A program made the translations under genes and the position numbers. Source: Asticcacaulis sp. MM231 (lineage in GTDB: Bacteria > Pseudomonadota > Alphaproteobacteria > Caulobacterales > Caulobacteraceae). Taken from it: a stretch of 64,000 nucleotides of DNA. Positions 1-64,000 of this stretch are shown piece by piece. Every line of letters begins with the position of its first letter. Position 1 is the first letter of the stretch. Under the pieces are notes generated by a model. That model searched no databases and was not told the origin of the DNA. It saw only the letters and a program-made list of their open reading frames with translations. The stretch lies in the NCBI RefSeq assembly GCF_964186625.1, contig NZ_OZ075108.1, positions 1,550,001 to 1,614,000 on the forward strand, in the 5' to 3' direction.

Positions 1-322
1 GCCAGGTCATGAAGTCCGGGCTGAACATCTGGGTCTTGCCATAGAAGGTGTTACCGGCCAGCCAGATCAGTTCCTTAGGCGCAAAGCGCAAGGTTCGGGC
101 ATGATCGAGCTGGGCGCGCAGTTCACCTTCGTCGATATCGTCGGCAATGCGAACGCTGCTGCGATTGACCAGACCAAACGTCACCGGCACCTCTGGGTAG
201 AGGTGCCGGATCATCTGCAACATCAGCAGTTTGTAGAAATCGGTATCGAGCAGGCTGCGCACGATCGGATCGAGCCGCCAGTTATGGTCATAGGTGCGCG
301 AGGCGATATCGGTGACGGCCAT
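1..322 (-). CDS. pncB: Nicotinate phosphoribosyltransferase, N-terminal part (runs off left edge)
   Basis: The minus strand reads [17 protein letters not shown] from an ATG at 322 and continues without a stop to the left edge, so about 107 N-terminal residues are visible. The stretch [15 protein letters not shown] is the conserved start of nicotinate phosphoribosyltransferases, which convert nicotinate and PRPP to nicotinate mononucleotide in the NAD salvage (Preiss-Handler) pathway in the cytoplasm. The ATG lies 3 nt after the stop of the DUF2188 gene, so it is probably the last gene of an operon with that gene and the phosphomannomutase. The catalytic part is outside the window, so completeness cannot be judged. 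Confidence 0.9.
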
Positions 323-325
323 GGA

Positions 326-562
326 TCAGCCTTCGACCGACGTCTCCGGGCGAGCGCCACCATGCGCCAGTTCTTCATGCCAGACACCGTTGGTGTCTTC
401 GTAAGAAATGCCGGTGTCGCTGCCCGGCGCGGTTTGTTCGCGGGCGACCTTGCGGGCAGCGGCCAGCGCCAGATCGTGGCTGGCGAAGGTTTCGGAGTAG
501 GTGCCGTCGGCCTGATAGGCCCAGCCGCCGTCGTGCTGAACGACCTTGTAGATGACCTTCAT
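326..562 (-). CDS. DUF2188 domain small protein
   Basis: This is a 78-residue cytoplasmic protein. Its body follows the DUF2188 pattern: a YKVVQHDGGWAY strand pair, then a helix around ASHDLALAAARKVAREQ, then a short strand motif (GISYEDTNG). DUF2188 proteins have no established biochemical role. It sits between the phosphomannomutase (2 nt upstream) and pncB (3 nt downstream), so the three genes are almost certainly co-transcribed. Nothing in the sequence points to an enzymatic function. Confidence 0.8.
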   Translation of the reverse strand: MKVIYKVVQHDGGWAYQADGTYSETFASHDLALAAARKVAREQTAPGSDTGISYEDTNGVWHEELAHGGARPETSVEG

Positions 563-564
563 CC

Positions 565-2067
565 CTAGATCTCCTGATTGTAATCCGTGATTTCCGGATA
601 CTTGGCCAGGCGCGGCTTCACTTCCTTGCGGAACAGGTCGCGCATATCGTCTTCCGAGCGCAGGGATTCAACGACGACAACCAGTTCCGGCTTGTTGCTT
701 GAGGCGCGGACCAGAACCCACGAGCCGTCTTCGAGGTGGACGCGGGCGCCATTGACCGTGATGACTTCGGTCACCTTACGGCCGAGGATCGAACCGCCAG
801 CGGCCAGCAGCTCTTCGTATTCCTTGACGATGCGTTCCAGCACTTCGTACTTCACTTCGTCGCCGCAGTGCGGGCTCATGGTCAGCGAGGTATAGGCCAC
901 CGGCAGGGCATTTTTCAGTTCAGAAAGCTTCTTGCCCGGATTGCGGTCGAGCATGGCCAGAATGGCTTCGGCAGCCTTGAGGCCATCGTCGTAACCGCGG
1001 CCAATCGGCTCGGCGAGGAAGAAGTGCCCCGACTTTTCGAAGCCGGCCAGCGCCTTCAGTTCAGCGGTCTTGCGCTTGATGTAGGAGTGCCCCGTCTTCC
1101 AGTAGACGGTGGTGGCGCCGTTCTTTTTCAGAATCTCATCGGTGGCGTAGAGGCCGGTCGATTTGACGTCGACCACGAAGGTAGCGTTCTTGTAGATGTC
1201 CGACAGGTCGCGCGCCAGCATCAGGCCGATCTTGTCGGCGAAGATTTCATTGCCCTCGTCATCGACCACGCCGCAGCGGTCGCCGTCGCCATCGAAGCCC
1301 AGCGCCAGATCGGCGCCGTGTTCTTTTACGGCCTTGGCCATGTCGAGCAGCATTTCGTGGTCTTCAGGGTTCGGGTTATATTTTGGGAAGGTCGAGTCGA
1401 GATTGGTGTCGAGTTCGATGACCTCGGCGCCCATGGCACGCAGGGTTTGCGGGGCGAAGGCGCCGGCCGTGCCGTTACCGCAGGCGCAAACCACCTTCAG
1501 CTTGCGCTTCAGGTGCAGCTTCGACGAGATTTCGTCCATGTAGCGCTGCTGCACGCCCTGGACCTGCTTGAGGCTGCCACCCGGACGCTCGACACCGAGG
1601 CCGCCCAGGACGATTTCCTTAAGGCGGGTCATTTCTTCCGGGCCGAAGGTGAGCGGCGCCTGGCAGCCCATTTTCACGCCAGTCCAGCCGTTATCATTGT
1701 GCGAAGCCGTGACCATGGCGACGCAGGCCGCGTCCTGATCGAACTGGGCGAAATAGGCGATCGGCGAGAGGCAGAGACCGATATCGATGACCTCGATACC
1801 GGCCTGCATCAGGCCGAGGATCAGGGCGTTCTTGATGTTGGTTGAATAGGAGCGGAAATCGTGGCCTGTGACGAGCTTAGGCGTGACGCCGCGCTCATAG
1901 ATGTAGGTGCCAAGACCCAGACCCAGCGCCTGAATGCCGAGCAGGTTAATTTCCTTGCCGAAGACCCAGCGCGCGTCATATTCGCGGAAACCGGTCGCCT
2001 TGACGAGCGGGATAGTCTCAAAATCGTAGCTGTTTTCGGGAATGGCGGCTTTCGGCAGCATGGTCAT
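565..2067 (-). CDS. Phosphomannomutase/phosphoglucomutase
   Basis: The 500-residue length and domain order fit the alpha-D-phosphohexomutase family, which interconverts hexose 1- and 6-phosphates to supply GDP-mannose or UDP-glucose for polysaccharide synthesis. The phosphoserine loop is seen as TASHNDNGWTG near residue 120, the metal loop as DGDGDRCG near 260, and the sugar-binding loop as EKSGHFF near 345. The start at 2067 is supported by GAGGA 8 nt upstream. It is the first gene of the operon leading to DUF2188 and pncB and lies next to galU, consistent with a sugar-nucleotide role. The family alone does not separate ManB/AlgC-type specificity. Confidence 0.93.
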   Translation of the reverse strand: MTMLPKAAIPENSYDFETIPLVKATGFREYDARWVFGKEINLLGIQALGLGLGTYIYERGVTPKLVTGHDFRSYSTNIKNALILGLMQAGIEVIDIGLCLSPIAYFAQFDQDAACVAMVTASHNDNGWTGVKMGCQAPLTFGPEEMTRLKEIVLGGLGVERPGGSLKQVQGVQQRYMDEISSKLHLKRKLKVVCACGNGTAGAFAPQTLRAMGAEVIELDTNLDSTFPKYNPNPEDHEMLLDMAKAVKEHGADLALGFDGDGDRCGVVDDEGNEIFADKIGLMLARDLSDIYKNATFVVDVKSTGLYATDEILKKNGATTVYWKTGHSYIKRKTAELKALAGFEKSGHFFLAEPIGRGYDDGLKAAEAILAMLDRNPGKKLSELKNALPVAYTSLTMSPHCGDEVKYEVLERIVKEYEELLAAGGSILGRKVTEVITVNGARVHLEDGSWVLVRASSNKPELVVVVESLRSEDDMRDLFRKEVKPRLAKYPEITDYNQEI

Positions 2068-2173
2068 TCAGGCAGTCCTCAGAAGGTTTGGCATGGAGAA
2101 TGAACCCCCTATGCCATGTAAAAATATAAAGATGCAAAGCGATGTTTGAGGCCCTAGGTTGAGCCGGCAAGCT

Positions 2174-3049
2174 TTACTGGAAAAAGGGCAGAAGTGCTTC
2201 ACGCGCAGCCGCGCCGAGTTCGGGGTTTTTCAGCGCCAGGGCTACATTGGCGCGCAGCAGGCCGATCTTGTCACCGCAGTCATAGGTGACGCCGTCATAT
2301 TCGAGCGCATGGAAATCCTGGCTTTCCATCAGGCGGAACATCGAATCGGTAAGCTGGATCTCGTTGCCGGCGCCCCTTTCCTGATCGGCCAGAAGCGCGA
2401 AGATTTCCGGCTGCAGGATATAGCGTCCCGACACAATCAGGTTGGAAGGCGCGGCGCCCCTGGAGGGCTTTTCGACCATGCCGGTCATCTTGTTGAGGCG
2501 GCCGTTCTGGCTTTCCAGAGCGACCACACCATACTGATGCGTCTGGTCGTGCGGCACGGCTTCGACGACAATGATATTGCCGCCGACCTGCTCGTGGGCG
2601 TCGATCGCCTGTTTCAGCGCCGGCACCTCGGCGTCCATCACCATATCAGGCAGGATGACGGCGAAGGGCTCGTCACCAACGATATCACGGGCGCACCAGA
2701 CGGCGTGACCAAGACCCAGCGGTTGCATCTGGCGCACGAAGCTCATCTCGCCGGGCTTGGGCAGTTCGGCCAGAAGCTCGTTGAGAATGGCGATCTTGTT
2801 CTTGGCGGCGAGTTGAGCTTCCAGTTCGATCTGGTGATCGAAATAGTCCTCGATGGCGCCCTTGGCGCGGCCGGTGACGAAAATAAAGTGCTCGATGCCC
2901 GCGGCGCGCGCTTCAGCGACCACATAGGAGAGAATAGGGCGATCAACGACATTGAGCAGTTCCTTGGGAACCACCTTGGTACCGGGCAAGACACGGGTGC
3001 CGAGACCGGCGACCGGTACGACCGCTTTACGAACGCGCTTTTGTGACAC
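2174..3049 (-). CDS. galU: UTP-glucose-1-phosphate uridylyltransferase
   Basis: This 291-residue cytoplasmic enzyme makes UDP-glucose from UTP and glucose-1-phosphate. The N-terminal nucleotide-binding signature AGLGTRVLPGTKVVPKEL and downstream motifs VTGRAKGAIEDYFD, LGHAVWCARD and VEKPSRGAAPSN are typical of GalU. The reading frame starts at a GTG (3049) preceded by GAGG about 5 nt upstream; the nearby ATG at 3051 is in another frame. Together with the adjacent phosphomannomutase it suggests a small envelope-sugar precursor group, although the 106 bp gap makes a shared transcript uncertain. Confidence 0.95.
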   Translation of the reverse strand: MSQKRVRKAVVPVAGLGTRVLPGTKVVPKELLNVVDRPILSYVVAEARAAGIEHFIFVTGRAKGAIEDYFDHQIELEAQLAAKNKIAILNELLAELPKPGEMSFVRQMQPLGLGHAVWCARDIVGDEPFAVILPDMVMDAEVPALKQAIDAHEQVGGNIIVVEAVPHDQTHQYGVVALESQNGRLNKMTGMVEKPSRGAAPSNLIVSGRYILQPEIFALLADQERGAGNEIQLTDSMFRLMESQDFHALEYDGVTYDCGDKIGLLRANVALALKNPELGAAAREALLPFFQ

Positions 3050-3413
3050 ATGAACCTCGAAGCAAGTGAAGCCAACCCCTTTTCAGGTGTTTCGCCTCAG
3101 GTGATAAACCAGCGCCCCGTTCCCCGGTGACACGTTAGTGTGCAGTTGCACAAAAAAGCAACAGCCCTCTGATACGATTCACCTATATCATGATTATTTA
3201 AGAGCTGTGAATGGGCTAAAAATTAGCCGATCCGTCTGAAATTTTAAAGATAAATCATAAAGCTTGCGCGACAGGCTCCTGACTCGCACCGTGAATAATA
3301 AAATTTGTTGTATTTAATCAGATGTGCCTGGCTTTAGCCCTTGCAAGGTCATCCATTGTATTATTTATGAATAAAAAAAACAGGCTTTTCTGGCCATATT
3401 TGGGAGCAGACCT
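3050..3413. other. Intergenic region between divergent galU and alpha-galactosidase genes
   Basis: This 364 bp stretch is AT-rich from about 3160 to 3400, in contrast to the GC-rich genes on either side. It separates divergently transcribed genes, so it should hold both promoters. I see no open reading frame of note and no clear operator palindrome. A GGGAG ribosome-binding site at 3402-3406 sets the start of the alpha-galactosidase at 3414. Confidence 0.5.
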
Positions 3414-4631
3414 ATGGATTTCATGACAAAATGGCGTGGTGGGCTAATCGCCGCCCTGCTGATGCCCCCGGCCTTGATGGCAGGGCACGTCTCAGGCCAT
3501 GAAACGCTTGGCCTTGACGCGCCGAAGCCGCAGATCGCGCTGACGCCGCCCATGGGGTGGAATTCGTGGAACAAGTTCGCCTGCAATATCGACGAGGCCA
3601 GGATTCGCGCCGTGGCTGATGCCATGGCGGCTTCCGGCATGAAGGACGCCGGCTACCAGTATATCGTTATCGATGATTGCTGGCAGAAGGACCGCGCCGC
3701 CGATGGCACCATTCAGGCCGATCCGGAGCGTTTTCCGTCCGGCATCAAGCATCTGGCCGATTATGTTCATGCGAAGGGACTGAAGTTCGGTCTCTATTCC
3801 GATGCCGGCGCCAAGACCTGCGGTGGCCGTCCGGGTTCGGCGGGCTATGAGTTTCAGGATGCCCGCACCTGGGCGTCCTGGGGCGTTGACTATGTCAAGT
3901 ATGACTGGTGCTACACCGGCACGCGCAATGCCGAGGCCGCCTATACCCTTATGGCCAAAGCCCTGCGCGCTTCCGGCCGCGATATCGTGTTCTCGATCTG
4001 TGAGTGGGGCGATAACAAGCCGGCGGAATGGGCGGCGGGGGCCGGCCATCTGTGGCGTACCACCGGCGACATCCGCGATTCCTGGGACAAGGACGAAGGC
4101 TACAGCCACGGCTTCCTGTGGATACTCGACCACAACGCCGACCTGTGGAAGAATTCGGGGCCTAATCAGTGGAACGACCCGGACATGCTTGAAGTCGGTA
4201 ACGGCGGCATGACGGACGTGGAATACCGGTCGCACTTCTCATTGTGGGCCATGCTGGCAGCGCCCCTGATCGCCGGTAACGACCTCTCGACCATGGACAA
4301 GGCGACGGTGTATATCCTGACCAATAAAGACGTCATCGCTGTCGATCAGGACAAATTGGGCCAACAGGGGCGTCGCGTCAGCCAGAATGGCGATCTTGAG
4401 GTTTGGGTGCGTCCACTTAGCGGTGGTGATCGCGCCGTGGTGCTGTTCAATCGTGGCGCGGAAGCCAAAACCATGTCGGTCGATTGGGAAGCCCTGCAAT
4501 TGCCGGCGGGCATGAAGGCAACGGTCAAGGACCTGTGGTCGAAACAGGTGAAGAAGGGCGTCAAGAGCGGTTACAGCGCCGAGGTCGCGCCACACGGCGT
4601 GGTCATGATCCGCATCACGCCAACGGTTTAA
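3414..4631 (+). CDS. Secreted alpha-galactosidase, glycoside hydrolase family 27
   Basis: The 405-residue protein has an N-terminal hydrophobic leader (residues about 9-25, ending near MAGHVSG) and then the GH27 start TPPMGWNSWNKFACNI. The nucleophile region is VDYVKYDWCY and the acid/base region is NDPDMLEVGN, both as expected for GH27, which removes terminal alpha-galactose (or alpha-N-acetylgalactosamine) from oligosaccharides. A C-terminal beta-sandwich of about 90 residues follows. The start has GGGAG 7 nt upstream. It is a single gene with a hairpin after the stop. The presence of a carbohydrate phosphorylase and sugar transporter 5-9 kb away suggests plant polysaccharide use. Confidence 0.93.
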   Translation: MDFMTKWRGGLIAALLMPPALMAGHVSGHETLGLDAPKPQIALTPPMGWNSWNKFACNIDEARIRAVADAMAASGMKDAGYQYIVIDDCWQKDRAADGTIQADPERFPSGIKHLADYVHAKGLKFGLYSDAGAKTCGGRPGSAGYEFQDARTWASWGVDYVKYDWCYTGTRNAEAAYTLMAKALRASGRDIVFSICEWGDNKPAEWAAGAGHLWRTTGDIRDSWDKDEGYSHGFLWILDHNADLWKNSGPNQWNDPDMLEVGNGGMTDVEYRSHFSLWAMLAAPLIAGNDLSTMDKATVYILTNKDVIAVDQDKLGQQGRRVSQNGDLEVWVRPLSGGDRAVVLFNRGAEAKTMSVDWEALQLPAGMKATVKDLWSKQVKKGVKSGYSAEVAPHGVVMIRITPTV

Positions 4632-4655
4632 GGGAGCGCCTGCTTCGCCCTTAAA
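4627..4655 (+). terminator. Hairpin after the alpha-galactosidase gene
   Basis: TTTAAGGG at 4627-4634 pairs with CCCTTAAA at 4648-4655 around a GC-rich loop, overlapping the TAA stop codon. The stem is good but the following T-tract is weak, so terminator activity is inferred. Confidence 0.5.
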
Positions 4656-4841
4656 GCTTTCAGTGGGGAGGGGCGCAGCGCTGCACGCGCGGTAAGAGCT
4701 ATTTCTTCTTATCTTGGGCGTTGCAAGGCTCTCCAGATAAAATGCGGTTCTGTGTCTGTTTAGTCCTAGGGGGTGCATGAGCGTGGATAAATCCCGTTGC
4801 GTTCGGTTGCGTGGCGGGGGTATTGCCGCTAAAGCACGGCC

Positions 4842-6470
4842 ATGCTCCGTATCACCGAACTGAAGTTGCCGCTCGATCACGCGCCCGAGGCCTTGCCCGC
4901 GGCCATCTGTCAACGCCTGAACATCGCGCCTGAAGATTTGATGGCGTTTGAGGTCGTGCGCCGGGCCCACGATGCGCGGAAGAAGTCGGCGATCCTGCTG
5001 ATCTATTCGGTGGACGTGACGCTAAAGAACGAAGCCGAGGTTCTGGCGCGTATGAGCCATGAGCCAAGCGTGCGGATCACGCCGGATACTGAGTATCGCT
5101 TTATCGGCACCACGCTGGCCAACAGCGGCAAACAGCGCCCGGTGGTGATCGGCGCAGGCCCCTGCGGTATCTTCACCGCGCTGATCCTGGCCCAGATGGG
5201 GCTCAAGCCGATCATCCTTGATCGCGGCAAGGTGGTGCGTGAGCGCACCAAGGACACCTGGGGGTTGTGGCGTCGTGGCGAGCTTGAGCCGGAATCCAAC
5301 GTCCAGTTTGGCGAAGGCGGCGCCGGTACCTTTTCCGACGGCAAGCTCTACAGCCAGATCAAGGACCCGCGGCATCTCAGCCGCAAGGTGTTGACCGAAT
5401 TCGTCAAGGCCGGCGCCCCGCCGGAAATCCTGACCGAGGCCCATCCGCATATCGGCACCTTCCGTCTGGTCACCATGGTTGAGCATATGCGCCGGACCAT
5501 CGAAGCCTTGGGGGGCGAATATCGCTGGCAGACTCGCGTCACCGATATCGACATCCATGTCGCATCCGATGGCACACGCAGCGTGCGCGGACTTCATCTC
5601 CATGGGGGCGGCTATCTCGAAGCCGATCAGGTCGTTCTGGCGGTCGGTCATAGCGCCCGCGATACGTTTGAGATGCTCCATGAACGCGGCGTCTTTATCG
5701 AGGCCAAGCCGTTTTCCATCGGCGTCCGCATCGAGCATCCGCAGTCCTGGATCGATCAGGCGCGCTTTGGGGCATGCGCCGGTCACCCCGATCTCGGCGC
5801 GGCGGCCTACACCCTGTCGCACCATTGCGCCAATGGCCGCACGGTCTACAGCTTCTGCATGTGCCCTGGCGGGCGCGTGGTGGCGGCGGCCTCGGAACCT
5901 GGCCGCGTCGTCACCAACGGCATGAGCCAGTATTCGCGCAAGGAGTTCAACGCCAATGCCGGCTTTGTCGTCGGCATCGATCCGGAGCGCGATTATCCTG
6001 GCCACCCGCTGGCCGGTGTTGAATTGCAGCGCCGACTGGAATTGCTGGCCTTTGTGGCTGGCGGTTCGGACTACAAGGCGCCGGGTCAGAAGGTCGGAGA
6101 TTTCCTCAAAGGCCAGGCCTCGACCGAATTTGGCGAGGTTATGCCGTCGTATAAGCCGGGCGTTCACCTGACCGATCTCAGCGCCTGTCTGCCTGACTTC
6201 GCCATCGCCGCCATGCGTGAGGCGCTGCCGATCTTCGGCCGCCAGATCAAGCGTTACGACCATCCGGACGCCATGATGACCGGCGTGGAGACGCGCACCT
6301 CATCCCCCATCCGCATTACGCGCGGCAAGGATATGCAGAGCCTGAACATGCAGGGGCTATATCCGGCCGGCGAAGGCGCTGGCTATGCCGGCGGCATCCT
6401 GTCGGCGGCCATTGACGGCATCAAGATCGCCGAGGCTGTGGCGCAGGAATGGGTGGAGGTTGCTCCCTAA
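4842..6470 (+). CDS. COG2509-type FAD-dependent oxidoreductase
   Basis: This 542-residue cytoplasmic flavoprotein has an N-terminal alpha/beta extension of about 85 residues, then the dinucleotide-binding motif GAGPCGIFTALIL near residue 105. GEGGAGTFSDGKLYSQIKD near 160 is characteristic of the COG2509 'uncharacterised FAD-dependent dehydrogenase' group, and the C-terminal GEGAGYAGGILSAAIDG closes the FAD site. The substrate of this group is not established. The gene converges with fdhD 12 nt away and appears monocistronic; no convincing Shine-Dalgarno sequence is visible before the ATG. Confidence 0.85.
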   Translation: MLRITELKLPLDHAPEALPAAICQRLNIAPEDLMAFEVVRRAHDARKKSAILLIYSVDVTLKNEAEVLARMSHEPSVRITPDTEYRFIGTTLANSGKQRPVVIGAGPCGIFTALILAQMGLKPIILDRGKVVRERTKDTWGLWRRGELEPESNVQFGEGGAGTFSDGKLYSQIKDPRHLSRKVLTEFVKAGAPPEILTEAHPHIGTFRLVTMVEHMRRTIEALGGEYRWQTRVTDIDIHVASDGTRSVRGLHLHGGGYLEADQVVLAVGHSARDTFEMLHERGVFIEAKPFSIGVRIEHPQSWIDQARFGACAGHPDLGAAAYTLSHHCANGRTVYSFCMCPGGRVVAAASEPGRVVTNGMSQYSRKEFNANAGFVVGIDPERDYPGHPLAGVELQRRLELLAFVAGGSDYKAPGQKVGDFLKGQASTEFGEVMPSYKPGVHLTDLSACLPDFAIAAMREALPIFGRQIKRYDHPDAMMTGVETRTSSPIRITRGKDMQSLNMQGLYPAGEGAGYAGGILSAAIDGIKIAEAVAQEWVEVAP

Positions 6471-6482
6471 AGGCAGCGCGCT

Positions 6483-7291
6483 CTAAAAGACGATGCGCTC
6501 GGTTCGTGTGAAGACCTCAAAACCATTGTGGCGGGCTATGCCCACGATGGTCAGGCCGGCCGCTTCGGCGGTGCGCAGCGCCAGCGCGGTCGGCGCGGAA
6601 ATGGCGATGAGGATCGGCGCGCCCATGGCAACGGCCTTCTGCACCATCTCGACCGACACGCGGCTGGTCAGCACGATCGCACCGCGGTTGGGATCTGTGG
6701 CCTGGCGCGCAAGAGCGCCTGCCAGTTTATCGAGCGCATTGTGCCGCCCCACGTCTTCGCGGGTCGCGATCAGCCCGCCTTCTGGCGTCCAGAAGCCGGC
6801 GGCGTGGACCGCGCGTGTTTGCTGGCCCAGCGGTTGCTGGCTTTCAAGGCTCTCGACGGCACTCATAATGTCCACAACCGACAATTGTAACTCGGAAGGG
6901 GGCAGTTCGCCCCGCAGACGCAGAACGTCTTCGAGGCTTTCAATCCCGCACAGGCCGCAACCCGTTGGGCCGGTGCGGCTGCGGCGCCGCGCCGTCAGCC
7001 GCCGGCTTTTGTCCGGCGTCAGCCACATGCGCGCTTCGATGCCATCCGGGCCTGAAACGATATCCAGGCGCTGGATATCCGTCGGCTCGGAAATCAGACC
7101 CTCATTCAGGCTGAAGCCATAGGCAAAATCCTCCAGATCAGCCGGCGTTGCCATCATCACCGCTTCGGTCGAGGCATCATAGACAAGGGCGACGGGCACC
7201 TCTTCGGCTATGTCGCGGCGGCCGTGGCGGGCGGTTTCGAACCACCGGATATGGGCGACGGAGGTTGCAGGCGGCGGCAGGGTGTCGGGCA

Positions 7292-7295
<4 letters not shown>
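6483..7295 (-). CDS. fdhD: Formate dehydrogenase accessory sulfurtransferase FdhD
   Basis: The 270-residue protein carries the conserved CxxC loop (C113-G-L-C116, in GCGLCGIESL) used by FdhD to hand sulfur from a cysteine desulfurase to the bis-MGD cofactor of formate dehydrogenases. Further family motifs are GFSLNEGLI near residue 60 and VGRHNALDKLAGAL near 190. Its ATG overlaps the stop of the upstream molybdoenzyme gene by 4 nt (ATGA), so the two are translationally coupled, which fits maturation of that enzyme. Confidence 0.93.
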
Positions 7296-9571
<2,276 letters not shown>

Positions 9572-9676
9572 GACAACTCCTCACTCTGCCGTGCGAGACT
9601 ACGCCGAACCAACAGGCGTTTCCACCTGTCCTGTGGTATTAATTAGCGTCAAATGGATCGCGAGAGGATGGCGGCC

Positions 9677-12013
9677 TTAAATCGTGACGCTGACCTGATA
9701 GGTTTTACCGGCCACAATGTCGCGGATAAGCTTGCCCGTCACGATCTCACCATCAACGTTCAGGGCCGGTGTGCCACGGGTGATCTCGACCTCGAACGTC
9801 GCGCCGCGGAAGTGGCGCGTGACGCGGGCGGAGGGCCAGCTCGCCGGCAGTTGCGGCGCGATGCGCAGGCCTTCGCGGCAGCCTTTCAGACCGAACAGGC
9901 CTTCTATGAGGCTGCGGTAGAGCCACGAGGCCGTTCCGGTGTTGAACAGGTGGGACGAGCGGCCGGAGGCTTCCGGGTGCTGGCGATGGGCGCCGCGATA
10001 ATAGTTGGGCACGAACACCGGCATCTGGCCACGTCGCAGGTAGTCCTCATCGTTCGGTCCTGTCAGCATTTTGCGCAATAATTCAAAGGCTTTTTCGGTT
10101 TCGTTCACCTGATACAATGAATAGATGTAGAAGACGGCGGCGTGATTATAGACCGAGCCGTTTTCGGCCACGCCGGGGAATTTCTGCGTCAGACGGCCGA
10201 CATCCTCACGCATGTGCGTATAGGCCGGCGCGATCATCTCGACGCCATAGGGCGTTTCCATCTGGTCTTCGACCGCCGCCACCATGCGCTTTTGCTTGTC
10301 GGCATCGGCCGCGCCGCTCATCAGCGCAAAGCTCTGCGGGTTGAGATAGATGCGGCCCTCGACATCCGTCTTGATGCCGAACTTGACATCGTCATCGGTG
10401 ATGCCGCGCCCGTACCAGTCACCATCCCATAGGTGGGTGTTCATGGCGTCATTGAAGGCTTGCGAAGCCTTGGCGAAAGCAGAGCCATCACGGCCGTCAC
10501 GCTCCAGGATCTGCGACCACAGGCGAAGCGAGTGGGCGGTGGCAAGCGTCAGCCAGCCGGAAACCCCCTTGCCCTTCCAGCCGACCATGTTCATCGGATC
10601 GTTCCAGTCGCCCTGATCGATAAAGTTCAGGCCACGATGATCGACCGCCTGTATCAACCATTGATTAGCGGCGGAAATACGATCGCGCACGCTTCTAGCC
10701 GTCTGGGTTTCCTTATCGGTCACCAACTCATCGAGCACGGCATAGTCGTTGGTTTCATCGAGATAGGCTTCGAGGAACAGGGCCAGCCAGACACTGTGAT
10801 CGGTGTGCGGCACCTGATTGATGTATTTCAGCTCGGCGCCGTCATAGAGCGTAATGCCGTCAGGCATGGAGCCATTGGCATGTTGTTGCGACAGGGCTTT
10901 CAAAAGCGTTTTGCGCGCGGTCTTCGGACTGACATAGGCGCTGCCCATGGCGTCCTGCAGGAAATTGCGCGTCTGCGGATCGGTGCTCAGGCGGTTGGTG
11001 TCGCCATGATAATAGACCTGGCGCGGCAGCCAGGTATTGACGAAGGCATCCAGCTGCGGATCGCTTGAATCAATATTGATGGACTTGGCGCCGGCCGCCA
11101 TATAGACGGCATATTCTGCACGCGCTGTGGCGAGGCCGTCTTGTGACAGATAACGGGTTTTAAGGCGTGTGATCTCGGTGTCGTCAAAGGCCGGTCCGAA
11201 GAGGAAGCGGTGTGTGACGCTTTCGCCCTTGTCCAGCTCATGATCGAATTGCAGGGCGGCGATCGGGTTCTCATAAAGCGCCACGCCATCGCCCATCTGC
11301 TCGGCCATGACGGCGTCGGGCTTGTGCAGGCCTCCTTCGCCTTCAAAGCGCGCCTGCCGAGTTTCAAAGGCCAGAGGCGTTTGTTCGCTGAGCAGAAACA
11401 CCTTGTCCTTGAGGTTCTTGTTTTTGAAGTAGTCCTCGATCTTCTGATAGGCGGTCACGCAGTCGGCGACGATGCCCTGATGGCCGGTGTGATAGTTTGC
11501 CGACTGGTTCATCCAACTCATCAGGCCGATGGGGAAGGCGGGGTAAAAACTGACATTGCGAGGGCGTGCGCCGCTGTTAATCAGCCGGACCTCCCACAGT
11601 TCGCAGGCGTCATCGACCGTCAGGGTCAAGGTCAATTCGATACGCAGGCCCGGGCGGGTGACGGTCCAGTGCAGGCTGGTCGGCGTCACCTCGAAGGCGA
11701 ATGCCTCGACGGGCGCGCGCACCGGCTCATAGGGGGCCGAAAACAGCGCGCCGGTTTCGCGGTCCTTGACGTAGAAGAAGCGGCCGGGGTGATGGGCATA
11801 GGTGCCCTGTTCCGGCAGCATGAAGTGCTTGGCCTCCATGATCTGGGCGCGGGCATATTTCGACGGTTCCGGCTGCATGAACTGCGCCGTGGCGTAACCG
11901 CGCGCCGTCATATGGATCATCATATGCGGGTTCCACAGGAAGCCGGCGGCCAGCGGCATGGCGGTAGGGCTGCTGAGGACGCAGCGGTCGGCGTCGAAAT
12001 CGATCAGGCTCAC
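9677..12013 (-). CDS. GH94-type disaccharide/oligosaccharide phosphorylase
   Basis: The 778-residue protein has an N-terminal beta-sandwich (to about residue 280), a linker, and an (alpha/alpha)6 barrel. In the barrel, QGDWNDPMNMVG (near 475) contains the conserved Asp acting as general acid in GH94 phosphorylases, and VPHTDHSVW and YRGAHRQHPEASGRSSHLFNTG (shortened here; residues near 690) line the phosphate/sugar site. Such enzymes cleave cellobiose-like or chitobiose-like sugars with phosphate to give a sugar 1-phosphate. No signal peptide is seen. It starts inside the end of the transporter gene (4 nt overlap), so import and intracellular phosphorolysis are coupled. Donor and acceptor sugars cannot be named from sequence. 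Confidence 0.85.
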   Translation of the reverse strand: MSLIDFDADRCVLSSPTAMPLAAGFLWNPHMMIHMTARGYATAQFMQPEPSKYARAQIMEAKHFMLPEQGTYAHHPGRFFYVKDRETGALFSAPYEPVRAPVEAFAFEVTPTSLHWTVTRPGLRIELTLTLTVDDACELWEVRLINSGARPRNVSFYPAFPIGLMSWMNQSANYHTGHQGIVADCVTAYQKIEDYFKNKNLKDKVFLLSEQTPLAFETRQARFEGEGGLHKPDAVMAEQMGDGVALYENPIAALQFDHELDKGESVTHRFLFGPAFDDTEITRLKTRYLSQDGLATARAEYAVYMAAGAKSINIDSSDPQLDAFVNTWLPRQVYYHGDTNRLSTDPQTRNFLQDAMGSAYVSPKTARKTLLKALSQQHANGSMPDGITLYDGAELKYINQVPHTDHSVWLALFLEAYLDETNDYAVLDELVTDKETQTARSVRDRISAANQWLIQAVDHRGLNFIDQGDWNDPMNMVGWKGKGVSGWLTLATAHSLRLWSQILERDGRDGSAFAKASQAFNDAMNTHLWDGDWYGRGITDDDVKFGIKTDVEGRIYLNPQSFALMSGAADADKQKRMVAAVEDQMETPYGVEMIAPAYTHMREDVGRLTQKFPGVAENGSVYNHAAVFYIYSLYQVNETEKAFELLRKMLTGPNDEDYLRRGQMPVFVPNYYRGAHRQHPEASGRSSHLFNTGTASWLYRSLIEGLFGLKGCREGLRIAPQLPASWPSARVTRHFRGATFEVEITRGTPALNVDGEIVTGKLIRDIVAGKTYQVSVTI

Positions 12014-13383
12014 AGTTTGGACTTTCGTTCGCTAAGCGCCGCCTGAATCTGGGCCAGGCGGGAATCGTTGAGATTGTAGAAGCACATGATGACGGCAGCG
12101 AGAAGGGCAAGGGCGCCGGGCACCACGCTGATCAACAGCACGATACCGGTCTGCGAGGCACCGCTCTGCGCCTGGTTGGCGACATAACCGAGGCCTGCCA
12201 GTACGCTGGCGATGACGAAGGAGGCCAGCGCTCCGCCAAGCTTCTGCGAGAAGGTGGCGGCCGCGAAGGTCATGGCGGTGGCGCGGCGGCCGGTCTTATA
12301 TTCGTTATAGTCGGCGCAATCGGCATACATCGAGAAAGTGAGGGGCGACTTGGGCCCCAGGCACAGACCGATGGCGATCTGCAGGGTGTACATCAGGCCG
12401 ATCTGGTCTTTGGGTATGAAGAAGAACAGCGATGACAGGACGCCGACCAGCACCATCAGGATGATGAGCAGGCGGCGCTTGTCGATAAAGCGCGTGAGCA
12501 GGGGCGTGACCAGCGATCCGGCTGCCAGAGCGAAGCCATAGACGGTCAGGAAGCTGCCGACCAGTTCGGGTTTACCGACATAGTATTTGATGTAGTAGGC
12601 GCTGGCGCCCATGCGCGTCGAGATCGTGATCATGATGACAAGCGCCAGCACGAACATGATCAGCCATGGGCCGTTTTTCACCAGATCGCCAATGTCTTTA
12701 AGCGGGCTGACCTGCACCTCGGCGACGGGCTCGATGCGTTCGTGCGCGGTCAGGAACAGAACGAAAAAGATCAGGCAGGCGACGACGCCATAGAGCGCCA
12801 GGGTCAGTTGCCAGCCGATGACCTCATTGCCGTTGCCATATTGTGCGGTCAGCCACTTGACCAGTTTGGGCGTCATAAAGGTGACGAAGGTGCCGCCAAG
12901 AAAGCCGCCGACGAAACGGAAACTGTTGATCTGGGTTCTGGCCTGCGGATTGTTGGTCAGCACGCCGGACAACGCGCCATAGGGAATATTGACCACGGAA
13001 TAGAGGGCCATCATGAGCCCAAAGGTCAGGTAGGCGTAGATCAGCTTACCGCCCTCGGCCAGATCAGGCGTCGTGAAGGTGGCGACGGCCGATAGCGCCA
13101 GCGGTACGCCCCCCCATACCAGCCAGGGGCGAAACCGGCCCCATTTGGTGCGCGTCCGGTCGGAGACCGCGCCCATGATCGGATCGACGCAGGCATCGAC
13201 CAACTTGGTGGTCAAAAGCATGGTGCCGGCCGCGGCGGCGCTCAGCCCGAAACTATCGGTATAGAAGATCAGCAGAAACGCGCTGATGGTTGTCCAGTAG
13301 AGGTTGAAGCCGAAATCACCGAAGCCATAGGTGATTTTCTCCAGCCAGCCCGGTTGTGTCGCCGTGCGCGTCGCGTTTGTCAT
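12010..13383 (-). CDS. GPH-family (MFS) sugar:cation symporter
   Basis: The product is a 457-residue inner-membrane protein with about 12 hydrophobic segments. WLEKITYGFGDFGFNLYW at the N-terminus, DPIMGAVSDRTRTKWGRFRP near residue 60 and GRRATAMTFAA near 360 are typical of the glycoside-pentoside-hexuronide symporters. I use the ATG at 13383; an in-frame TTG nine bases upstream is an alternative. It overlaps the phosphorylase gene by 4 nt and probably brings in the sugar that enzyme cleaves. A LacI-type operator candidate lies about 45 bp upstream. Confidence 0.9.
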   Translation of the reverse strand: MTNATRTATQPGWLEKITYGFGDFGFNLYWTTISAFLLIFYTDSFGLSAAAAGTMLLTTKLVDACVDPIMGAVSDRTRTKWGRFRPWLVWGGVPLALSAVATFTTPDLAEGGKLIYAYLTFGLMMALYSVVNIPYGALSGVLTNNPQARTQINSFRFVGGFLGGTFVTFMTPKLVKWLTAQYGNGNEVIGWQLTLALYGVVACLIFFVLFLTAHERIEPVAEVQVSPLKDIGDLVKNGPWLIMFVLALVIMITISTRMGASAYYIKYYVGKPELVGSFLTVYGFALAAGSLVTPLLTRFIDKRRLLIILMVLVGVLSSLFFFIPKDQIGLMYTLQIAIGLCLGPKSPLTFSMYADCADYNEYKTGRRATAMTFAAATFSQKLGGALASFVIASVLAGLGYVANQAQSGASQTGIVLLISVVPGALALLAAVIMCFYNLNDSRLAQIQAALSERKSKL

Positions 13384-13428
13384 TCTTCCCAACTTTTATA
13401 ATGTTATTAAGTCAGGTTTAGCACAGGG

Positions 13429-13440
13429 GAAAGCGCTGTC
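13429..13440 (+). promoter_or_regulatory. Possible LacI/GalR-type operator upstream of the sugar transporter
   Basis: GAAAGCGCTGTC is a near-palindrome around the central GCGC expected for LacI/GalR regulators, with one imperfect position pair. It lies 46-57 bp upstream of the transporter ATG, where a repressor could act. No LacI-family gene is in the window, so this is inference. Confidence 0.35.
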
Positions 13441-13486
13441 ACCTCATGAATTGCGCTTGAAACGCGCTCAAACGTTGCGCAGGCTC

Positions 13487-13539
13487 GACGCATTGGCGTC
13501 GGCGGGCGGTAGCCCTTGCCAAATCCGCAAAGGATTTGG
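13487..13539 (+). repeat. Triple-hairpin intergenic repeat, copy 1
   Basis: Three hairpins follow one another: GACGC-ATTG-GCGTC (13487-13500), then GGC GGGC-GGTA-GCCC TT GCC, then CCAAATCC-GCAAA-GGATTTGG (13519-13539). The same architecture with changed but still complementary stems occurs at 17993-18044 (minus) and 31588-31639 (plus). It lies just downstream of the GH99-like gene and could serve as a terminator or be a REP-like element. Confidence 0.75.
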
Positions 13540-13542
13540 AGG

Positions 13543-14565
13543 TCAGTGTCTAAATTGCGCGCTCATGTCTTTGACAGTCTGCAATTCACGCATACCAAAA
13601 GCGGTGGAAGGCTCGATCTGGCTGGCCTCATGCCATTCGTTGAACGACACAATCAGAATCCAGTCTGGTTTGGCGGCAATGGCGGCCTTCCACTGACGAC
13701 GGAACGGTCCACCGTCCTCGCGCTTCACGGTGGGGCGCCGGCCGGTGCGGTCTTTTTGCAGGCGGTCGTCGAAACCTGGCAGGATGGTGGCGGTGGTCAC
13801 TTTGGCGCCGGCCTGCGCTTTCACCCAATCCCTGTAAAACGCCGGTCGCCACAGGGAGGGTATCCAGTGGTGGTCGGCGGTCTCGAACTGCATCGAATAG
13901 ATGTGCAGGCCGTCGAAGGCACTCTTGCGCGCGCTGATTTCCTTTAGTGTATTGGCGGTGCCGACAAAGCTGATGGCGTTAGGCACCTGTTGATCGATCA
14001 GGCGGCGCGCTTTCACCCAGCCATTGAGCCCGATCACCTGCATCAACCGGTCGAAGAGCATGATGACGGGCTTGCCGTCGAGTTTCAGCAAAGCCGGGTG
14101 CTGGCCATACTGCCTGTGCAGGTACAGCACGTCGTCGGCGACCTTTTCGGCGCTTTCCGCCTGTTCGACATAGGAGCAGACCTTGAGGCCGTGCGCCTCG
14201 GCGGCTTTGAGCAGCAGCGGAAACTGCTGATCGGTGCGATCATTCTGCCTCCACCAGGAGGCGATCAGGCCGGTGATGCCAGCGGCCTTCATCTGCGCCA
14301 TCTGACGGTCGATTATCGCCGGATCGAGACTGTCGTAAGGACCACCCACCGGATAGTTGGGCGCATCCTCGATGCGTTCACGTGCAGGATCAGGGTTGAG
14401 CCAATGAATATCTGCGCCGGAACGCACCCTGGTGCCGTACCAGCCGTAATAGAAGACGAGCACTTCGCGCTGGGCGCGGGTTTGCGCCAGGGCGCGCCTT
14501 GGCCAAAGAGCCGTGGCGACAAAGCCGGTCAGCAGGTGACGACGAGACGGTTTAACCAAGGCCAT
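13543..14565 (-). CDS. GH99-like glycoside hydrolase, exported
   Basis: The 340-residue product starts MALVKPSRRHLLTGFVATAL, a leader with a basic region and hydrophobic core ending at RRALAQ, which suggests export, possibly by Tat. VLVFYYGWYGT, MKAAGITGLIASWW and DWILIVSFNEWHEASQIEP match GH99/GH71-like (endo-alpha-mannosidase clan) proteins, with the FNEWHE glutamate as a likely catalytic or binding residue. I chose the ATG at 14565 because AGGGG lies just upstream; a longer frame to 14643 would overlap the preceding gene by 92 bp. The substrate is unknown. It overlaps the upstream membrane-protein gene by 14 bp, so is probably co-transcribed with it. Confidence 0.75.
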   Translation of the reverse strand: MALVKPSRRHLLTGFVATALWPRRALAQTRAQREVLVFYYGWYGTRVRSGADIHWLNPDPARERIEDAPNYPVGGPYDSLDPAIIDRQMAQMKAAGITGLIASWWRQNDRTDQQFPLLLKAAEAHGLKVCSYVEQAESAEKVADDVLYLHRQYGQHPALLKLDGKPVIMLFDRLMQVIGLNGWVKARRLIDQQVPNAISFVGTANTLKEISARKSAFDGLHIYSMQFETADHHWIPSLWRPAFYRDWVKAQAGAKVTTATILPGFDDRLQKDRTGRRPTVKREDGGPFRRQWKAAIAAKPDWILIVSFNEWHEASQIEPSTAFGMRELQTVKDMSAQFRH

Positions 14566-15307
14566 GCCCCTGTGTGAGCGTGAAAACGATAAAGATGACG
14601 GCGGCCACAACGAGGGCAAGCGGCTTGCGCTCCATGACAGCAACCTTCGCTGGCGGATTTAGGGCGCGTAGCGGAATGATCAGCAGAGGCAGGCTGGCCA
14701 GGCCGATTTCCGTGAAGGTGTCGTGCAGGTTCTGACCCATGCCGCCATGATAGGTAAGGGCCGCGGCCACCGTGGCCAGTGTGGCGGCGCACCAGGCGAT
14801 GCGGGCGACGTGGCGCGCGGTCTTTTGCGGCCACAGATTCAGAAGTGCGCGTGAGGTGAGACGTATCGTGAGCAGATACAGCAATGCGCCAAGAAGGCCG
14901 CCAGCCACCCGCCACCACAAAGACGGTTCGCCGATAAAATTGTGGCCGGTGAAATAAAGGTCGCCTTTGGCTGTGGCCATCGCCTGGACCAGATAGCCCC
15001 CCTCCCAGAAATAGCTGAAGCCGGTAATCAGTATGAAAAACAGTCGCCAGGGTGTGGAGGTCACCCGTCGTGACAAGATAAGCGCCAGGGTGCCCAAGGC
15101 CAGATTGGCTAAGGGACCGGCCGGATCGATCCATGGCGAAGGCGTGTCGCAATGGAAAAGCGAAGAGCTCAGTTGTGTAATGCGTCCACCCAGGGTCAGG
15201 CAGGCGCCGCCATGGCCGAGACCTTCGTGCACGAAGGTGACCGTGAGTGCAGCCATTGTGGCGATAGCCGCGATGGTAAGGCCATCATTCTTCTCCGGGT
15301 TCGTCAT
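14552..15307 (-). CDS. Polytopic membrane protein resembling M50 site-2 proteases
   Basis: The 251-residue protein has about seven hydrophobic segments. The first ends in TFVHEGLGHGGACLTLGG, an HExxxH rather than the HExxH of site-2 proteases, and the next begins DPAGPLANLALG, which resembles the AGPLANL helix common in M50 enzymes. A third His/Asn-containing segment is FTGHNFIGEPSLWW. Whether it is an active metalloprotease is uncertain; the extra residue in the zinc motif argues for caution. It overlaps the upstream small gene by 23 bp and the downstream GH99-like gene by 14 bp, suggesting an operon. Confidence 0.65.
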   Translation of the reverse strand: MTNPEKNDGLTIAAIATMAALTVTFVHEGLGHGGACLTLGGRITQLSSSLFHCDTPSPWIDPAGPLANLALGTLALILSRRVTSTPWRLFFILITGFSYFWEGGYLVQAMATAKGDLYFTGHNFIGEPSLWWRVAGGLLGALLYLLTIRLTSRALLNLWPQKTARHVARIAWCAATLATVAAALTYHGGMGQNLHDTFTEIGLASLPLLIIPLRALNPPAKVAVMERKPLALVVAAVIFIVFTLTQGHGLG

Positions 15308-15707
15308 GTTTCTGTGCCCCCTTGGCTTGCACCTTCTTACGGATTTCCTTGAGCTTTTGTCCCTGTCGCAGGGAGAGCGTGCCGTTTATCGCGCCCTTGT
15401 CCGGATCGGCGAAGGCACGGCCATAGGTTTTGACGCGCTCGCTGACGCCTTCGATAAATTCGTTTTCCCACTCCGAGAGATCGACACCCTGTTCGGCGGC
15501 CTCGCGTCTGGCCTTTTCCAGGGCTCGGATCGTGGCGGCCTGCAGAGCCTTCTTTTGCGCCTTGATCTGATCGAGGGGCGAGGCCGGTTTGGCGGTGAAG
15601 CCAGCCTTGGCCTGCAACGGTTTGCGCGTTTGCAAACCAGTTTTGCTTTGTAAGGGCCTGGATCTGGTCATGCCGGTTTTGGACGGCGTTTTAAAAGCCA
15701 TCGGCAC
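15285..15707 (-). CDS. Conserved basic coiled protein of unknown function
   Basis: The 140-residue product has a very basic N-terminal third rich in Lys/Thr/Ser repeats (KTG, LQSKTG, LQAKAG) and a helical charged remainder (IKAQKKALQAATIRALEKA; SERVKTYGRAF). I do not recognise a named domain. No signal peptide or membrane segment is present. The start could be at 15707 or two codons later. It overlaps the M50-like gene by 23 bp and so is probably the first gene of that operon. Confidence 0.6.
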   Translation of the reverse strand: MPMAFKTPSKTGMTRSRPLQSKTGLQTRKPLQAKAGFTAKPASPLDQIKAQKKALQAATIRALEKARREAAEQGVDLSEWENEFIEGVSERVKTYGRAFADPDKGAINGTLSLRQGQKLKEIRKKVQAKGAQKHDEPGEE

Positions 15708-15778
15708 TCACCACGCATGAAAAAGCCATCCTCATGCGGTTAAGCATGGGGATGGCTTGATACGTCGTCAACTGGCTT

Positions 15779-16057
15779 TTAACGTTCGCCGATCGCGGTC
15801 AGGTACAGATCGAGGATGGTTTCTTCCTCATCGCGCTTGACCTTGTCCTTCTTGCGCAGGGAAACGACCTTGCGCAGGATCTTGACGTCGAAGCCCTCGC
15901 CCTTGGCTTCGTCATAGACTTCCTTGATGTCGCCCATGATGCCGGCCTTGTCTTCTTCAAGGCGCTCGATACGCTCTATGATGGTGCGCAGGCGGGTTTG
16001 AGCGGCGCCGGAAATGACGTCGTCGGCGGAAAAGGAGAGGGGGGCGTCATCGGCCAT
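15779..16057 (-). CDS. gapR: Nucleoid-associated protein GapR (DUF2312)
   Basis: This 92-residue protein matches DUF2312/GapR over its whole length: a leading helix [19 protein letters not shown], then [21 protein letters not shown] and the acidic C-terminus [10 protein letters not shown]. In Caulobacter, GapR is an essential protein that encircles overtwisted DNA and aids topoisomerases at replication and transcription sites. The size and ends match the Caulobacter protein closely. It is one of the stronger indicators of an alphaproteobacterial, Caulobacterales-like host. Confidence 0.93.
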
Positions 16058-16184
16058 GGGGGATATCCTGTGAAACTGTTGGCTTAACCATAGCGCTTGC
16101 GAATCAGCTTCTCAACGCCTGCCTTGAGGATAAGTCGGCCTAGGCTGTGGATTAAAGTGACGCGCAAGGCCCCGTCCGAACACG

Positions 16185-16216
16185 AAAAAACGCTTAAAGC
16201 ATAAGCCTTAAGCGTT
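16185..16216 (-). terminator. Rho-independent terminator of rpmJ
   Basis: AACGCTTAA (16189-16197) pairs perfectly with TTAAGCGTT (16208-16216). Read on the minus strand the stem is followed by six T residues, the classic intrinsic terminator arrangement, 46 bp after the rpmJ stop. Confidence 0.8.
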
Positions 16217-16261
16217 GTTCGATGTGTCATGTCAAAGCCACGATAGTGGCCTCAAACAAGC

Positions 16262-16387
16262 TTAGCCTTGCTTCGCCTTGAAGCGCGGATCGGTCTTGTT
16301 GATGACATAGACGACGCCCTTGCGACGCACGATCTTACAATCGCGGTGACGACCCTTGAGCGACTTGAGCGAGCTGCGGACTTTCAT
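16262..16387 (-). CDS. rpmJ: 50S ribosomal protein L36
   Basis: The minus strand encodes a 41-residue protein beginning [17 protein letters not shown] and ending DPRFKAKQG. This is the alphaproteobacterial type of L36, a zinc-ribbon-like basic protein of the large ribosomal subunit, with a CKIVRRKG core. It is too short for usual ORF cut-offs. The gene stands alone with an intrinsic terminator downstream, as is common for rpmJ outside the ribosomal operons in this group. Confidence 0.93.
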
Positions 16388-16650
16388 TGGTTTTCACCTG
16401 ATCTTTAAAATGACGGTTAAAGCGAACACAGGGCAACCAGAACCGGACGCACGCATGGGTCAACTTCGTTAGAGGGCGGGTATCTAGGGGAGAGGCAGAA
16501 TATTGTCAATGACGATTTGGCCGGTTTGCGGCCGATTGCGGCATTTTCTCGTTTTACACAGGTGATTGACGGGAAAGTGAGACTTTTAAGGGCTTGGAAA
16601 GACGAACGCAATGAGGTTTAGTCCTTCTATAGTCTACAAAGGTGCCTACC

Positions 16651-17976
16651 ATGCGGTTACGTTATGCCAGTCTGTTCGTTGTCCTGACCGCCTGCACCAC
16701 GGCGGTGTCGCAGCCGGAAAACGTAACGCAGGCGCCCGTGCCGCCGGCAGTGTCTTCCGCAGCGTCTTCGGCCAGTGAGGCCGTAATTCCCGCCAGCCCG
16801 GCCGCGGCGCCCCTGCCGGCCAACGCCACATTCGATGACTGGAAGCAGAGCTTTATCGCCAAGGCGACCGCCAAAGGCTTCGATCCTTTGTTCGTGGCGC
16901 AGGTTCTGAGCAATGTGACTCCGCAGGCCAGTGTCACCTCATCCGATTCGCAGCAGCCGGAGTTTTCCAAACCCGCCAGTTCCTACATGCGCGCCTCGGT
17001 CTCGGCTTCGCGGGCGCAGGCGGCGCGCGCCAGGCTCGACGCCAACGCTAACGTCGGCGAAATCGTCAGCGCCTATGGCGTACCGTCGGAACTGATCGGC
17101 GGCATCTGGACCATGGAAAGCGATCTGGGCCGCGTGCAGGGCAATATAGATGTCGTGTCGGCCCTGGCAACGCTGGCCTATAATGGCCGCCGTCGTGACT
17201 GGGCCGAAAGCGAACTGATCGCCTGCCTGACCATCCTGCGTGATTCCGGCATCAGCCGCGATACTTTGAAAGGTTCGTGGGCCGGCGCGATGGGGCAGAC
17301 GCAGTTCCTGCCCGACAATTACCTGCGCCTTGGCGTCGATGGCGATCATGACGGCAAGGTCGATATCTGGAATTCCGATTCCGACGCGCTGGCCTCATCG
17401 GCGAACCTGCTCGCCAAGGCGGGCTGGAAGCCGGGACAGGAGTGGGCCGTCGAGATCATGCTGCCGGTGGGCTTTGACTATTACCTCGCCGAAACCGCCA
17501 GCAAGACTCCGCTGGAATGGGCGGCGCTTGGCGTCAAGCGCGCCGATGGCGGTTACTGGAAACCTGCCGAGACCGGCGAACAGGCCAAGATCCTGCTGCC
17601 TTCGGGCGCGAAGGGGCCCGCCTTCCTCGCCTTGCCCAATCATTATGTCATCCGTAAATATAACAACTCGACCTCCTACGCTTTGGCGGTGGGGCTGATC
17701 GCCGATAGCATCGCCGGTCGTCCGCCGCTGGTGACACCATGGCCGGTTGAGCCGCCACTTAGCCTCGATCAACGCCTCAAGACGCAGGCAGCGCTGAAAG
17801 CGGCGGGCTTCGATCCGGGCACGATCGACGGCGTGATCGGTGTCGGCACCCGTCAGGCTATCCGTGACTGGCAGCGCGCCAATCAACTGACGGCGGATGG
17901 CTATCTGAGCTTCGATCTTGCCAACCAGTTCGTCGTGTCGCAAGGCGGCACGCCGGCGCTGCGGTCGGCGACATAG
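16651..17976 (+). CDS. Lytic murein transglycosylase lipoprotein (MltB/SLT_2 type) with PG-binding domain
   Basis: The 441-residue protein begins with a lipoprotein leader whose lipobox is LTAC (cysteine near residue 15), followed by an Ala/Ser/Pro-rich linker. The catalytic SLT_2 domain runs from about residue 60 to 340: GGIWTMESDLGR holds the catalytic Glu and GAMGQTQFLPDNY is the conserved substrate motif. A C-terminal peptidoglycan-binding_1 repeat follows (FDPGTIDGVIGVGTRQAI). It cleaves glycan strands to 1,6-anhydro-muropeptides in the periplasm. I chose the ATG at 16651 because AAAGG at 16638-16642 is well placed; a GTG at 16642 is in frame but overlaps that site. Confidence 0.92.
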   Translation: MRLRYASLFVVLTACTTAVSQPENVTQAPVPPAVSSAASSASEAVIPASPAAAPLPANATFDDWKQSFIAKATAKGFDPLFVAQVLSNVTPQASVTSSDSQQPEFSKPASSYMRASVSASRAQAARARLDANANVGEIVSAYGVPSELIGGIWTMESDLGRVQGNIDVVSALATLAYNGRRRDWAESELIACLTILRDSGISRDTLKGSWAGAMGQTQFLPDNYLRLGVDGDHDGKVDIWNSDSDALASSANLLAKAGWKPGQEWAVEIMLPVGFDYYLAETASKTPLEWAALGVKRADGGYWKPAETGEQAKILLPSGAKGPAFLALPNHYVIRKYNNSTSYALAVGLIADSIAGRPPLVTPWPVEPPLSLDQRLKTQAALKAAGFDPGTIDGVIGVGTRQAIRDWQRANQLTADGYLSFDLANQFVVSQGGTPALRSAT

Positions 17977-17992
17977 TCAAGGTCATCATCTT

Positions 17993-18044
17993 CCAAAGCG
18001 GCATCGCTTTGGCAAGGGCAAGCGCCCGCCGTCGCTGATGCGAC
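17993..18044 (-). repeat. Triple-hairpin intergenic repeat, copy 2
   Basis: On the minus strand: GTCGC-ATCA-GCGAC, then GGC GGGC-GCTT-GCCC TT GCC, then CCAAAGCG-ATGC-CGCTTTGG. It is located between the transglycosylase and motA. The first stem differs from copy 1 at two paired positions and the last stem at the three positions nearest the loop, always as compensated pairs. Confidence 0.75.
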
Positions 18045-18100
18045 GTGTCTTGTAAACAAAATAGTAAAAAAGAAGGGTTAATGCCGTCGGTTCGAAACTC

Positions 18101-18116
18101 GTAATTAATCATTAAC
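18101..18116 (+). promoter_or_regulatory. Possible CtrA-type site upstream of motA
   Basis: GTAA-TTAATCA-TTAAC fits the CtrA pattern TTAA-N7-TTAAC except for the first base. It lies 45-60 bp upstream of the motA ATG. Flagellar genes are CtrA-controlled in Caulobacter, which makes the site plausible, but AT-rich intergenic DNA easily produces such matches. Confidence 0.3.
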
Positions 18117-18160
18117 GCCGAAAGTGGTCTCAGAAGTTTGAGTCGCTGGGTGTGGTCTAA

Positions 18161-19033
18161 ATGTTTCAAATCATCGGTATTGTCTGTCTGTTCGCCATGG
18201 TGTTCGGCAGCTACATCATTTCCGGCGGCAATATGGCGCCTATCCTGCACGCCCTGCCGCACGAAATGATGGCCATTGGCGGCGCTGCCGTCGGCGCCAC
18301 GCTTATCTCCAACAGCCTGACCACGCTCAAGGGCATGGGGAGTGGTATGGGCAAGGTGTTCGGCGGGCCGAAGTGGAAGGCCAGCGACTACCGCGACCTT
18401 CTGTCTCTTCTTTTCCTTCTGACCAAGACCATGAAGTCAAAAGGGGTCATCGCGCTCGAAAGCCACATTGAAAAGCCGCACAATTCGACGATTTTCAACC
18501 GTTTCCCCAAGATCGTGAAGGATCACTTCGCCACCGACTTCATCTGCGATACCCTGCGCATGATGACCATGAACCTCGAAGACCCGCACCAGGTCGAGGA
18601 TGCCATGGAAAAACAACTGGAAAAGCACCACCATGAGGCCCTGCATCCGGCGCACGCCATGGCCGGCCTGTCCGACGCCTTGCCGGCGCTGGGTATCGTG
18701 GCCGCCGTTCTGGGCGTCGTGAAAACCATGGGGTCGATAACCGAGCCGCCGGAAATTCTGGGTGAAATGATTGGTGGCGCGCTTGTCGGTACCTTCCTGG
18801 GGATTTTGTTGTCCTATGGTCTGGTAGGGCCTTTCGCAGCGCGGATGAGCGGTGTCATCGAAGAAGACGCCGCCTTCTACAAGATTATTCAGGCCGTTCT
18901 TATCGCCCACCTCCATGGCAACGCGGCGCAGATCTCGGTCGAAATCGGCCGCGGCAATATTCCCTCGACCATGCAGCCGAGTTTCCTGGAGATGGAAGAG
19001 GCGCTCAATAACATTCCGGCCGAAGCGGCCTGA
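18161..19033 (+). CDS. motA: Flagellar motor stator protein MotA
   Basis: The 290-residue inner-membrane protein has the four-helix MotA layout: two N-terminal hydrophobic segments (FQIIGIVCLFAMVFGSYI), a large cytoplasmic loop, and two C-terminal segments, the third with the conserved proline-bearing LPALGIVAAVLGVVKTM. With MotB it forms the proton-driven stator of the flagellar motor. There is no motB next to it; in Caulobacter the two genes are also separate. It is followed by a strong hairpin. Confidence 0.95.
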   Translation: MFQIIGIVCLFAMVFGSYIISGGNMAPILHALPHEMMAIGGAAVGATLISNSLTTLKGMGSGMGKVFGGPKWKASDYRDLLSLLFLLTKTMKSKGVIALESHIEKPHNSTIFNRFPKIVKDHFATDFICDTLRMMTMNLEDPHQVEDAMEKQLEKHHHEALHPAHAMAGLSDALPALGIVAAVLGVVKTMGSITEPPEILGEMIGGALVGTFLGILLSYGLVGPFAARMSGVIEEDAAFYKIIQAVLIAHLHGNAAQISVEIGRGNIPSTMQPSFLEMEEALNNIPAEAA

Positions 19034-19050
19034 TAACAGACTTGATTCGC

Positions 19051-19087
19051 AAAAGCGGCCGGCATTAACCACGCCGGCTGCTTTTTT
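19051..19087 (+). terminator. Terminator after motA
   Basis: AAAAGCGGCCGGC (19051-19063) pairs with GCCGGCTGCTTTT (19073-19085) with one G-T pair, followed by further T residues. It lies 18 bp after the motA stop. Confidence 0.75.
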
Positions 19088-19370
19088 GCATGTTAAAAGA
19101 CAATACGGGCATGTCTCATGCTGTTAGCGATACGCGGATTTCTGTCTCGCTGATCACGATTTTTTCGCCACTTCCCCGTTAACCATCGTTAAAATGGCCG
19201 TTTTACGCAGAAAATACCTCTTTTTAGATGAAATTGGCCGTTTTAGTCACAGAAGCGATCACAGTTTTGTGAAATAAGGTCTTGCGGGACTCGCGCAAAA
19301 TCGGTATGAAAAAGCTCGGGCCTAGGTATCAGTTCCTGGCGCTCTAATGTTAGATATAGGATCTGATACT
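19088..19370. other. Gene-free upstream region of the twin lipoprotein genes
   Basis: This stretch of about 280 bp is AT-rich and has no credible gene. It holds a TTAACCATCGTTAA motif at 19179-19192, and the word TGGCCGTTTTA occurs twice about 40 bp apart (around 19195 and 19235). The ribosome-binding site AGGAT lies at 19358-19362. Confidence 0.5.
19179..19192 (+). promoter_or_regulatory. CtrA-like motif TTAACCATCGTTAA
   Basis: TTAACCAT is one of the words associated with the CtrA regulon in Caulobacter, and a second TTAA follows six bases later. It is about 180 bp upstream of the first lipoprotein gene, so a role would need a long leader or a promoter near 19200. Confidence 0.3.
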
Positions 19371-19604
19371 ATGACCTCCAAGATCGTCCGTACCGCTCTG
19401 GTCGCTGCTGTCGCTGTCGCCGCTCTGTCGGTTGCCGCTTGCCAAAAGCCTGCCGCCACTGAAGAAGGTGCTACCTCGGAAATGGCGCCTGCCGAAGCCA
19501 CCACGGAATCGGCTGCTGATTCGGCTGCCGCCGTTGACGCCGCTGTCGCCGCTTCGCCTGCCGCTGCCGAAGCTTCGGTGGCTGCTCCGGCCGCTGCTCA
19601 CTAA
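19371..19604 (+). CDS. Small Ala/Glu-rich lipoprotein, twin copy 1
   Basis: The 77-residue product is MTSKIVRTALVAAV followed by a lipobox ending VAAC and a mature part made almost only of Ala, Glu, Ser, Thr and Pro. The start is set by AGGAT at 19358-19362; a longer in-frame start at 19347 lacks a site. It has no recognised domain and is probably a disordered envelope lipoprotein. The gene 92 bp downstream has nearly the same leader, so the pair arose by tandem duplication. Confidence 0.75.
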   Translation: MTSKIVRTALVAAVAVAALSVAACQKPAATEEGATSEMAPAEATTESAADSAAAVDAAVAASPAAAEASVAAPAAAH

Positions 19605-19696
19605 TCACGAAATTTGACGGGGGCGGTTTTGCCGCCTCGGTCAATAGGTTCAGGAATGGTCCTGCGCCTTTAAACTTAATCAAAGGGAATAGATCC

Positions 19697-19882
19697 ATGA
19701 CCTCCAAGATCGTCCGTATCGCTCTGATCGCTGCCGTTGCCACCGCCGCTCTGTCGGTTGCCGCTTGCACCCCGAAGGCCACGACTGAAGAAGCTGCTGC
19801 TTCGTCGGAAGTCGCTTCGGAAGCCGTCGTTGAGTCGGCTGCTGCTTCGGAAGTTGCTTCGGAAGCCGCTTCGTCGAACTAA
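19697..19882 (+). CDS. Small Ala/Glu-rich lipoprotein, twin copy 2
   Basis: The 61-residue protein begins MTSKIVRIALIAAVATAAL, ends its lipobox VAAC and continues with repeats of the type SEVASEA. AAAGGGA just upstream is a good ribosome-binding site. Leader DNA and protein are nearly identical to the preceding gene while the mature part diverges. The same SEVASEA-type linker is seen after the lipidated cysteine of the M23 lipoprotein at 33878-34774. Function unknown. Confidence 0.75.
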   Translation: MTSKIVRIALIAAVATAALSVAACTPKATTEEAAASSEVASEAVVESAAASEVASEAASSN

Positions 19883-19910
19883 TGATTTGCCTTCGGGCAT
19901 TGATTTGAAG

Positions 19911-19942
19911 AGAGGGTTGTCGCAAGACAGCCCTCTTTTTTA
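19911..19942 (+). terminator. Strong intrinsic terminator after the twin lipoproteins
   Basis: AGAGGG-T-TGTC pairs with GACA-G-CCCTCT around a GCAA tetraloop and is followed by TTTTTT. It ends 15 bp before the mnmC ATG, so mnmC translation begins just downstream of a terminator, implying its promoter lies within or upstream of the preceding unit. Confidence 0.85.
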
Positions 19943-19956
19943 TTTGCGTGAGACCT

Positions 19957-21744
19957 ATGTCCACTAATGATCCCGAACTTTATTTCGCCGAGGATGGCGC
20001 GCCACGTTCCGGACTGTTCGGTGATATCTATTATTCCCTGCAAGACGGCCTGAGTGAATCGCACGCCGTTTTCCTGAGCGGTTGCCACATGCCCGATGTC
20101 TGGCAAGGCAAAAGCGATTTTTCACTGCTGGAACTTGGCTTTGGCACCGGCCTCAACATCGCTGCGGTGATGCAACTCTGGGCGCAGACACGCGCGCCGG
20201 GTGCGCATCTGCATATCTTCTCGGTCGAAGGCTTTCTGATGAGCGCCGAGGATGCCGGCAAGGCGCTGGCGAACTGGCCGGAACTGGCGGATTTTACGCA
20301 AGGCTTATTGGCGCAATGGCCGAAACAACGGCGCGGTTTTCACTATATGGATTTCCCGCAATCGGGCGTCAGCCTGACGCTCGGCCTGATGGAGGTTCGC
20401 GATGCCCTGACGCAATGGCAAGGCGGCGCCGATGCGGTTTTTCTCGATGGTTTCTCGCCGGCACTTAATCCCGGCATGTGGGGCGAAGATGTGCTGGCTT
20501 TGATCGCCACGAAAGTGCGGCCGGGCGCGCGGCTGGCCACTTTTACCGTGGCGGGTTTTGTCAGGCGCGGCTTGCAGGCGGCAGGCTTCGAGATTGAGAA
20601 GCATCCGGGCTTCGGACGCAAGCGCGAACGTCTGGAGGCGGTTTTCGCGGGGGAGGTGGTCACGAGGCCTGAGCGCCCGCGCAAACTGGCGATTATCGGC
20701 GCAGGCATTGCTGGCTGTGCACTGGTACATCAGGCGCGTGGACTGGGGTTGGACGTTGATCTTTATGACAGCGATGGCGTTGGCAGCGGGGCTTCGGGCA
20801 ATAGGGCGGCTTTGGTGACGCCGCGCCTTGATGCCGGCGATAACGAGATATCAGCCCTGTTCGCCGATGCCTTTGCCTATGCCGGCCAGCTTTACCGCTG
20901 CCTGTGTCCGGAGGCAATCATTGGTGAGGGCGTTCTGCAATGCGAAGCCACGCCGCGCGATGCTTCACGCTTTGAACGCATTGCCGGGCAGGCGGCTTTC
21001 GCGCCGGAAGATATTGAGTTGTTTGACGCGGGGGAGGCGGCTGATGTGCCGCAGGCGAAAGGGCTGACCCTCACCACCGCCCTTTGGCTGCGGCCACAGC
21101 CGGTGCTGGAGGCCTTGCTGGGAGGCGTGGCGCCCATCATCGTAAAGATTACGGGATTTCAGGCAAGGCCAGAAGGCGGCTACAGCCTGGTAAGCAACGA
21201 AGGCGCTAGCCTCGGCCCTTATGATGCGGTCATCTTTGCCTGTGGCGAAGGTGTTTTCGATATGGACTATGCCGCGCGTTATGATCTCAAGCCCGTGCGG
21301 GGACAGGTGGAGTGCGTCGCCGATATTGCGCCGTTGGAAAGCGCGCTGAGCTGGGGCGGTTACGCCATCCCGCTCGATGGCGGCTTTCTTTTTGGTGCGA
21401 CGCACGAACGCGACGATCGCGGCACGGAGGTGCGCGAAGCCGACCGCGCCCGCAATCTCGATAGCCTAGCCAAGGCCATGCCGAAGCGCGCTGCGAGAAT
21501 CGCGTCTGGCCCGTTTCAATCGCGCGCTTCCATCCGCGTGATGACGCGCGATTACCTCCCGGTAGTGGGATCGGTTGGCGAGGGCATGTATGTGATGACC
21601 GGACTGGCGGCGCGCGGCTTCTGTCTCGCACCCTTGCTGGCCAAGGCTTTGCTGGCCGGGATTATCGATGTGCCATCCGTATTGCCCGTGGTCGCGGAAA
21701 GTTTACTCAATCCGCAACGGCTGGAGCGTGCATCCAGCGTATAA
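19957..21744 (+). CDS. mnmC: Bifunctional tRNA 5-methylaminomethyl-2-thiouridine modification enzyme MnmC
   Basis: The 595-residue protein fuses two domains. The N-terminal methyltransferase (to about residue 235) has the SAM motif LELGFGTGLNIAAV and DAVFLDGFSPALNPGMW. The C-terminal FAD oxidase begins with LAIIGAGIAGCALVHQA near residue 248 and ends with VMTGLAARGFCLAPLLAKAL. MnmC converts cmnm5s2U to nm5s2U (oxidase) and then to mnm5s2U (methyltransferase) at the wobble base of some tRNAs. I use the ATG at 19957; the upstream in-frame GTG adds three residues without support. Confidence 0.93.
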   Translation: MSTNDPELYFAEDGAPRSGLFGDIYYSLQDGLSESHAVFLSGCHMPDVWQGKSDFSLLELGFGTGLNIAAVMQLWAQTRAPGAHLHIFSVEGFLMSAEDAGKALANWPELADFTQGLLAQWPKQRRGFHYMDFPQSGVSLTLGLMEVRDALTQWQGGADAVFLDGFSPALNPGMWGEDVLALIATKVRPGARLATFTVAGFVRRGLQAAGFEIEKHPGFGRKRERLEAVFAGEVVTRPERPRKLAIIGAGIAGCALVHQARGLGLDVDLYDSDGVGSGASGNRAALVTPRLDAGDNEISALFADAFAYAGQLYRCLCPEAIIGEGVLQCEATPRDASRFERIAGQAAFAPEDIELFDAGEAADVPQAKGLTLTTALWLRPQPVLEALLGGVAPIIVKITGFQARPEGGYSLVSNEGASLGPYDAVIFACGEGVFDMDYAARYDLKPVRGQVECVADIAPLESALSWGGYAIPLDGGFLFGATHERDDRGTEVREADRARNLDSLAKAMPKRAARIASGPFQSRASIRVMTRDYLPVVGSVGEGMYVMTGLAARGFCLAPLLAKALLAGIIDVPSVLPVVAESLLNPQRLERASSV

Positions 21745-21824
21745 GTGACAGCCACGATCTGACAAATGTGTTCATCGGCCGTTCAGATTGCGAAGCGTAC
21801 TTCTGTAAGTCTTGAGGTGCTGTC

Positions 21825-22271
21825 ATGAAAAATTCTACCGCTATCGCCTGTTTGATCGCTGTCGGACTGGGCATTGTCGCTGTGACCGGCGCCGCGCTCG
21901 CCATGTCTGCGGGGCGGCCGTCAAGCGATGTCCAGCCGGGCAAGGATCGCTATGCCTGCTTCGATCCGGCGCAGGTGCGCAGTTTCGACACGGTGAGCGA
22001 TCATAAGATCATCATCACGTCGGACCGTAACGAGGCCTATGAACTGAGCCTGACGGGCATGTGCTTCGGTCTGCAGAGCAGTTTCGGCATCGGCATCCAG
22101 TCGCGGATGGGCGGTATGTCCGATATCTGCGGGCCTTTTGATGGTGAGATTGTCTTCCGCGATCATGGCAGCGATCGCATCGAACGGTGCGCGATCAGCC
22201 AGGTGCGGCACCTGACCGGCGAGGAAGCGGCGCCCTATGTGGTGAAGCGCAAATCCGAACGCGCGAATTAA
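21825..22271 (+). CDS. DUF6491-like exported protein, paralogue 1
   Basis: The 148-residue product has a signal peptide (residues 1-26, ending ALAMSAG). The mature part has four cysteines in the pattern C - C - C - C (RYACFD, GMCFGL, DICGPFD, ERCAIS) with the central strand EAYELSLTGMC. The pattern is shared with the next two genes and resembles DUF6491 proteins of Caulobacterales, which have no known function. A periplasmic, disulfide-bonded small beta protein is likely. Confidence 0.65.
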   Translation: MKNSTAIACLIAVGLGIVAVTGAALAMSAGRPSSDVQPGKDRYACFDPAQVRSFDTVSDHKIIITSDRNEAYELSLTGMCFGLQSSFGIGIQSRMGGMSDICGPFDGEIVFRDHGSDRIERCAISQVRHLTGEEAAPYVVKRKSERAN

Positions 22272-22294
22272 CGATAGAATTGGGAGAAATGAAA

Positions 22295-22729
22295 ATGACG
22301 AACAAGACATATCTGGCCGGCTTTGCCGCCGCAGGACTTCTGGCTGGCGCGCTGGCTATCACGGCGCTTTCCGGCGCGGCGTCGGTTTCGGCGCGTGAAG
22401 CGCGTGACGACGATCGTGCTTCTACGCCACGTCAGGCGCCGAAATGCCTCGATGGCCGCAATATCGGCCGCACCCACATGGTCGATGACCATACGCTGCT
22501 GGTCTATGATACCTGGGGTAATCCCTATAAGCTCGATGTCGGTGGGCCTTGCCGCAGCATGAACGATTTCTCGACGGTCGGTTTTGAATTCAACGGTTCC
22601 GACCAGATTTGCAAGGCGCACGACGCCAAGATCCTGCGTTCGGAGAACGGTTCGCGTCCGGTGAAATGCCTGATCAATGGCGTGGAATTGATCAGCCGCG
22701 AAGAAGCCGACGCACTGGATAAGGGGTAA
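22295..22729 (+). CDS. DUF6491-like exported protein, paralogue 2
   Basis: The 144-residue protein begins MTNKTYLAGFAAAGLLAGAL, a signal peptide. The mature part keeps the four cysteines (PKCLDGR, GGPCRSM, DQICKAHD, VKCLING) and NPYKLDVGGPC matching paralogue 1. GGGAG at 22282-22286 favours the ATG at 22295; an ATG at 22289 is two codons earlier and too close. It lies 23 bp after paralogue 1 and 4 bp before paralogue 3, so the three form an operon. Confidence 0.65.
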   Translation: MTNKTYLAGFAAAGLLAGALAITALSGAASVSAREARDDDRASTPRQAPKCLDGRNIGRTHMVDDHTLLVYDTWGNPYKLDVGGPCRSMNDFSTVGFEFNGSDQICKAHDAKILRSENGSRPVKCLINGVELISREEADALDKG

Positions 22730-22733
22730 GATT

Positions 22734-23138
22734 ATGAGGCATCTGAGGCTTGTAACGGGCGGTGTTTGCGCCCTGGCAGCGGGCGTTGTGGTGGCGATGA
22801 CCGCCTGCCAGTCGATGGCGGATGACGACAAGCGCAGCAACAGCGTATCGGGGCGTCAGTGCGTGTCGTCGCCGCTGGAGGATTCCAAGGTCATCGACCG
22901 CGAGACCCTGATGCTGACCGATCGTTCTGGCAATGCCGTTCTGCTGCATATGACGGGGCCTTGCCTGCAAAAGAATGAGCCGGTCGGGCTGGAGTTCTTC
23001 GGCTCGGCGCGTGTCTGTTCGCCGCTCGACGTTACCGTCACTGGCGATGTAGCCAGTGCTGTGCCTATGCGCTGCATGATCTCGTCGGTCGAGGCCCTGA
23101 CGAAAGATCAGGTCAAGGAGTATAACAATATGCGCTGA
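22734..23138 (+). CDS. DUF6491-like lipoprotein, paralogue 3
   Basis: The 134-residue product carries a lipobox (VAMTAC, cysteine near residue 25) rather than a plain signal peptide. It repeats the family pattern RQCVSS, MTGPCLQ, RVCSPLD, MRCMISS. It is the last gene of the tandem trio and converges on lepA, with a perfect 8 bp hairpin between the two stops. One paralogue is thus membrane-anchored while the others should be soluble. Confidence 0.65.
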   Translation: MRHLRLVTGGVCALAAGVVVAMTACQSMADDDKRSNSVSGRQCVSSPLEDSKVIDRETLMLTDRSGNAVLLHMTGPCLQKNEPVGLEFFGSARVCSPLDVTVTGDVASAVPMRCMISSVEALTKDQVKEYNNMR

Positions 23139-23154
23139 TCCCTGCGGGGATCAG
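23135..23154. terminator. Hairpin between convergent DUF6491 and lepA genes
   Basis: CTGATCCC (23135-23142), loop TGCG, GGGATCAG (23147-23154). The stem is perfect and overlaps the stop codons from both sides. There is no T-tract, so it may only protect or slow transcripts. Confidence 0.45.
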
Positions 23155-24956
23155 TCATTGTCCATCTTGAGGGCGGCGATAAAGGCTTCCTGCGGTATTT
23201 CGACCTTGCCGAACTGCCGCATCTTCTTCTTGCCCTCTTTCTGCTTTTCCAGCAGTTTCTTCTTGCGCGTGGCGTCGCCGCCGTAACATTTGGCCGTCAC
23301 GTCCTTGCGCAGGGCTCGGACGGTTTCGCGGGCGATGATCCGACCGCCGATAGCCGCCTGAATCGGGATGACGAACAGGTGTTGCGGGATCAGTTCACGC
23401 ATCTTCTCACACATGCCACGGCCGCGCATTTCAGCGCGATCGCGGTGGACCAGCATCGACAAAGCATCGACCGGCTCGGAATTGACGAGGATCGACATCT
23501 TGACCAGATCGCCTTCGCGATATTCCTCGATGGTGTAATCGAACGAGGCATAGCCCTTCGAGACAGATTTCAGGCGATCGTAAAAATCGAACACCACTTC
23601 ATTGAGCGGCAGATTATAGACCACCATGGCGCGGGTGCCGACATAGGACAGGTCGATCTGAACGCCGCGGCGATCCTGGCAGAGCTTGATAATGGCGCCC
23701 AGGTAATCGTCCGGGCAGAAGATGGTCGCCTTGATCCACGGTTCCTCGATGCTGGCGATCTTGACCGGATCGGGCATGTCGGCGGGATTGTGCAGGTCGA
23801 TCACATCGCCGTTGTTCATGTTGATCTTGTAGACGACCGAAGGCGCCGTAGCGATCAGGTCGAGATTGAACTCGCGGCTCAGGCGCTCCTGGATGATTTC
23901 GAGATGCAGCAGCCCGAGGAAACCGCAACGGAAGCCGAAGCCCAGAGCGGCAGAGGTTTCCATCTCATAGGAGAAACTGGCGTCGTTGAGGCGGAGGCGG
24001 CCCATGGCGGCGCGCAGGTCTTCAAAATCGGCGGCGTCAACCGGGAAGATGCCGCAGAACACCACCGGCTGGACTTCCTTGAAGCCCGTCATGGCGGCAG
24101 CCGTCGGCTTGCGCTCGTCGGTGATGGTGTCACCCACGGCGGCATCGGAGACTTCCTTGATCTGGGCGGTGAAGAAGCCGATCTCGCCAGGCCCCAAGCT
24201 CTCGACATCGACGGCCTTCGGCTGGAAGACGCCGAGCTTGTCGATCTTGTAGGACGCGCCGGCGTTCATCAGCTTGACCTGCTGACCCGGCTTCATGCGG
24301 CCATTGAAGATACGCACCAGAACGATGACGCCGAGATAGGCGTCATACCAGGCATCAACCAGCAAGGCCTTCAGCGGCTCATTTTCCTCACCCTTGGGGG
24401 CAGGCAGGCGCTTCACGACGGCTTCGAGCACATCCTCGATGCCGAGGCCGGACTTGGCCGAGCAGAGCACGGCTTCCGAAGCGTCGATACCGATGACATC
24501 CTCGATCTGGGCGCGGATACGCTCAGGTTCAGCAGCCGGCAGGTCGATCTTGTTCAAAACCGGCACGATCTCGTGGTTGTTGTCGATGGCCTGATACACA
24601 TTGGCGAGCGTTTGCGCTTCGACGCCCTGCGAGGCGTCCACGACGAGGATCGAGCCTTCGCAGGCGGCAAGCGAGCGTGACACTTCGTAGGCGAAGTCGA
24701 CGTGACCCGGCGTGTCCATCAGGTTGAGGATATAGGTCTTGCCGTCCTTGGCCGGGTAGGTGAGGCGGACGGTCTGGGCCTTGATGGTGATACCGCGTTC
24801 GCGCTCTATATCCATATTGTCGAGCACCTGCTCCTTCATCTCACGCGCGGTGAGACCGCCGGTGAATTGGATCAGGCGATCGGACAGGGTGGATTTACCG
24901 TGGTCGATATGGGCGACGATGGAGAAATTGCGGATCAGGGACAGGTCTGTGCTCAT
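23151..24956 (-). CDS. lepA: Elongation factor 4 (LepA)
   Basis: The 601-residue GTPase has the G1 loop [15 protein letters not shown]3 [14 protein letters not shown] and G4 [10 protein letters not shown], followed by EF-G-like domains and the LepA-specific C-terminal domain ending with [13 protein letters not shown]. LepA acts on the ribosome during translation initiation or back-translocation. I chose the ATG at 24956 ([11 protein letters not shown]), giving the usual family length; the frame stays open to 25022 but adds unrelated residues. Confidence 0.96.
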
Positions 24957-25137
24957 GCGCAGGGCGATAGCATGATGCGCCGCAAGAGGGAAGGGGCAGG
25001 TGCCGGTTTCCAGACAGGGCAATATAAGCCTGACCGAACAGGAATATCCTCATTGTCGTCATAATTGTAACTAAATATGTTTCGAATTAATCGCCGGCCA
25101 CAATGACGCGTGCCGACGGCATTAAGGAGACAAGATC

Positions 25138-25890
25138 ATGGAACTGCAAAATCAGGTCATCATTGTCACGGGCGGCGCGAGTGGTATCGGTCGGAGCAGC
25201 GCACTGGCTCTGGCTGCCAAGGGCGCGAACCTCGCCATCGCCGATTTCAACGAAGAAGGCGCTAGGTCGGTTGCGGCAGAGGTCGAGGCGCTGGGTGTGA
25301 AAGCCGTTTCTTTTAAGGTCGATGTGTCCAAGCCTGAACAGGTCGAGGCGCTGGTGGAATTTGCGGTTGAAAAGCTCGGCACGCTCAACGGCATTTTCAA
25401 CAATGCCGGCATCGGTCTGGTGAAGCCTTTCCTGCAAATGGATCCGGCAAGTTATCACAAGGTGATCGATGTTGATCAGCACAGCGTGTATTACGGGATG
25501 TACTATACGGCAAAAAAGATGGTTGCGCTGGGTTCCAAGGGTACATTCGTCAATACGGCCTCGATCTACGGCAGCGTGGCAGCGGTGGGAAGTTTCAACT
25601 ATAATGCTGCCAAGGCCGCTGTCGTCATGATGAGCAAGTCCGGCGCGCTTGAACTCGCTGAATACGGCATTCGTGTCGTTGGCGTGGCGCCAGGCTTTAT
25701 CAACACGCCCATTCTCGGCCAGGACGAAGCTGTCAAAAATGCACTCGGTTCGCTGCATATGCACGGCGTACTGATCGAACCTGAGAAGGTGGCCAGCGTT
25801 GTGGCCTTTCTGTTTACCGATGCAGCCTCAGCAATAAATGGCGTCGCCCTGCCGGTCGACGACGGCTTTTTACAGTTCAAAAGCCGCTAA
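25138..25890 (+). CDS. Short-chain dehydrogenase/reductase
   Basis: The 250-residue cytoplasmic enzyme has the NAD(P)-binding motif TGGASGIGRSSALAL at residues 10-24, NNAGIG near 87, and a catalytic Ser-Tyr-Lys region near ASIYGSVAAVGSFNYNAAKAA. An acidic residue after strand 2 (ADFNEE) suggests NAD preference. Substrate unknown. AAGGAG lies about 9 nt before the start, and a perfect 14 bp terminator hairpin follows, so it is monocistronic. Confidence 0.9.
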   Translation: MELQNQVIIVTGGASGIGRSSALALAAKGANLAIADFNEEGARSVAAEVEALGVKAVSFKVDVSKPEQVEALVEFAVEKLGTLNGIFNNAGIGLVKPFLQMDPASYHKVIDVDQHSVYYGMYYTAKKMVALGSKGTFVNTASIYGSVAAVGSFNYNAAKAAVVMMSKSGALELAEYGIRVVGVAPGFINTPILGQDEAVKNALGSLHMHGVLIEPEKVASVVAFLFTDAASAINGVALPVDDGFLQFKSR

Positions 25891-25904
25891 ATTACAGGCT
25901 GATC

Positions 25905-25945
25905 TTACGCTCAGGGTTTTCCATTAACCCTGAGCGTAATTTTTG
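25905..25945 (+). terminator. Intrinsic terminator of the SDR gene
   Basis: TTACGCTCAGGGTT (25905-25918) pairs perfectly with AACCCTGAGCGTAA (25926-25939) and is followed by TTTTT. Confidence 0.85.
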
Positions 25946-26020
25946 TGATTGCCAGACTCTCCATATTGCCCCCTTATGCTCGTCAGTAGCTAACTGGCGA
26001 AAAGTTCATGAGGTGGCTAG

Positions 26021-26512
26021 ATGAAAACGATCGCTCTTTCAGTCTCGGTAATATGCGGCCTTATGGCGACGCAAACCCTTGCCCAGGATGCAACTGCGAA
26101 CGGTGGCGGCGTCAAGTGCGCGCCCGTTGCACAGCCTGATCTGGCCGGTGCGCGGGTCTTTACCCGTGACGGTAGCGACTTAAGCGACGCCGGTGAATAT
26201 CCGCGTCTCGCCAAGACCAGTTCGGTCGAAGGTCCTGCGGCGGTCGATTGTGAAATTGGCGCCGATGGTTTCCTGACACGCTGCATTGTCGCTTCGGAAG
26301 GCACAGCCGGCTACGACCTCGGTCAGGGGCTGGCGATCACGGTGCTGAAATGGGCCCAGACCGACACGTCGCGTCCTGATCACCAGCCGGGCGCCTGGCT
26401 GCGTTTCACCACCAACTGGAAGTTGGCGCCATCCCAAGTGGCCAGCACGCAGATCGCCAGTGCTCAAGTCCCCAGTGCTCAAGTTCCCAGCACGCAGATT
26501 GCCAGCAAGTAG
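26021..26512 (+). CDS. Exported TonB-C-like protein with a pentapeptide repeat tail
   Basis: The 163-residue product has a signal peptide (cleavage near TLAQ, residue 22). The middle part (EYPRLAKTSSVEGPAAVDCEIGADG as the core, residues about 60-130) resembles the C-terminal domain of TonB-type proteins, with a probable disulfide between VDCEI and TRCIV. The last 26 residues are five copies of a five-residue unit of the type [STA]-Q-[VI]-[AP]-S, encoded by five 15 bp repeats at 26432-26506. GAGGTGG precedes the start. The family role is unclear. Confidence 0.7.
   Translation: MKTIALSVSVICGLMATQTLAQDATANGGGVKCAPVAQPDLAGARVFTRDGSDLSDAGEYPRLAKTSSVEGPAAVDCEIGADGFLTRCIVASEGTAGYDLGQGLAITVLKWAQTDTSRPDHQPGAWLRFTTNWKLAPSQVASTQIASAQVPSAQVPSTQIASK
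26432..26506 (+). repeat. Five 15 bp in-frame tandem repeats
   Basis: The units encode SQVAS, TQIAS, AQVPS, AQVPS and TQIAS. They differ at several bases each, so the array is not a fresh duplication. It ends three bases before the stop codon. Confidence 0.85.
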
Positions 26513-26525
26513 GCTGGCGCTACTT
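26507..26525. terminator. Hairpin over the convergent stop codons
   Basis: AAGTAG (26507-26512) pairs with CTACTT (26520-26525) around a 7-base loop. It covers the stop of the TonB-C-like gene and the stop of the SGNH hydrolase gene, and may act in both directions. Confidence 0.4.
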
Positions 26526-27764
26526 AATTCCAAACAACGTCAATGACACCGCGTCGGCCATGGCCTTATAGCCCGCCTCGGACGGGTGAATGTGATCGCC
26601 GCTGTCATACTCAGCCTTAAGATGGTCCAGCTTGGCCGGATCACGCAAGGCAGCATCAAAATCAATCACCGCATCGAAAGCGCCTGACGTCCTGATCCAC
26701 CTATTGATGGCCTGGCGATCGGCCTCACTGATAGCTTCGGGGTGATAAAAATCCATCCCCATATAGGGCGTGATGGTGCCGCCATAGATCTTCAGGCCGT
26801 GGCTGTGCGCCTTGGCGATGATCTGGAGATAGGCGGCTTTGAGCTGGCTCACCATGGCTGCATGGGCGTCGGGTGTGGGCGTGGCCTCCTTGGTCAACAT
26901 GCCGAGATCATTGACACCCTCAAGCACGATGATATAGCCGACGCCGGACTGGCTCAGCACATCGCGCTCAAAGCGCGCCAAGGCGTTATGGCCGTTACCA
27001 TCGAGCAGCAGGCGATTACCGCCGATGCCGGCATTGATCACAGTCAGGGGATGCCCCTTGAGGCGCTCGGCCAGACGGTCTGGGAAGCGGCGGTTGCTGT
27101 TGGGCGTGATGCCGTAACCATCGGTAATCGAATCGCCGAAGGTGACGATGGCGCGGGTGCCGGCTGGCGCCATGACGTCCACCCCGGCGATATGGAACCA
27201 GTGATTGACGGCGGTGGCACCCGGCAGATCGGCCTCGGCGCTGTGATCGCCGCGTGCCAGATACGAGGTGGCGCGTGAGCCGGGATGGCCGGTCTGTTGC
27301 GCCGGCGCTTCTGCCATATGGAAGCTGATGGCGAGATCGGCCTGATCGGGCAGGGCTATGGCGATGGGATCGGAGAGATAATCGGCGCCCGCGGGAATGA
27401 CGATATCGCTCATGCCGCCGAAGGTGACGGCGCGGTCACTGGCCGGATCTATGCCGGCGCCGGCTGAGGACAAGGCGCGCGCGACATGCACGTTTTGCAG
27501 GCGCAGCGGCGCGTTACTCATGACGTTCGACAGCTTGATGCGGATCGTGCCGCCGCCTTTTGTGACGCGCACGATCTGACGCAGGGTGACATCAGTGGCG
27601 TCGGCCGGGGAGAGGGCGCTGTCGGCGCCGGGTGTCATCTGCGCCGAGGCCCAGGTGCCGACCCACGCGTGCGGTGCTGCCAAAGAACGGGGCAGGGCGA
27701 AGGCCGGTGTTGCCAGCAGGCTAAGGCCAAGCAAAAGTGCGGCGCGACGTGTGCCTGACAGCAT
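26520..27764 (-). CDS. Secreted SGNH/GDSL hydrolase
   Basis: The 414-residue protein has a signal peptide (MLSGTRRAALLLGLSLLATP, cleavage near AFA). Block I of the SGNH family is IVTFGDSITDGYG near residue 205 (nucleophile Ser), block II includes NAGIGGNRLL, block III is EGVNDLG, and block V is SGDHIHPSEAG (catalytic Asp and His). Such enzymes deacetylate sugars or cleave esters of plant polysaccharides. A perfect LacI-type palindrome just upstream suggests sugar-responsive control. GGGAGAG precedes the ATG. Confidence 0.9.
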   Translation of the reverse strand: MLSGTRRAALLLGLSLLATPAFALPRSLAAPHAWVGTWASAQMTPGADSALSPADATDVTLRQIVRVTKGGGTIRIKLSNVMSNAPLRLQNVHVARALSSAGAGIDPASDRAVTFGGMSDIVIPAGADYLSDPIAIALPDQADLAISFHMAEAPAQQTGHPGSRATSYLARGDHSAEADLPGATAVNHWFHIAGVDVMAPAGTRAIVTFGDSITDGYGITPNSNRRFPDRLAERLKGHPLTVINAGIGGNRLLLDGNGHNALARFERDVLSQSGVGYIIVLEGVNDLGMLTKEATPTPDAHAAMVSQLKAAYLQIIAKAHSHGLKIYGGTITPYMGMDFYHPEAISEADRQAINRWIRTSGAFDAVIDFDAALRDPAKLDHLKAEYDSGDHIHPSEAGYKAMADAVSLTLFGIK

Positions 27765-27789
27765 GTTTCTCTCCCGATCGCCTTGTTCT

Positions 27790-27803
27790 TGTTAGCGCTA
27801 ACA
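27790..27803 (+). promoter_or_regulatory. LacI/GalR-type operator upstream of the SGNH hydrolase
   Basis: TGTTAGCGCTAACA is a perfect 14 bp palindrome centred on GCGC and identical in type to LacI-family operators of sugar regulons in Caulobacterales. It lies 26-39 bp upstream of the SGNH hydrolase start, where a repressor would block transcription. No regulator gene is nearby. Confidence 0.7.
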
Positions 27804-27849
27804 GCGCGGCAATTTATGCGCCGAATATCAGGCATAGGCAAGGGCCAAC

Positions 27850-27893
27850 AAAAAGGACCCCAGATGCCGCGGGTGAGAGGGCGGCATCCGGGG
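27850..27893 (-). terminator. Terminator of the fasciclin gene
   Basis: On the minus strand a 13 bp stem (CCCCGGATGCCGC with GCGGCATCTGGGG, one mismatch) around a 10-base loop is followed by CC and five T residues. It lies about 30 bp after the fasciclin stop. Confidence 0.8.
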
Positions 27894-27924
27894 CCAGTTG
27901 GCCGAAATCAATCGGGGAGAAAGC

Positions 27925-28578
27925 TTACATGGCAGGCAGGAGCACCTTGTTGACGACGTGGATTACTCCGTTTGACTGGTTGACGTCGGCGATGGTGACT
28001 TGCCCTGTGGCGCCGGAGTCATCGGTCAGCCAGATCATGCCGGCGGCATCCTTTTTGGCGATCAGCGAACAGCCGCCGACCGTGGTGATTTTGTAGCTGC
28101 CGCCGTTCTGGTCGATCGCGTTGGACAGGTCGATGGCCGACACCTTGCCGGCCACGACGTGACAGGTCAGGATTTTGGTCAGCTTGGCCTTGTTCTCAGG
28201 TTTGAGCAGATTATCGACCGTGCCGCCGGGCAGGGTATCAAAGGCGGCATTGGTCGGCGCGAAGACGGTGAACGGGCCGGGGCCGGAGAGGGTATCGACC
28301 AGACCAGCGGCCTTGACGGCAGCGACCAGGGTGGTGTGGTCCTTCGAATTGACGGCGTTCTCAACGATGTTTTTCGTCGGGTACATTTCGGCGCCGCCGA
28401 CCCAAGGGTTCTTCATCGCAGCGTTTGCCATAGGCTTGGCCGCAGCGTTTGTTCCTTCGGCATAGTGCATCTGGTGCGCGGGGTTCTGATCGGGTTGAGC
28501 CGGCTTGGAATCCTGCGCCATCGCGGAGGACAAAGAGGCGGCGACGATAAGGGCGGTGATGGAAAGTGTGCGGTACAT
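27925..28578 (-). CDS. Exported fasciclin (FAS1) domain protein
   Basis: The 217-residue protein has a signal peptide (MYRTLSITALIVAASLSSAM, cleavage near MAQ) and one FAS1 domain: NIVENAVNSKDHTTLVAAV, then PGPFTVFAPTNAAFDTLP, and a C-terminal NGVIHVVNKVLLPAM. FAS1 domains mediate adhesion or bind small ligands at the cell surface. The ATG at 28578 gives a normal leader; the longer frame to 28617 adds an unlikely N-terminus. Confidence 0.88.
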   Translation of the reverse strand: MYRTLSITALIVAASLSSAMAQDSKPAQPDQNPAHQMHYAEGTNAAAKPMANAAMKNPWVGGAEMYPTKNIVENAVNSKDHTTLVAAVKAAGLVDTLSGPGPFTVFAPTNAAFDTLPGGTVDNLLKPENKAKLTKILTCHVVAGKVSAIDLSNAIDQNGGSYKITTVGGCSLIAKKDAAGMIWLTDDSGATGQVTIADVNQSNGVIHVVNKVLLPAM

Positions 28579-28768
28579 GGGCGTTCCTTTGTGAAGTCTG
28601 TGTGTTGTGTCTTGCAAAAGGATACGTGCCCAATTGGGCGTTGGATGGCCCGCTTATCGCTTCTTAATATTTTCGCAGGCCTTACCACCTGCCTTTCTTA
28701 TGAGGCGTTGCGCTTGACTCTGGCGGGGTAAATTCTAGCATCACCGGAAACTATTTTCGGAGAGACCC

Positions 28769-30429
<1,661 letters not shown>

Positions 30430-30433
<4 letters not shown>

Positions 30434-30780
30434 TTACGTTCGAGCAGGTGCGCGAGATCATACTGGCTTTTCCGGGCACGGAAGAGACGATGTCGTGGGA
30501 CTCGCGATCCTTCAAGGTGAACAAGAAGGTGATCCTGTACTGGAACAGCCAGTATGATTGCCCGGTCTTCAAGGTGCCGTTCGAGGAGCGCGACTTTCTG
30601 CTGGAGGTCGATCCGGAGACCTTTTACACTACCGATCACCACAGACCCTGGCCGCTCATACTGGGACGGCCTGATAAGCTCGATATCGATTGGATCAAAA
30701 CCAATATCGAGCGGGTGTGGCGGGCGCAGGTCTCCAAGACGTTGCTCAAATCCTATGACGCTGAAAGCAAGGGCCGTTAA
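30430..30780 (+). CDS. MmcQ/YjbR family protein
   Basis: The 116-residue cytoplasmic protein shows the YjbR/CyaY-like fold motifs: FEQVREIILAFPGTEETMSW at the start, KVPFEERDFLLE in the middle and HHRPWPLILGRPDKLD late. The family has a double-wing DNA-binding-like fold but no proven role. It overlaps the M28 peptidase by 4 nt (ATGA), so it is translationally coupled to it. Confidence 0.85.
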
Positions 30781-30941
30781 GCAATATGGCCGGCTTGCGG
30801 CGGATCAAGCCCTATTGACGACACATGTCGCTGTCATCGTCAAATCAACCGGGGAATTTGCGCGCGTAAGGGGATGTTAGTAAATACGGCATTAACCTTC
30901 ATGGCGATACACCCGATCTTTTGAGTTTGAGGAGTTGCCGC

Positions 30942-31565
30942 ATGGAGCGTCGTTCGTTTCTTCTGGCCGGTGTGGCCGCCGCCGCCACGCCCCTGATCGC
31001 TGGCCTGGCCCCGCGCCTGGCCATGGCGCAGGATTATCCTGTCGAGAAAGGCCAGCCTGCCGAAAAGCAGGAATATCGCTATTACACGCGTGATGAAATT
31101 CTGACCGCAGGTTCGGATTTCCTCGGTGTGACCGTCGAAGCGCTTGGCGGCGCGCTGGAAAAGATCTTCGCCGACTATGGTGATCACCCCACCGCCTATA
31201 TCGCCGGCACCGAGGCCTCCGGCGCGGTCGGCATCGGCGTGCGCTATGGCAAGGGCAACCTGTTCATGAAGGACGTGCCGGAGCCGACACAACTGTTCTG
31301 GCAGGGGCCATCGATCGGTTTCGATACAGGCGCCAACGCCTCGCGCTGCTTTACCCTGATCTATAATCTGCGCGAGCCGATCTTCATGTATCGCCGCTTC
31401 CCCGGTGTCGAGGGTTCGGCCTATTTCATCGGCGGTCTCAGCCTGACCTATCAGCGCGCCGAAGGCATAGTGCTGGCGCCCATCCGCGCCGGTGTCGGCT
31501 TCCGCCTCGGCGCCAATGTCGGCTATATGAGCTTCTCGAAGAAGCGCCGCGTCATTCCATTGTAA
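30942..31565 (+). CDS. DUF1134 exported protein
   Basis: The 207-residue product begins MERRSFLLAGVAAAATPLIA, a signal peptide with cleavage near AMAQ. The rest fits DUF1134: EILTAGSDFLGVTVEALGG, GAVGIGVRYGKG, FWQGPSIGFDTGAN and C-terminal GVGFRLGANVGYMSFS, a Gly-rich beta structure. The family is common in alphaproteobacteria and uncharacterised. GAGGAG just upstream fixes the start; an in-frame start at 30921 would precede that site. Confidence 0.85.
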   Translation: MERRSFLLAGVAAAATPLIAGLAPRLAMAQDYPVEKGQPAEKQEYRYYTRDEILTAGSDFLGVTVEALGGALEKIFADYGDHPTAYIAGTEASGAVGIGVRYGKGNLFMKDVPEPTQLFWQGPSIGFDTGANASRCFTLIYNLREPIFMYRRFPGVEGSAYFIGGLSLTYQRAEGIVLAPIRAGVGFRLGANVGYMSFSKKRRVIPL

Positions 31566-31587
31566 GAGCTCAAACGCCGCATGGCTC

Positions 31588-31639
31588 GGCGCATCAGCGC
31601 CGGCGCGCGGTCGCGCTTGCCGAAACCTCACGGTTTCGG
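31588..31639 (+). repeat. Triple-hairpin intergenic repeat, copy 3
   Basis: GGCGC-ATCA-GCGCC (31588-31601), then GGC GCGC-GGTC-GCGC TT GCC, then CCGAAACC-TCAC-GGTTTCGG (31620-31639). It lies between the convergent DUF1134 and Gfo/Idh/MocA genes. Every stem differs from copies 1 and 2 in sequence but remains paired. Confidence 0.75.
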
Positions 31640-31641
31640 AA

Positions 31642-32673
31642 TTAGACCTCTAATCTTCGACCTTCGCGTGAGCTGATAAAGCCAAGCTCCAGTAATCGCA
31701 TCACTTTCATCGCGTCCTCTCCGGTCACCGGATTGGGCGCGTTGTCGCGTATGGCCTTCGCCACGGCCTCGTAATAGGCGAGATAATTGCCGGGTGTGGC
31801 GCTGATCTCCTGAGGCGCGCCTGCGGAATCATGCTCGACCGGTGTGAAACGTCCGGTGACCGGATCGGTGCCCCAGCCAGGATCGCCCGGTGTACGGCCG
31901 GCTTTCAGCATCTCTTCCTGCGTATCCATGCCGAACTTGACGAAGGCGCCTTGTGAGCCCTGCACCTCAAGGCAAGGGCCGTTGATGGTGGTCATCATCG
32001 AGCTATGCAGGATAACGCGCAGCGGGCCGTAGCCGAGCGTGGCGTGGAAATAGTCATCAGTCTTTGCACCCGGACGCTGGTCAACAATATCGGCCATAAT
32101 CCATTCAGGCTGACCGAAAAGGCTCAGGGCCTGATCGAGCAGGTGCGACCCGAGGTCGAACCAGATGCCGGAGCCGGGACCCGCGCGTTCACGCCAGCGA
32201 TCGCGCACCACGGGCCGCAGACGGTCATAACGCAGGATAAACTGATAAAGGTCGCCGAGGCGCGGACGTAGGGCTTGGAAAGTCAGGTAGTTGTTGTCCC
32301 AGCGGCGGCAATGGAAGACCGATACGAGCTTGCCGACCCGCTCGGCATGAGCCAGAACCGATTCGCCTTCCGCTACACTGAGCGCAAAAGGCTTGTCGAT
32401 GACGACATGCTTGCCGGCTTCCAGCGCTTCGTGGGCCTGTGAGGCGTGAAGGTCGTTTGGTGTGGCGATCACCACCAGTTCGATAGCGGGATCATTGAGG
32501 GCGGTGGTGAGATCGGGCGCGACCGTGACACCAGAGATATCTGACAGCACATCGGCAGGGCGTGACGATACGATGGTCGTCAGCTCAAGCCCTTTGGCCG
32601 CGCGGATCAGCGGCGCGTGGATGGTCTTGCCGGCATAGCCGTAACCGACCAGCGCTGTCCTGACCCTAGGCAT
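31642..32673 (-). CDS. Gfo/Idh/MocA family oxidoreductase
   Basis: The 343-residue cytoplasmic protein starts with the NAD(P)-binding fold (TALVGYGYAGKTIHAPLI) and has VIDKPFALSV near residue 92, the EKP-like motif with the conserved lysine. The C-terminal alpha/beta domain includes GIWFDLGSHLLDQALSLFG. It probably oxidises or reduces a sugar or inositol derivative. Its start overlaps the end of the 2OG-oxygenase gene by 8 bp, indicating co-transcription. Confidence 0.9.
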   Translation of the reverse strand: MPRVRTALVGYGYAGKTIHAPLIRAAKGLELTTIVSSRPADVLSDISGVTVAPDLTTALNDPAIELVVIATPNDLHASQAHEALEAGKHVVIDKPFALSVAEGESVLAHAERVGKLVSVFHCRRWDNNYLTFQALRPRLGDLYQFILRYDRLRPVVRDRWRERAGPGSGIWFDLGSHLLDQALSLFGQPEWIMADIVDQRPGAKTDDYFHATLGYGPLRVILHSSMMTTINGPCLEVQGSQGAFVKFGMDTQEEMLKAGRTPGDPGWGTDPVTGRFTPVEHDSAGAPQEISATPGNYLAYYEAVAKAIRDNAPNPVTGEDAMKVMRLLELGFISSREGRRLEV

Positions 32674-33294
32674 AGTTGAAGCTCACCGAAATGCGGACAT
32701 CGTCGCTGAGATTGATCGGCACCTCATGGCGCAGCCAGCTTTCCCACAACAACACCGTGCCGGCCAGCGGTGTGGCGCAGACAAAGCTCTGGTGCTCCGG
32801 CTTGCCGTTGGCTTTGCGCAGGGGGGCGTTCATCATGAAGCCGAGGCGCGGATCTTCGAGACGCAGGGCGCTTGAGCCTTCGGGGATGGAGACGTAAAAC
32901 GTGCCGGAAATGACGCTGTGCGGGTGGATATGGCTGGAATGGTGGCCCATCGGTTCCAGAACATTGATCCACATCGAATTGAGCTTGAGCTTGCGGCCAT
33001 TGAGGTCGAAGTCGAGCTTGTCGGCGAAGGCGGCGACGTGGCTGTCGAGTATGGCTTTCAGGTCGGCGAAGATGCTGGCGCGGGCCGGCAGGTCGTTCAG
33101 CGAGGCATAGGAGGTGTAGCCGAGATAGCCCTTGGTCTGCGACCAGGTTGGCCGGACTCATCCTCGTCGGCGATGGCGCGGCAGGTGTCGTCGAGTTCGG
33201 CGAGGAAATCCTCAAACTTGGCATCGCCGAGATCGGCGCGGTAAAGCTCGGTGACGAACAGAGGGGTGACGGAGGCGGGGGCTGTTTTGCTCAT
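32666..33294 (-). pseudogene. 2OG-Fe(II) oxygenase (TIGR02466-type), one-base frameshift
   Basis: The N-terminal frame (MSKTAPASVTPLFVTELY onward) breaks near 33148; the next frame continues with TKGYLGYTSYASLNDLPA, then SMWINVLEPMGHHSSHIHPH and a C-terminal VRISVSFNYA. GYTSYASL and the H-H-H region are hallmarks of the TIGR02466 group of putative 2-oxoglutarate/Fe(II) dioxygenases. Adding one base in the CCAACC run near 33148 gives a single 209-residue protein, so the gene is either recently broken or affected by a sequencing deletion. It overlaps the Gfo/Idh/MocA gene by 8 bp. Confidence 0.75.
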
Positions 33295-33332
33295 GGCGTT
33301 TCCCTAGGCTGATAGGGCGGGCAGGGCAAGGC

Positions 33333-33833
33333 TCAAAAGACTTCTGAGGCAGACTGATCCGGGCGGTGAGGATGAGGACCGTAGCGGTTACGCCCTTGTG
33401 TGCCGGGAATGATGGCCAGAACGAGGAAAAGTATAAAGCTGTAGAGCAGGCAAGCGTACTGGGTGAAATTATAGATCACATAAGGCAGAAAATTGAAGGG
33501 TTGCGTGCGCGAGACGTAATTGAAAAAGACCAGATAACACACCCAGACGACCAAATAGATGGGGATATGTAGGGCGAAAAGGGCGCTGCGGCCAACATCG
33601 TGCAGCCGTTTGATCGTAACAGCATATTGCGGCCAAGCGAAAGCCAGTTGAAAGATGACCAGGGTCAGGGAGACAAGTGGTGTCAAAGAGACGCCGGCGT
33701 ACCGAACCAACAGTATGGCAATGGCAATCAGTTTCATAGGCAGTGCGAAGGCTATGAATGGCTTTCGCGCCAAGCGGCCAGCTAACGAAAAGAAAAACCA
33801 CCAGAAGCGAAACTTGGCTTGTGACTCAGGCAT
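33333..33833 (-). CDS. DUF805 membrane protein
   Basis: The 166-residue protein has about four hydrophobic segments. The family motifs are FSLAGRLARKPF near the N-terminus, TIKRLHDVGRSALFAL in the middle and IPGTQGRNRYGPHP at the C-terminus. DUF805 (YhaH-type) inner-membrane proteins have no established function. It stands alone, 38 bp from the preceding gene. Confidence 0.88.
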   Translation of the reverse strand: MPESQAKFRFWWFFFSLAGRLARKPFIAFALPMKLIAIAILLVRYAGVSLTPLVSLTLVIFQLAFAWPQYAVTIKRLHDVGRSALFALHIPIYLVVWVCYLVFFNYVSRTQPFNFLPYVIYNFTQYACLLYSFILFLVLAIIPGTQGRNRYGPHPHRPDQSASEVF

Positions 33834-33877
33834 AAAAATCCCCCTGCCTAAATCCTAACAGCCGCACATGGTCACGT

Positions 33878-34774
33878 CTACTCCACCGTCGGGCAATCGC
33901 CGGCCAGTTTACGCTGATAGGCGTCGACCAGGGCCGTATAGGGGGGCACAAAGGCGTTGGCCGTCAGTTGCGTGCCGTCGGCCAGTTGTTCGGCCTGCGC
34001 GATACGCACCTCGAAATGCAGGTGGATGGTGGTATATTGCTGCACGCCGTTGGAAACGCCGAGATTGTTCGACACGAGACCGAGCTTTTGCCCGCGCTTC
34101 ACCGCATCGCCAACCGTCACCTTGACCGAACTTTTCTGCATATGCAGGTAACGGTAAATGCGGTGCGGTGCGCCGTTGCCGGTGACGGCTACGGTATAGG
34201 AACCGACCTGCGTGACAACGCCGTCCTCGGCCGCCACGGCCCAGTACATATTGGCCTTGCAGGTGGTTGGGCGAATGTCCTGGCCCTGGTGGCCCTGACC
34301 GCTGGCACAGACCGGATTGTTCCAGCCGCGCGCCTCGCAGAAATTGTCCTTCCACGGATAGGCGTAGTTGACCGGATCGCACTGGACGCCGTGATTGCTG
34401 GCCGTGGTGGTGGGGTAATGGTCGCCGCCGGGGCTATAGACCTGCGAATTGGCGTAGACGGGCGTCTGGGCCATCGGGAAGCAGATGCCGGGTGCCCAGT
34501 TGCTGATATCGGTGTAGCCGCTGCCAGAGCCGGCGACGAGGGCGGTCGCGGCGCCATGTGGGAAGTCGACCATGGCGACTTCGGAAGCTGATTCGGATGC
34601 CACTTCTGATGCGGCATCGGACGCTTCCGCGCTTTCCACGCTGTCCGCGCTTTCGGCTTCGCTCGCTGAGGTGCTGGCGTCACCGCCATCGACCGGCGGC
34701 TTGCTGTCACAGGCGTTCATACCGAACAGCATGGCGGCGAGGAAGATGGCGACATTGATGGGATGATGGCGCAT
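33878..34774 (-). CDS. M23 family metallopeptidase-like lipoprotein
   Basis: The 298-residue product has a lipobox (MLFGMNACDS, cysteine near residue 22) and then a Ser/Glu/Ala-rich linker (SEVASESASEVA). The peptidase-like domain has ICFPMAQTP, GHQGQDIRPT (first ligand region), RYLHM and IHLHFEVR (HxH). M23 enzymes cleave peptidoglycan cross-bridges; the first motif HQGQDI keeps H and D. I chose ATG 34774; an in-frame TTG at 34780 is unlikely. It starts 2 nt after the preceding gene's stop, so the two form an operon. Confidence 0.85.
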   Translation of the reverse strand: MRHHPINVAIFLAAMLFGMNACDSKPPVDGGDASTSASEAESADSVESAEASDAASEVASESASEVAMVDFPHGAATALVAGSGSGYTDISNWAPGICFPMAQTPVYANSQVYSPGGDHYPTTTASNHGVQCDPVNYAYPWKDNFCEARGWNNPVCASGQGHQGQDIRPTTCKANMYWAVAAEDGVVTQVGSYTVAVTGNGAPHRIYRYLHMQKSSVKVTVGDAVKRGQKLGLVSNNLGVSNGVQQYTTIHLHFEVRIAQAEQLADGTQLTANAFVPPYTALVDAYQRKLAGDCPTVE

Positions 34775-34776
34775 GA

Positions 34777-35529
34777 TCAACTCGCCTTCGTCAGCTTGCG
34801 TATCGACTGGACGGCCCCGTCCAGCCAGTTGGCGGGCTTTGGGACCGCCTTATTGGCTTCCGCCTGGGCTTCAGCACCGAGGGTGACGTCATCGAATTGC
34901 GCGATGGCGTTGCGGATATAGCCATCGCTCTGGCAATCGGGACTTTTGATGTCGTCGCAACTGACATCGAGGCTGTAGACCACGCCGTAGCGCGTGAAGG
35001 TGCCGGTCCAGCCGTCCTCCATCTGACTGATGCGGACGTCCTCGACCACATTGAGCAAGCGTGCGACAGGTCTTTTCGACACGGCGCCGGCCTCGGCCGG
35101 CACGAAGGAGCGGTTGCCGTACATGGTGATCTGCACGCCCTTGGCCTGCGGCATGTTGAGCGCGTAGGCATCACCAAAGCTCACCAGTTTGGCCTTGGCG
35201 GCATCAATCACGCCGGCGCGCGGCAGAATGACGGGGAGGCGGGTGCGGTCGAGTTCGGCCTTGGGCAGGCGCGCCAATATGCCATCTGACTTGCGCAAGG
35301 ACTTTTGCTGGCTGGCGCGATCGAGGGCGGCCTGCCACTGCACCCGTGCGGGCGGCAGCGCCTTGCGTAAAAGAATAGGGCGGCCATTTCGGAGGTCACC
35401 GCGGAAGGTGGAACTGGCCTGCTGATTGGTGGTAACCTGCTGCGCCTCAGCGCTGTAAAACACGGCACCGGCGCCCATCGTCAGCGCGACGACAGCGGCT
35501 GCCACGGCAGCAATCTGCTTTTTGGACAC
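34777..35529 (-). CDS. Exported protein of unknown function paired with the M23 lipoprotein
   Basis: The 250-residue product starts at a GTG (35529) with a strong GGAGG 7 nt upstream; the frame is open to 35595 but unsupported. Residues 5-25 are hydrophobic (signal peptide or anchor). Features include RLPVILPRAGVID, KGVQITMYGNRSFV and GTFTRYGVVYSLDVSCDD with a likely disulfide to PDCQSDG. I do not recognise the family. Coupling to the M23 gene suggests a role in cell-wall metabolism, perhaps as a partner or inhibitor. Confidence 0.65.
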   Translation of the reverse strand: MSKKQIAAVAAAVVALTMGAGAVFYSAEAQQVTTNQQASSTFRGDLRNGRPILLRKALPPARVQWQAALDRASQQKSLRKSDGILARLPKAELDRTRLPVILPRAGVIDAAKAKLVSFGDAYALNMPQAKGVQITMYGNRSFVPAEAGAVSKRPVARLLNVVEDVRISQMEDGWTGTFTRYGVVYSLDVSCDDIKSPDCQSDGYIRNAIAQFDDVTLGAEAQAEANKAVPKPANWLDGAVQSIRKLTKAS

Positions 35530-35668
35530 GTCAAAGCCTCCCCATCCATCCCACAGCGCCAACCTGGCGCCGTCACCCACAGAGCAGGTTAACAAAAAGT
35601 TAACAGCCTGTCACGCGTGAATAAGGAAATGGATGAAGAGGCTTTACCTCGCTGGCCTTGGGAGAGGT

Positions 35669-36430
35669 TTATTTCTCCAGTTCGAAGGTCGCCGACACGT
35701 TGACGCTCAGTTGCAACTCGCCGGAAGAGACGGGCGTCGAAGAATCAGCAACCTTACGTACCGACATCATCATCGGCTGCGGCTGGTTGTAGACCGGACC
35801 ACCTTCATCGATCGTGATGATGCGTTTGACCTTCATGCCGGTGGCGGTCGCATAGAGATTGGCGCGCTTGAGCAGGGTGGCGATGGCGGCCTGACGGGCC
35901 TGATCGAGCACGGCTTCATCATTCTTCAGGTCGAAGGTGATAGCATTGACCTGATTGATGCCAGCCTTGATCACGGCGTCGATGACCGGGCCAGTGCGGG
36001 TCAGATCGTTGACGCGCACGGTGATCTGGTTCTGGGCCTGATAGCCGGTCAGTTTCGGGGCCTGACCATCGGTGTATTCATACTGCGGGTTCAAGTTGAG
36101 GCTTGAGGTCTGGATGTCCTTGGCAGCGATCCCGGCGTCCTTGAGGGCGGCCATGACCGTGTTCATGCGGACATTATTGCCCTTCATGGCTTCGGAAGCG
36201 CTGGAGCCTTGCGTCACCACGGCGAAATTGATCGTGGCCATGTCGGGCGTGGCGCTGACTTCGCCGGAGGCATTGAGGCTGAGCGTGCTGGGCGCCGGCA
36301 TGATCATAACGGGCATCTGGGTAGCGCCTTGAGCGCTTGCCATCAGAGGGGCGGCGGCCATTCCGGCCACAAGGGCGCCTAAAGCGAAGGATTTCAGCAG
36401 GGCGGATTTGGCGTTACGGATGGCGGTCAT
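35669..36430 (-). CDS. Exported SIMPL domain (DUF541) protein
   Basis: The 253-residue protein has a signal peptide (cleavage near MASAQ, residue 34) and a SIMPL domain: LSLNASGEVSATPDMATINF, then VMAALKDAGIAAKDIQTSSLNL and YQAQNQITVRVNDL. SIMPL (YggE-like) proteins are periplasmic, with reported links to oxidative stress, but the molecular role is unknown. The gene is alone, 138 bp downstream of no gene on its strand. Confidence 0.9.
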   Translation of the reverse strand: MTAIRNAKSALLKSFALGALVAGMAAAPLMASAQGATQMPVMIMPAPSTLSLNASGEVSATPDMATINFAVVTQGSSASEAMKGNNVRMNTVMAALKDAGIAAKDIQTSSLNLNPQYEYTDGQAPKLTGYQAQNQITVRVNDLTRTGPVIDAVIKAGINQVNAITFDLKNDEAVLDQARQAAIATLLKRANLYATATGMKVKRIITIDEGGPVYNQPQPMMMSVRKVADSSTPVSSGELQLSVNVSATFELEK

Positions 36431-36637
36431 GTGGATGGTCTTTCTTTATATTGGGTCGCATGTCGATAGGACAGTCCGCAGCTTGCATCGTTTGTATGAC
36501 GCTTATCTGCGGTAAACTCATAATGGCGCAAGCTGCATGAATGTGGCCTGAACAGCGTGGATAGCTAAAAAATGGGGTTTAAATCATGTGTCGTGCATGT
36601 TAGGCACGGCCTCCCTTCGGGCGCCTTGGCGTTTTGG

Positions 36638-36713
36638 GGGCGAGTAGCTCAATGGTTAGAGCCGACCGCTCATAACGGTCTGGTTGGGGGTTCGAGTCCC
36701 TCCTCGCCTACCA
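36638..36713 (+). tRNA. tRNA with CAT anticodon (Met elongator or Ile2)
   Basis: A full cloverleaf can be drawn: acceptor GGGCGAG/CTCGCCT, D-stem GCTC/GAGC, anticodon stem GACCG/CGGTC with loop CTCATAA (CAT at 36671-36673), T-loop TTCGAGT, and an encoded CCA. The first acceptor pair is G-T. The anticodon stem lacks the three G-C pairs of initiator tRNA. Sequence alone does not separate elongator Met from the lysidine-modified Ile2 type. An integrase gene begins 165 bp downstream, so its 3' end is the likely attachment site of the following island. Confidence 0.93.
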
Positions 36714-36877
36714 ACACCTTTTTCCAATAGATCCCATATGTATTCAAAATTCCTTATTTCAAAAGGGAATATTGAAATTTCTCGTCCCTTGGTGTACCGT
36801 TAAATGTCACCTGTTCTCATGTATTTGTTGGTATGTTTAGGTGAGATACCAACACGGTTTGGCCGGGATACCAACAC
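36709..36877. promoter_or_regulatory. Integrase upstream region with repeated TACCAACA words
   Basis: TACCAACAC occurs at 36709-36717 (overlapping the tRNA 3' end), 36847-36855 and 36869-36877 (touching the integrase ATG), and the inverse TGTTGGTA at 36826-36833. Such repeated words between tRNA and integrase are what integrase arm-type or autoregulatory sites would look like. The rest of the stretch is AT-rich and gene-free. Confidence 0.5.
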
Positions 36878-38042
36878 ATGTCGCTCAGCGAATTAAGAAT
36901 TAAGGCGTTGAAGCCTGCCGAAAAGGCTAAAAAATATTCTGACGGTGAGGGGCTTCATATCCTTGTGACACCTTCTGGCGGAAAACTCTGGCGCTTGGCC
37001 TACCGTTTTGAGGGCAAACAGAAGTCACTAACCTTTGGAGCTTATCCGCATGTGAAGCTTCTTGACGCTCGCCGCTTGAAGGATGATGCCAAGCGATTGT
37101 TGGCGCAGGGTGTTGATCCGTCCGCTAAGGCGCCCGCTAAAGAGAAGGCTAAATCGATTAGCTTTGAGTTCGATGGCGCGTGAATGGTTCAACTTAAAGC
37201 AGGGCGCTTGGGTCGACCATCACAGCAGCCGGATTATCTCTGGCTTGGAGAGAGATGTATTTCCGGTTCTAGGTGCGAAATTGATAACTGAAATCGAGCC
37301 TCCCGAAGTCTTGGCTGCGATTCGAACGGTGGAGGATCGAGGCGCCATCGACACGGCCAAACGCCTCCGCCAGACCATCAGTTCAATCTTCAGGTACGCT
37401 ATTGCCAACGGAAAGGCGAAGTACGATCCAGCAGCTTCCCTCCATAACGCGATGCGACCGGCACCGAAGGTCAAGCATCAACCGAGTATTCGGGAAAAGG
37501 AATTGCCCGAGTTTATTCGTGCGCTGCGCCAATACGATGGTGAGGAAACGACCAAGATTGCCATTGAGTTGGTCCTGCACACGTTTGTGCGGACAAGCGA
37601 AATCCGCTTTGCAAAGTGGGCAGAAATCGAAGGAGATGTTTGGCGTATTCCAGAATCAAGGATGAAGATGGGGCGTGAGCACATTGTTCCTTTGACCCCG
37701 CAGGTAAAACGGATGCTTGATCGCTTGAGCGAACTGGGTGGTCAAAGCGATTGGATTGCGCCGGGCCCGCAAGGCAAGCCAATGAGTGAAAACACGATGC
37801 TCTTTGCGTTATACCGCATGGGATATCATTCGCGGCTGTCGATCCATGGTCTCCGCAGCACGGCATCAACCATTCTAAACGAGAGTGGTCTATTCAATTC
37901 TGACTGGATTGAACGGCAACTCGCGCACGTGGAGGAGAACAAAATTCGGGGCGCATACAATGCTGCCGAGTATCTCCAAAAACGCGCTGAAATGATGCAT
38001 TGGTGGTCAAACCACCTAGAATGCCTAACGCCGATCACCTGA
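36878..38042 (+). pseudogene. P4-type tyrosine integrase, one-base frameshift
   Basis: The first frame encodes the DUF4102 N-terminus (MSLSELRIKALKPAEKAKKY ... FGAYPHVKLLDAR); the second holds the core-binding and catalytic domains with R (TFVRTSEIRFAKW), HxxR (IHGLRSTASTILNE) and the tyrosine in RGAYNAAEY. Removing one A at about 37173 restores a continuous 387-residue protein through FEFVAREWF. The enzyme would have integrated the island into the adjacent tRNA gene. Either the element is now locked in place or the extra base is a sequencing artefact. Confidence 0.85.
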
Positions 38043-38128
38043 TGCTATTTTTAGGCGTCCTTAGGGCGGTAGCCCGGTTTAGTCTAGGCATTACAGCCTC
38101 TGACTTCAACGCTCAGGTGTGCGCATTT

Positions 38129-38623
38129 TCAGGCCGAGAACGTTCTTTCCAGTATTTTTGTGTAGCTAGAATCCGGCAAAATGCTGTGGCTTGTGTGACA
38201 CAGGAGTTTGAACCGAGTAACGTTTCTAAATACAAAGCATGAACCACTATTTGAACCGGATGTATAAATCCTACTACTTCCAAATTTATTGCTTACACCG
38301 CTGACGTAACGCCTGCGTCTACTTGACATGGCAATAACTGAACCAGACTTGCTAATTATTATAAATAGTCTCCAAGTCAATATAGATGCAAAAGATGAAT
38401 ATATTAAAACAAGTTTGATAAAAATGCTTTCTGGCGGGTAGGCTGCACTTCCACTTGGAATGAAGTCAAAGAGTAGAAATTTCAGCAGATAAAACAGCAA
38501 AAATGCGTAAGTATAGAAGAATGTGTCTTTCCAGAATTTCCGACGCACGCCTCTTACACCGCCTATCTCAAAATATGCAGGCAGCAGAAATGTTCGGCGT
38601 AATTTTAAGGCAAAGTGACGCAT
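38129..38623 (-). CDS. Small membrane protein, homologue of the 39616 gene
   Basis: The 164-residue product starts MRHFALKLRRTFLLPAYF and has two hydrophobic segments (FFYTYAFLLFYLLKFLLF and LVLIYSSFASILTWRLFIII). After these come a basic stretch (SSRRRRYVSGVSNKF) and a C-terminal part ending YTKILER. It aligns end to end with the protein at 39616-40134: GVRGVRRKFWKD/GVRSVRYKLFTD, FGSSRIYTSG/FGVPHGRVYSSG. I do not recognise the family. The ATG at 38623 matches the homologue's start; the frame is open to 38692. Codon use is AT-rich compared with core genes. Confidence 0.6.
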   Translation of the reverse strand: MRHFALKLRRTFLLPAYFEIGGVRGVRRKFWKDTFFYTYAFLLFYLLKFLLFDFIPSGSAAYPPESIFIKLVLIYSSFASILTWRLFIIISKSGSVIAMSSRRRRYVSGVSNKFGSSRIYTSGSNSGSCFVFRNVTRFKLLCHTSHSILPDSSYTKILERTFSA

Positions 38624-38782
38624 AAAAACCTGGACTAGTTGGGCCGTTAGGCCAAGGCTATCGCGACAATTCGACTGGACTGATAGAGCCAAGGAGGGAT
38701 GTCTTGATGGGCTTCGTGTTGTACTATCGGACGTAGGCGTAAACTTCTCTGACGATCTGGTCGACTATGGTGGCTCCCTAAC

Positions 38783-39118
38783 TCATATCTCCGGTGGAAT
38801 ATGCTGCGCGAGGTTCATGGCGTCATGGAGTATTCTTAGCACCTCGATAAATGGCTCGTCTTTGGCACGGTACATTATGAAATGCCGGGCACTCTTCCCT
38901 CGTCGGGCAATGTGCAGGCTGCGAAGATTTGGTAGTATGTCGCCACGTTCAACACTTCCCAACACATCTGGTCCCTCAGTCAGACTTTCGAGGGCATCCG
39001 TCAAAATATCCTGATAAAGCCGAGCTTGCCCTCCGCCAAAGGTATCTTGCGTATAGGTCAGTATACGGGCGAAATCTGCCTCTGCCTCAAAAGAAAGGCG
39101 TATACGCCATTTTGTCAC
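38783..39118 (-). CDS. parE: ParE/RelE-family toxin
   Basis: The 111-residue protein fits the RelE/ParE superfamily: RLSFEAEADFARILTYTQDTF at the start, a helical middle and the strand SLHIARRGKSARHFIMYRA with basic residues, then EVLRILHDAMNLAQHIP at the end (the RILH motif is typical of ParE). ParE toxins poison gyrase. It overlaps the antitoxin by 4 nt. Confidence 0.88.
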   Translation of the reverse strand: MTKWRIRLSFEAEADFARILTYTQDTFGGGQARLYQDILTDALESLTEGPDVLGSVERGDILPNLRSLHIARRGKSARHFIMYRAKDEPFIEVLRILHDAMNLAQHIPPEI

Positions 39119-39402
39119 GAACGGCGCTCACCTAGGGCGGTGTCCGCTACAGTACTTAGATGGGCTTTCAATAGGCAAGAGTCAGAAAACTCTATGTAAT
39201 CGCCGCGCTCGATCGCAGAGATCCCAACGTATGCGGCTTGACGAAGTAGCGCCAATTTGGCGGCACCTTCGGCTTCGCGGCTTTCAACAAGACGTAATCC
39301 TTCACGCATAACTTCACTGGCATTTTGATAACGCCCGCTTTGAACCAATTCAGCGATCAGGCTCTCATGGTGGTCGGTCAAAACTACATTGCGAGTCGGC
39401 AT
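39115..39402 (-). CDS. parD: ParD-family antitoxin
   Basis: The 95-residue protein begins MPTRNVVLTDHHESLIAELV, followed by SGRYQNASEVMREGLRLVE, the ribbon-helix-helix pattern of ParD/CopG antitoxins. The C-terminal part (YVGISAIERGDYIEF) would bind the toxin. It is the first gene of the operon and lies downstream of a 15 bp palindrome that is probably its own operator. Confidence 0.88.
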   Translation of the reverse strand: MPTRNVVLTDHHESLIAELVQSGRYQNASEVMREGLRLVESREAEGAAKLALLRQAAYVGISAIERGDYIEFSDSCLLKAHLSTVADTALGERRS

Positions 39403-39436
39403 GTCTAATCTCCTTAGTCTAATCAGTGTAGCATAC

Positions 39437-39451
39437 TGGCATAATATGCCA
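39437..39451. promoter_or_regulatory. Probable ParD autoregulatory operator
   Basis: TGGCATA-A-TATGCCA is a perfect 15 bp palindrome 35-49 bp upstream of the parD start, in the promoter region. Ribbon-helix-helix antitoxins bind such sites to repress their own operon. Confidence 0.65.
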
Positions 39452-39615
39452 ATAGGTGCGTGGCCGTGATTTGCCAGCGGCCAAGTGCTAACGTTAGGGG
39501 GGATGAAACCTGCGGATCGATCGTTTGGCGCCTTATTGAAGCAGTTGCTTTGGAGAGACGCATATGCGATCGATCCGGGGTTAGGGTAAGATATCTATGA
39601 TCAAAGGTGCAATAA

Positions 39616-40134
39616 TTGAAAGTAAGATTTAAAAATTTATTTAAGTACAAATCCTATTGGTCGGTCAATGGTGTAAGGTCTGTAAGGTATAAGCTATTTA
39701 CAGATCCTACGTTTTACATCGGATCGTTCCTACTTATTGTTTACGTTCCTGAACTATTATCCGTAGTTGCGAATTCGATCGATAATATTTTGACGCACGG
39801 TGCAGAGCTAAATTCGATATTTTTTGACATCCTGCGAAAAGGGTATTTGTTCCTCACATTCCCCCTCCTTCCATTTGTATATGAAAAATTCAACTTGGCG
39901 GGCAGGCTGATCGCCGTATCAAATTCAAAGCGGGTTTTTGTAAGGGGTATGACGCGTCGTTTTGGCGTGCCACATGGTCGAGTTTACTCCTCTGGCATGC
40001 CGGGCCAGACGCTAATTTTCATTTTCATGAAGCCGTTCAAATTGAGGATGGTTACCTCCTTTTCGTATAGCCTCATGGGTATGTCGTATGATTTGGGCAA
40101 AGTTTTAAATGCGCACGTACGCAATGATTTTTGA
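39616..40134 (+). CDS. Small membrane protein, homologue of the 38129 gene
   Basis: The 172-residue product reads from a TTG at 39616 (AAAGG about 8 nt upstream): MKVRFKNLFKYKSYWSVNGV. It has hydrophobic segments FYIGSFLLIVYVPELLSVV and GYLFLTFPLLPFVYEKF, then the conserved block AVSNSKRVFVRGMTRRFG and PGQTLIFIFMKPFKLRM. It is homologous to the protein encoded on the other strand at 38129-38623; the two enclose the ParDE module. The family is unknown to me. A membrane-bound role linked to the mobile element is possible. Confidence 0.55.
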   Translation: MKVRFKNLFKYKSYWSVNGVRSVRYKLFTDPTFYIGSFLLIVYVPELLSVVANSIDNILTHGAELNSIFFDILRKGYLFLTFPLLPFVYEKFNLAGRLIAVSNSKRVFVRGMTRRFGVPHGRVYSSGMPGQTLIFIFMKPFKLRMVTSFSYSLMGMSYDLGKVLNAHVRNDF

Positions 40135-40214
40135 ATAGCGCCGGCCTCGACCATAAATAAATGGAGGGAGTGGGGGAGCCGAACGAATGCTCCGCAATCA
40201 AATTTTACTCGCCG

Positions 40215-40367
40215 ATGCGTCGAACACGACGCATAAACCGATTTACCTTTATCATAGCCGCTTGTGCGCTGGTCGGCCCCAATTTAACGAACTCGACGAA
40301 TAAGATTTGCAGGTTGGACAAACCCTTATCGAAATGGCAACGTTTGAGCGTTTGCGGGGAGAAATAA
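40215..40367 (+). CDS. Possible small exported peptide
   Basis: A 50-residue frame reads MRRTRRINRFTFIIAACALV and then a short polar part with two cysteines (NKICRLDK, RLSVCGEK). A basic N-terminus plus hydrophobic core resembles a signal peptide. It ends 7 nt before the next gene. No ribosome-binding site is convincing, and the frame could extend upstream to 40161, so this is only a possibility. Confidence 0.25.
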   Translation: MRRTRRINRFTFIIAACALVGPNLTNSTNKICRLDKPLSKWQRLSVCGEK

Positions 40368-40374
40368 AATCCAA

Positions 40375-40821
40375 ATGCCGATTACCGTTTCAGAAAAGCG
40401 CCTTTCGGTATTTTTTGCGATTTTTCTTGCCGCATTCTTCGCCCGGGTTGCGATACAATTAGTTCAAAAATTTTCAAGCATCGGCTGGCTGCCACCGTTT
40501 GAGCGGTGGCAATCCGGCCTGTTGCCCTATCCAGTGCTGCTGGCCGCACAAATTGCCATCCTAGCCGGAAGCCTGTCGTTCCTGATGAAAATTATGCAGG
40601 GCAAGCTGGTTCGTCACTACCTGCGCGGACGGGTGTTGCGGATTTTGGGCTGGCTTTATCTGGCCTTCGATATTGTCCGTATCGTTTTAGGAGCAACTGT
40701 CCTGCGAGATAGTCATTTTTTCAACAACCCCATCCCTGCCACCTTTCATGTCGTGTTGGCGCTGATGGTGCTCATCTGGGCTGGTTTCCATCTGAGAACG
40801 CCAAGGCCTTTGTCGGCGTAA
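40375..40821 (+). CDS. Four-helix membrane protein of unknown function
   Basis: The 148-residue protein has four hydrophobic segments (LSVFFAIFLAAFFARVAI; VLLAAQIAILAGSLSFLM; ILGWLYLAFDIVRIVLG; FHVVLALMVLIWAGFHL) with short polar links such as QGKLVRHYLRGR. I do not recognise the family. It converges on the enolase-superfamily gene, with tails overlapping by 50 bp. It may belong functionally to the cluster that follows, or to the island in general. Confidence 0.6.
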   Translation: MPITVSEKRLSVFFAIFLAAFFARVAIQLVQKFSSIGWLPPFERWQSGLLPYPVLLAAQIAILAGSLSFLMKIMQGKLVRHYLRGRVLRILGWLYLAFDIVRIVLGATVLRDSHFFNNPIPATFHVVLALMVLIWAGFHLRTPRPLSA

Positions 40822-41890
40822 TTCCCAATCCATTGGCTTGAGGGGGAATGTGATCAAGATGCAATTTCGCTTGGCTATCAAAGGTGAGGGACGGTGAGAA
40901 GGCATCATGCACGAGAAGATGACGGCCGTATCCGCCTTCAAATCCCAAAAGTGGGAACATTTCCGGTGCCAAAGCCAACGCTGCCCGGGTAAGGCAACTC
41001 GTCTCGCCCACTTGAGATCCCAACACCAGACCAAACCCTAGTTCGCGCAAATGGCGAACTAAATCAAGGCTGCGCAATAGCCCACCCATTTTTGAAATGC
41101 GCACGTTGACAATATAGGCCTGCGGGTCAGGTTTGACCGCAAGAAATGCTGCCAGATCATACCGGTTTAGCAGGCTTTCATCGAGAATGACCTTTAGCCC
41201 GGTATCATTATGAATACGCCCCATGCCGGCAAAATCACGCGCCTTGATTGGCTCCTCAACCGCCCAAGTATTGGCTTGCAGAGGCTTCAAGGCTGCAACC
41301 GCTTCGCTCGCGTCAGTCCATAAATTGTTACCGTCGAGGCGCACTCTGGCAAACTTGGCGAGGTGCTTCACCCGTTTCACATTTCGCCTTTGATTTGCCC
41401 CGACCTTGAGCTTAGCTGATCTCATCCCGGCAGCCTTAAATCGCCATGACTGAAGTTGAAATATCAACGGATTGTCACTGCCAGATACGGCCGTTACTTC
41501 CAGAGGGCGAGACAGTTTGCTGAGGCCTAGAAACGCTTCAATGCCTAGGCCTGCGCGACGGGCCATTAGGTCGATCATTGCCAGCTCAAACGCGCAAAAC
41601 GCGCTGGGGTTCAGGTTAATGTCTGCCTCGTGCCTTTGACAAAGACGGCGTAGATCATCCAAGTTGCTAACAGTTTGACTCCATGGCCCAATACGCGCTT
41701 TCAGCCACGTCACGGCACTGGCCATGGTCTCGCCCGTTACGTATTCGCGTGGACATCCTTCACCGTAGCCGCAAAGCCCGTCTGCGTCGCGCAGGCGCAC
41801 CACGACTGCCGAGGATACCTTGCGCCGCGCACTGGCATGTGAAAACGCGGTTTTGAATGGTATCTCAACCTGGATTACCTGTGCATCCAT
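40772..41890 (-). CDS. Enolase-superfamily enzyme, MLE/dipeptide-epimerase-like
   Basis: The 372-residue protein has the capping domain (IPFKTAFSHASARRK, GYGEGCPREYVTGE) and the modified TIM barrel. K160-L-K162 is the KxK motif, metal ligands are D186 (VRLDGNN), E213 (VEEP) and D237 (ILDES). At the sixth strand, where family members read NIKxxK-GG, this protein has N-V-R264-I-S-K-M-GG, so the usual catalytic Lys is Arg. Family members racemise, cycloisomerise or dehydrate carboxylate substrates. It starts 1 nt after the stop of the GH3-type ligase gene, so the pair is coupled. Substrate unknown. Confidence 0.8.
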   Translation of the reverse strand: MDAQVIQVEIPFKTAFSHASARRKVSSAVVVRLRDADGLCGYGEGCPREYVTGETMASAVTWLKARIGPWSQTVSNLDDLRRLCQRHEADINLNPSAFCAFELAMIDLMARRAGLGIEAFLGLSKLSRPLEVTAVSGSDNPLIFQLQSWRFKAAGMRSAKLKVGANQRRNVKRVKHLAKFARVRLDGNNLWTDASEAVAALKPLQANTWAVEEPIKARDFAGMGRIHNDTGLKVILDESLLNRYDLAAFLAVKPDPQAYIVNVRISKMGGLLRSLDLVRHLRELGFGLVLGSQVGETSCLTRAALALAPEMFPLLGFEGGYGRHLLVHDAFSPSLTFDSQAKLHLDHIPPQANGLGITPTKALAFSDGNQPR

Positions 41891-41891
41891 C

Positions 41892-43559
41892 TTAAGCCTC
41901 CACAAAAGCGGCAAAATCGAACGCACTCTCGCGACGGTATTGCAGGGTCATGACCTTAAACTGCGCTTCGCGTTGCCCCCGCGCAATGTGAAAATCCCGA
42001 TAGCTCAGGGCTGTCTCTGGCTTCAGAAAATGAACCTTCAATGGGGCCAGTCGTCCTGTCTGACGCTTTGCGGCATATTCAATATTCATAGAGCATAAAA
42101 GCTGATCAATCCGCTGGGAAAGGTCCGCTTTCGAAAGCGGTACATCGCCATCCTCCTGGTGGACGTGCAGATAGGCCATATAACCAGCGGCCTCCTCATC
42201 GGCCAAAACCACATAGAAACGAATTTCGCCGGCGACCGCTTCCCCTAACCGTGCCATCGCTTCATTGACCTGCTGTTCACTAAGCTTCTCACCGGTAATG
42301 CTGGTGAACCCCTTGCCCTTTTGCTTGAAGCTCAAGGATACGGTTCGGCCAATCCGCGGCCCGGCCTGCAAGATATCGTTCATGACATACCGGTATAGTC
42401 CGTTCAGCGTCGTGACGATGACCTGATAATCTTTACCCTCGACCAATTCATGCACAAGCAGAGTGCTCCGTCTGCCTTCGTCCCATTCTGCTGATGGAAT
42501 GAACTCAAAAAAGACGTCCTCCAACAACGGCAGGGCTAGATTGCGCGTCACATCTAAAACTGCGGTGCCCCGTAATTCGCTGGCGACATAGCCAGCCTCG
42601 ATTAGGCGCGTATCCACATGTATGGCCCGACGCACGGCTTGGGCAGCTATTGCGCAACTGCCGCCTGTCCAGGTCACGACGCCTTTCAGGTTCGGCCACA
42701 AGTCATGGATCGAGGTCTGATCAATCTGAGATAAGTGATCCAGATGAGCGGCGCGCTTGGTGGCCGGGCTAATGGCTCGTTTGACCGCCCGGTATATTGC
42801 GGGGGGCAAGCTCTCAATTCCGTCAAGATGACCGCGCCGGACATCGACGATCATCTGCGCCCAATTTTGCTGAAAATAGTCGCGTAACCGCAAGAACGTG
42901 GATGGGTTTGCCGTGGAAACCGCCGTTAGGTTCTCATGCTTCAGCGCTAGATGCGCGACAATAGCGTATTTAAGTGCTGCATTATCGATTGAAAACACTT
43001 CAGCGGGCACAACATATTTTTGCCGGATGGCCTTGGGCATTGTCTCATAGATCAGGCCGGTGACCGAACCGATGGGGGTGCCGTCACCTAGACTGTCTTC
43101 GTGCGTGGCTCCGCTGAGTAACAGTATCTTACCTGAATACATATCGCAGGCCTGAAGATAAGCGTAGGCCATAGCCGCCTGGACCTTGACCACACGCTTC
43201 AGCGCTGAAGGCGTAATCGGAATCAACTTGGGCGCAGACAAAGTGCCGCTGGTACGGGCATACATCAACGGTTTTTCGCTTACGATCGCTCGTTCGCCCG
43301 CAATTTGTCGATCAATGTAGGGGCGTAAATCCTCATAGGTCGATAGCGGCACGCGTGCGCGGAAATCATCAATGGTGCGGATGCCGCTGAACCCATGATC
43401 AGCGGCGAAAGCCGTTCCCCGGTTCGCGCGCAAAATTCGTTTCAAGGCATGTACTTGCGCGGCCTGCGGTGACGCAGCCGCACGCTGCAAAGCTTTGTAA
43501 GCCTTGCCGCCGCGATAACTTAAGCCCAGCCTGAAGACTATATCTGAAAACCAGCCCAT
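41892..43559 (-). CDS. GH3-family acyl-adenylating amide synthetase
   Basis: The 555-residue protein matches the GH3 family, known from plants, where it activates acids such as jasmonate or indole-acetate with ATP and joins them to amino acids. The ATP motif is YARTSGTLSAPKLIP near residue 100; further motifs are GDGTPIGSVTGLIYETMP, VVTWTGGSCAIA and VTTLNGLYRYVMNDIL near 380, and GEKLSEQQVNEA. The C-terminal domain after about residue 430 would close on the adenylate. It overlaps the desaturase stop by 1 nt (TGATG). Bacterial GH3 proteins have no assigned substrates, so the product is open. Confidence 0.85.
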   Translation of the reverse strand: MGWFSDIVFRLGLSYRGGKAYKALQRAAASPQAAQVHALKRILRANRGTAFAADHGFSGIRTIDDFRARVPLSTYEDLRPYIDRQIAGERAIVSEKPLMYARTSGTLSAPKLIPITPSALKRVVKVQAAMAYAYLQACDMYSGKILLLSGATHEDSLGDGTPIGSVTGLIYETMPKAIRQKYVVPAEVFSIDNAALKYAIVAHLALKHENLTAVSTANPSTFLRLRDYFQQNWAQMIVDVRRGHLDGIESLPPAIYRAVKRAISPATKRAAHLDHLSQIDQTSIHDLWPNLKGVVTWTGGSCAIAAQAVRRAIHVDTRLIEAGYVASELRGTAVLDVTRNLALPLLEDVFFEFIPSAEWDEGRRSTLLVHELVEGKDYQVIVTTLNGLYRYVMNDILQAGPRIGRTVSLSFKQKGKGFTSITGEKLSEQQVNEAMARLGEAVAGEIRFYVVLADEEAAGYMAYLHVHQEDGDVPLSKADLSQRIDQLLCSMNIEYAAKRQTGRLAPLKVHFLKPETALSYRDFHIARGQREAQFKVMTLQYRRESAFDFAAFVEA

Positions 43560-44440
43560 CAGCGCTTTCGCCGAACAGGCGCCCACAACTGCGCCCAGAA
43601 CCCCTCAGGATAGGGATAGCCCAGTCCCAGATTTCTGACATTTGCCCCGTTAGGCCGATAATAGGTGCCAAAGAGCAAATCCCAGACGATGAAGGTATGG
43701 GCGAAGTTATGGGCTGCTATTTTCCAATCTTCGGCATGGTGCCAGCGATGCACCTCAGGGCCGCTCAAGAGGTAGTTTAAGGGGCCGAGGCGTAGGTCAA
43801 TATTGGCATGTTGCAACAGGCCGCTCGTGGCATAGACCACGAAATAAAGCGCCAATACCTCAGACCCGATACCCAAAAAAAGAAAAATCAGGGTGTCGAG
43901 GACATATTGCAGCGTCTTGTCCAAAGGGTGGAAACGAAAGACGTTAATGGCATATAGCTTTGACGGCGCATGATGCACCTCATGCAGGCGCCACAGCCAG
44001 GCAACTTTATGCGACCAGCGATGCAACCAGTACCGCAGGAAATCGCCAATCAAAATCTTAAGCAACACTTGCGCCCATATAGGCCAAGCTTGGGGCCATA
44101 AATTTAGGCTCAGGCCATGATGCTGAAAGACTTGTAGTAGGTAGTAGGCGCTGATCCAGCCCAGGCCCAGGGGCAGTAAAACCTGCACGAAGGCCATAAA
44201 GATCAGGTCCGTGACCGTGTCACTGACGACCGGCTTCCAGTCTTTGCGATAAGGGATAATCAGCTCAAAGGCACTAATCAGCAAGAAGGCCGCAACGACA
44301 GCCAAATAAGGGGCATAGGTCAATGATCCGTCGATCTGGCGTAAGGCATAATAGCAACAGATACCCGTCGCCAGACATGTTGGATAGGCGATGAGTTTCA
44401 ATGGATATGAAAGCCCTTTAGTCACACCGTATCCCCACAA
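43559..44440 (-). CDS. Sterol desaturase/fatty acid hydroxylase family protein
   Basis: The 293-residue membrane protein has about six hydrophobic segments and the di-iron histidine boxes of this family: HRWSHK (HX3H), LHEVHHAPS (HX2HH) and PEVHRWHHA (HX2HH), around residues 155-235. Such enzymes use O2 to hydroxylate or desaturate lipids, sterols or carotenoid-like substrates at the membrane. It sits between the CocE/NonD hydrolase (37 bp upstream) and the GH3 ligase (overlapping), so it probably modifies a lipid-like acid used by the latter. Confidence 0.88.
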   Translation of the reverse strand: MWGYGVTKGLSYPLKLIAYPTCLATGICCYYALRQIDGSLTYAPYLAVVAAFLLISAFELIIPYRKDWKPVVSDTVTDLIFMAFVQVLLPLGLGWISAYYLLQVFQHHGLSLNLWPQAWPIWAQVLLKILIGDFLRYWLHRWSHKVAWLWRLHEVHHAPSKLYAINVFRFHPLDKTLQYVLDTLIFLFLGIGSEVLALYFVVYATSGLLQHANIDLRLGPLNYLLSGPEVHRWHHAEDWKIAAHNFAHTFIVWDLLFGTYYRPNGANVRNLGLGYPYPEGFWAQLWAPVRRKR

Positions 44441-44477
44441 AGCCGCATCAAGACCATATAAGGCTTTGTCGTGCCGG

Positions 44478-46217
44478 TCATGTCCTGTTTTGAGCGATCA
44501 GCGGTAAAATGAGCTGTGATGGGTATTTAAAGCCGACGAACACCTTTTGCTGACCTGAATTAAGATTGCGGTCATAACGCGGAAAATTGCTGCTAGACAC
44601 CTCAAGTCGAATACGATGCCCCTTCAGAAACACATTGGCCGTCGGAGACAACTCAATCTCAATGCGCGTAGGCTGTTGTGAGGTCAAATCATACTGACGA
44701 CGTAATATGCCCTCACTCAAATTATAGGCTGACCCATCCGGATGAACATCAACCAGCTTTGCCGTAAAATCTGCCGACGCCGCATCGGTGGCAACATATA
44801 GAATCAGCTTAATGGGCCCCGTCACCTCGGTATCGTCGCGCAGGGGTGAAGTAGAATAGGTCAGGATATCAGATCGTTGTTCGATGTCGTTCTGCTTCAT
44901 CATCCCTGAGCGACGGCTCAACATGGCGCCGCCTCGTGTTGGCACAGGATGGGTTGGATCATAGCGATACGCTTGCACCGTTTCGGTCAGAGGCGGCTTG
45001 ATGGCCAATTCTCGATTACTCAGGAATAACGGCGTGTAGCGGGTCCGCGCCAGTGGCCACTCATTTTCATGACGCCATCTGTTGATACCCATGACGTAAA
45101 GCCGGACCTTCGGCACGTTTTCAGCCGCAATGTCCAGACGGCTATCAAACCAGGGTATAGCCTGCATCACACTTTCGCTGCGATACGGTACAGGCCTTGC
45201 CTGACCGGGTAGGTCGAGTTCGCGGGCATGTCCCCATGGCCCTATAATTAACTTTGTGCCTTGAGCAACTTGCAGTTTGGCGCTGCGGGTAATGGCCTCA
45301 TAGTCATCCAGTTGTCCGGCCAGGAACGGATCAAACCATCCTCCCAACAGCAAGACCGGAGCCTGAAGATTTTCCGCCCGCCGTTCGCCATCGATACCCT
45401 TCCAGTAGGCATCTCGCTCTGGATTGCTCACCCAGTCATTATAAAAATCCGTGTCGCCTATCGCCAAGTTATCGGCTTTTGAAATGGGTAACGCCCAAAC
45501 TCCACGTTCGAGATCAGCCAGCTTGACCTCACGATCTTTGTCGCCACGACTGGTGATCGCCCAGTTCAGCGCGCTTTCCAGCGCGAACGCGCCACCTGGA
45601 TAGAACATGCGGTGAAAATCCGTGCTCGCGATTTGAATGAAGTAAGCGTCAACCTCAGGCTGATCGGATACCGCCCATTGCGTATAGCCAAATGCTGACC
45701 CGCCCCACATTACCAGCCGACCATCATACCAAGGCAGGGTTTTTAGCCATGCCAAGGTCTGCAGTCCGTCTGAACGCTCATTCTTCAAAGGATAGAAACG
45801 ACCGCCAGATTTATAGCGTCCTCGCGTTCCCTGAACGACGACCGCATATCCCCGGCCGGCCCAATAGCGGCCAATCATGCCAATGCGCAAACGATTGTAA
45901 AATGTATCTGTAACAGGCAACCTGATTAAAATCGTCGGCGTCTTACCAAGCTCTTGAGGCCGATAGATATCCGCCCTTAAATTGATACCGTCCTCCGTAG
46001 CAAAGCCGGAGGTTTGCATCGTTACATGATGGGTGGCCGGTCGCACGTCGTCAGATTTGAAAACCAAATGATTAGCCAAAGCTTCCAAGAGGTAATCGCG
46101 CCCTAAAAATAGAAGGGCCAACATCAACCCAACAGCCGATAGGATTTTGTATTTTAGCTTCACGTGAGTGCCCGTCTGCCTGCGCTGCCTTGATGCATTT
46201 CTGCGGTATTTTTTCAA
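44478..46217 (-). CDS. CocE/NonD family hydrolase with N-terminal membrane anchor
   Basis: The 579-residue protein has one hydrophobic segment (ILSAVGLMLALLFLGRDYLL) near the N-terminus, then the alpha/beta-hydrolase X-Pro peptidase S15 domain with RYWAGRGYAVVVQGTRG, the nucleophile elbow MWGGSAFGYTQWA, and late LLLGGWFDPFLAGQL (acid) with IGPWGHARE (histidine). The C-terminal jelly-roll domain of CocE follows. Family members cleave amide or ester bonds, e.g. alpha-amino acid esters. The start is either TTG 46217 or GTG 46163 (561 residues); neither has a good ribosome-binding site. First gene of the four-gene operon. Confidence 0.85.
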   Translation of the reverse strand: MKKYRRNASRQRRQTGTHVKLKYKILSAVGLMLALLFLGRDYLLEALANHLVFKSDDVRPATHHVTMQTSGFATEDGINLRADIYRPQELGKTPTILIRLPVTDTFYNRLRIGMIGRYWAGRGYAVVVQGTRGRYKSGGRFYPLKNERSDGLQTLAWLKTLPWYDGRLVMWGGSAFGYTQWAVSDQPEVDAYFIQIASTDFHRMFYPGGAFALESALNWAITSRGDKDREVKLADLERGVWALPISKADNLAIGDTDFYNDWVSNPERDAYWKGIDGERRAENLQAPVLLLGGWFDPFLAGQLDDYEAITRSAKLQVAQGTKLIIGPWGHARELDLPGQARPVPYRSESVMQAIPWFDSRLDIAAENVPKVRLYVMGINRWRHENEWPLARTRYTPLFLSNRELAIKPPLTETVQAYRYDPTHPVPTRGGAMLSRRSGMMKQNDIEQRSDILTYSTSPLRDDTEVTGPIKLILYVATDAASADFTAKLVDVHPDGSAYNLSEGILRRQYDLTSQQPTRIEIELSPTANVFLKGHRIRLEVSSSNFPRYDRNLNSGQQKVFVGFKYPSQLILPLIAQNRT

Positions 46218-46451
46218 TCTCGCATAGATGCCTTACAAAAGGTTCGGCAACTCGCGCCTCTGCTCATCGGATAGGATTGACCATGTTAGACACTGAATGT
46301 CGGCTTTGGGGAGGGAAATGTTCAATCGCCATCGGGACTGTTCCATTTCCACCTCTAGCGCTTAGAGGGCCCAAAGCACGTAAATATAAGCTTTGCAACT
46401 TTTTCAACTTATAATTAAAATGACACCCATAAGTAGTATTGGAGAGGTGAC

Positions 46452-46811
46452 ATGGTGCTGAAAAAATATATGATTGGCGGAGTTTTGGGGTTTTTGTTGA
46501 CGTCACTGACGCCAGTGGCCGCGAATGCCATCGATTTCGAAAAGGTCAAGGACCAAGTATTACCGAAGCAAGGCGAAGTGGAGCAGTCTGATATCTGCGT
46601 CAGCGTTATGATGCTCACTGCATTTCTTTTGAAGAATCCTGAAAGCGGCAGCACCCCTCAAGTCCAGGCTAGGTACGAAGATGGAGCCAAGCTCTGGCTC
46701 GATGAAGCTATCAAAAGGCGTAATGTGAAAACTCCCGAGGAAAAGCAGGCTTACGTGAAGCTGATGATTGCGAATGAACACGCGTGGCAGGATCAGAATT
46801 ACCAGACCTAA
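46452..46811 (+). CDS. Small exported protein with an in-frame early stop
   Basis: The 119-residue product has a signal peptide (MVLKKYMIGGVLGFLLTSLT, cleavage near ANA) and a helical mature part with one cysteine (SDICVSVMML). GAGAGG precedes the start. After the TAA at 46809 the same frame continues for 26 more codons (NRYDRYCQVETENLKAQRML...) to a TAG at 46892, in helix-like sequence with a second cysteine. The original protein was probably 146 residues with a disulfide. I do not recognise the family. Confidence 0.6.
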   Translation: MVLKKYMIGGVLGFLLTSLTPVAANAIDFEKVKDQVLPKQGEVEQSDICVSVMMLTAFLLKNPESGSTPQVQARYEDGAKLWLDEAIKRRNVKTPEEKQAYVKLMIANEHAWQDQNYQT

Positions 46812-46923
46812 AATCGTTACGACAGGTATTGCCAGGTGGAGACCGAAAACCTTAAAGCGCAGCGGATGCTTGATGGCTTGAAAAAGAACTAGTGGTTGAT
46901 GTTGGCCCGCCCATTTTAACGAC

Positions 46924-47124
46924 TCAAAGTCGCTCCGTCTCATGGCAGACGACCGATGCTTTCTGGCCCGGAACGGCTTCCAATTTAGCTTCCCAGCGCA
47001 GGGCCTCAACGTAGTCGGGAAAGGTGGCAGCCCAATCCACGTACAGATCGCTAAATTGAGACATTGGATTTGCATTGCCGGCTTCGGCGCGCGTTTTTAG
47101 TTCCAGAATACCTTGCGTCGACAT
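46924..47124 (-). CDS. Hypothetical small protein
   Basis: A 66-residue frame begins MSTQGILELKTRAEAGNANP and continues as a helical sequence ending VVCHETERL. The segment AEAGNANPMSQFSDLYV is reminiscent of a Sel1-type repeat, but one copy proves little. No clear ribosome-binding site is seen. It could be a remnant of a larger gene within the island. Confidence 0.35.
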   Translation of the reverse strand: MSTQGILELKTRAEAGNANPMSQFSDLYVDWAATFPDYVEALRWEAKLEAVPGQKASVVCHETERL

Positions 47125-47243
47125 TTGCTAATGGTCTGGCGTCATAGGCGAGACAGGACTGCAGGTAGCGGCCGCGCCCTTACTTAGACCGGTAAGGGGC
47201 ATTTTCACGATTTGCAGCGCGCCCGCGTTTGGCATACGTTTGG

Positions 47244-47936
47244 CTATTCATTCTTTAGCTTAGATGATGCCTTCACTGTCACGCGGCATCGCTGGTGATG
47301 ACCTGTCCGCTCAGCATTCTTTTGACAATCGACAATGGCCGCATGGTTGTCGCGTTCCAGGTTGACGGCTTGCTGTATTGCCGCCCACTGCTCAGGATTT
47401 GCAGATGCCATCAATTGCTGGCCAGCCTCCCATCGATCTTTACCTAAAAGCCAAGCCGCGCCATGCTCGGGGAATAGCCTAAAGCATCCAATCGTCAGTA
47501 TAATGGCAACAAAGGCGCCTGCACCGGCCGCAAAGGCGCTGAACCGCAAGACTTCACGATCCTGATCGTCGGCCTTCCGAGCGCCCGCAATCCACGCCGA
47601 CAAATCATAAGTCGTGTCCTTCAGGGCTTTAGCCGCATCCGCGATGGTCCGTCGGTCGTCAGCCCGGGCCTGGTTCCCGGTCTTGCTCATCTGTTGCGCC
47701 ATTTGCTCAGCGGTCGTGTTCACAATGGGGCGCTGCGTCAGCCAGTCCAATGACGTCGACGCCACTGTCAGGCCATCTGCCATTATACCCAAAGTCTCGC
47801 TGTAATCAGGCGCGGCGCGCTGCTCGTCGGCCATGCGCTCGATAACCTTGCGCATCAGCTTCACCTCGCGGCGCAAGTCCTCAAACGCTTCTCCTGCCGA
47901 CCTTGGCTCGGCTTCACTATCCGTATTGTCAGTCAT
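47244..47936 (-). CDS. DUF6118-like membrane-anchored protein of the transfer region
   Basis: The 230-residue protein has a charged helical N-terminal half (EAFEDLRREVKLMRKVIERM), a single transmembrane segment near residue 140 (FSAFAAGAGAFVAIILTIG) and a C-terminal part with two cysteines. Similar proteins (DUF6118) are usually found directly after traA in Sphingomonadales and Caulobacterales elements. Here too it starts 17 bp after the traA stop on the same strand. Function unknown; association with conjugation is by context. Confidence 0.7.
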   Translation of the reverse strand: MTDNTDSEAEPRSAGEAFEDLRREVKLMRKVIERMADEQRAAPDYSETLGIMADGLTVASTSLDWLTQRPIVNTTAEQMAQQMSKTGNQARADDRRTIADAAKALKDTTYDLSAWIAGARKADDQDREVLRFSAFAAGAGAFVAIILTIGCFRLFPEHGAAWLLGKDRWEAGQQLMASANPEQWAAIQQAVNLERDNHAAIVDCQKNAERTGHHQRCRVTVKASSKLKNE

Positions 47937-47953
47937 TTCAGTTTCCCTTTCTG

Positions 47954-50878
47954 CTACATGCCGATGTCGAGCCCGCGTGAACGTCCCAGGCCTATGCTGG
48001 CGCCAAGGTCATGCGACAGGCTCCGCTCCATGTCCCATCCGGCGCCGCTACTGCTGAGGCCCAGGGCCAGGCGTTGATTGCGCAGGAGTGACTCCATCTG
48101 CGGATCGCGCTCCAGCGACTTGGCCATGGCGCCCATCTGATCGCGGACATGGTTCGCCGTGGCTGTGTCGCCTGAGCGCTCCGCCCCAACCCGGCGCGCG
48201 TCCATTTGTCTCCAGTCATCGATGAAGCGATCGGCCCGTTTCATGGGATCGGCCCTGATCTCGGCTTCCATCTGGAGCACGCGGATGGATCGTTGGGTGC
48301 GTCCGCCAGCGGCCTCGCTGGCCATGGTTGGATCGGCGCTATAGGCGCGCTCCAGGTCATGGGACGCGTGCTTGTCGAACCCATTCAAGCCCTCACGCGC
48401 CTTTTCAAGGGCGGTTCTTTGGTGCGGCAGAACTGGCAGGTCCTTGTCGTGCATTTGGAAGATATCTTTGACGGCCCCAGCGTGGCGCTGGATGGCGCTG
48501 CGGCGCAAAGCGTCGCGATCTTGCCGGTAATCGGTCGGCTTCGGTTGGGGCGTGGATGATCGTTGCCCCAGGTCCAGGCCGTCGAACATACTGCGCACCT
48601 TCTCCGGGACCTGGCGGATGATCTCGACCACCCGTTCGCGCAAAGTTATGCCGCGTCGCTTAGCGAAGGCCTTGGCGCCGTCGTGGTCCAACGCCATGTC
48701 CTTTGACCGCTCACGCGACAAGGTACGGCTGAGCCGATTCAGATCGTTAAAGTCGTCTTTGCCATAATGGAGGTCCACGCTGTCACGATGGCGGGAGAGG
48801 GCGACATAACTCGAATGGCTATCAAGCCCCGGTGTGGCCAGAACATGCACACGGTCGATGGTGACGCCCTGGGATTTGTGGATGGTGACGGCGTAGCCGT
48901 GGTCGATGGCGTTGTAGTCCTTCAGATCAAACGCTACCGACCGGCCATCGTCTAGGCGGACAGACATTCTATTGGTCTCGACCAACTCAGCCGTGCCCAA
49001 GGTGCCGTTCCTGACGCCACCATGCTCATCAAGCCCGCGCTCGTTCTTGAGGAACAGAACCCGGTCTCCGGCCGCAAAAGTGCGATCGCCGCGCTCAACC
49101 TTGATGTCGACATCGTCGCCCAGTTCGCCACGTTCTTTGCGGTGCTCACGCGCCAGGGCGTTCAAGACCTGCACCTCGTCATTGGTGTGGGTAAGGATCA
49201 GCCGTGAGGCGTCGGGGTAATCAAGCCGATCCTTGTCCCAGCGCTTGACCAGGTCGTGCCTAGCGTCCTCGCGGGTCTCGGCCTCGTGGACATGGCCATG
49301 ATCATAATAGGCATGCAGGGCTTGCGTCGTCCTGCCTGTGGCCAGATGACGCGTTGCGTCGCGCTGCCAGTCTTCGTGCTGACGGCGCACCTGCGTGATC
49401 TCAACACCACCGTGGCGCTCATGGATCGCGCGGAAGGCGGCACCGGCTTCGATGGCCTGAATCTGTTCTGGATCGCCGACAAGGACGATCTTGGCACCGG
49501 CTTCAGTGGCGGCGGACAGCACGCGCTCCATCTGGCGGCTGCCGACCATGCCGGCTTCATCGACCACAAGCACATCACGCGCCGTCAGTAGCTCACGGCC
49601 CTTGCCCCATTGATGCTCCAGACTAGCGATGGTGCGAGATTGAATGCCGGAACCGCTCTCCAGGTTCTCAGCAGCAATGCCGGACAAGGCAGCGCCTCTG
49701 ACGGTGTAGCCTGCGTCCTCCCACGCCTCACGTGCGATACCCAGCATGGCGCTCTTGCCGGTGCCGGCATAGCCGACAACGACACTAAGACCGTTGGCTT
49801 TTGTGACGTGCGAGAAGGCAGCGTTCTGTTCACCTGACAGGGTGAAGCCGCGCGCCTCGGCCCGCCCCAGCACCATCTCGCGGCTGGCTGCAGAGACGCG
49901 ATGGTGTTCACGCGCCTTCATCAGGTCCGCCGCGCGCTGAAGGCGCTGTTCGGTCTCGATCATATCGCGGCTGGTGAAGCGCTCATCGCCACGTCCGTCC
50001 TTGCCCAGTTCGACCAGATCGGGGGATTGGCGCACGGCGGTCATGACGGCATTGAACTGATCGGCGCCGTCGGAATGGCGGTGCACGAACATGCCCAGGT
50101 CGCGCTTTGTGAAGGTCGCCTGAGTGTGGGTGATGGCGTTTAAAGCGATCTTCGGGTTGGCGAGAATGCGCTCACCATTCCTGTAAGCAATATCGGCATG
50201 ATCCTCGATGCGCTCGGCCTCAAGCCCTTGCGCCTCCATACGACGTGCCGTTGCGCCGATCTTGCCCTGTGGCTCCAGGTCGATGCCTTGCTCTTCGAGT
50301 GTACGGTGATCGATACGGGCGTCGATATCCAGTTCAGCAAGCCGCTGATTGACATGCTCGGCCCAGGCCTCGCGCCAGTGCTCGACCAGCTCGACGCGGT
50401 TCCAGTCGCGCACCTTGGGTCCGAAGCTGTCTTCGCTGACCTCACGCATGGTCAGCATGACATGGGCGTGGGGTTTGGGCTGGCCGTCTGCGCCGATGTC
50501 CCAGTGCACATTGAGGTCGGCGATCATGCCCTGATCGACAAACTCACGCTGAACAAAGTCGCGGGCGAGGTCGATGCCTTGTTGCTGGTTCATCTCACGC
50601 GGAATAGCGAACTCGACCTCGCGGGAGAGCTGGGCGTCCTTGCGCTTCTCGAAGGCTTCGACATCGTTCCACAGCCGCTCCCGGTCCGACCATTCCGGCG
50701 GCGCATTGTCGGGGAGCATGACCTCGGAATGGACAACGCCGGTCTTGTGGGTGAAGTCCTGGGCGCGATCCAGCCGCTCGTCAAACAACCGGCCCGCCGA
50801 ACGATAGGCAGCCGAGGCCACGGCGCTGGATCCGGCCGCTCGGGAAATCACTTTGACGGAGAGATGATATATCGCCAT
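47954..50878 (-). CDS. traA: Ti-type conjugative relaxase-helicase TraA
   Basis: The 974-residue protein combines an N-terminal MobA/MobL relaxase and a RecD/TraI-like helicase. MAIYHLSVKVISRAAG at the start, the active-site region AAYRSAGRLFDERLDR with Tyr, and PHAHVMLTMREV (metal-binding histidines) form the relaxase; VVGYAGTGKSAMLGIA (Walker A, near 390) and LVVDEAGMVGSRQME (Walker B) the helicase, with TIHKSQGVTIDRVHV late. It nicks oriT and unwinds the strand to be transferred. The ATG at 50878 matches family starts; the longer frame to 50989 would run through the proposed oriT. Confidence 0.93.
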   Translation of the reverse strand: MAIYHLSVKVISRAAGSSAVASAAYRSAGRLFDERLDRAQDFTHKTGVVHSEVMLPDNAPPEWSDRERLWNDVEAFEKRKDAQLSREVEFAIPREMNQQQGIDLARDFVQREFVDQGMIADLNVHWDIGADGQPKPHAHVMLTMREVSEDSFGPKVRDWNRVELVEHWREAWAEHVNQRLAELDIDARIDHRTLEEQGIDLEPQGKIGATARRMEAQGLEAERIEDHADIAYRNGERILANPKIALNAITHTQATFTKRDLGMFVHRHSDGADQFNAVMTAVRQSPDLVELGKDGRGDERFTSRDMIETEQRLQRAADLMKAREHHRVSAASREMVLGRAEARGFTLSGEQNAAFSHVTKANGLSVVVGYAGTGKSAMLGIAREAWEDAGYTVRGAALSGIAAENLESGSGIQSRTIASLEHQWGKGRELLTARDVLVVDEAGMVGSRQMERVLSAATEAGAKIVLVGDPEQIQAIEAGAAFRAIHERHGGVEITQVRRQHEDWQRDATRHLATGRTTQALHAYYDHGHVHEAETREDARHDLVKRWDKDRLDYPDASRLILTHTNDEVQVLNALAREHRKERGELGDDVDIKVERGDRTFAAGDRVLFLKNERGLDEHGGVRNGTLGTAELVETNRMSVRLDDGRSVAFDLKDYNAIDHGYAVTIHKSQGVTIDRVHVLATPGLDSHSSYVALSRHRDSVDLHYGKDDFNDLNRLSRTLSRERSKDMALDHDGAKAFAKRRGITLRERVVEIIRQVPEKVRSMFDGLDLGQRSSTPQPKPTDYRQDRDALRRSAIQRHAGAVKDIFQMHDKDLPVLPHQRTALEKAREGLNGFDKHASHDLERAYSADPTMASEAAGGRTQRSIRVLQMEAEIRADPMKRADRFIDDWRQMDARRVGAERSGDTATANHVRDQMGAMAKSLERDPQMESLLRNQRLALGLSSSGAGWDMERSLSHDLGASIGLGRSRGLDIGM

Positions 50879-50907
50879 GGCGACATACCAATTACGCTGA
50901 AAAGAGC

Positions 50908-50954
50908 ACGTCGGCACGACGTATAAGCGCGCCCTCCCAAGATTAAATCTCGGG
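50908..50954 (+). other. Candidate origin of transfer (oriT)
   Basis: An inverted repeat ACGTCG-GCA-CGACGT (50908-50922) is followed directly by ATAAGCGCGCCCTCCC (50923-50938) and a second inverted repeat around AGATTAAATCT. The core TAAGCGCGCCCTCCC is very close to the RSF1010/Ti-type nic region (TAAATGCGCCCTCCC as known for RSF1010). By analogy the nick would fall between G50931 and C50932. It lies between divergent traA and the traC-like gene, the usual place for Ti-type oriT. Confidence 0.75.
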
Positions 50955-51049
50955 ATGGACCGGGCCGTCTCAACCGGTCTCGGCAACACTGGAGCCTATC
51001 CGAGCAGCCTATCCTATAATGGTCTCAGGCTCAAATGCAGGAGATGGCT

Positions 51050-51379
51050 ATGCGTAAACCAAGGGACTTCGACGCGGAACTGAAGGCGCTGAATCATCGT
51101 GCGAGGACGTTGAAAGACAGAAAGGTAAAACAACTGGGCGAACTGGTCATCGCCACCGGTGCGGACGCGCTCGACATCGACACACTGGCCGGCGGACTGC
51201 TGGCCATGGTCGCGGAAACCAAGTCGGATCGAAAGGAGGGATTACGTAAAGCCGGTGCGGCTTTCTTTCGGGGAGGGGGACAGAGGGAAACTGGGGCAGG
51301 ACCTGAAACGGACCCTGCGACGACAGCAGAAGCTGGTGGCTATGCGCAACCGTTTGAACTTAAGCCAGGCGAGAACTGA
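51050..51379 (+). CDS. TraC-like conjugal transfer protein
   Basis: The 109-residue protein starts MRKPRDFDAELKALNHRART, followed by KVKQLGELVIATGADALDID and a helical rest ending in a low-complexity tail (GPETDPATTAEAGGYAQPF). This matches the small TraC/TraD-type proteins encoded opposite traA in Ti-like and sphingomonad elements, thought to help relaxosome assembly at oriT. It is divergent from traA across the oriT. Confidence 0.75.
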   Translation: MRKPRDFDAELKALNHRARTLKDRKVKQLGELVIATGADALDIDTLAGGLLAMVAETKSDRKEGLRKAGAAFFRGGGQRETGAGPETDPATTAEAGGYAQPFELKPGEN

Positions 51380-51659
51380 TACGCGGGACTGGGTGATGAA
51401 GCGACGCGAACGGACCCGTCATCTGATCGAGCTCGGTGGCTTGGTCATCAAGGCAAAGCTCGACGATCTGACCGGCGATGATCGCACGGTTCTGTACGGG
51501 TCGTTTCTGACCCTGGCAGCGAAGCTCAAGGGCGGGGAGGGCGCAGCCAATATCGAGGTTTGGCGCAGAACCGGAAAGCTAGCGTTCGAAGCCGAGGCGG
51601 AAGAGAATACGGCCAGAACCGGAGACGCGCATCGGACCTATGAGCGACGTGGACGGTGA
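51342..51659 (+). CDS. TraD-like conjugal transfer protein
   Basis: The protein reads about 105 residues from an ATG at 51342 (MRNRLNLSQARTDTRDWVMK); the frame is open further upstream without a good start. The core RERTRHLIELGGLVIKAKL is the family signature of TraD (Ti type), followed by DRTVLYGSFLTLAAKLKGGE. It overlaps the TraC-like gene by 38 bp. It should act with TraA and the TraC-like protein in relaxosome function. Confidence 0.7.
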   Translation: MRNRLNLSQARTDTRDWVMKRRERTRHLIELGGLVIKAKLDDLTGDDRTVLYGSFLTLAAKLKGGEGAANIEVWRRTGKLAFEAEAEENTARTGDAHRTYERRGR

Positions 51660-52255
51660 AAGGGGCGGCAGGTCAGTCTCTTGGAAACTGCCTGCAAAGT
51701 GCCGGGCTGTCTGTCGCGCCTCAAGCCCCGGATTTACCGAAGGGTCGGTAAATCCGCCTGTCGGTGAAGGGCTTGACCCACGCCTGCCAGCCCGACAAGG
51801 GGCCACCATATCCGTAAGCGGGAGAGTGCCCGCTTACGGACAATGAATGACAGGGGAAGCGGTGATGTCATTGTGCCACGGCGACAACACAACAGACGCG
51901 AACCCGGCAATTCGGATTGCGGTATCGGCACACTTGCGTTATGGTTGATCCTGGAGTTGCCGCATGCAGCTCTGGGGCGTGGAAACCCCGAAAGTAAGCT
52001 GGTTTGTTGATCGTCCAAAACGACAGCACTTCTGCTATGAGCCGTAAGAGAATGCCACTACAGTGCGCGGGTGATGCCGCCTGCTGTCAGGCAGATCGCG
52101 CGTTGATTCTCATGGCGGGGGAGCCTTTGGCGTATGTCCAGGCACGCAAGTGCTAAAGGCCAAAGGGATCGGGCTTACTCGGTTTTCCAACTCCCCCGTC
52201 ACCAACGCAGATGCGGGCCTGACACGTGAGTGCAGGCCTCGTGGAGGTCAACGCA
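51660..52255. other. Gene-free stretch with two perfect hairpins
   Basis: This 600 bp stretch between the traD-like and sigma-like genes has no credible gene. It contains GGATTTACCG-AAGGGT-CGGTAAATCC (51730-51755) and TCCGTAAGCGGG-AGAGTG-CCCGCTTACGGA (51811-51840). Both stems are perfect. They may be terminators or protein-binding sites of the transfer region. Confidence 0.6.
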
Positions 52256-52843
52256 ATGGGAATGGAAGTCACAAAAACACACTGGTTCACTGAAGAGCTT
52301 ATGGGCCGACAGCTCTGCTGGTTTCATGACTACGTGTCGCCGCATCGGGCCGAATACATGTCACTGGGACGGCGGTTGAGCGACAGCACGCGCGCGGCCA
52401 GGCGCATTGTATCAGAGGCCGAGGTCGAACTGATAAGCTGTGACCACTGGCAGTACATCACCGACCCACGGCGCTACATGCTGCGCCTGGTGTTCGATAT
52501 CGCGGTACAGAAGGTCAGAAGCCTGCACCCCTCGATCAATGCCTACATCGCGCCGACACCGGTCGATGCGCCGCAACGGTGGGAGCGGCGTGCGGACAAT
52601 GACATCGTCTTGAATGCCCTTGATCGCGTGCCGTCACTGTATCGTCGGGTCTTTCTTATGCGGCGGGCAAGGGGACAGACCCTGGGCGAGATCGCCAAAC
52701 ACCTGAATCTGTCGCCAGCCAAGGCCATGCAGCGTCTTGTCAGCGCGCAAGTGATGTTCTGCAACGCGCTTGACGAAGAAACCTGTATGCCGGCGCGTGC
52801 TTGCGCTCTGACGGATGGGTATTTACGTGGCGACAACGGCTAG
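52256..52843 (+). CDS. ECF sigma-70-like protein in the transfer region
   Basis: The 195-residue protein has a C-terminal sigma region 4-like helix-turn-helix (ALDRVPSLYRRVFLMRRARG and TLGEIAKHLNLSPAKAMQRL) and a helical N-terminal part around SLGRRLSDSTRAARRIVSEA that could be a degenerate region 2. GGAGG at 52243-52247 fixes the start. It may control genes of the mobile element. Whether it is a working sigma factor is uncertain because region 2 motifs are weak. Confidence 0.65.
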   Translation: MGMEVTKTHWFTEELMGRQLCWFHDYVSPHRAEYMSLGRRLSDSTRAARRIVSEAEVELISCDHWQYITDPRRYMLRLVFDIAVQKVRSLHPSINAYIAPTPVDAPQRWERRADNDIVLNALDRVPSLYRRVFLMRRARGQTLGEIAKHLNLSPAKAMQRLVSAQVMFCNALDEETCMPARACALTDGYLRGDNG

Positions 52844-52939
52844 CGCCATGCGCCCGGACCGCAGGCATAAGGAATGGGATACCACTGCATTGATCCATTA
52901 AGCGAAGTGGTGCACAAAGAATTGAGGACAGAGACAGCC

Positions 52940-53848
52940 ATGAACATCGACAAACTCGACCACCTGCCGGATACGAAACGACGCGAACTCGAACGCGTCG
53001 TGAAGATCCTGTTTGACGAGTTTGAGGATGCGACCAAGACGGCGCTCTCCCCAAAGCGCAAGGCGGGGCGCATCCTCAAAGTCATTCTGTTCGGTTCCTA
53101 TGCGCGTGGCGACTGGGTCGAAGATCGCCTCAGCGGCTATCGCTCCGACTATGACCTGCTCGTTGTCGTCAATGGTCAGGACTTTACCGACCTGCATACT
53201 TATTGGGACAAGGCCGATCAGCATTTCATCCAGGAACTGACCGTCACCCAGCGTATCAAGACCCCCGTGAACTTTATCGTGCACAGTCTGGATGACGTGA
53301 ATGACCAGTTGGCCAGGGGACGCCCGTTCTTCTCGGACATCGCCCGCGACGGTATACTGCTTTACGACGCGCCGGGGCATCCGCTTGCGAAACCGAAAGC
53401 GCTGACGTCTGAAGAGACCAAGAGTGAGGCCTCGGGTTATTACGAGCAGTGGTTCCCGCGAGCTCAAAACTTTGAAAAAATCGCTGCGTATTGTATAACC
53501 ATCGATGACAAGAACCTAAGCGCATTCAATCTGCACCAAGCGGTCGAGGCACTTTACCATTGTCTTTTGCTGACTTTCACGCTGTACAGCCCGAAGAGTC
53601 ACCGCATCCCGGTGCTGCGTTCGCAAGCCGAAAATCTCGACGACAATCTTAGGGGCATCTGGCCGTCCGAAAGCCGCCTCCATCGCCAGGCTTTCGACCG
53701 TCTGCGCCGGGCGTACGTCGAGGCGCGGTATTCTGCCGACTATCAGGTCACTGATGAAGAGCTGAACTGGCTGGTGGAGCGCGTGTCGTTGCTTCAGGAA
53801 GCCGTTAAAGCCGCCTGTGAGCGACATCTCGCTATGAATGACCAATAA
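52940..53848 (+). CDS. Fused nucleotidyltransferase (MNT) - HEPN protein
   Basis: The 302-residue protein fuses two domains that are often separate toxin-antitoxin partners. The N-terminal minimal nucleotidyltransferase has VILFGSYARGDW (residues about 48-59) and SDYDLLVVV with the acidic metal ligands. The C-terminal HEPN domain covers about residues 165-300 (AYCITIDDKNLSAFNLHQAV; RRAYVEARYSADY). The classical HEPN RX4-6H motif is not seen; ARYSADY takes its place. Such fusions may regulate RNA or modify a partner; the function is unproven. It follows the sigma-like gene by 96 bp. Confidence 0.8.
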   Translation: MNIDKLDHLPDTKRRELERVVKILFDEFEDATKTALSPKRKAGRILKVILFGSYARGDWVEDRLSGYRSDYDLLVVVNGQDFTDLHTYWDKADQHFIQELTVTQRIKTPVNFIVHSLDDVNDQLARGRPFFSDIARDGILLYDAPGHPLAKPKALTSEETKSEASGYYEQWFPRAQNFEKIAAYCITIDDKNLSAFNLHQAVEALYHCLLLTFTLYSPKSHRIPVLRSQAENLDDNLRGIWPSESRLHRQAFDRLRRAYVEARYSADYQVTDEELNWLVERVSLLQEAVKAACERHLAMNDQ

Positions 53849-53959
53849 AGTTAGTAAACCTTGGATTCTGGTGTTTCCTTTGTGATGCTCTCGGAATGTT
53901 CCTGCGGTAGGTTCCAATAAATCGACGCGCCACGTCGCCTCGCCACAAAGGGAAAAATA

Positions 53960-54427
53960 ATGTCACTGTCCGCGCTCGCATTGCTTTTGACACTCGGCAC
54001 GACACAAATTGCCGGCTGGAATTTGACCAACGGACACGATAAGAGCACAGGAACCGACAACGTCATTTTGTCGCGCATCGAGAATGGCCGAAGTCTCGAA
54101 TTTAGTTGCCGAGATCCCAAAAGCAGTCGTCCGGCGGTCAGGTTCGCGTACATCGATGGATCATATGTTGGAAGGCCTGGCGCCTTCCAATCGATAATTG
54201 TGCAACTTGACGACGACGCTCCAATGGACGTCATAGGGAGTTATGAAGCCATTGAGCATATTGTGATGCCGCCAACTGGTGTTTCCACAGTGATCCTTGA
54301 CCGCCTTAGCAGCGCATCAACCGTGCGGGTCAAGGTATTCAATGTCCACGGCGAGCCTGTGAACTCACAATTTAGTGTTGCAGGGGCTTCGCCTGCCATA
54401 AAAGCATTCAAGCATGCCTGTTTTTGA
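53960..54427 (+). CDS. Exported protein of unknown function
   Basis: The 155-residue product has a short signal peptide (MSLSALALLLTLGTTQIAG) and a beta-rich mature part: WNLTNGHD, SRIENGRSLEFSCRD, RFAYIDGSYVG, IIVQLDDDAPMDV and C-terminal FSVAGASPAIKAFKHACF with a likely disulfide between the two cysteines. The layout resembles IalB/VasI-like small periplasmic proteins but I cannot assign a family. It lies alone inside the accessory region. Confidence 0.55.
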   Translation: MSLSALALLLTLGTTQIAGWNLTNGHDKSTGTDNVILSRIENGRSLEFSCRDPKSSRPAVRFAYIDGSYVGRPGAFQSIIVQLDDDAPMDVIGSYEAIEHIVMPPTGVSTVILDRLSSASTVRVKVFNVHGEPVNSQFSVAGASPAIKAFKHACF

Positions 54428-54559
54428 TTAGAGTTGATTTAGGACAAAGGTTGTTCATTCCGAACAGGCACTTTCCGGCGCATCGTACCCGAACGGCGAG
54501 TCTGGCTAGAAGCCGCCCAATTTGGATCGAAACATTATCCTGAGGGCAGCGGCGTATGC

Positions 54560-54889
54560 TCAGAGAATGGCGTCCAGGCCTTTACGTCTGATTACGTTCA
54601 ACAGCACCAAAGCAGGACCTGTTGGCTGTCGAACGCCACGCTCCATTTGGGAGACGTAACCCGATGTGACATTGATATAGTGCCCCAAAGCGCCTTGGCT
54701 AAGATGGAATTTCTCACGCAAAGCCTTGATCTGGATCGGTGTTATATCCTCGACGTTCGTCGTGTCGAAAACATCGCGCAAAGTGATCTTGGCATGGGCG
54801 TCAGCATCGATGATGCCGACACTGAGCATGTCGTCACCCATATCCCGAAGTGCTTCGTGCATGGGGCTTAACTTACGTACTTGGACCAT
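54560..54889 (-). CDS. higA: XRE-family antitoxin (HigA-like)
   Basis: The 109-residue protein has a helix-turn-helix (IKALREKFHLSQGALGHYIN, then TSGYVSQMERGVRQPTGPAL) at residues about 50-95 and an N-terminal toxin-facing part. It matches the antitoxin of RelE/HigB-type pairs in which the toxin gene comes first. It overlaps the toxin gene by 17 bp. Confidence 0.85.
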   Translation of the reverse strand: MVQVRKLSPMHEALRDMGDDMLSVGIIDADAHAKITLRDVFDTTNVEDITPIQIKALREKFHLSQGALGHYINVTSGYVSQMERGVRQPTGPALVLLNVIRRKGLDAIL

Positions 54890-55259
54890 TTTCTACCTCG
54901 ATCTCAAATAATGCCTTACGCTCTTTCAGAGCGTTAATTTGTAAATCCGTCGCCTTTAACCAACCGTCGGCGGCGGCTTTAAAGGCCTCAAGTTCCTTGG
55001 GACCGATATTGTCCCGTTCATTTTTAGCAAAGCCATACATAAATACAGCCCTGTCCTTGATTCTGAAGGCAAGTATCGTCCGATATCCGCCGGACTTGCC
55101 TTGTCCGTGACGAGCTACCCGCTGTTTGATCACACCGGCGCCGAGGTCGGCTGCAATTGATCCCTGCTCAGCATCTGCAACAGCCTTAACAAGAGCCGCG
55201 TTTGCGATGCGTTCTTGCCGTACAAACTTCTCGACAGACTTAACTAAGAAAATGCGCAT
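54873..55259 (-). CDS. higB: HigB/RelE-family toxin
   Basis: The 128-residue protein starts MRIFLVKSVEKFVRQERIAN and includes VIKQRVARHGQGKSGGYRTI and AVFMYGFAKNERDNI, the fold and basic strand of the RelE/HigB mRNA interferase superfamily (DUF2201/YhdJ-like branch unclear). The toxin-first order is that of higBA. A 16 bp palindrome lies 18-33 bp upstream. Confidence 0.85.
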   Translation of the reverse strand: MRIFLVKSVEKFVRQERIANAALVKAVADAEQGSIAADLGAGVIKQRVARHGQGKSGGYRTILAFRIKDRAVFMYGFAKNERDNIGPKELEAFKAAADGWLKATDLQINALKERKALFEIEVENGPST

Positions 55260-55276
55260 TCCGCACCCTATGATCT

Positions 55277-55292
55277 ATGCACTATAGTGCAT
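55277..55292. promoter_or_regulatory. Probable HigA operator
   Basis: ATGCACTATAGTGCAT is a perfect 16 bp palindrome just upstream of the toxin start, suited to binding by the HTH antitoxin for autoregulation. Confidence 0.65.
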
Positions 55293-55657
55293 TGAGCGAA
55301 AAAGTCAAGATTCGACTGCAGATACCAGCTGAACAAATTGCAACTCTCAGCGCCCGAATTAGATACAACCGTGAGATTTGAGTGATACCTCGGGGAACCG
55401 GATGCTGAACGTTCGCATCTATATTCCGGCCCTTTAAAGTAGACGTTCATTGGATGAGACGTTGTGGGACGATGTTTCACGATAATGTTACCTTTCCTCT
55501 TCTTGTATATTCTTTCCTAACCTTTCCTTTTCTCTGCTTTTGATGATCTTTGATGTTCATTTGGTACCATATGGCCATCCACCATATTGAATTGTCGTGA
55601 GATTTCTATCAATTTTTGCCAGGTGCCTTCGCATCTCGTGAGAAATTGGAGAAGTCC
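55293..55657. other. AT-rich gene-free stretch
   Basis: About 365 bp between higBA and the AlpA-like gene hold no credible gene. Around 55490-55560 there are pyrimidine-rich runs (CCTTTCCT-like words repeated). The ribosome-binding site of the AlpA-like gene (GGAGAAG, 55648-55654) ends the stretch. Confidence 0.4.
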
Positions 55658-55885
55658 ATGATGTCCCAAGTCGACCGTATAATACGTTTGAAAACCGTTC
55701 TGGACCGTACAGGTCTCAGCCGTTCGACCCTCTATCGCAAGATTACAGAGGGAACATTTCCGTCACAACTGAAGATCAGCGTCCATGGGGCCGGCTGGCA
55801 TGAATTGAGTGTCAATCAGTGGATCGCAGACCCGGTTAGGTGGCGAGATAACATTTCGAACATTTGCGTGCAGTCAAAGAATTGA
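55658..55885 (+). CDS. AlpA-family regulatory protein
   Basis: The 75-residue protein reads MMSQVDRIIRLKTVLDRTG followed by LSRSTLYRKITEGTFPSQLK and a C-terminal EL..WI helix, the MerR-like winged helix of AlpA/phage CP4-57 regulators. In P4-like islands AlpA activates the excisionase or integrase. GGAGAAG precedes the start; the second ATG at 55661 is equally possible. It lies 17 kb from the integrase, so the link to it is inferred. Confidence 0.8.
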   Translation: MMSQVDRIIRLKTVLDRTGLSRSTLYRKITEGTFPSQLKISVHGAGWHELSVNQWIADPVRWRDNISNICVQSKN

Positions 55886-56102
55886 CAATCTATAGAGGAA
55901 AAGAAGACGTGCCGTGTCGCGAACTCAATGATTGGGAAACGTCCGGCTTTTCGTAATCTGAACACGTCAGCCTATCTAGAAGCACCGGCATTTAACCAAA
56001 CTGAGGTTTTTTCGTGGTGATCACGCGCCTCAATTTTCACACAATCCGCGCTAAACCTCCGCGTGTTGATGAAGGTCATCTAGGCTTTCGAGGGAGGGAA
56101 TT

Positions 56103-57883
56103 ATGCGTGCGTTCTTATTGAGTGGTGCGGCTGCGACCGTGATCCTAACAGTGTTGCCGGCCCCGATGGCGGCTAAGGCGCTCACGCCTGTCAGGGAACC
56201 GAGATCGCCTGTTCATTGCAACGCGACCTCAAACGATGGTTACAGTTACGCAAGCCATTACGCCGTGTCGCCTCAACAGGCTGCGCCCGCGCCGGTCGTT
56301 TCTCCGCCTCCGCCTGTCGTTCAGGCGCGCGAAACGCCGCCGAAACCGGCGACTGCGCCACCGCCGCCGATCCCTGTCCCACCGGTGCCGCAGGAAAAGC
56401 GCTTAGAATATATAGCGCCTCCGTCGATGATGAATGCCAGGGCGGCGCCACCTGTTGGAGGCATGATTGCTTCCCAGCCCGAGAACCGCGAACGCTATTC
56501 AGCCGAAGATGTCTCTGGCATCATGCGTGTCGCTGAGACGCCTGTGTCCACATTTTCAGTCGATGTCGATACTGGCGCCTACGCCAATGTTCGGCGCATG
56601 GTGAATGATGGACAAAGGCCGCCGGTCGGGGCCGTCCGGACGGAGGAACTGCTCAACTACTTCCGCTACGATTATCCCTTGCCGAAAGATCGCACCCAGC
56701 CATTCTCCATTACGGCCGACGTTGCGCAAACCCCATGGAATGCGCAAAGCCGGATTTACGTGTGGGACTGCGAGCCTATGACGTGGCGCGCAATGAGCGT
56801 CCGCCGGCCAATCTGGTGTTTCTGGTCGATACGTCTGGTTCGATGAACAGTCCGGACAAGCTGCCGTTGGTGAAGGCGGCTTTGACTACTTTGGCGGACC
56901 AACTGGGGCCAAATGATAAGGTCTCCATCGTCGTTTACGCGGGGTCCGCCGGTATTGTTCTGGAGCCGACGCATGACAAGCGATACGTACGTCAGGCGCT
57001 GGAATGTCTGGCGGCCGGCGGTTCAACGGCAGGCGGGCAGGGCATGGCCCTGGCCTATGCCACGGCGAAGGCGAACATGATCAAGGGGGGCATCAACCGC
57101 GTCATCATGACGACGGATGGCGATTTCAACGTGGGCATCAGCCGCAACGAGGACATTGAAGCCTTAGTGAAGCAGAACATGGAGGGCGGCATCACCTTGA
57201 CGACGCTGGGCTTTGGCACCGGTAATTACAATGAAGCCATGATGGAAAAGATCGCTGACATCGGTAATGGCAACTATGCCTACATCGACAGCGCCGCCGA
57301 GGCGCGCAAAGTGCTCGATGACGAGATGTCCGCTACCTTGTTTACGGTCGCCAAAGACGTCAAAATTCAACTGGAGTTCAATCCAAAATACGTCTCGCAG
57401 TATCGGCTGATCGGGTACGAGAACCGCGCCCTGGCCGAGGAAGACTTCAATAATGATGCCGTTGATGCCGGTGATATAGGCGCAGGCCATCAGGTGACGG
57501 CGCTCTATGAGGTGATACCGACTGGCGTTGAGGGCTGGTTACCGGATCGGCATTTTGCAGCCAATAATGCCACCGCTAACGCCGAACATAACGATGAGCT
57601 GGTCTGGATGAAGCTGCGTTACAAACTCCCAAACGAAGAGACATCACGCTTGATCGAACAAGCCGTTCCGGCCAATACGCTCGCAAAAGCTGCTCCGGCG
57701 CGAGGCGATCTGGCCTTCGCGGCGGCTGTAGCAGCCTATGGTCAGTTCCTGCGCGGCGACACTCACCTCGGCACGTTTTCGTTGAGCGACGCTCGCGCGC
57801 TTGCCGGCGCTCAGAACGATTACCGTCGTCAGGAGTTTCTTGAACTGACGCGGCTGGCCGAGACCGCAAAGGCGCCGAACTAG
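56103..57883 (+). pseudogene. von Willebrand factor A domain protein (YfbK-like), one-base frameshift
   Basis: The first frame has a signal peptide (MRAFLLSGAAATVILTVLPA), a Pro-rich stretch and a vWA_N domain (FSVDVDTGAYANVRRMVNDG). The second carries the vWA domain with the MIDAS motif (LVFLVDTSGSMNSPDKLP) and a DUF3520-type C-terminus (YRLIGYENRALAEEDF). Restoring one T in the run 56755-56757 joins SRILRVGLRAYDV and gives 593 residues. These are periplasmic or surface adhesion/metal-ion-dependent proteins of unknown role. GAGGGAGG precedes the start. As it stands it cannot make the full protein. Confidence 0.82.
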
Positions 57884-58130
57884 GCATCTATTTTGGGCAA
57901 ACCATCGCGCAAGACGCATTTGAAAACGGTCCTCCGGGATCGGATGCCGATCCCATTGGGTATGCCGAAAAGCCGACCGATTGCGGACTACGATCCACGG
58001 ATACCTTTAGACTGTTGTATTTTAGTGGGAGGGGCGGCTGACTCACCACCAGATTGGATCCGTATGCCCATAAACGGGTTGAATGGCTGAACGTTGAAGC
58101 TTGTGAATTGCAAGTTGCTCTTTCTGCGAG
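57884..58130. other. Gene-free stretch after the vWA gene
   Basis: About 250 bp with no credible gene, between the vWA frame and a convergent small gene. I see no repeat or hairpin of note. Confidence 0.35.
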
Positions 58131-58379
58131 TCACTCACTTGGCGTCGCGATAAACATCGAACGGATCATTTGCAAAGCCTCGCGCTGGTCAATCTTGTTT
58201 GTCGCCATGGCGATCCGGGTCATGGCTTGCGCCATGCCGCCCAAGATGATGTCGCCCGCCATTCCATTGACCTTGGGGCCAATGGAATCCAACACAAGCC
58301 ATTCGACCGCCTCGACTTTTTGTTCATAGGTCAAGCCGCTCGTGTCTATTTCCTCGCTGGTTAGTCGTTGATCTGACAT
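58131..58379 (-). CDS. Hypothetical small helical protein
   Basis: The 82-residue protein (MSDQRLTSEEIDTSGLTYEQ, then KVEAVEWLVLDSIGPKV and a helical end) has no membrane segment or recognised domain. Its acidic, helical composition and clean frame suggest a real gene, but no family can be named. Confidence 0.5.
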   Translation of the reverse strand: MSDQRLTSEEIDTSGLTYEQKVEAVEWLVLDSIGPKVNGMAGDIILGGMAQAMTRIAMATNKIDQREALQMIRSMFIATPSE

Positions 58380-58594
58380 TCGTGTCCCCCGTAATAAGGT
58401 GGCATCATTTCACCATTTTGCGTGTCTGAAAAGTGAACTTTACCGACGGTTTTAAGGGGTGGCCTGCGTCATCCACAGTTTCTGCTCACGGGTACATATC
58501 AAGGGTGGTGGCCGCAGCGGCAGCCGAAGTGGCGTGTAACGGCGGGCGGAACGCGTTTTGCAGGGTGTCGTCTGAATGCGATTGGAGTTTCGTA

Positions 58595-58738
58595 ATGAGA
58601 CATATTAGGTACGCAGAGAGGCCGAAAATTGCCGAAAAACAATCTGGTAAGGTCAGTTTTGACCGTATCATGTACCTTGTCGCGTGGTGTGGTTTCACCC
58701 TGATCGGGGTGGCATTTGTTTTAATGTGGCACGTCTGA
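58595..58738 (+). CDS. Small single-pass membrane protein
   Basis: A 47-residue frame starts MRHIRYAERPKIAEKQSGKV and ends with one transmembrane helix (RIMYLVAWCGFTLIGVAFVL). GGAG at 58584-58587 is 7 nt upstream of the ATG. The longer open frame to 58433 lacks a start site. Function unknown. Confidence 0.45.
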   Translation: MRHIRYAERPKIAEKQSGKVSFDRIMYLVAWCGFTLIGVAFVLMWHV

Positions 58739-59077
58739 TAGGCATCTCAGTCTTTGCGACCCGCTGTCGACGATTTGTGTAACGCTGCGAGGATCTTGTC
58801 TTGCTGCTTGCCGTTGGCGATCAGCTATACCTGGTTCGGGTCGTGACATTTCAACTGTCAGCCCAGGTAGAACCAAGAGAAGACGAGTCAATAAGCGCGA
58901 ATGCGACGCCGCCGCTTACGACTTTCAGGACAGTTTGAATACCTGCATCTGAGCTACTAGAACTACACGTCTCCAGACGAAACCCAAACACCCGCCAGAT
59001 AAGCACCTGTAGGGTGAAAACCCGCAAGACTTTCTTGCGTTGGCCGAACCAGCGACATAGGGCCGCTAAGCAACCGG
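58739..59077. other. Stretch without a supported gene
   Basis: About 340 bp downstream of the M14 gene. A minus-strand frame of 76 codons (58851-59081) begins at a TTG overlapping the M14 stop but has unusual composition and no site, so I do not call it. No repeat was noticed. Confidence 0.35.
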
Positions 59078-59998
59078 TCAAACCTGGGTCAGGACATAAT
59101 CAATTGCCGCACAAACTGCGGCCACCTGGGCGTCGCTGCATTCCTGAGGGGAGGCGCGGGGACTATCAGGATAAACCTCGGTCGTGGTCGTGTAAGGCGC
59201 GCCGGTTATGCCGGTACACATGGCGTATTTGGCCACCGGATACTCAATGACGCCATGCGCAACCAAGGGGGAGCCGATGATGTTGCCATGCGCATCTGGG
59301 GGCGCGATGTGCGTGACAGCTTCCACGGCGGTGATAATCGCCTGTTGAAATGCCGGTTGCGGGTTGTCACTGTCGTCCACAAGATAGAAGCCGTCGGGGA
59401 TTTCGTCCGGCTCGTAATCCTTGCCGTCGCGTGCGGCGAGCGCCGGTCGGAATTCGCTTTCATCGCTATCGGTCGTCTCATGCAGGTCGATGTGCATGAG
59501 AACCTGTCCGTGTAACGGCGTCAGTAGCTTGACGAGGGCGGACGATTCCTGTGCCGGCCCGTTGGGGCGGAAGTTGCGGTTAGGGTCAAGAGCGTCATAG
59601 TTCCAGCGGTTTATACGTTCGTAGCCCCACGGGCTGACGCAGGGCACCACGATAAGATTGACCCTGCCGGCATACCTGGCCGCCTGGGCTTCCAGAAAGG
59701 CCAGGGCACCCGTCACGCCGCTGGTCTCATAGCCGTGGACGCCGCCAGTCACCAACGCCACCGGCAAGGCGGGGTTCCAGTCGCGCGAACGCAATGCGTA
59801 GAGCCTGTACCTGTCGTCAGCGTAGTTGAGTTCACCATAGGTTTCGATGTCGAACTGATCCGACAAAAAGTCTATGCGGGGGAGGACCTCCTTGGCATAA
59901 CTCCGCAAAGGCATGCGACGTTCGCGCCAGGTGTCGAGCTCAGCTTCGCCCCAGGGCGTTCCATGTATTCCGATAGGGTAGGTGGCTGCTGTCATCAT
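59078..59998 (-). CDS. M14 family metallocarboxypeptidase
   Basis: The 306-residue protein has the zinc-binding motif GGVHGYE (HxxE, near residue 87), the substrate-binding NYDALDPNRNFRPNG and the third ligand in HIDLHETTD. A late TTTTEVYPDSP contains the likely catalytic glutamate. Such enzymes (M14, succinylglutamate desuccinylase-like) remove C-terminal residues or acyl groups from peptides. No signal peptide is seen. The gene is alone. Confidence 0.88.
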   Translation of the reverse strand: MMTAATYPIGIHGTPWGEAELDTWRERRMPLRSYAKEVLPRIDFLSDQFDIETYGELNYADDRYRLYALRSRDWNPALPVALVTGGVHGYETSGVTGALAFLEAQAARYAGRVNLIVVPCVSPWGYERINRWNYDALDPNRNFRPNGPAQESSALVKLLTPLHGQVLMHIDLHETTDSDESEFRPALAARDGKDYEPDEIPDGFYLVDDSDNPQPAFQQAIITAVEAVTHIAPPDAHGNIIGSPLVAHGVIEYPVAKYAMCTGITGAPYTTTTEVYPDSPRASPQECSDAQVAAVCAAIDYVLTQV

Positions 59999-59999
59999 G

Positions 60000-60246
60000 G
60001 GGCTCGCGGTCAGAGAAGACGTGCTTCAGATTAAGGACGCATTGGCTTGTGTGTCAAACCTGTCTTGATTTGGGGTCCCGACGCGCTTAGCGCTGGCGTA
60101 CCCAATGGGCAGTCCTGCCGACTCGAACTGAACACCTTCGGCGACCGGAATAGACATTGCTAAGCTCATTTTACCGGCGCGACTTCCGATCGGAAGACCC
60201 GTTTTGGCGCTTTGTGTACACTAAGAGTTGAGCGACGGGCCACAGA
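60000..60246. other. Intergenic stretch before the transposase remnant
   Basis: About 250 bp that should hold the missing 5' part of the transposase if the insertion were intact; no matching sequence is seen. It probably contains the truncated left end of the insertion sequence. Confidence 0.35.
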
Positions 60247-60723
60247 GTGGACATATCTTTAGCTGTTAGGCTAACCACCGCCTATCTATCAATAAGAGTC
60301 GCGAAAGTCGTTGCCCAAGCCACCGGCACGGCCGAGCGCGAGGCATCCGAAGCCATGCTGGCGGTTAGGGTCAAGCACACCGGCAAGCCGGCGACCGTAG
60401 GCGAAGACAAGGCTTATGATGTCGCCGCACATGGCGAAGCCTTACGCAATCTTGGCGTGGAGCCGCATGTCGCCCGTAATAACGCCACGACTAAAACCGG
60501 CAAGACCAGAACGACCATCATCGACGATGAAACGGCCGCCAGCGATGGCTACGCAATGTCACAGACCCGGCGAAAGATGATCGAGTGCATCTTCGGTTGG
60601 GGCAAGCAGCACGGCACGATGCGTAAGACAAAGCATCGCGGCCTTGAAGCTGTAGCTGGAGATTTTCTGCTCAATCTCATAGCCTACAACCTCATCCGGA
60701 TACCCAAGTTGCTAACCGCATAG
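60247..60723 (+). pseudogene. IS5-type transposase, C-terminal remnant
   Basis: The 158-residue frame carries only the C-terminal half of a DDE transposase: TVGEDKAYD (a catalytic Asp), ARNNATTKTGKTRTTI and RRKMIECIFGWGKQHGTMRK (catalytic Glu), ending LNLIAYNLIRIPKLL. The N-terminal half and first Asp are absent, and the first 35 codons look unrelated. It marks a degraded insertion and is not expected to transpose by itself. Confidence 0.8.
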
Positions 60724-60816
60724 GAGAGGTCCGTCTAAATTTAGGAAAGCAACAAAAACAACAACGAATGAAGACACATAAAAGACCAAGAGACTTACGA
60801 AAAAATGCGGAAAGGC

Positions 60817-60988
60817 CAAAGGCAAAGCCTTTTTCAGCACACTGCTAGTAGAACCTTTCTGTATGCTCAGCAACAATCACCGCTAAATCGAAGCGCTTAG
60901 TTCAAAGGCAAAGCCTTTTTCAGCACACTGCTAGTAGAACCTTTCTGTATGCTCAGCAACAATCACCGCTAAATCGAAGCGCTTAGTT
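60817..60988 (+). repeat. Tandem duplication of an 86 bp unit
   Basis: The segments 60817-60902 and 60903-60988 are identical over 86 bp. Each unit begins with AAAGGC-AAA-GCCTTT followed by T residues, which looks like an intrinsic terminator, and contains ACTGCTAGTAGAACC. Perfect identity implies a recent event. No gene is present. Confidence 0.9.
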
Positions 60989-61411
60989 CACTGGCGATTA
61001 CGAGGGGGGCCGCTTTCGGGCTTTGGTGGAAATTTAGATCATACGTCCACATCGGTATAGGGTTATCGGATGCCTGCCGAGCGCCGACGTTGATCCAATC
61101 CTGAAGGCAGGCGTCGGATAAGCCTCCAGGGAGGAAGCCGCGGGAATGTCGAGCTTTGATTATGCCAGCCTATGGGGATTTGGTAAGTTTGGCACTTGGG
61201 GTGGTGCCCATTTGAGGCCAATTATGCATCCCGTTCGTTGCGAAGACGATCACAGAGTGTGGCTTTTGATAGGTTTTCTGCCAACTGCTATCGGCTGACT
61301 GGCCCAGGCATTGACCGGGACGCCAATTTGGCAACGACGGTGCCGATCGCTGTCTTTTAAGACAGCGGCACATTGCCCAACACGCGTTGTTCTGTTGCGC
61401 GATAGCGTCAG

Positions 61412-62627
61412 TCATGATGTGTCGATCCGGATTTTAGGTACGGGCTGATGCCGGGGCAAACACCCGCGCGCGAAGGTTTCGATCATGACCATACGCCCCC
61501 CGCAACAGCGGCAAGGATTGGGGCGTGATGGGAGCTCGTTATCATTCGCGGGCTCTGGTTCAGTTGGACATTGTGGTTCCGGCACATTGAGCAATTTGCG
61601 CGCCCGCGCGATATTCTCAGTCCGGCCACCATTGGCGAACAAGCCGTAATGGCGGATGCGATGGAATCCACTGGGAAGCACATGGATAAGGAAGCGACGG
61701 ATAAATTCGTTAGGGGATAGCGTCATGACCTTGGCCTGGTCTTTGCCGCTGGCCCGGTAGTCTTTCCATTTAAAGGTTATCCCGGCATCGTTGATGGCGA
61801 TCAGTCGTGAGTTGCCGATGGCAACGCGGTGGGTATACCGCGACAAGTAAGCCAAGACAGCTTCTGGTCCGCCAAAGGGTCTCTTCGAATAGACGACCCA
61901 CTCGGTTCTTCGAAGTGGTGCGAGATAGTCATTGAAGGTGTCTGGATCTGCCAATCTGGCGAGTTCATTGAAGACCTGAAGTCGCCCTTCGTTGTGTGCG
62001 GCCTTGAGCTTTTCCAAAAACAATCGGCGAAACAGGCGTGATAGAACCCTGACAGGCAGGAAGAAGCCGGGGCGGCAGGCAATCCAGCTCAGGCCATCGC
62101 GTGATATGCCCCCTCCAGGCACGATGATGTGGACATGGGGATGGTGGGTCAAGGCCGATCCCCAGGTGTGAAGCACGCCTGTCACACCGATCTTTGCGCC
62201 CAGATGCTTGGGATCTCCAGCGATGGTGATGAGCGTTTCCGATGCGGCCTTGAACAGGATGTCGTAAACGACGGCTTTGTTCTGATAGGCGATGTCGGCG
62301 ATAGCTGCCGGGAGGGTGAAGACGACGTGATAATAGGGAACCGGCAAAAGTTCGGCTTCACGATCTGCCAACCATTGCTTGGCGGCCATTGCCTGACACT
62401 TTGGGCAGTGCCGGTTGCGGCAGGAGTTGTAGGAAATAAGCAGGTGCGCGCAATCCATACACGCCTCGACATGGCCCCCAAGGGCTGCCGTTCGGCAAGA
62501 ACTCGATGGCGGACATGACCTTCAATTGTCCAAGACTGATCCGTCCGGCGTTGGCGGATCGCCAAGCCGAGCCAAAGCGGCGGAAGATATCCGCGACCTC
62601 CAGTGTTGGGCGTGACACGGAACCCAC
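61412..62627 (-). pseudogene. IS91-family transposase, one-base frameshift
   Basis: The frame begins with a GTG at 62627 (LEVADIFRRFGSAWRSANAG, then LGQLKVMSAIE) and breaks after SAIE; the second frame continues MDCAHLLISYNSCRNRHCP (zinc finger) to HVHIIVPGGGISRDG (HuH-like) and LSRYTHRVAI with the catalytic Tyr. Removing one base at about 62500 restores SAIESCRTAALGGHVEAC and a 404-residue protein. IS91 transposases are HUH enzymes that move the element by rolling circle. The gene is inactive as sequenced. Confidence 0.85.
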
Positions 62628-62630
62628 CGG

Positions 62631-63506
62631 TCAGGCTGGCGGCCTTACTTCCGCAACGGGCAGAAAATCAAGGGGGCTGGTGATCTCGCCAATCGCTTTG
62701 AGGGCAACTCGGGTATAAAGCGCTGTGGTGTCGAGCTTCTTATGGCCGAGCAGAACCTGGATGACGCGAATGTCGGTCTTGTTCTCGAGAAGGTGGGTGG
62801 CGAAACTGTGACGTAAGGTATGTGGGGACACACGCTTAACTATCCCGGCCTGTTCCGCGGCTACGTGGCAGAGGCGATTGATCTGGCGGGGCGTCAATGG
62901 CGCCATGCCTTCATTCCAGGGGCTTGGGAACAGCCAATAGCGCGGGCGATACTGAGACCAATATGTACGCAGCAACTCAAGGAGTTGCGGCGACAACATG
63001 ACATAACGGTCTTTACGACCCTTGCCCTGTTCAACTCGAACGGCCATCCGTTCACTATCAATGTCGCCGACTTTTAGAACGGACACCTCATGGACCCGCA
63101 GCCCGGTCGCATAGGCCGTGGTCAACATCGTCCTGGCCTTCAGGTTGGGCGCGGCAGCCAGAAACCTGGCGACCTCCTCCTGGCTAAGAACGACCGGCAA
63201 ACGCCGTGCTTCCCGGGCGAAGACAACCCGATCCGTGACCTCAGGCCGGTTCAGCGTCGCCCGGAAGAAGAAACGTAGGGCGGTCATGGCAATATTACGG
63301 CTCGGAACGCCAAGACCAGAGGTGGACAGGTGAAGTTGGTATCGGTGGATATCCTCAAAATCCGCCTTGTCCGGGGAACGACCCAAAAAAACGGCAAAGT
63401 TCTTCACATGCCGCAAATAATCTTTCTGGACCTTTGGAGAAAACTGACGGATCGTCATCTCTTCAATCATGCGCCGGCGTAGCGGACTAACTGTCTCGTC
63501 GCTCAT
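62631..63506 (-). CDS. Tyrosine recombinase of the IS91-like element
   Basis: The 291-residue protein resembles XerC/D: core-binding domain IRQFSPKVQKDYLRHVKNFA, then catalytic R in YATGLRVHEVSVLKVGD, HxxR in HTLRHSFATHL, and the tyrosine in TALYTRVALK. Such recombinases accompany IS91-type transposases in several proteobacterial elements; their role in movement is not settled. The frame is intact. Confidence 0.9.
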   Translation of the reverse strand: MSDETVSPLRRRMIEEMTIRQFSPKVQKDYLRHVKNFAVFLGRSPDKADFEDIHRYQLHLSTSGLGVPSRNIAMTALRFFFRATLNRPEVTDRVVFAREARRLPVVLSQEEVARFLAAAPNLKARTMLTTAYATGLRVHEVSVLKVGDIDSERMAVRVEQGKGRKDRYVMLSPQLLELLRTYWSQYRPRYWLFPSPWNEGMAPLTPRQINRLCHVAAEQAGIVKRVSPHTLRHSFATHLLENKTDIRVIQVLLGHKKLDTTALYTRVALKAIGEITSPLDFLPVAEVRPPA

Positions 63507-63515
63507 GGGGGAGCT

Positions 63516-63560
63516 CCTGTCTTGAGTGAGGTGGTTCGAAGCCCTCTATCTCAAGACAGG
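63516..63560. repeat. Inverted repeat at the upstream end of the IS91-like element
   Basis: CCTGTCTTGAG (63516-63526) and CTCAAGACAGG (63550-63560) are perfect complements with a 23 nt spacer. IS91 elements carry such hairpins at their termini, so this may be the terIS end, or the promoter-proximal terminator of an adjacent gene. Confidence 0.5.
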
Positions 63561-63646
63561 ACATGCCCATCGCGCTACTGTTCTCTACTATTGACGTGCA
63601 AAACTACCGCGCCAGCGGTTTAGTCCTTGGGCGCCAAGCAGTAGAG

Positions 63647-64000
63647 TCAATTCCATTTAGCAAACTGCTGTGTGCTGGGGCAGTTGGCACAATCGACGGC
63701 AGGGCGGCGTTTCTGAGTAGTTAGCAGGTCAGTGATCAAGGCATCGAGGTCGTCCGCAGTTTCGATCTCGCTGATATTACGCGCGAAGTGGTCGGGTGTG
63801 AAGCTGCACGGGGCGATGTGGCCGCGCTCATCGATAAACAGAAACGACTCCGCTATCCGGCATTCCGGGACAGGAAACACTTCCCCTTGCGAGGCTCCTC
63901 GGATACGGCGCAGATAGTCCGGTCCGCCGATTAATCGCGTGCCTTGCAGTTCAAGCGCGGCGCGCAAGGCCGGCAGTTCGGCTTCGAGCCAGGTGATGTC
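63647..64000 (-). CDS. Radical SAM/SPASM-type protein, C-terminal part (runs off right edge)
   Basis: About 117 residues are visible without an upstream stop, so the N-terminus lies beyond the window. The cysteines in FPVPECRIAESFLFIDERGH and IAPCSFTPDHF, and AVDCANCPSTQQFAKW, are as in SPASM/twitch auxiliary-cluster domains of radical SAM proteins. The substrate cannot be told from this part. The IS91-like element ends just downstream of its stop. Confidence 0.7.
   Translation of the reverse strand, partial: DITWLEAELPALRAALELQGTRLIGGPDYLRRIRGASQGEVFPVPECRIAESFLFIDERGHIAPCSFTPDHFARNISEIETADDLDALITDLLTTQKRRPAVDCANCPSTQQFAKWN

Follow-up and report, generated by a model that had tools for sequence, protein, structure and literature searches.

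The closest described system to the element reported here is that of the CcrM-associated intergenic repeats (CIR) of Caulobacter (Chen and Shapiro 2003), whose mobility mechanism was called undetermined in the part of a 2007 review that deals with them (Delihas, PMC2229807). As that part describes it, the CIR plan comprises about 110 bp of intergenic sequence with two inverted-repeat arms, a linker, and GANTC at a terminal loop. The Asticcacaulis element looks similar in architecture, its fresh copies sharing the GANTC-bearing arm, and, judged from the published description, a kinship with CIR is possible. However, GANTC is missing from nearly every copy in our study genome, a series of covarying hairpins makes up the linker, and fresh Asticcacaulis copies carry TNA duplications.

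Bacterial MITEs, as presented in the relevant portion of PMC10969869, are likewise short, non-coding and intergenic, and a fresh subfamily of the element resembles them in having inverted ends and direct target repeats. The element differs from them in that no parent insertion sequence was found by way of PF13340, PF01609 or end scans, in that the copies first noticed lack shared inverted ends, and in that its structured core is conserved far more in shape than in spelling. GTAG/CGTC REPs, in the portion of PMC3733652 that characterizes them, are palindromic and dispersed, often lie by gene 3' ends or between convergent genes, and also occur within genes, all of which holds for the element; unlike them, it is a longer chain of four hairpins with neither a GTAG/CGTC tag nor a link to RAYT. 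That paper names neither Caulobacter nor Asticcacaulis. As with the Rickettsia palindromic elements (treated in parts of PMC2229807 and PMC3733652), a protein gene may harbour the element in frame, which holds for at least one copy here, whereas nearly all Asticcacaulis copies are intergenic. Literature searches found nothing joining Asticcacaulis with 'repetitive extragenic palindromic' and, in a wider search, nothing among the top-ranked papers on such repeats in Asticcacaulis or its order.

The window, by which we mean the whole stretch of DNA analysed, comprises 64,000 nt of Asticcacaulis sp. MM231 (contig NZ_OZ075108.1, positions 1,550,001-1,614,000; the genome is labelled G000 and its contig C1). 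The original prediction recognised three copies of an intergenic repeat at 13487-13539 (+), 17993-18044 (-) and 31588-31639 (+), and we found both the coordinates and the stems to be as it had described them. The extent of the first copy is correct in position but covers the core of a longer unit: on the strand used in that prediction, a box lies upstream of the core and GGAG or GGAA follows the last stem. This box reads GCTCAAACGCCGCATGGCTC in copy 3 and is diverged in copy 1, and another module takes its place in copy 2. A search of the window for the core pattern gave three exact matches. With up to three mismatches it gave five, whereas 100 shuffles averaged 0.85 and one of them reached five. 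Table 1 gives the coordinates of the copies, their parts and their neighbours.

Table 1. Copies of the element in the window, their parts and the adjoining genes (window coordinates).
Feature	Position	Strand	Remarks
Copy 1, whole element	13458..13541	-	CTCC side at 13541; TTTGAGC box and tail toward 13458; based on model match C1:1563458-1563523 minus (window 13458-13523) plus hairpin H1
Copy 1, hairpin H1	13519..13539	-	Copy-specific 8-bp stem, 5-nt loop
Copy 1, hairpin H2 with outer GGC/GCC	13501..13520	-	
Copy 1, hairpin H3 (GACGC/GCGTC)	13487..13500	-	
Copy 1, box region with GCTC (minus strand: GAGC)	13466..13486	-	
Copy 1, neighbour gene	13543..14565	-	Stop codon 1 nt from the element's CTCC end
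Copy 2, whole element	17991..18065	+	Alternative 3' module instead of TTTGAGC box; based on model match C1:1568008-1568065 plus (window 18008-18065), with H1 at 17993-18012
Copy 2, neighbour gene	16651..17976	+	Stop codon 14 nt from the element
Copy 3, whole element	31566..31641	-	Between stop codons of two convergent genes; based on model match C1:1581560-1581624 minus (window 31560-31624), with H1 at 31620-31639
Copy 3, convergent neighbour	30942..31565	+	Stop codon directly before GAGCTC
Copy 3, other convergent neighbour, oxidoreductase-like	31642..32673	-	Stop codon touches the TTCC end

Across the whole genome, the core pattern with up to two mismatches gave 42 matches, as against three for the reversed pattern, and 27 of the 30 loci fetched from this search were judged by eye to be copies. 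A covariance model (R1), built from 21 copies with the structure set by hand, returned 72 matches at E<=0.01 and 83 at E<=1, three of them in the window. The observation of a repeated hairpin element is confirmed and larger than first reported: this genome contains 72 diverged copies, and those of the window are three among them. Read on the strand opposite to that first used for copy 1, the element begins with CTCC or TTCC and continues with hairpins H1, H2 and H3, a GCC-NNGC-GGC mini-hairpin, a TTTGAGC-like box and an A-rich run (A at 58-65% in positions 3-6 past the box, in the 60 copies parsed of the 72). H1 follows the plan CCAAAn...nTTTGG and H2 the plan GGC-AA-(4 bp, loop of 4)-GCC, while H3 comes in three flavours: GCCGC/GCGGC, GCGCA/TGCGC, and CCGAGC-NNNN-GCGAGG with two opposed G.A mismatches.

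A minority of the G000 copies, copy 2 included, end in a different 3' module. This second module (YATCTCTTACGAA..., with GTGTCTTGTAA as its variant in copy 2) stands where the TTTGAGC box would be, in some cases with a hairpin after it, at C1:3189769, 687079, 93710, 1397620 and 3207284 as well as in window copy 2, which suggests module exchange.

It had been proposed that the repeat belongs to no known family. When the window was compared with Rfam (release 15), a tRNA alone scored above its gathering threshold and the element had no match; at relaxed thresholds it had no credible match either, copy 1 meeting viral and miRNA families at chance level (E 0.7-1). The statement therefore stands as regards Rfam, with the qualification that the Caulobacter CIR, known to us by description, look architecturally similar. 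Copy 1 had no match among plasmid records, and one unit from the sister genome G015 had none among phage records.

The claim that compensatory changes maintain the fold had a thin basis in three copies; it is carried by the 71 aligned copies of the core and by the pairing of H1. Of the 72 copies, 69 have an H1 that could be parsed, and these 69 contain 66 distinct 5' arms. Its 618 pairs comprised 570 Watson-Crick, 33 G.U, 4 A.C and 11 other combinations, of which the pairing total alone is meaningful because the stem finder favours G.U and penalises A.C; when the two were scored alike, the 60 copies past the score limit gave 530 Watson-Crick, 12 G.U, 6 A.C and 6 other pairs. In 49 of the 69 copies the H1 stem equalled or exceeded all but 2% of shuffles of its own flanks. 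As nearly every copy spells H1 differently while the chain of hairpins stays the same, shape rather than spelling seems to be preserved.

In the core alignment, 86.1% of paired cells were paired as against 74.0% after shuffling, two-sided changes numbered 90 as against 30, and the covariation score was 0.263 as against 0.098. None of 500 shuffles reached the observed value in any of five measures, and controls with a slid structure stayed at or below 0.052. This alignment was fitted to the model's own structure, which favours that structure, and relatedness among copies persists through the shuffling. However, in 43 copies H2 occurs at fixed spacing with 13 different arm pairs, indicating that model fitting alone is not the cause of the covariation. 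All three window copies folded better than shuffled sequences on both strands (z -2.4 to -3.3), and in copy 3 the H2 region prefers another pairing.

We also compared divergence between G000 and its close relative G017 in 16 aligned pairs, leaving out gaps and poorly aligned stretches. Third codon positions differed at 10.3%, other intergenic DNA at 3.9%, the element outside H1 at 3.7%, H1 stems at 2.2% (6/278) and H1 loops at 7.0% (5/71). Because the figure for the element equals that for other intergenic DNA, present-day selection on the element is not singled out by these data. A maintained fold, together with mobility of the element, is well supported.

The element is mobile, as comparison of two closely related genomes shows sites at which one has the element and the other lacks it, in both directions. 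We examined the best 30 of 75 G017 copies (E<=0.01). Twenty-one of these match the flanks of fetched G000 loci, mostly at 92-98% identity, and nine have no flank match; of the 21, one weak match was dropped and 20 were aligned, 18 on both sides and two on one side. Among the 18 two-sided comparisons, the element was shared in 15, and the G000 site was empty in one, truncated in one and held a different repeat in one. Since 15 of the 18 compared copies are common to both genomes, movement in G000 is not recent. One of the shared sites has an additional adjacent copy in G000 and another a 12-nt internal loss, and at a third (L387/L138) the two species differ in H2, which in one of them ends in a short loop and in the other carries a long self-complementary extension. 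The different repeat, in locus L145 of G000, is rich in CTCCTCCCC/GGGGAGGAG.

Of the window copies, copy 1 is shared with G017, where it occupies the orthologous position. G017 lacks copy 2 at the corresponding site upstream of a MotA-like gene, and a search of 25 genomes for this site gave a clear match in G000 and, at another position, in G010 only. At the copy 3 site, compared in 11 genomes, the element is present in G000, G017, G019 and G003, the two genes adjoin without it in six, and G015 has a longer unrelated spacer.

Among 25 Asticcacaulis genomes the number of matches ranged from none (G012) to at least 84, and two sister genomes, G010 and G015, contain many near-identical copies. 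Of 60 loci fetched from these two genomes, 55 were parsed as units of 132-162 bp with TACCAA and TTGGTA ends, and 42 of the 55 have an equal TNA triplet on both sides. Label shuffles reached the observed equality in 0, 0 and 26 of 10000 trials in three sets, and we interpret the matching triplets as the signature of an insertion that duplicates 3 bp of its target. For the last 3' hairpin of these fresh units, G010 has 141 occurrences, G015 has 61 and G000 has none, and in some G010 units H2 and the GCC-GGC module are replaced by long alternatives. By eye, fresh-type units were also seen in single loci of G001, G008 and G023. In G000 one copy (C1:1010999, by eye) has ends of the TACCAA/TTGGTA type, the others starting with CTCC or TTCC, and in 16 of the 60 copies parsed the box is immediately followed by TNA. 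The inverted ends and TNA triplets are established for one subfamily in two sister genomes, the window subfamily having CTCC/TTCC and not TACC at its 5' end. In three G010 loci (L092, L353 and L356) another palindromic repeat, of the AGAGCGGGAT...ATCCCGCTCTA type, adjoins the element or is fused with it.

Taken together, these observations are best explained, with somewhat better than even confidence on our part, by an old MITE- or REP-like family of non-coding mobile elements of Caulobacterales, each a chain of hairpins that is moved in trans and whose fold is kept by compensatory change. The mobile unit would comprise a copy-specific H1, H2 and H3 of fixed plan, the mini-hairpin, the TTTGAGC-like box and the A-rich tail, with a last 3' hairpin in some copies. 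A putative DDE-type transposase that duplicates TNA would act on it in trans; such a duplication resembles those of IS5/IS1031-type transposases. The diverged window copies would descend from units moved in the same way as the fresh ones, and the fold may have been kept because it serves mobility or because it lets the element sit harmlessly at gene ends. We sought an autonomous element with TACC ends via PF13340, PF01609 and end scans and found none: no parent transposon was among the three PF13340 and 13 PF01609 matches of G010 and G015, and an end scan of fetched loci of at least 1500 bases gave no paired TACC ends.

We also considered, with considerable reserve, that the element is addressed by its shape, so that a folded strand, as single-stranded DNA or RNA, is read by the mobilising machinery or by a host protein. 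If this were true, copies could drift to their own spelling and swap whole arms, as in the H2 of the orthologous site L387/L138, and still work. Integron attC sites and the ends of IS200/IS605 are elements addressed by their fold, and the present element would be a further one. As old diverged copies and the fresh copies of sister genomes, with their target duplications, occur within one genus, the evolution of the fold can be traced stepwise, and a long-standing question becomes testable, namely whether bacterial intergenic repeats retain their hairpins because these serve mobility or because they act at the ends of genes.

The second of these roles defines a different explanation, in which the element is a hairpin cassette useful to the host at gene ends, blocking read-through or protecting mRNA 3' ends, with mobility secondary. 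We determined the position of 74 model hits, namely the 72 and two of lower score, relative to genes called by a codon-usage script trained on the window. Seven hits overlap a called gene and 67 lie outside, 19 in sense, 16 in antisense, 18 between convergent and 14 between divergent genes. A stop codon lies close to one end in 37 of the 67 extragenic hits, closeness being defined as a distance of up to 15 nt from the 3' end of the hit or of 0-35 nt ahead of its 5' end: 21 of the 34 hits that face an opposing gene end have the stop within 15 nt, and 22 of the 37 that follow a gene end have it 0-35 nt before them. Convergent gaps hold 18 of the 67 hits, whereas they make up five of the 43 window gaps of at least 40 bp (29 co-directional, nine divergent); at p=0.06, this excess is suggestive, no more. 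The cassette explanation also gains from the slower divergence of H1 stems than of H1 loops (p=0.05) and from copies in which, by eye, the 3' hairpin beside the A-rich tail forms a hairpin and T-run on the other strand. A terminator class, one of the identities originally suggested, is not established: scanning of the three window copies gave a terminator-like site on copy 2 and none on copies 1 and 3. However, the 14 copies between divergent genes and the 16 antisense to both neighbours speak against a role at gene ends, and the vicinity of stop codons could simply be where insertion is tolerated. We hold a host-useful cassette to be possible but doubtful.

Two of the seven hits that overlap a called gene were inspected. 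One (C1:2788839-2788904, L047:1501-1566) is genuinely intragenic and lies in frame within a lipB-like gene, where the protein has about 40 extra residues (151-193) that hold the element, between blocks that align with a solved Thermus lipoyltransferase. Another (C1:3308687-3308752, L057:1501-1566) lies on the other strand of an open frame, that of a long gene which, from its translation, we take to be membrane-transport-like.

Somewhat less probable is that the element belongs to the CIR themselves, as found in Caulobacter and other alphaproteobacteria, with GANTC in the loop tying it to CcrM methylation. In favour of this, the fresh G010 and G015 copies consist of two arms joined by a linker, and in 33 of the 37 loci parsed the H1 of the 5' arm contains GANTC. 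However, GANTC is present in H1 of just one of 69 parsed G000 copies. Moreover, of 249 genomes from the order, 29 match at E<=1e-6 (best 20 candidates scored per genome), and these include no further genus of the family to which Asticcacaulis belongs (f1). Should the link to CIR nonetheless be real, TNA would be the insertion mark of that repeat class, for which the part of the review cited (PMC2229807) gives the mobility as undetermined.

A strand-specific cis-regulatory RNA or small RNA in mRNA leaders or tails would account for the covariation of the core and for copies that directly precede a start codon (e.g., C1:2913196). Opposed G.A mismatches, found on one strand in about half of the H3 helices (33 and 32 of 71 rows), point the same way; in the core, G.A outnumbers C.T by 68 to 4, mostly through one H3 flavour that is possibly inherited. 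An excess of G.U over A.C weakly suggests that the strand opposite to that originally used may be the one that folds. That excess is only 40 to 24 (p=0.06), however, and the two strands fold about equally well; moreover, orientation is nearly even (19 sense and 16 antisense), and presence differs among close relatives. A sense-only regulatory RNA is not supported, and we regard regulatory RNAs of this kind in general as improbable.

The suggestion that the repeat is REP-like and moved by a RAYT-type enzyme proved correct as to a multi-copy, mobile, intergenic element (72 copies, full and empty sites), but movement by RAYT, a Y1 HUH transposase, is very improbable: although the element is a small palindromic intergenic repeat and both fresh-copy genomes encode Y1_Tnp proteins, Y1_Tnp (PF01797) is absent from G000 and was found in four of 25 genomes of the genus, several genomes without it hold at least 56 copies, the element flanks none of the six Y1_Tnp loci fetched (of nine matches), target duplications accompany the fresh copies, and GTAG/CGTC tags stand beside the ends in at most 2/60 and 3/58 copies (CGTC 1, GACG 1, GTAG 0 and CTAC 0 on the H1 side of 60; CTAC 2, CGTC 1 and others 0 on the box side of 58). 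Integron attC sites were considered because variable hairpins stand beside stop codons, and were rejected by eye, as the GCTCAAAC box misfits the RYYYAAC core of attC and the copies are dispersed.

When the genome collection was scanned with the pattern, 119 stretches matched, and the 80 listed among them are all from Asticcacaulis. The even draw of 249 genomes of the order yielded at least 29 matching genomes, namely G000 and members of families f3, f4 and f5. At a looser threshold other f1 genera gave single weak matches, the one displayed being coding-like sequence. Family f4 is represented by 59 genomes, 18 of which have a match at E<=1e-5; 17 loci were viewed, the majority with the H2 and H3 plan. 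Locus L087 of G050 (1391-1558), a genome from a different family of the order, contains a related element twice in tandem, about 110 bp apart.
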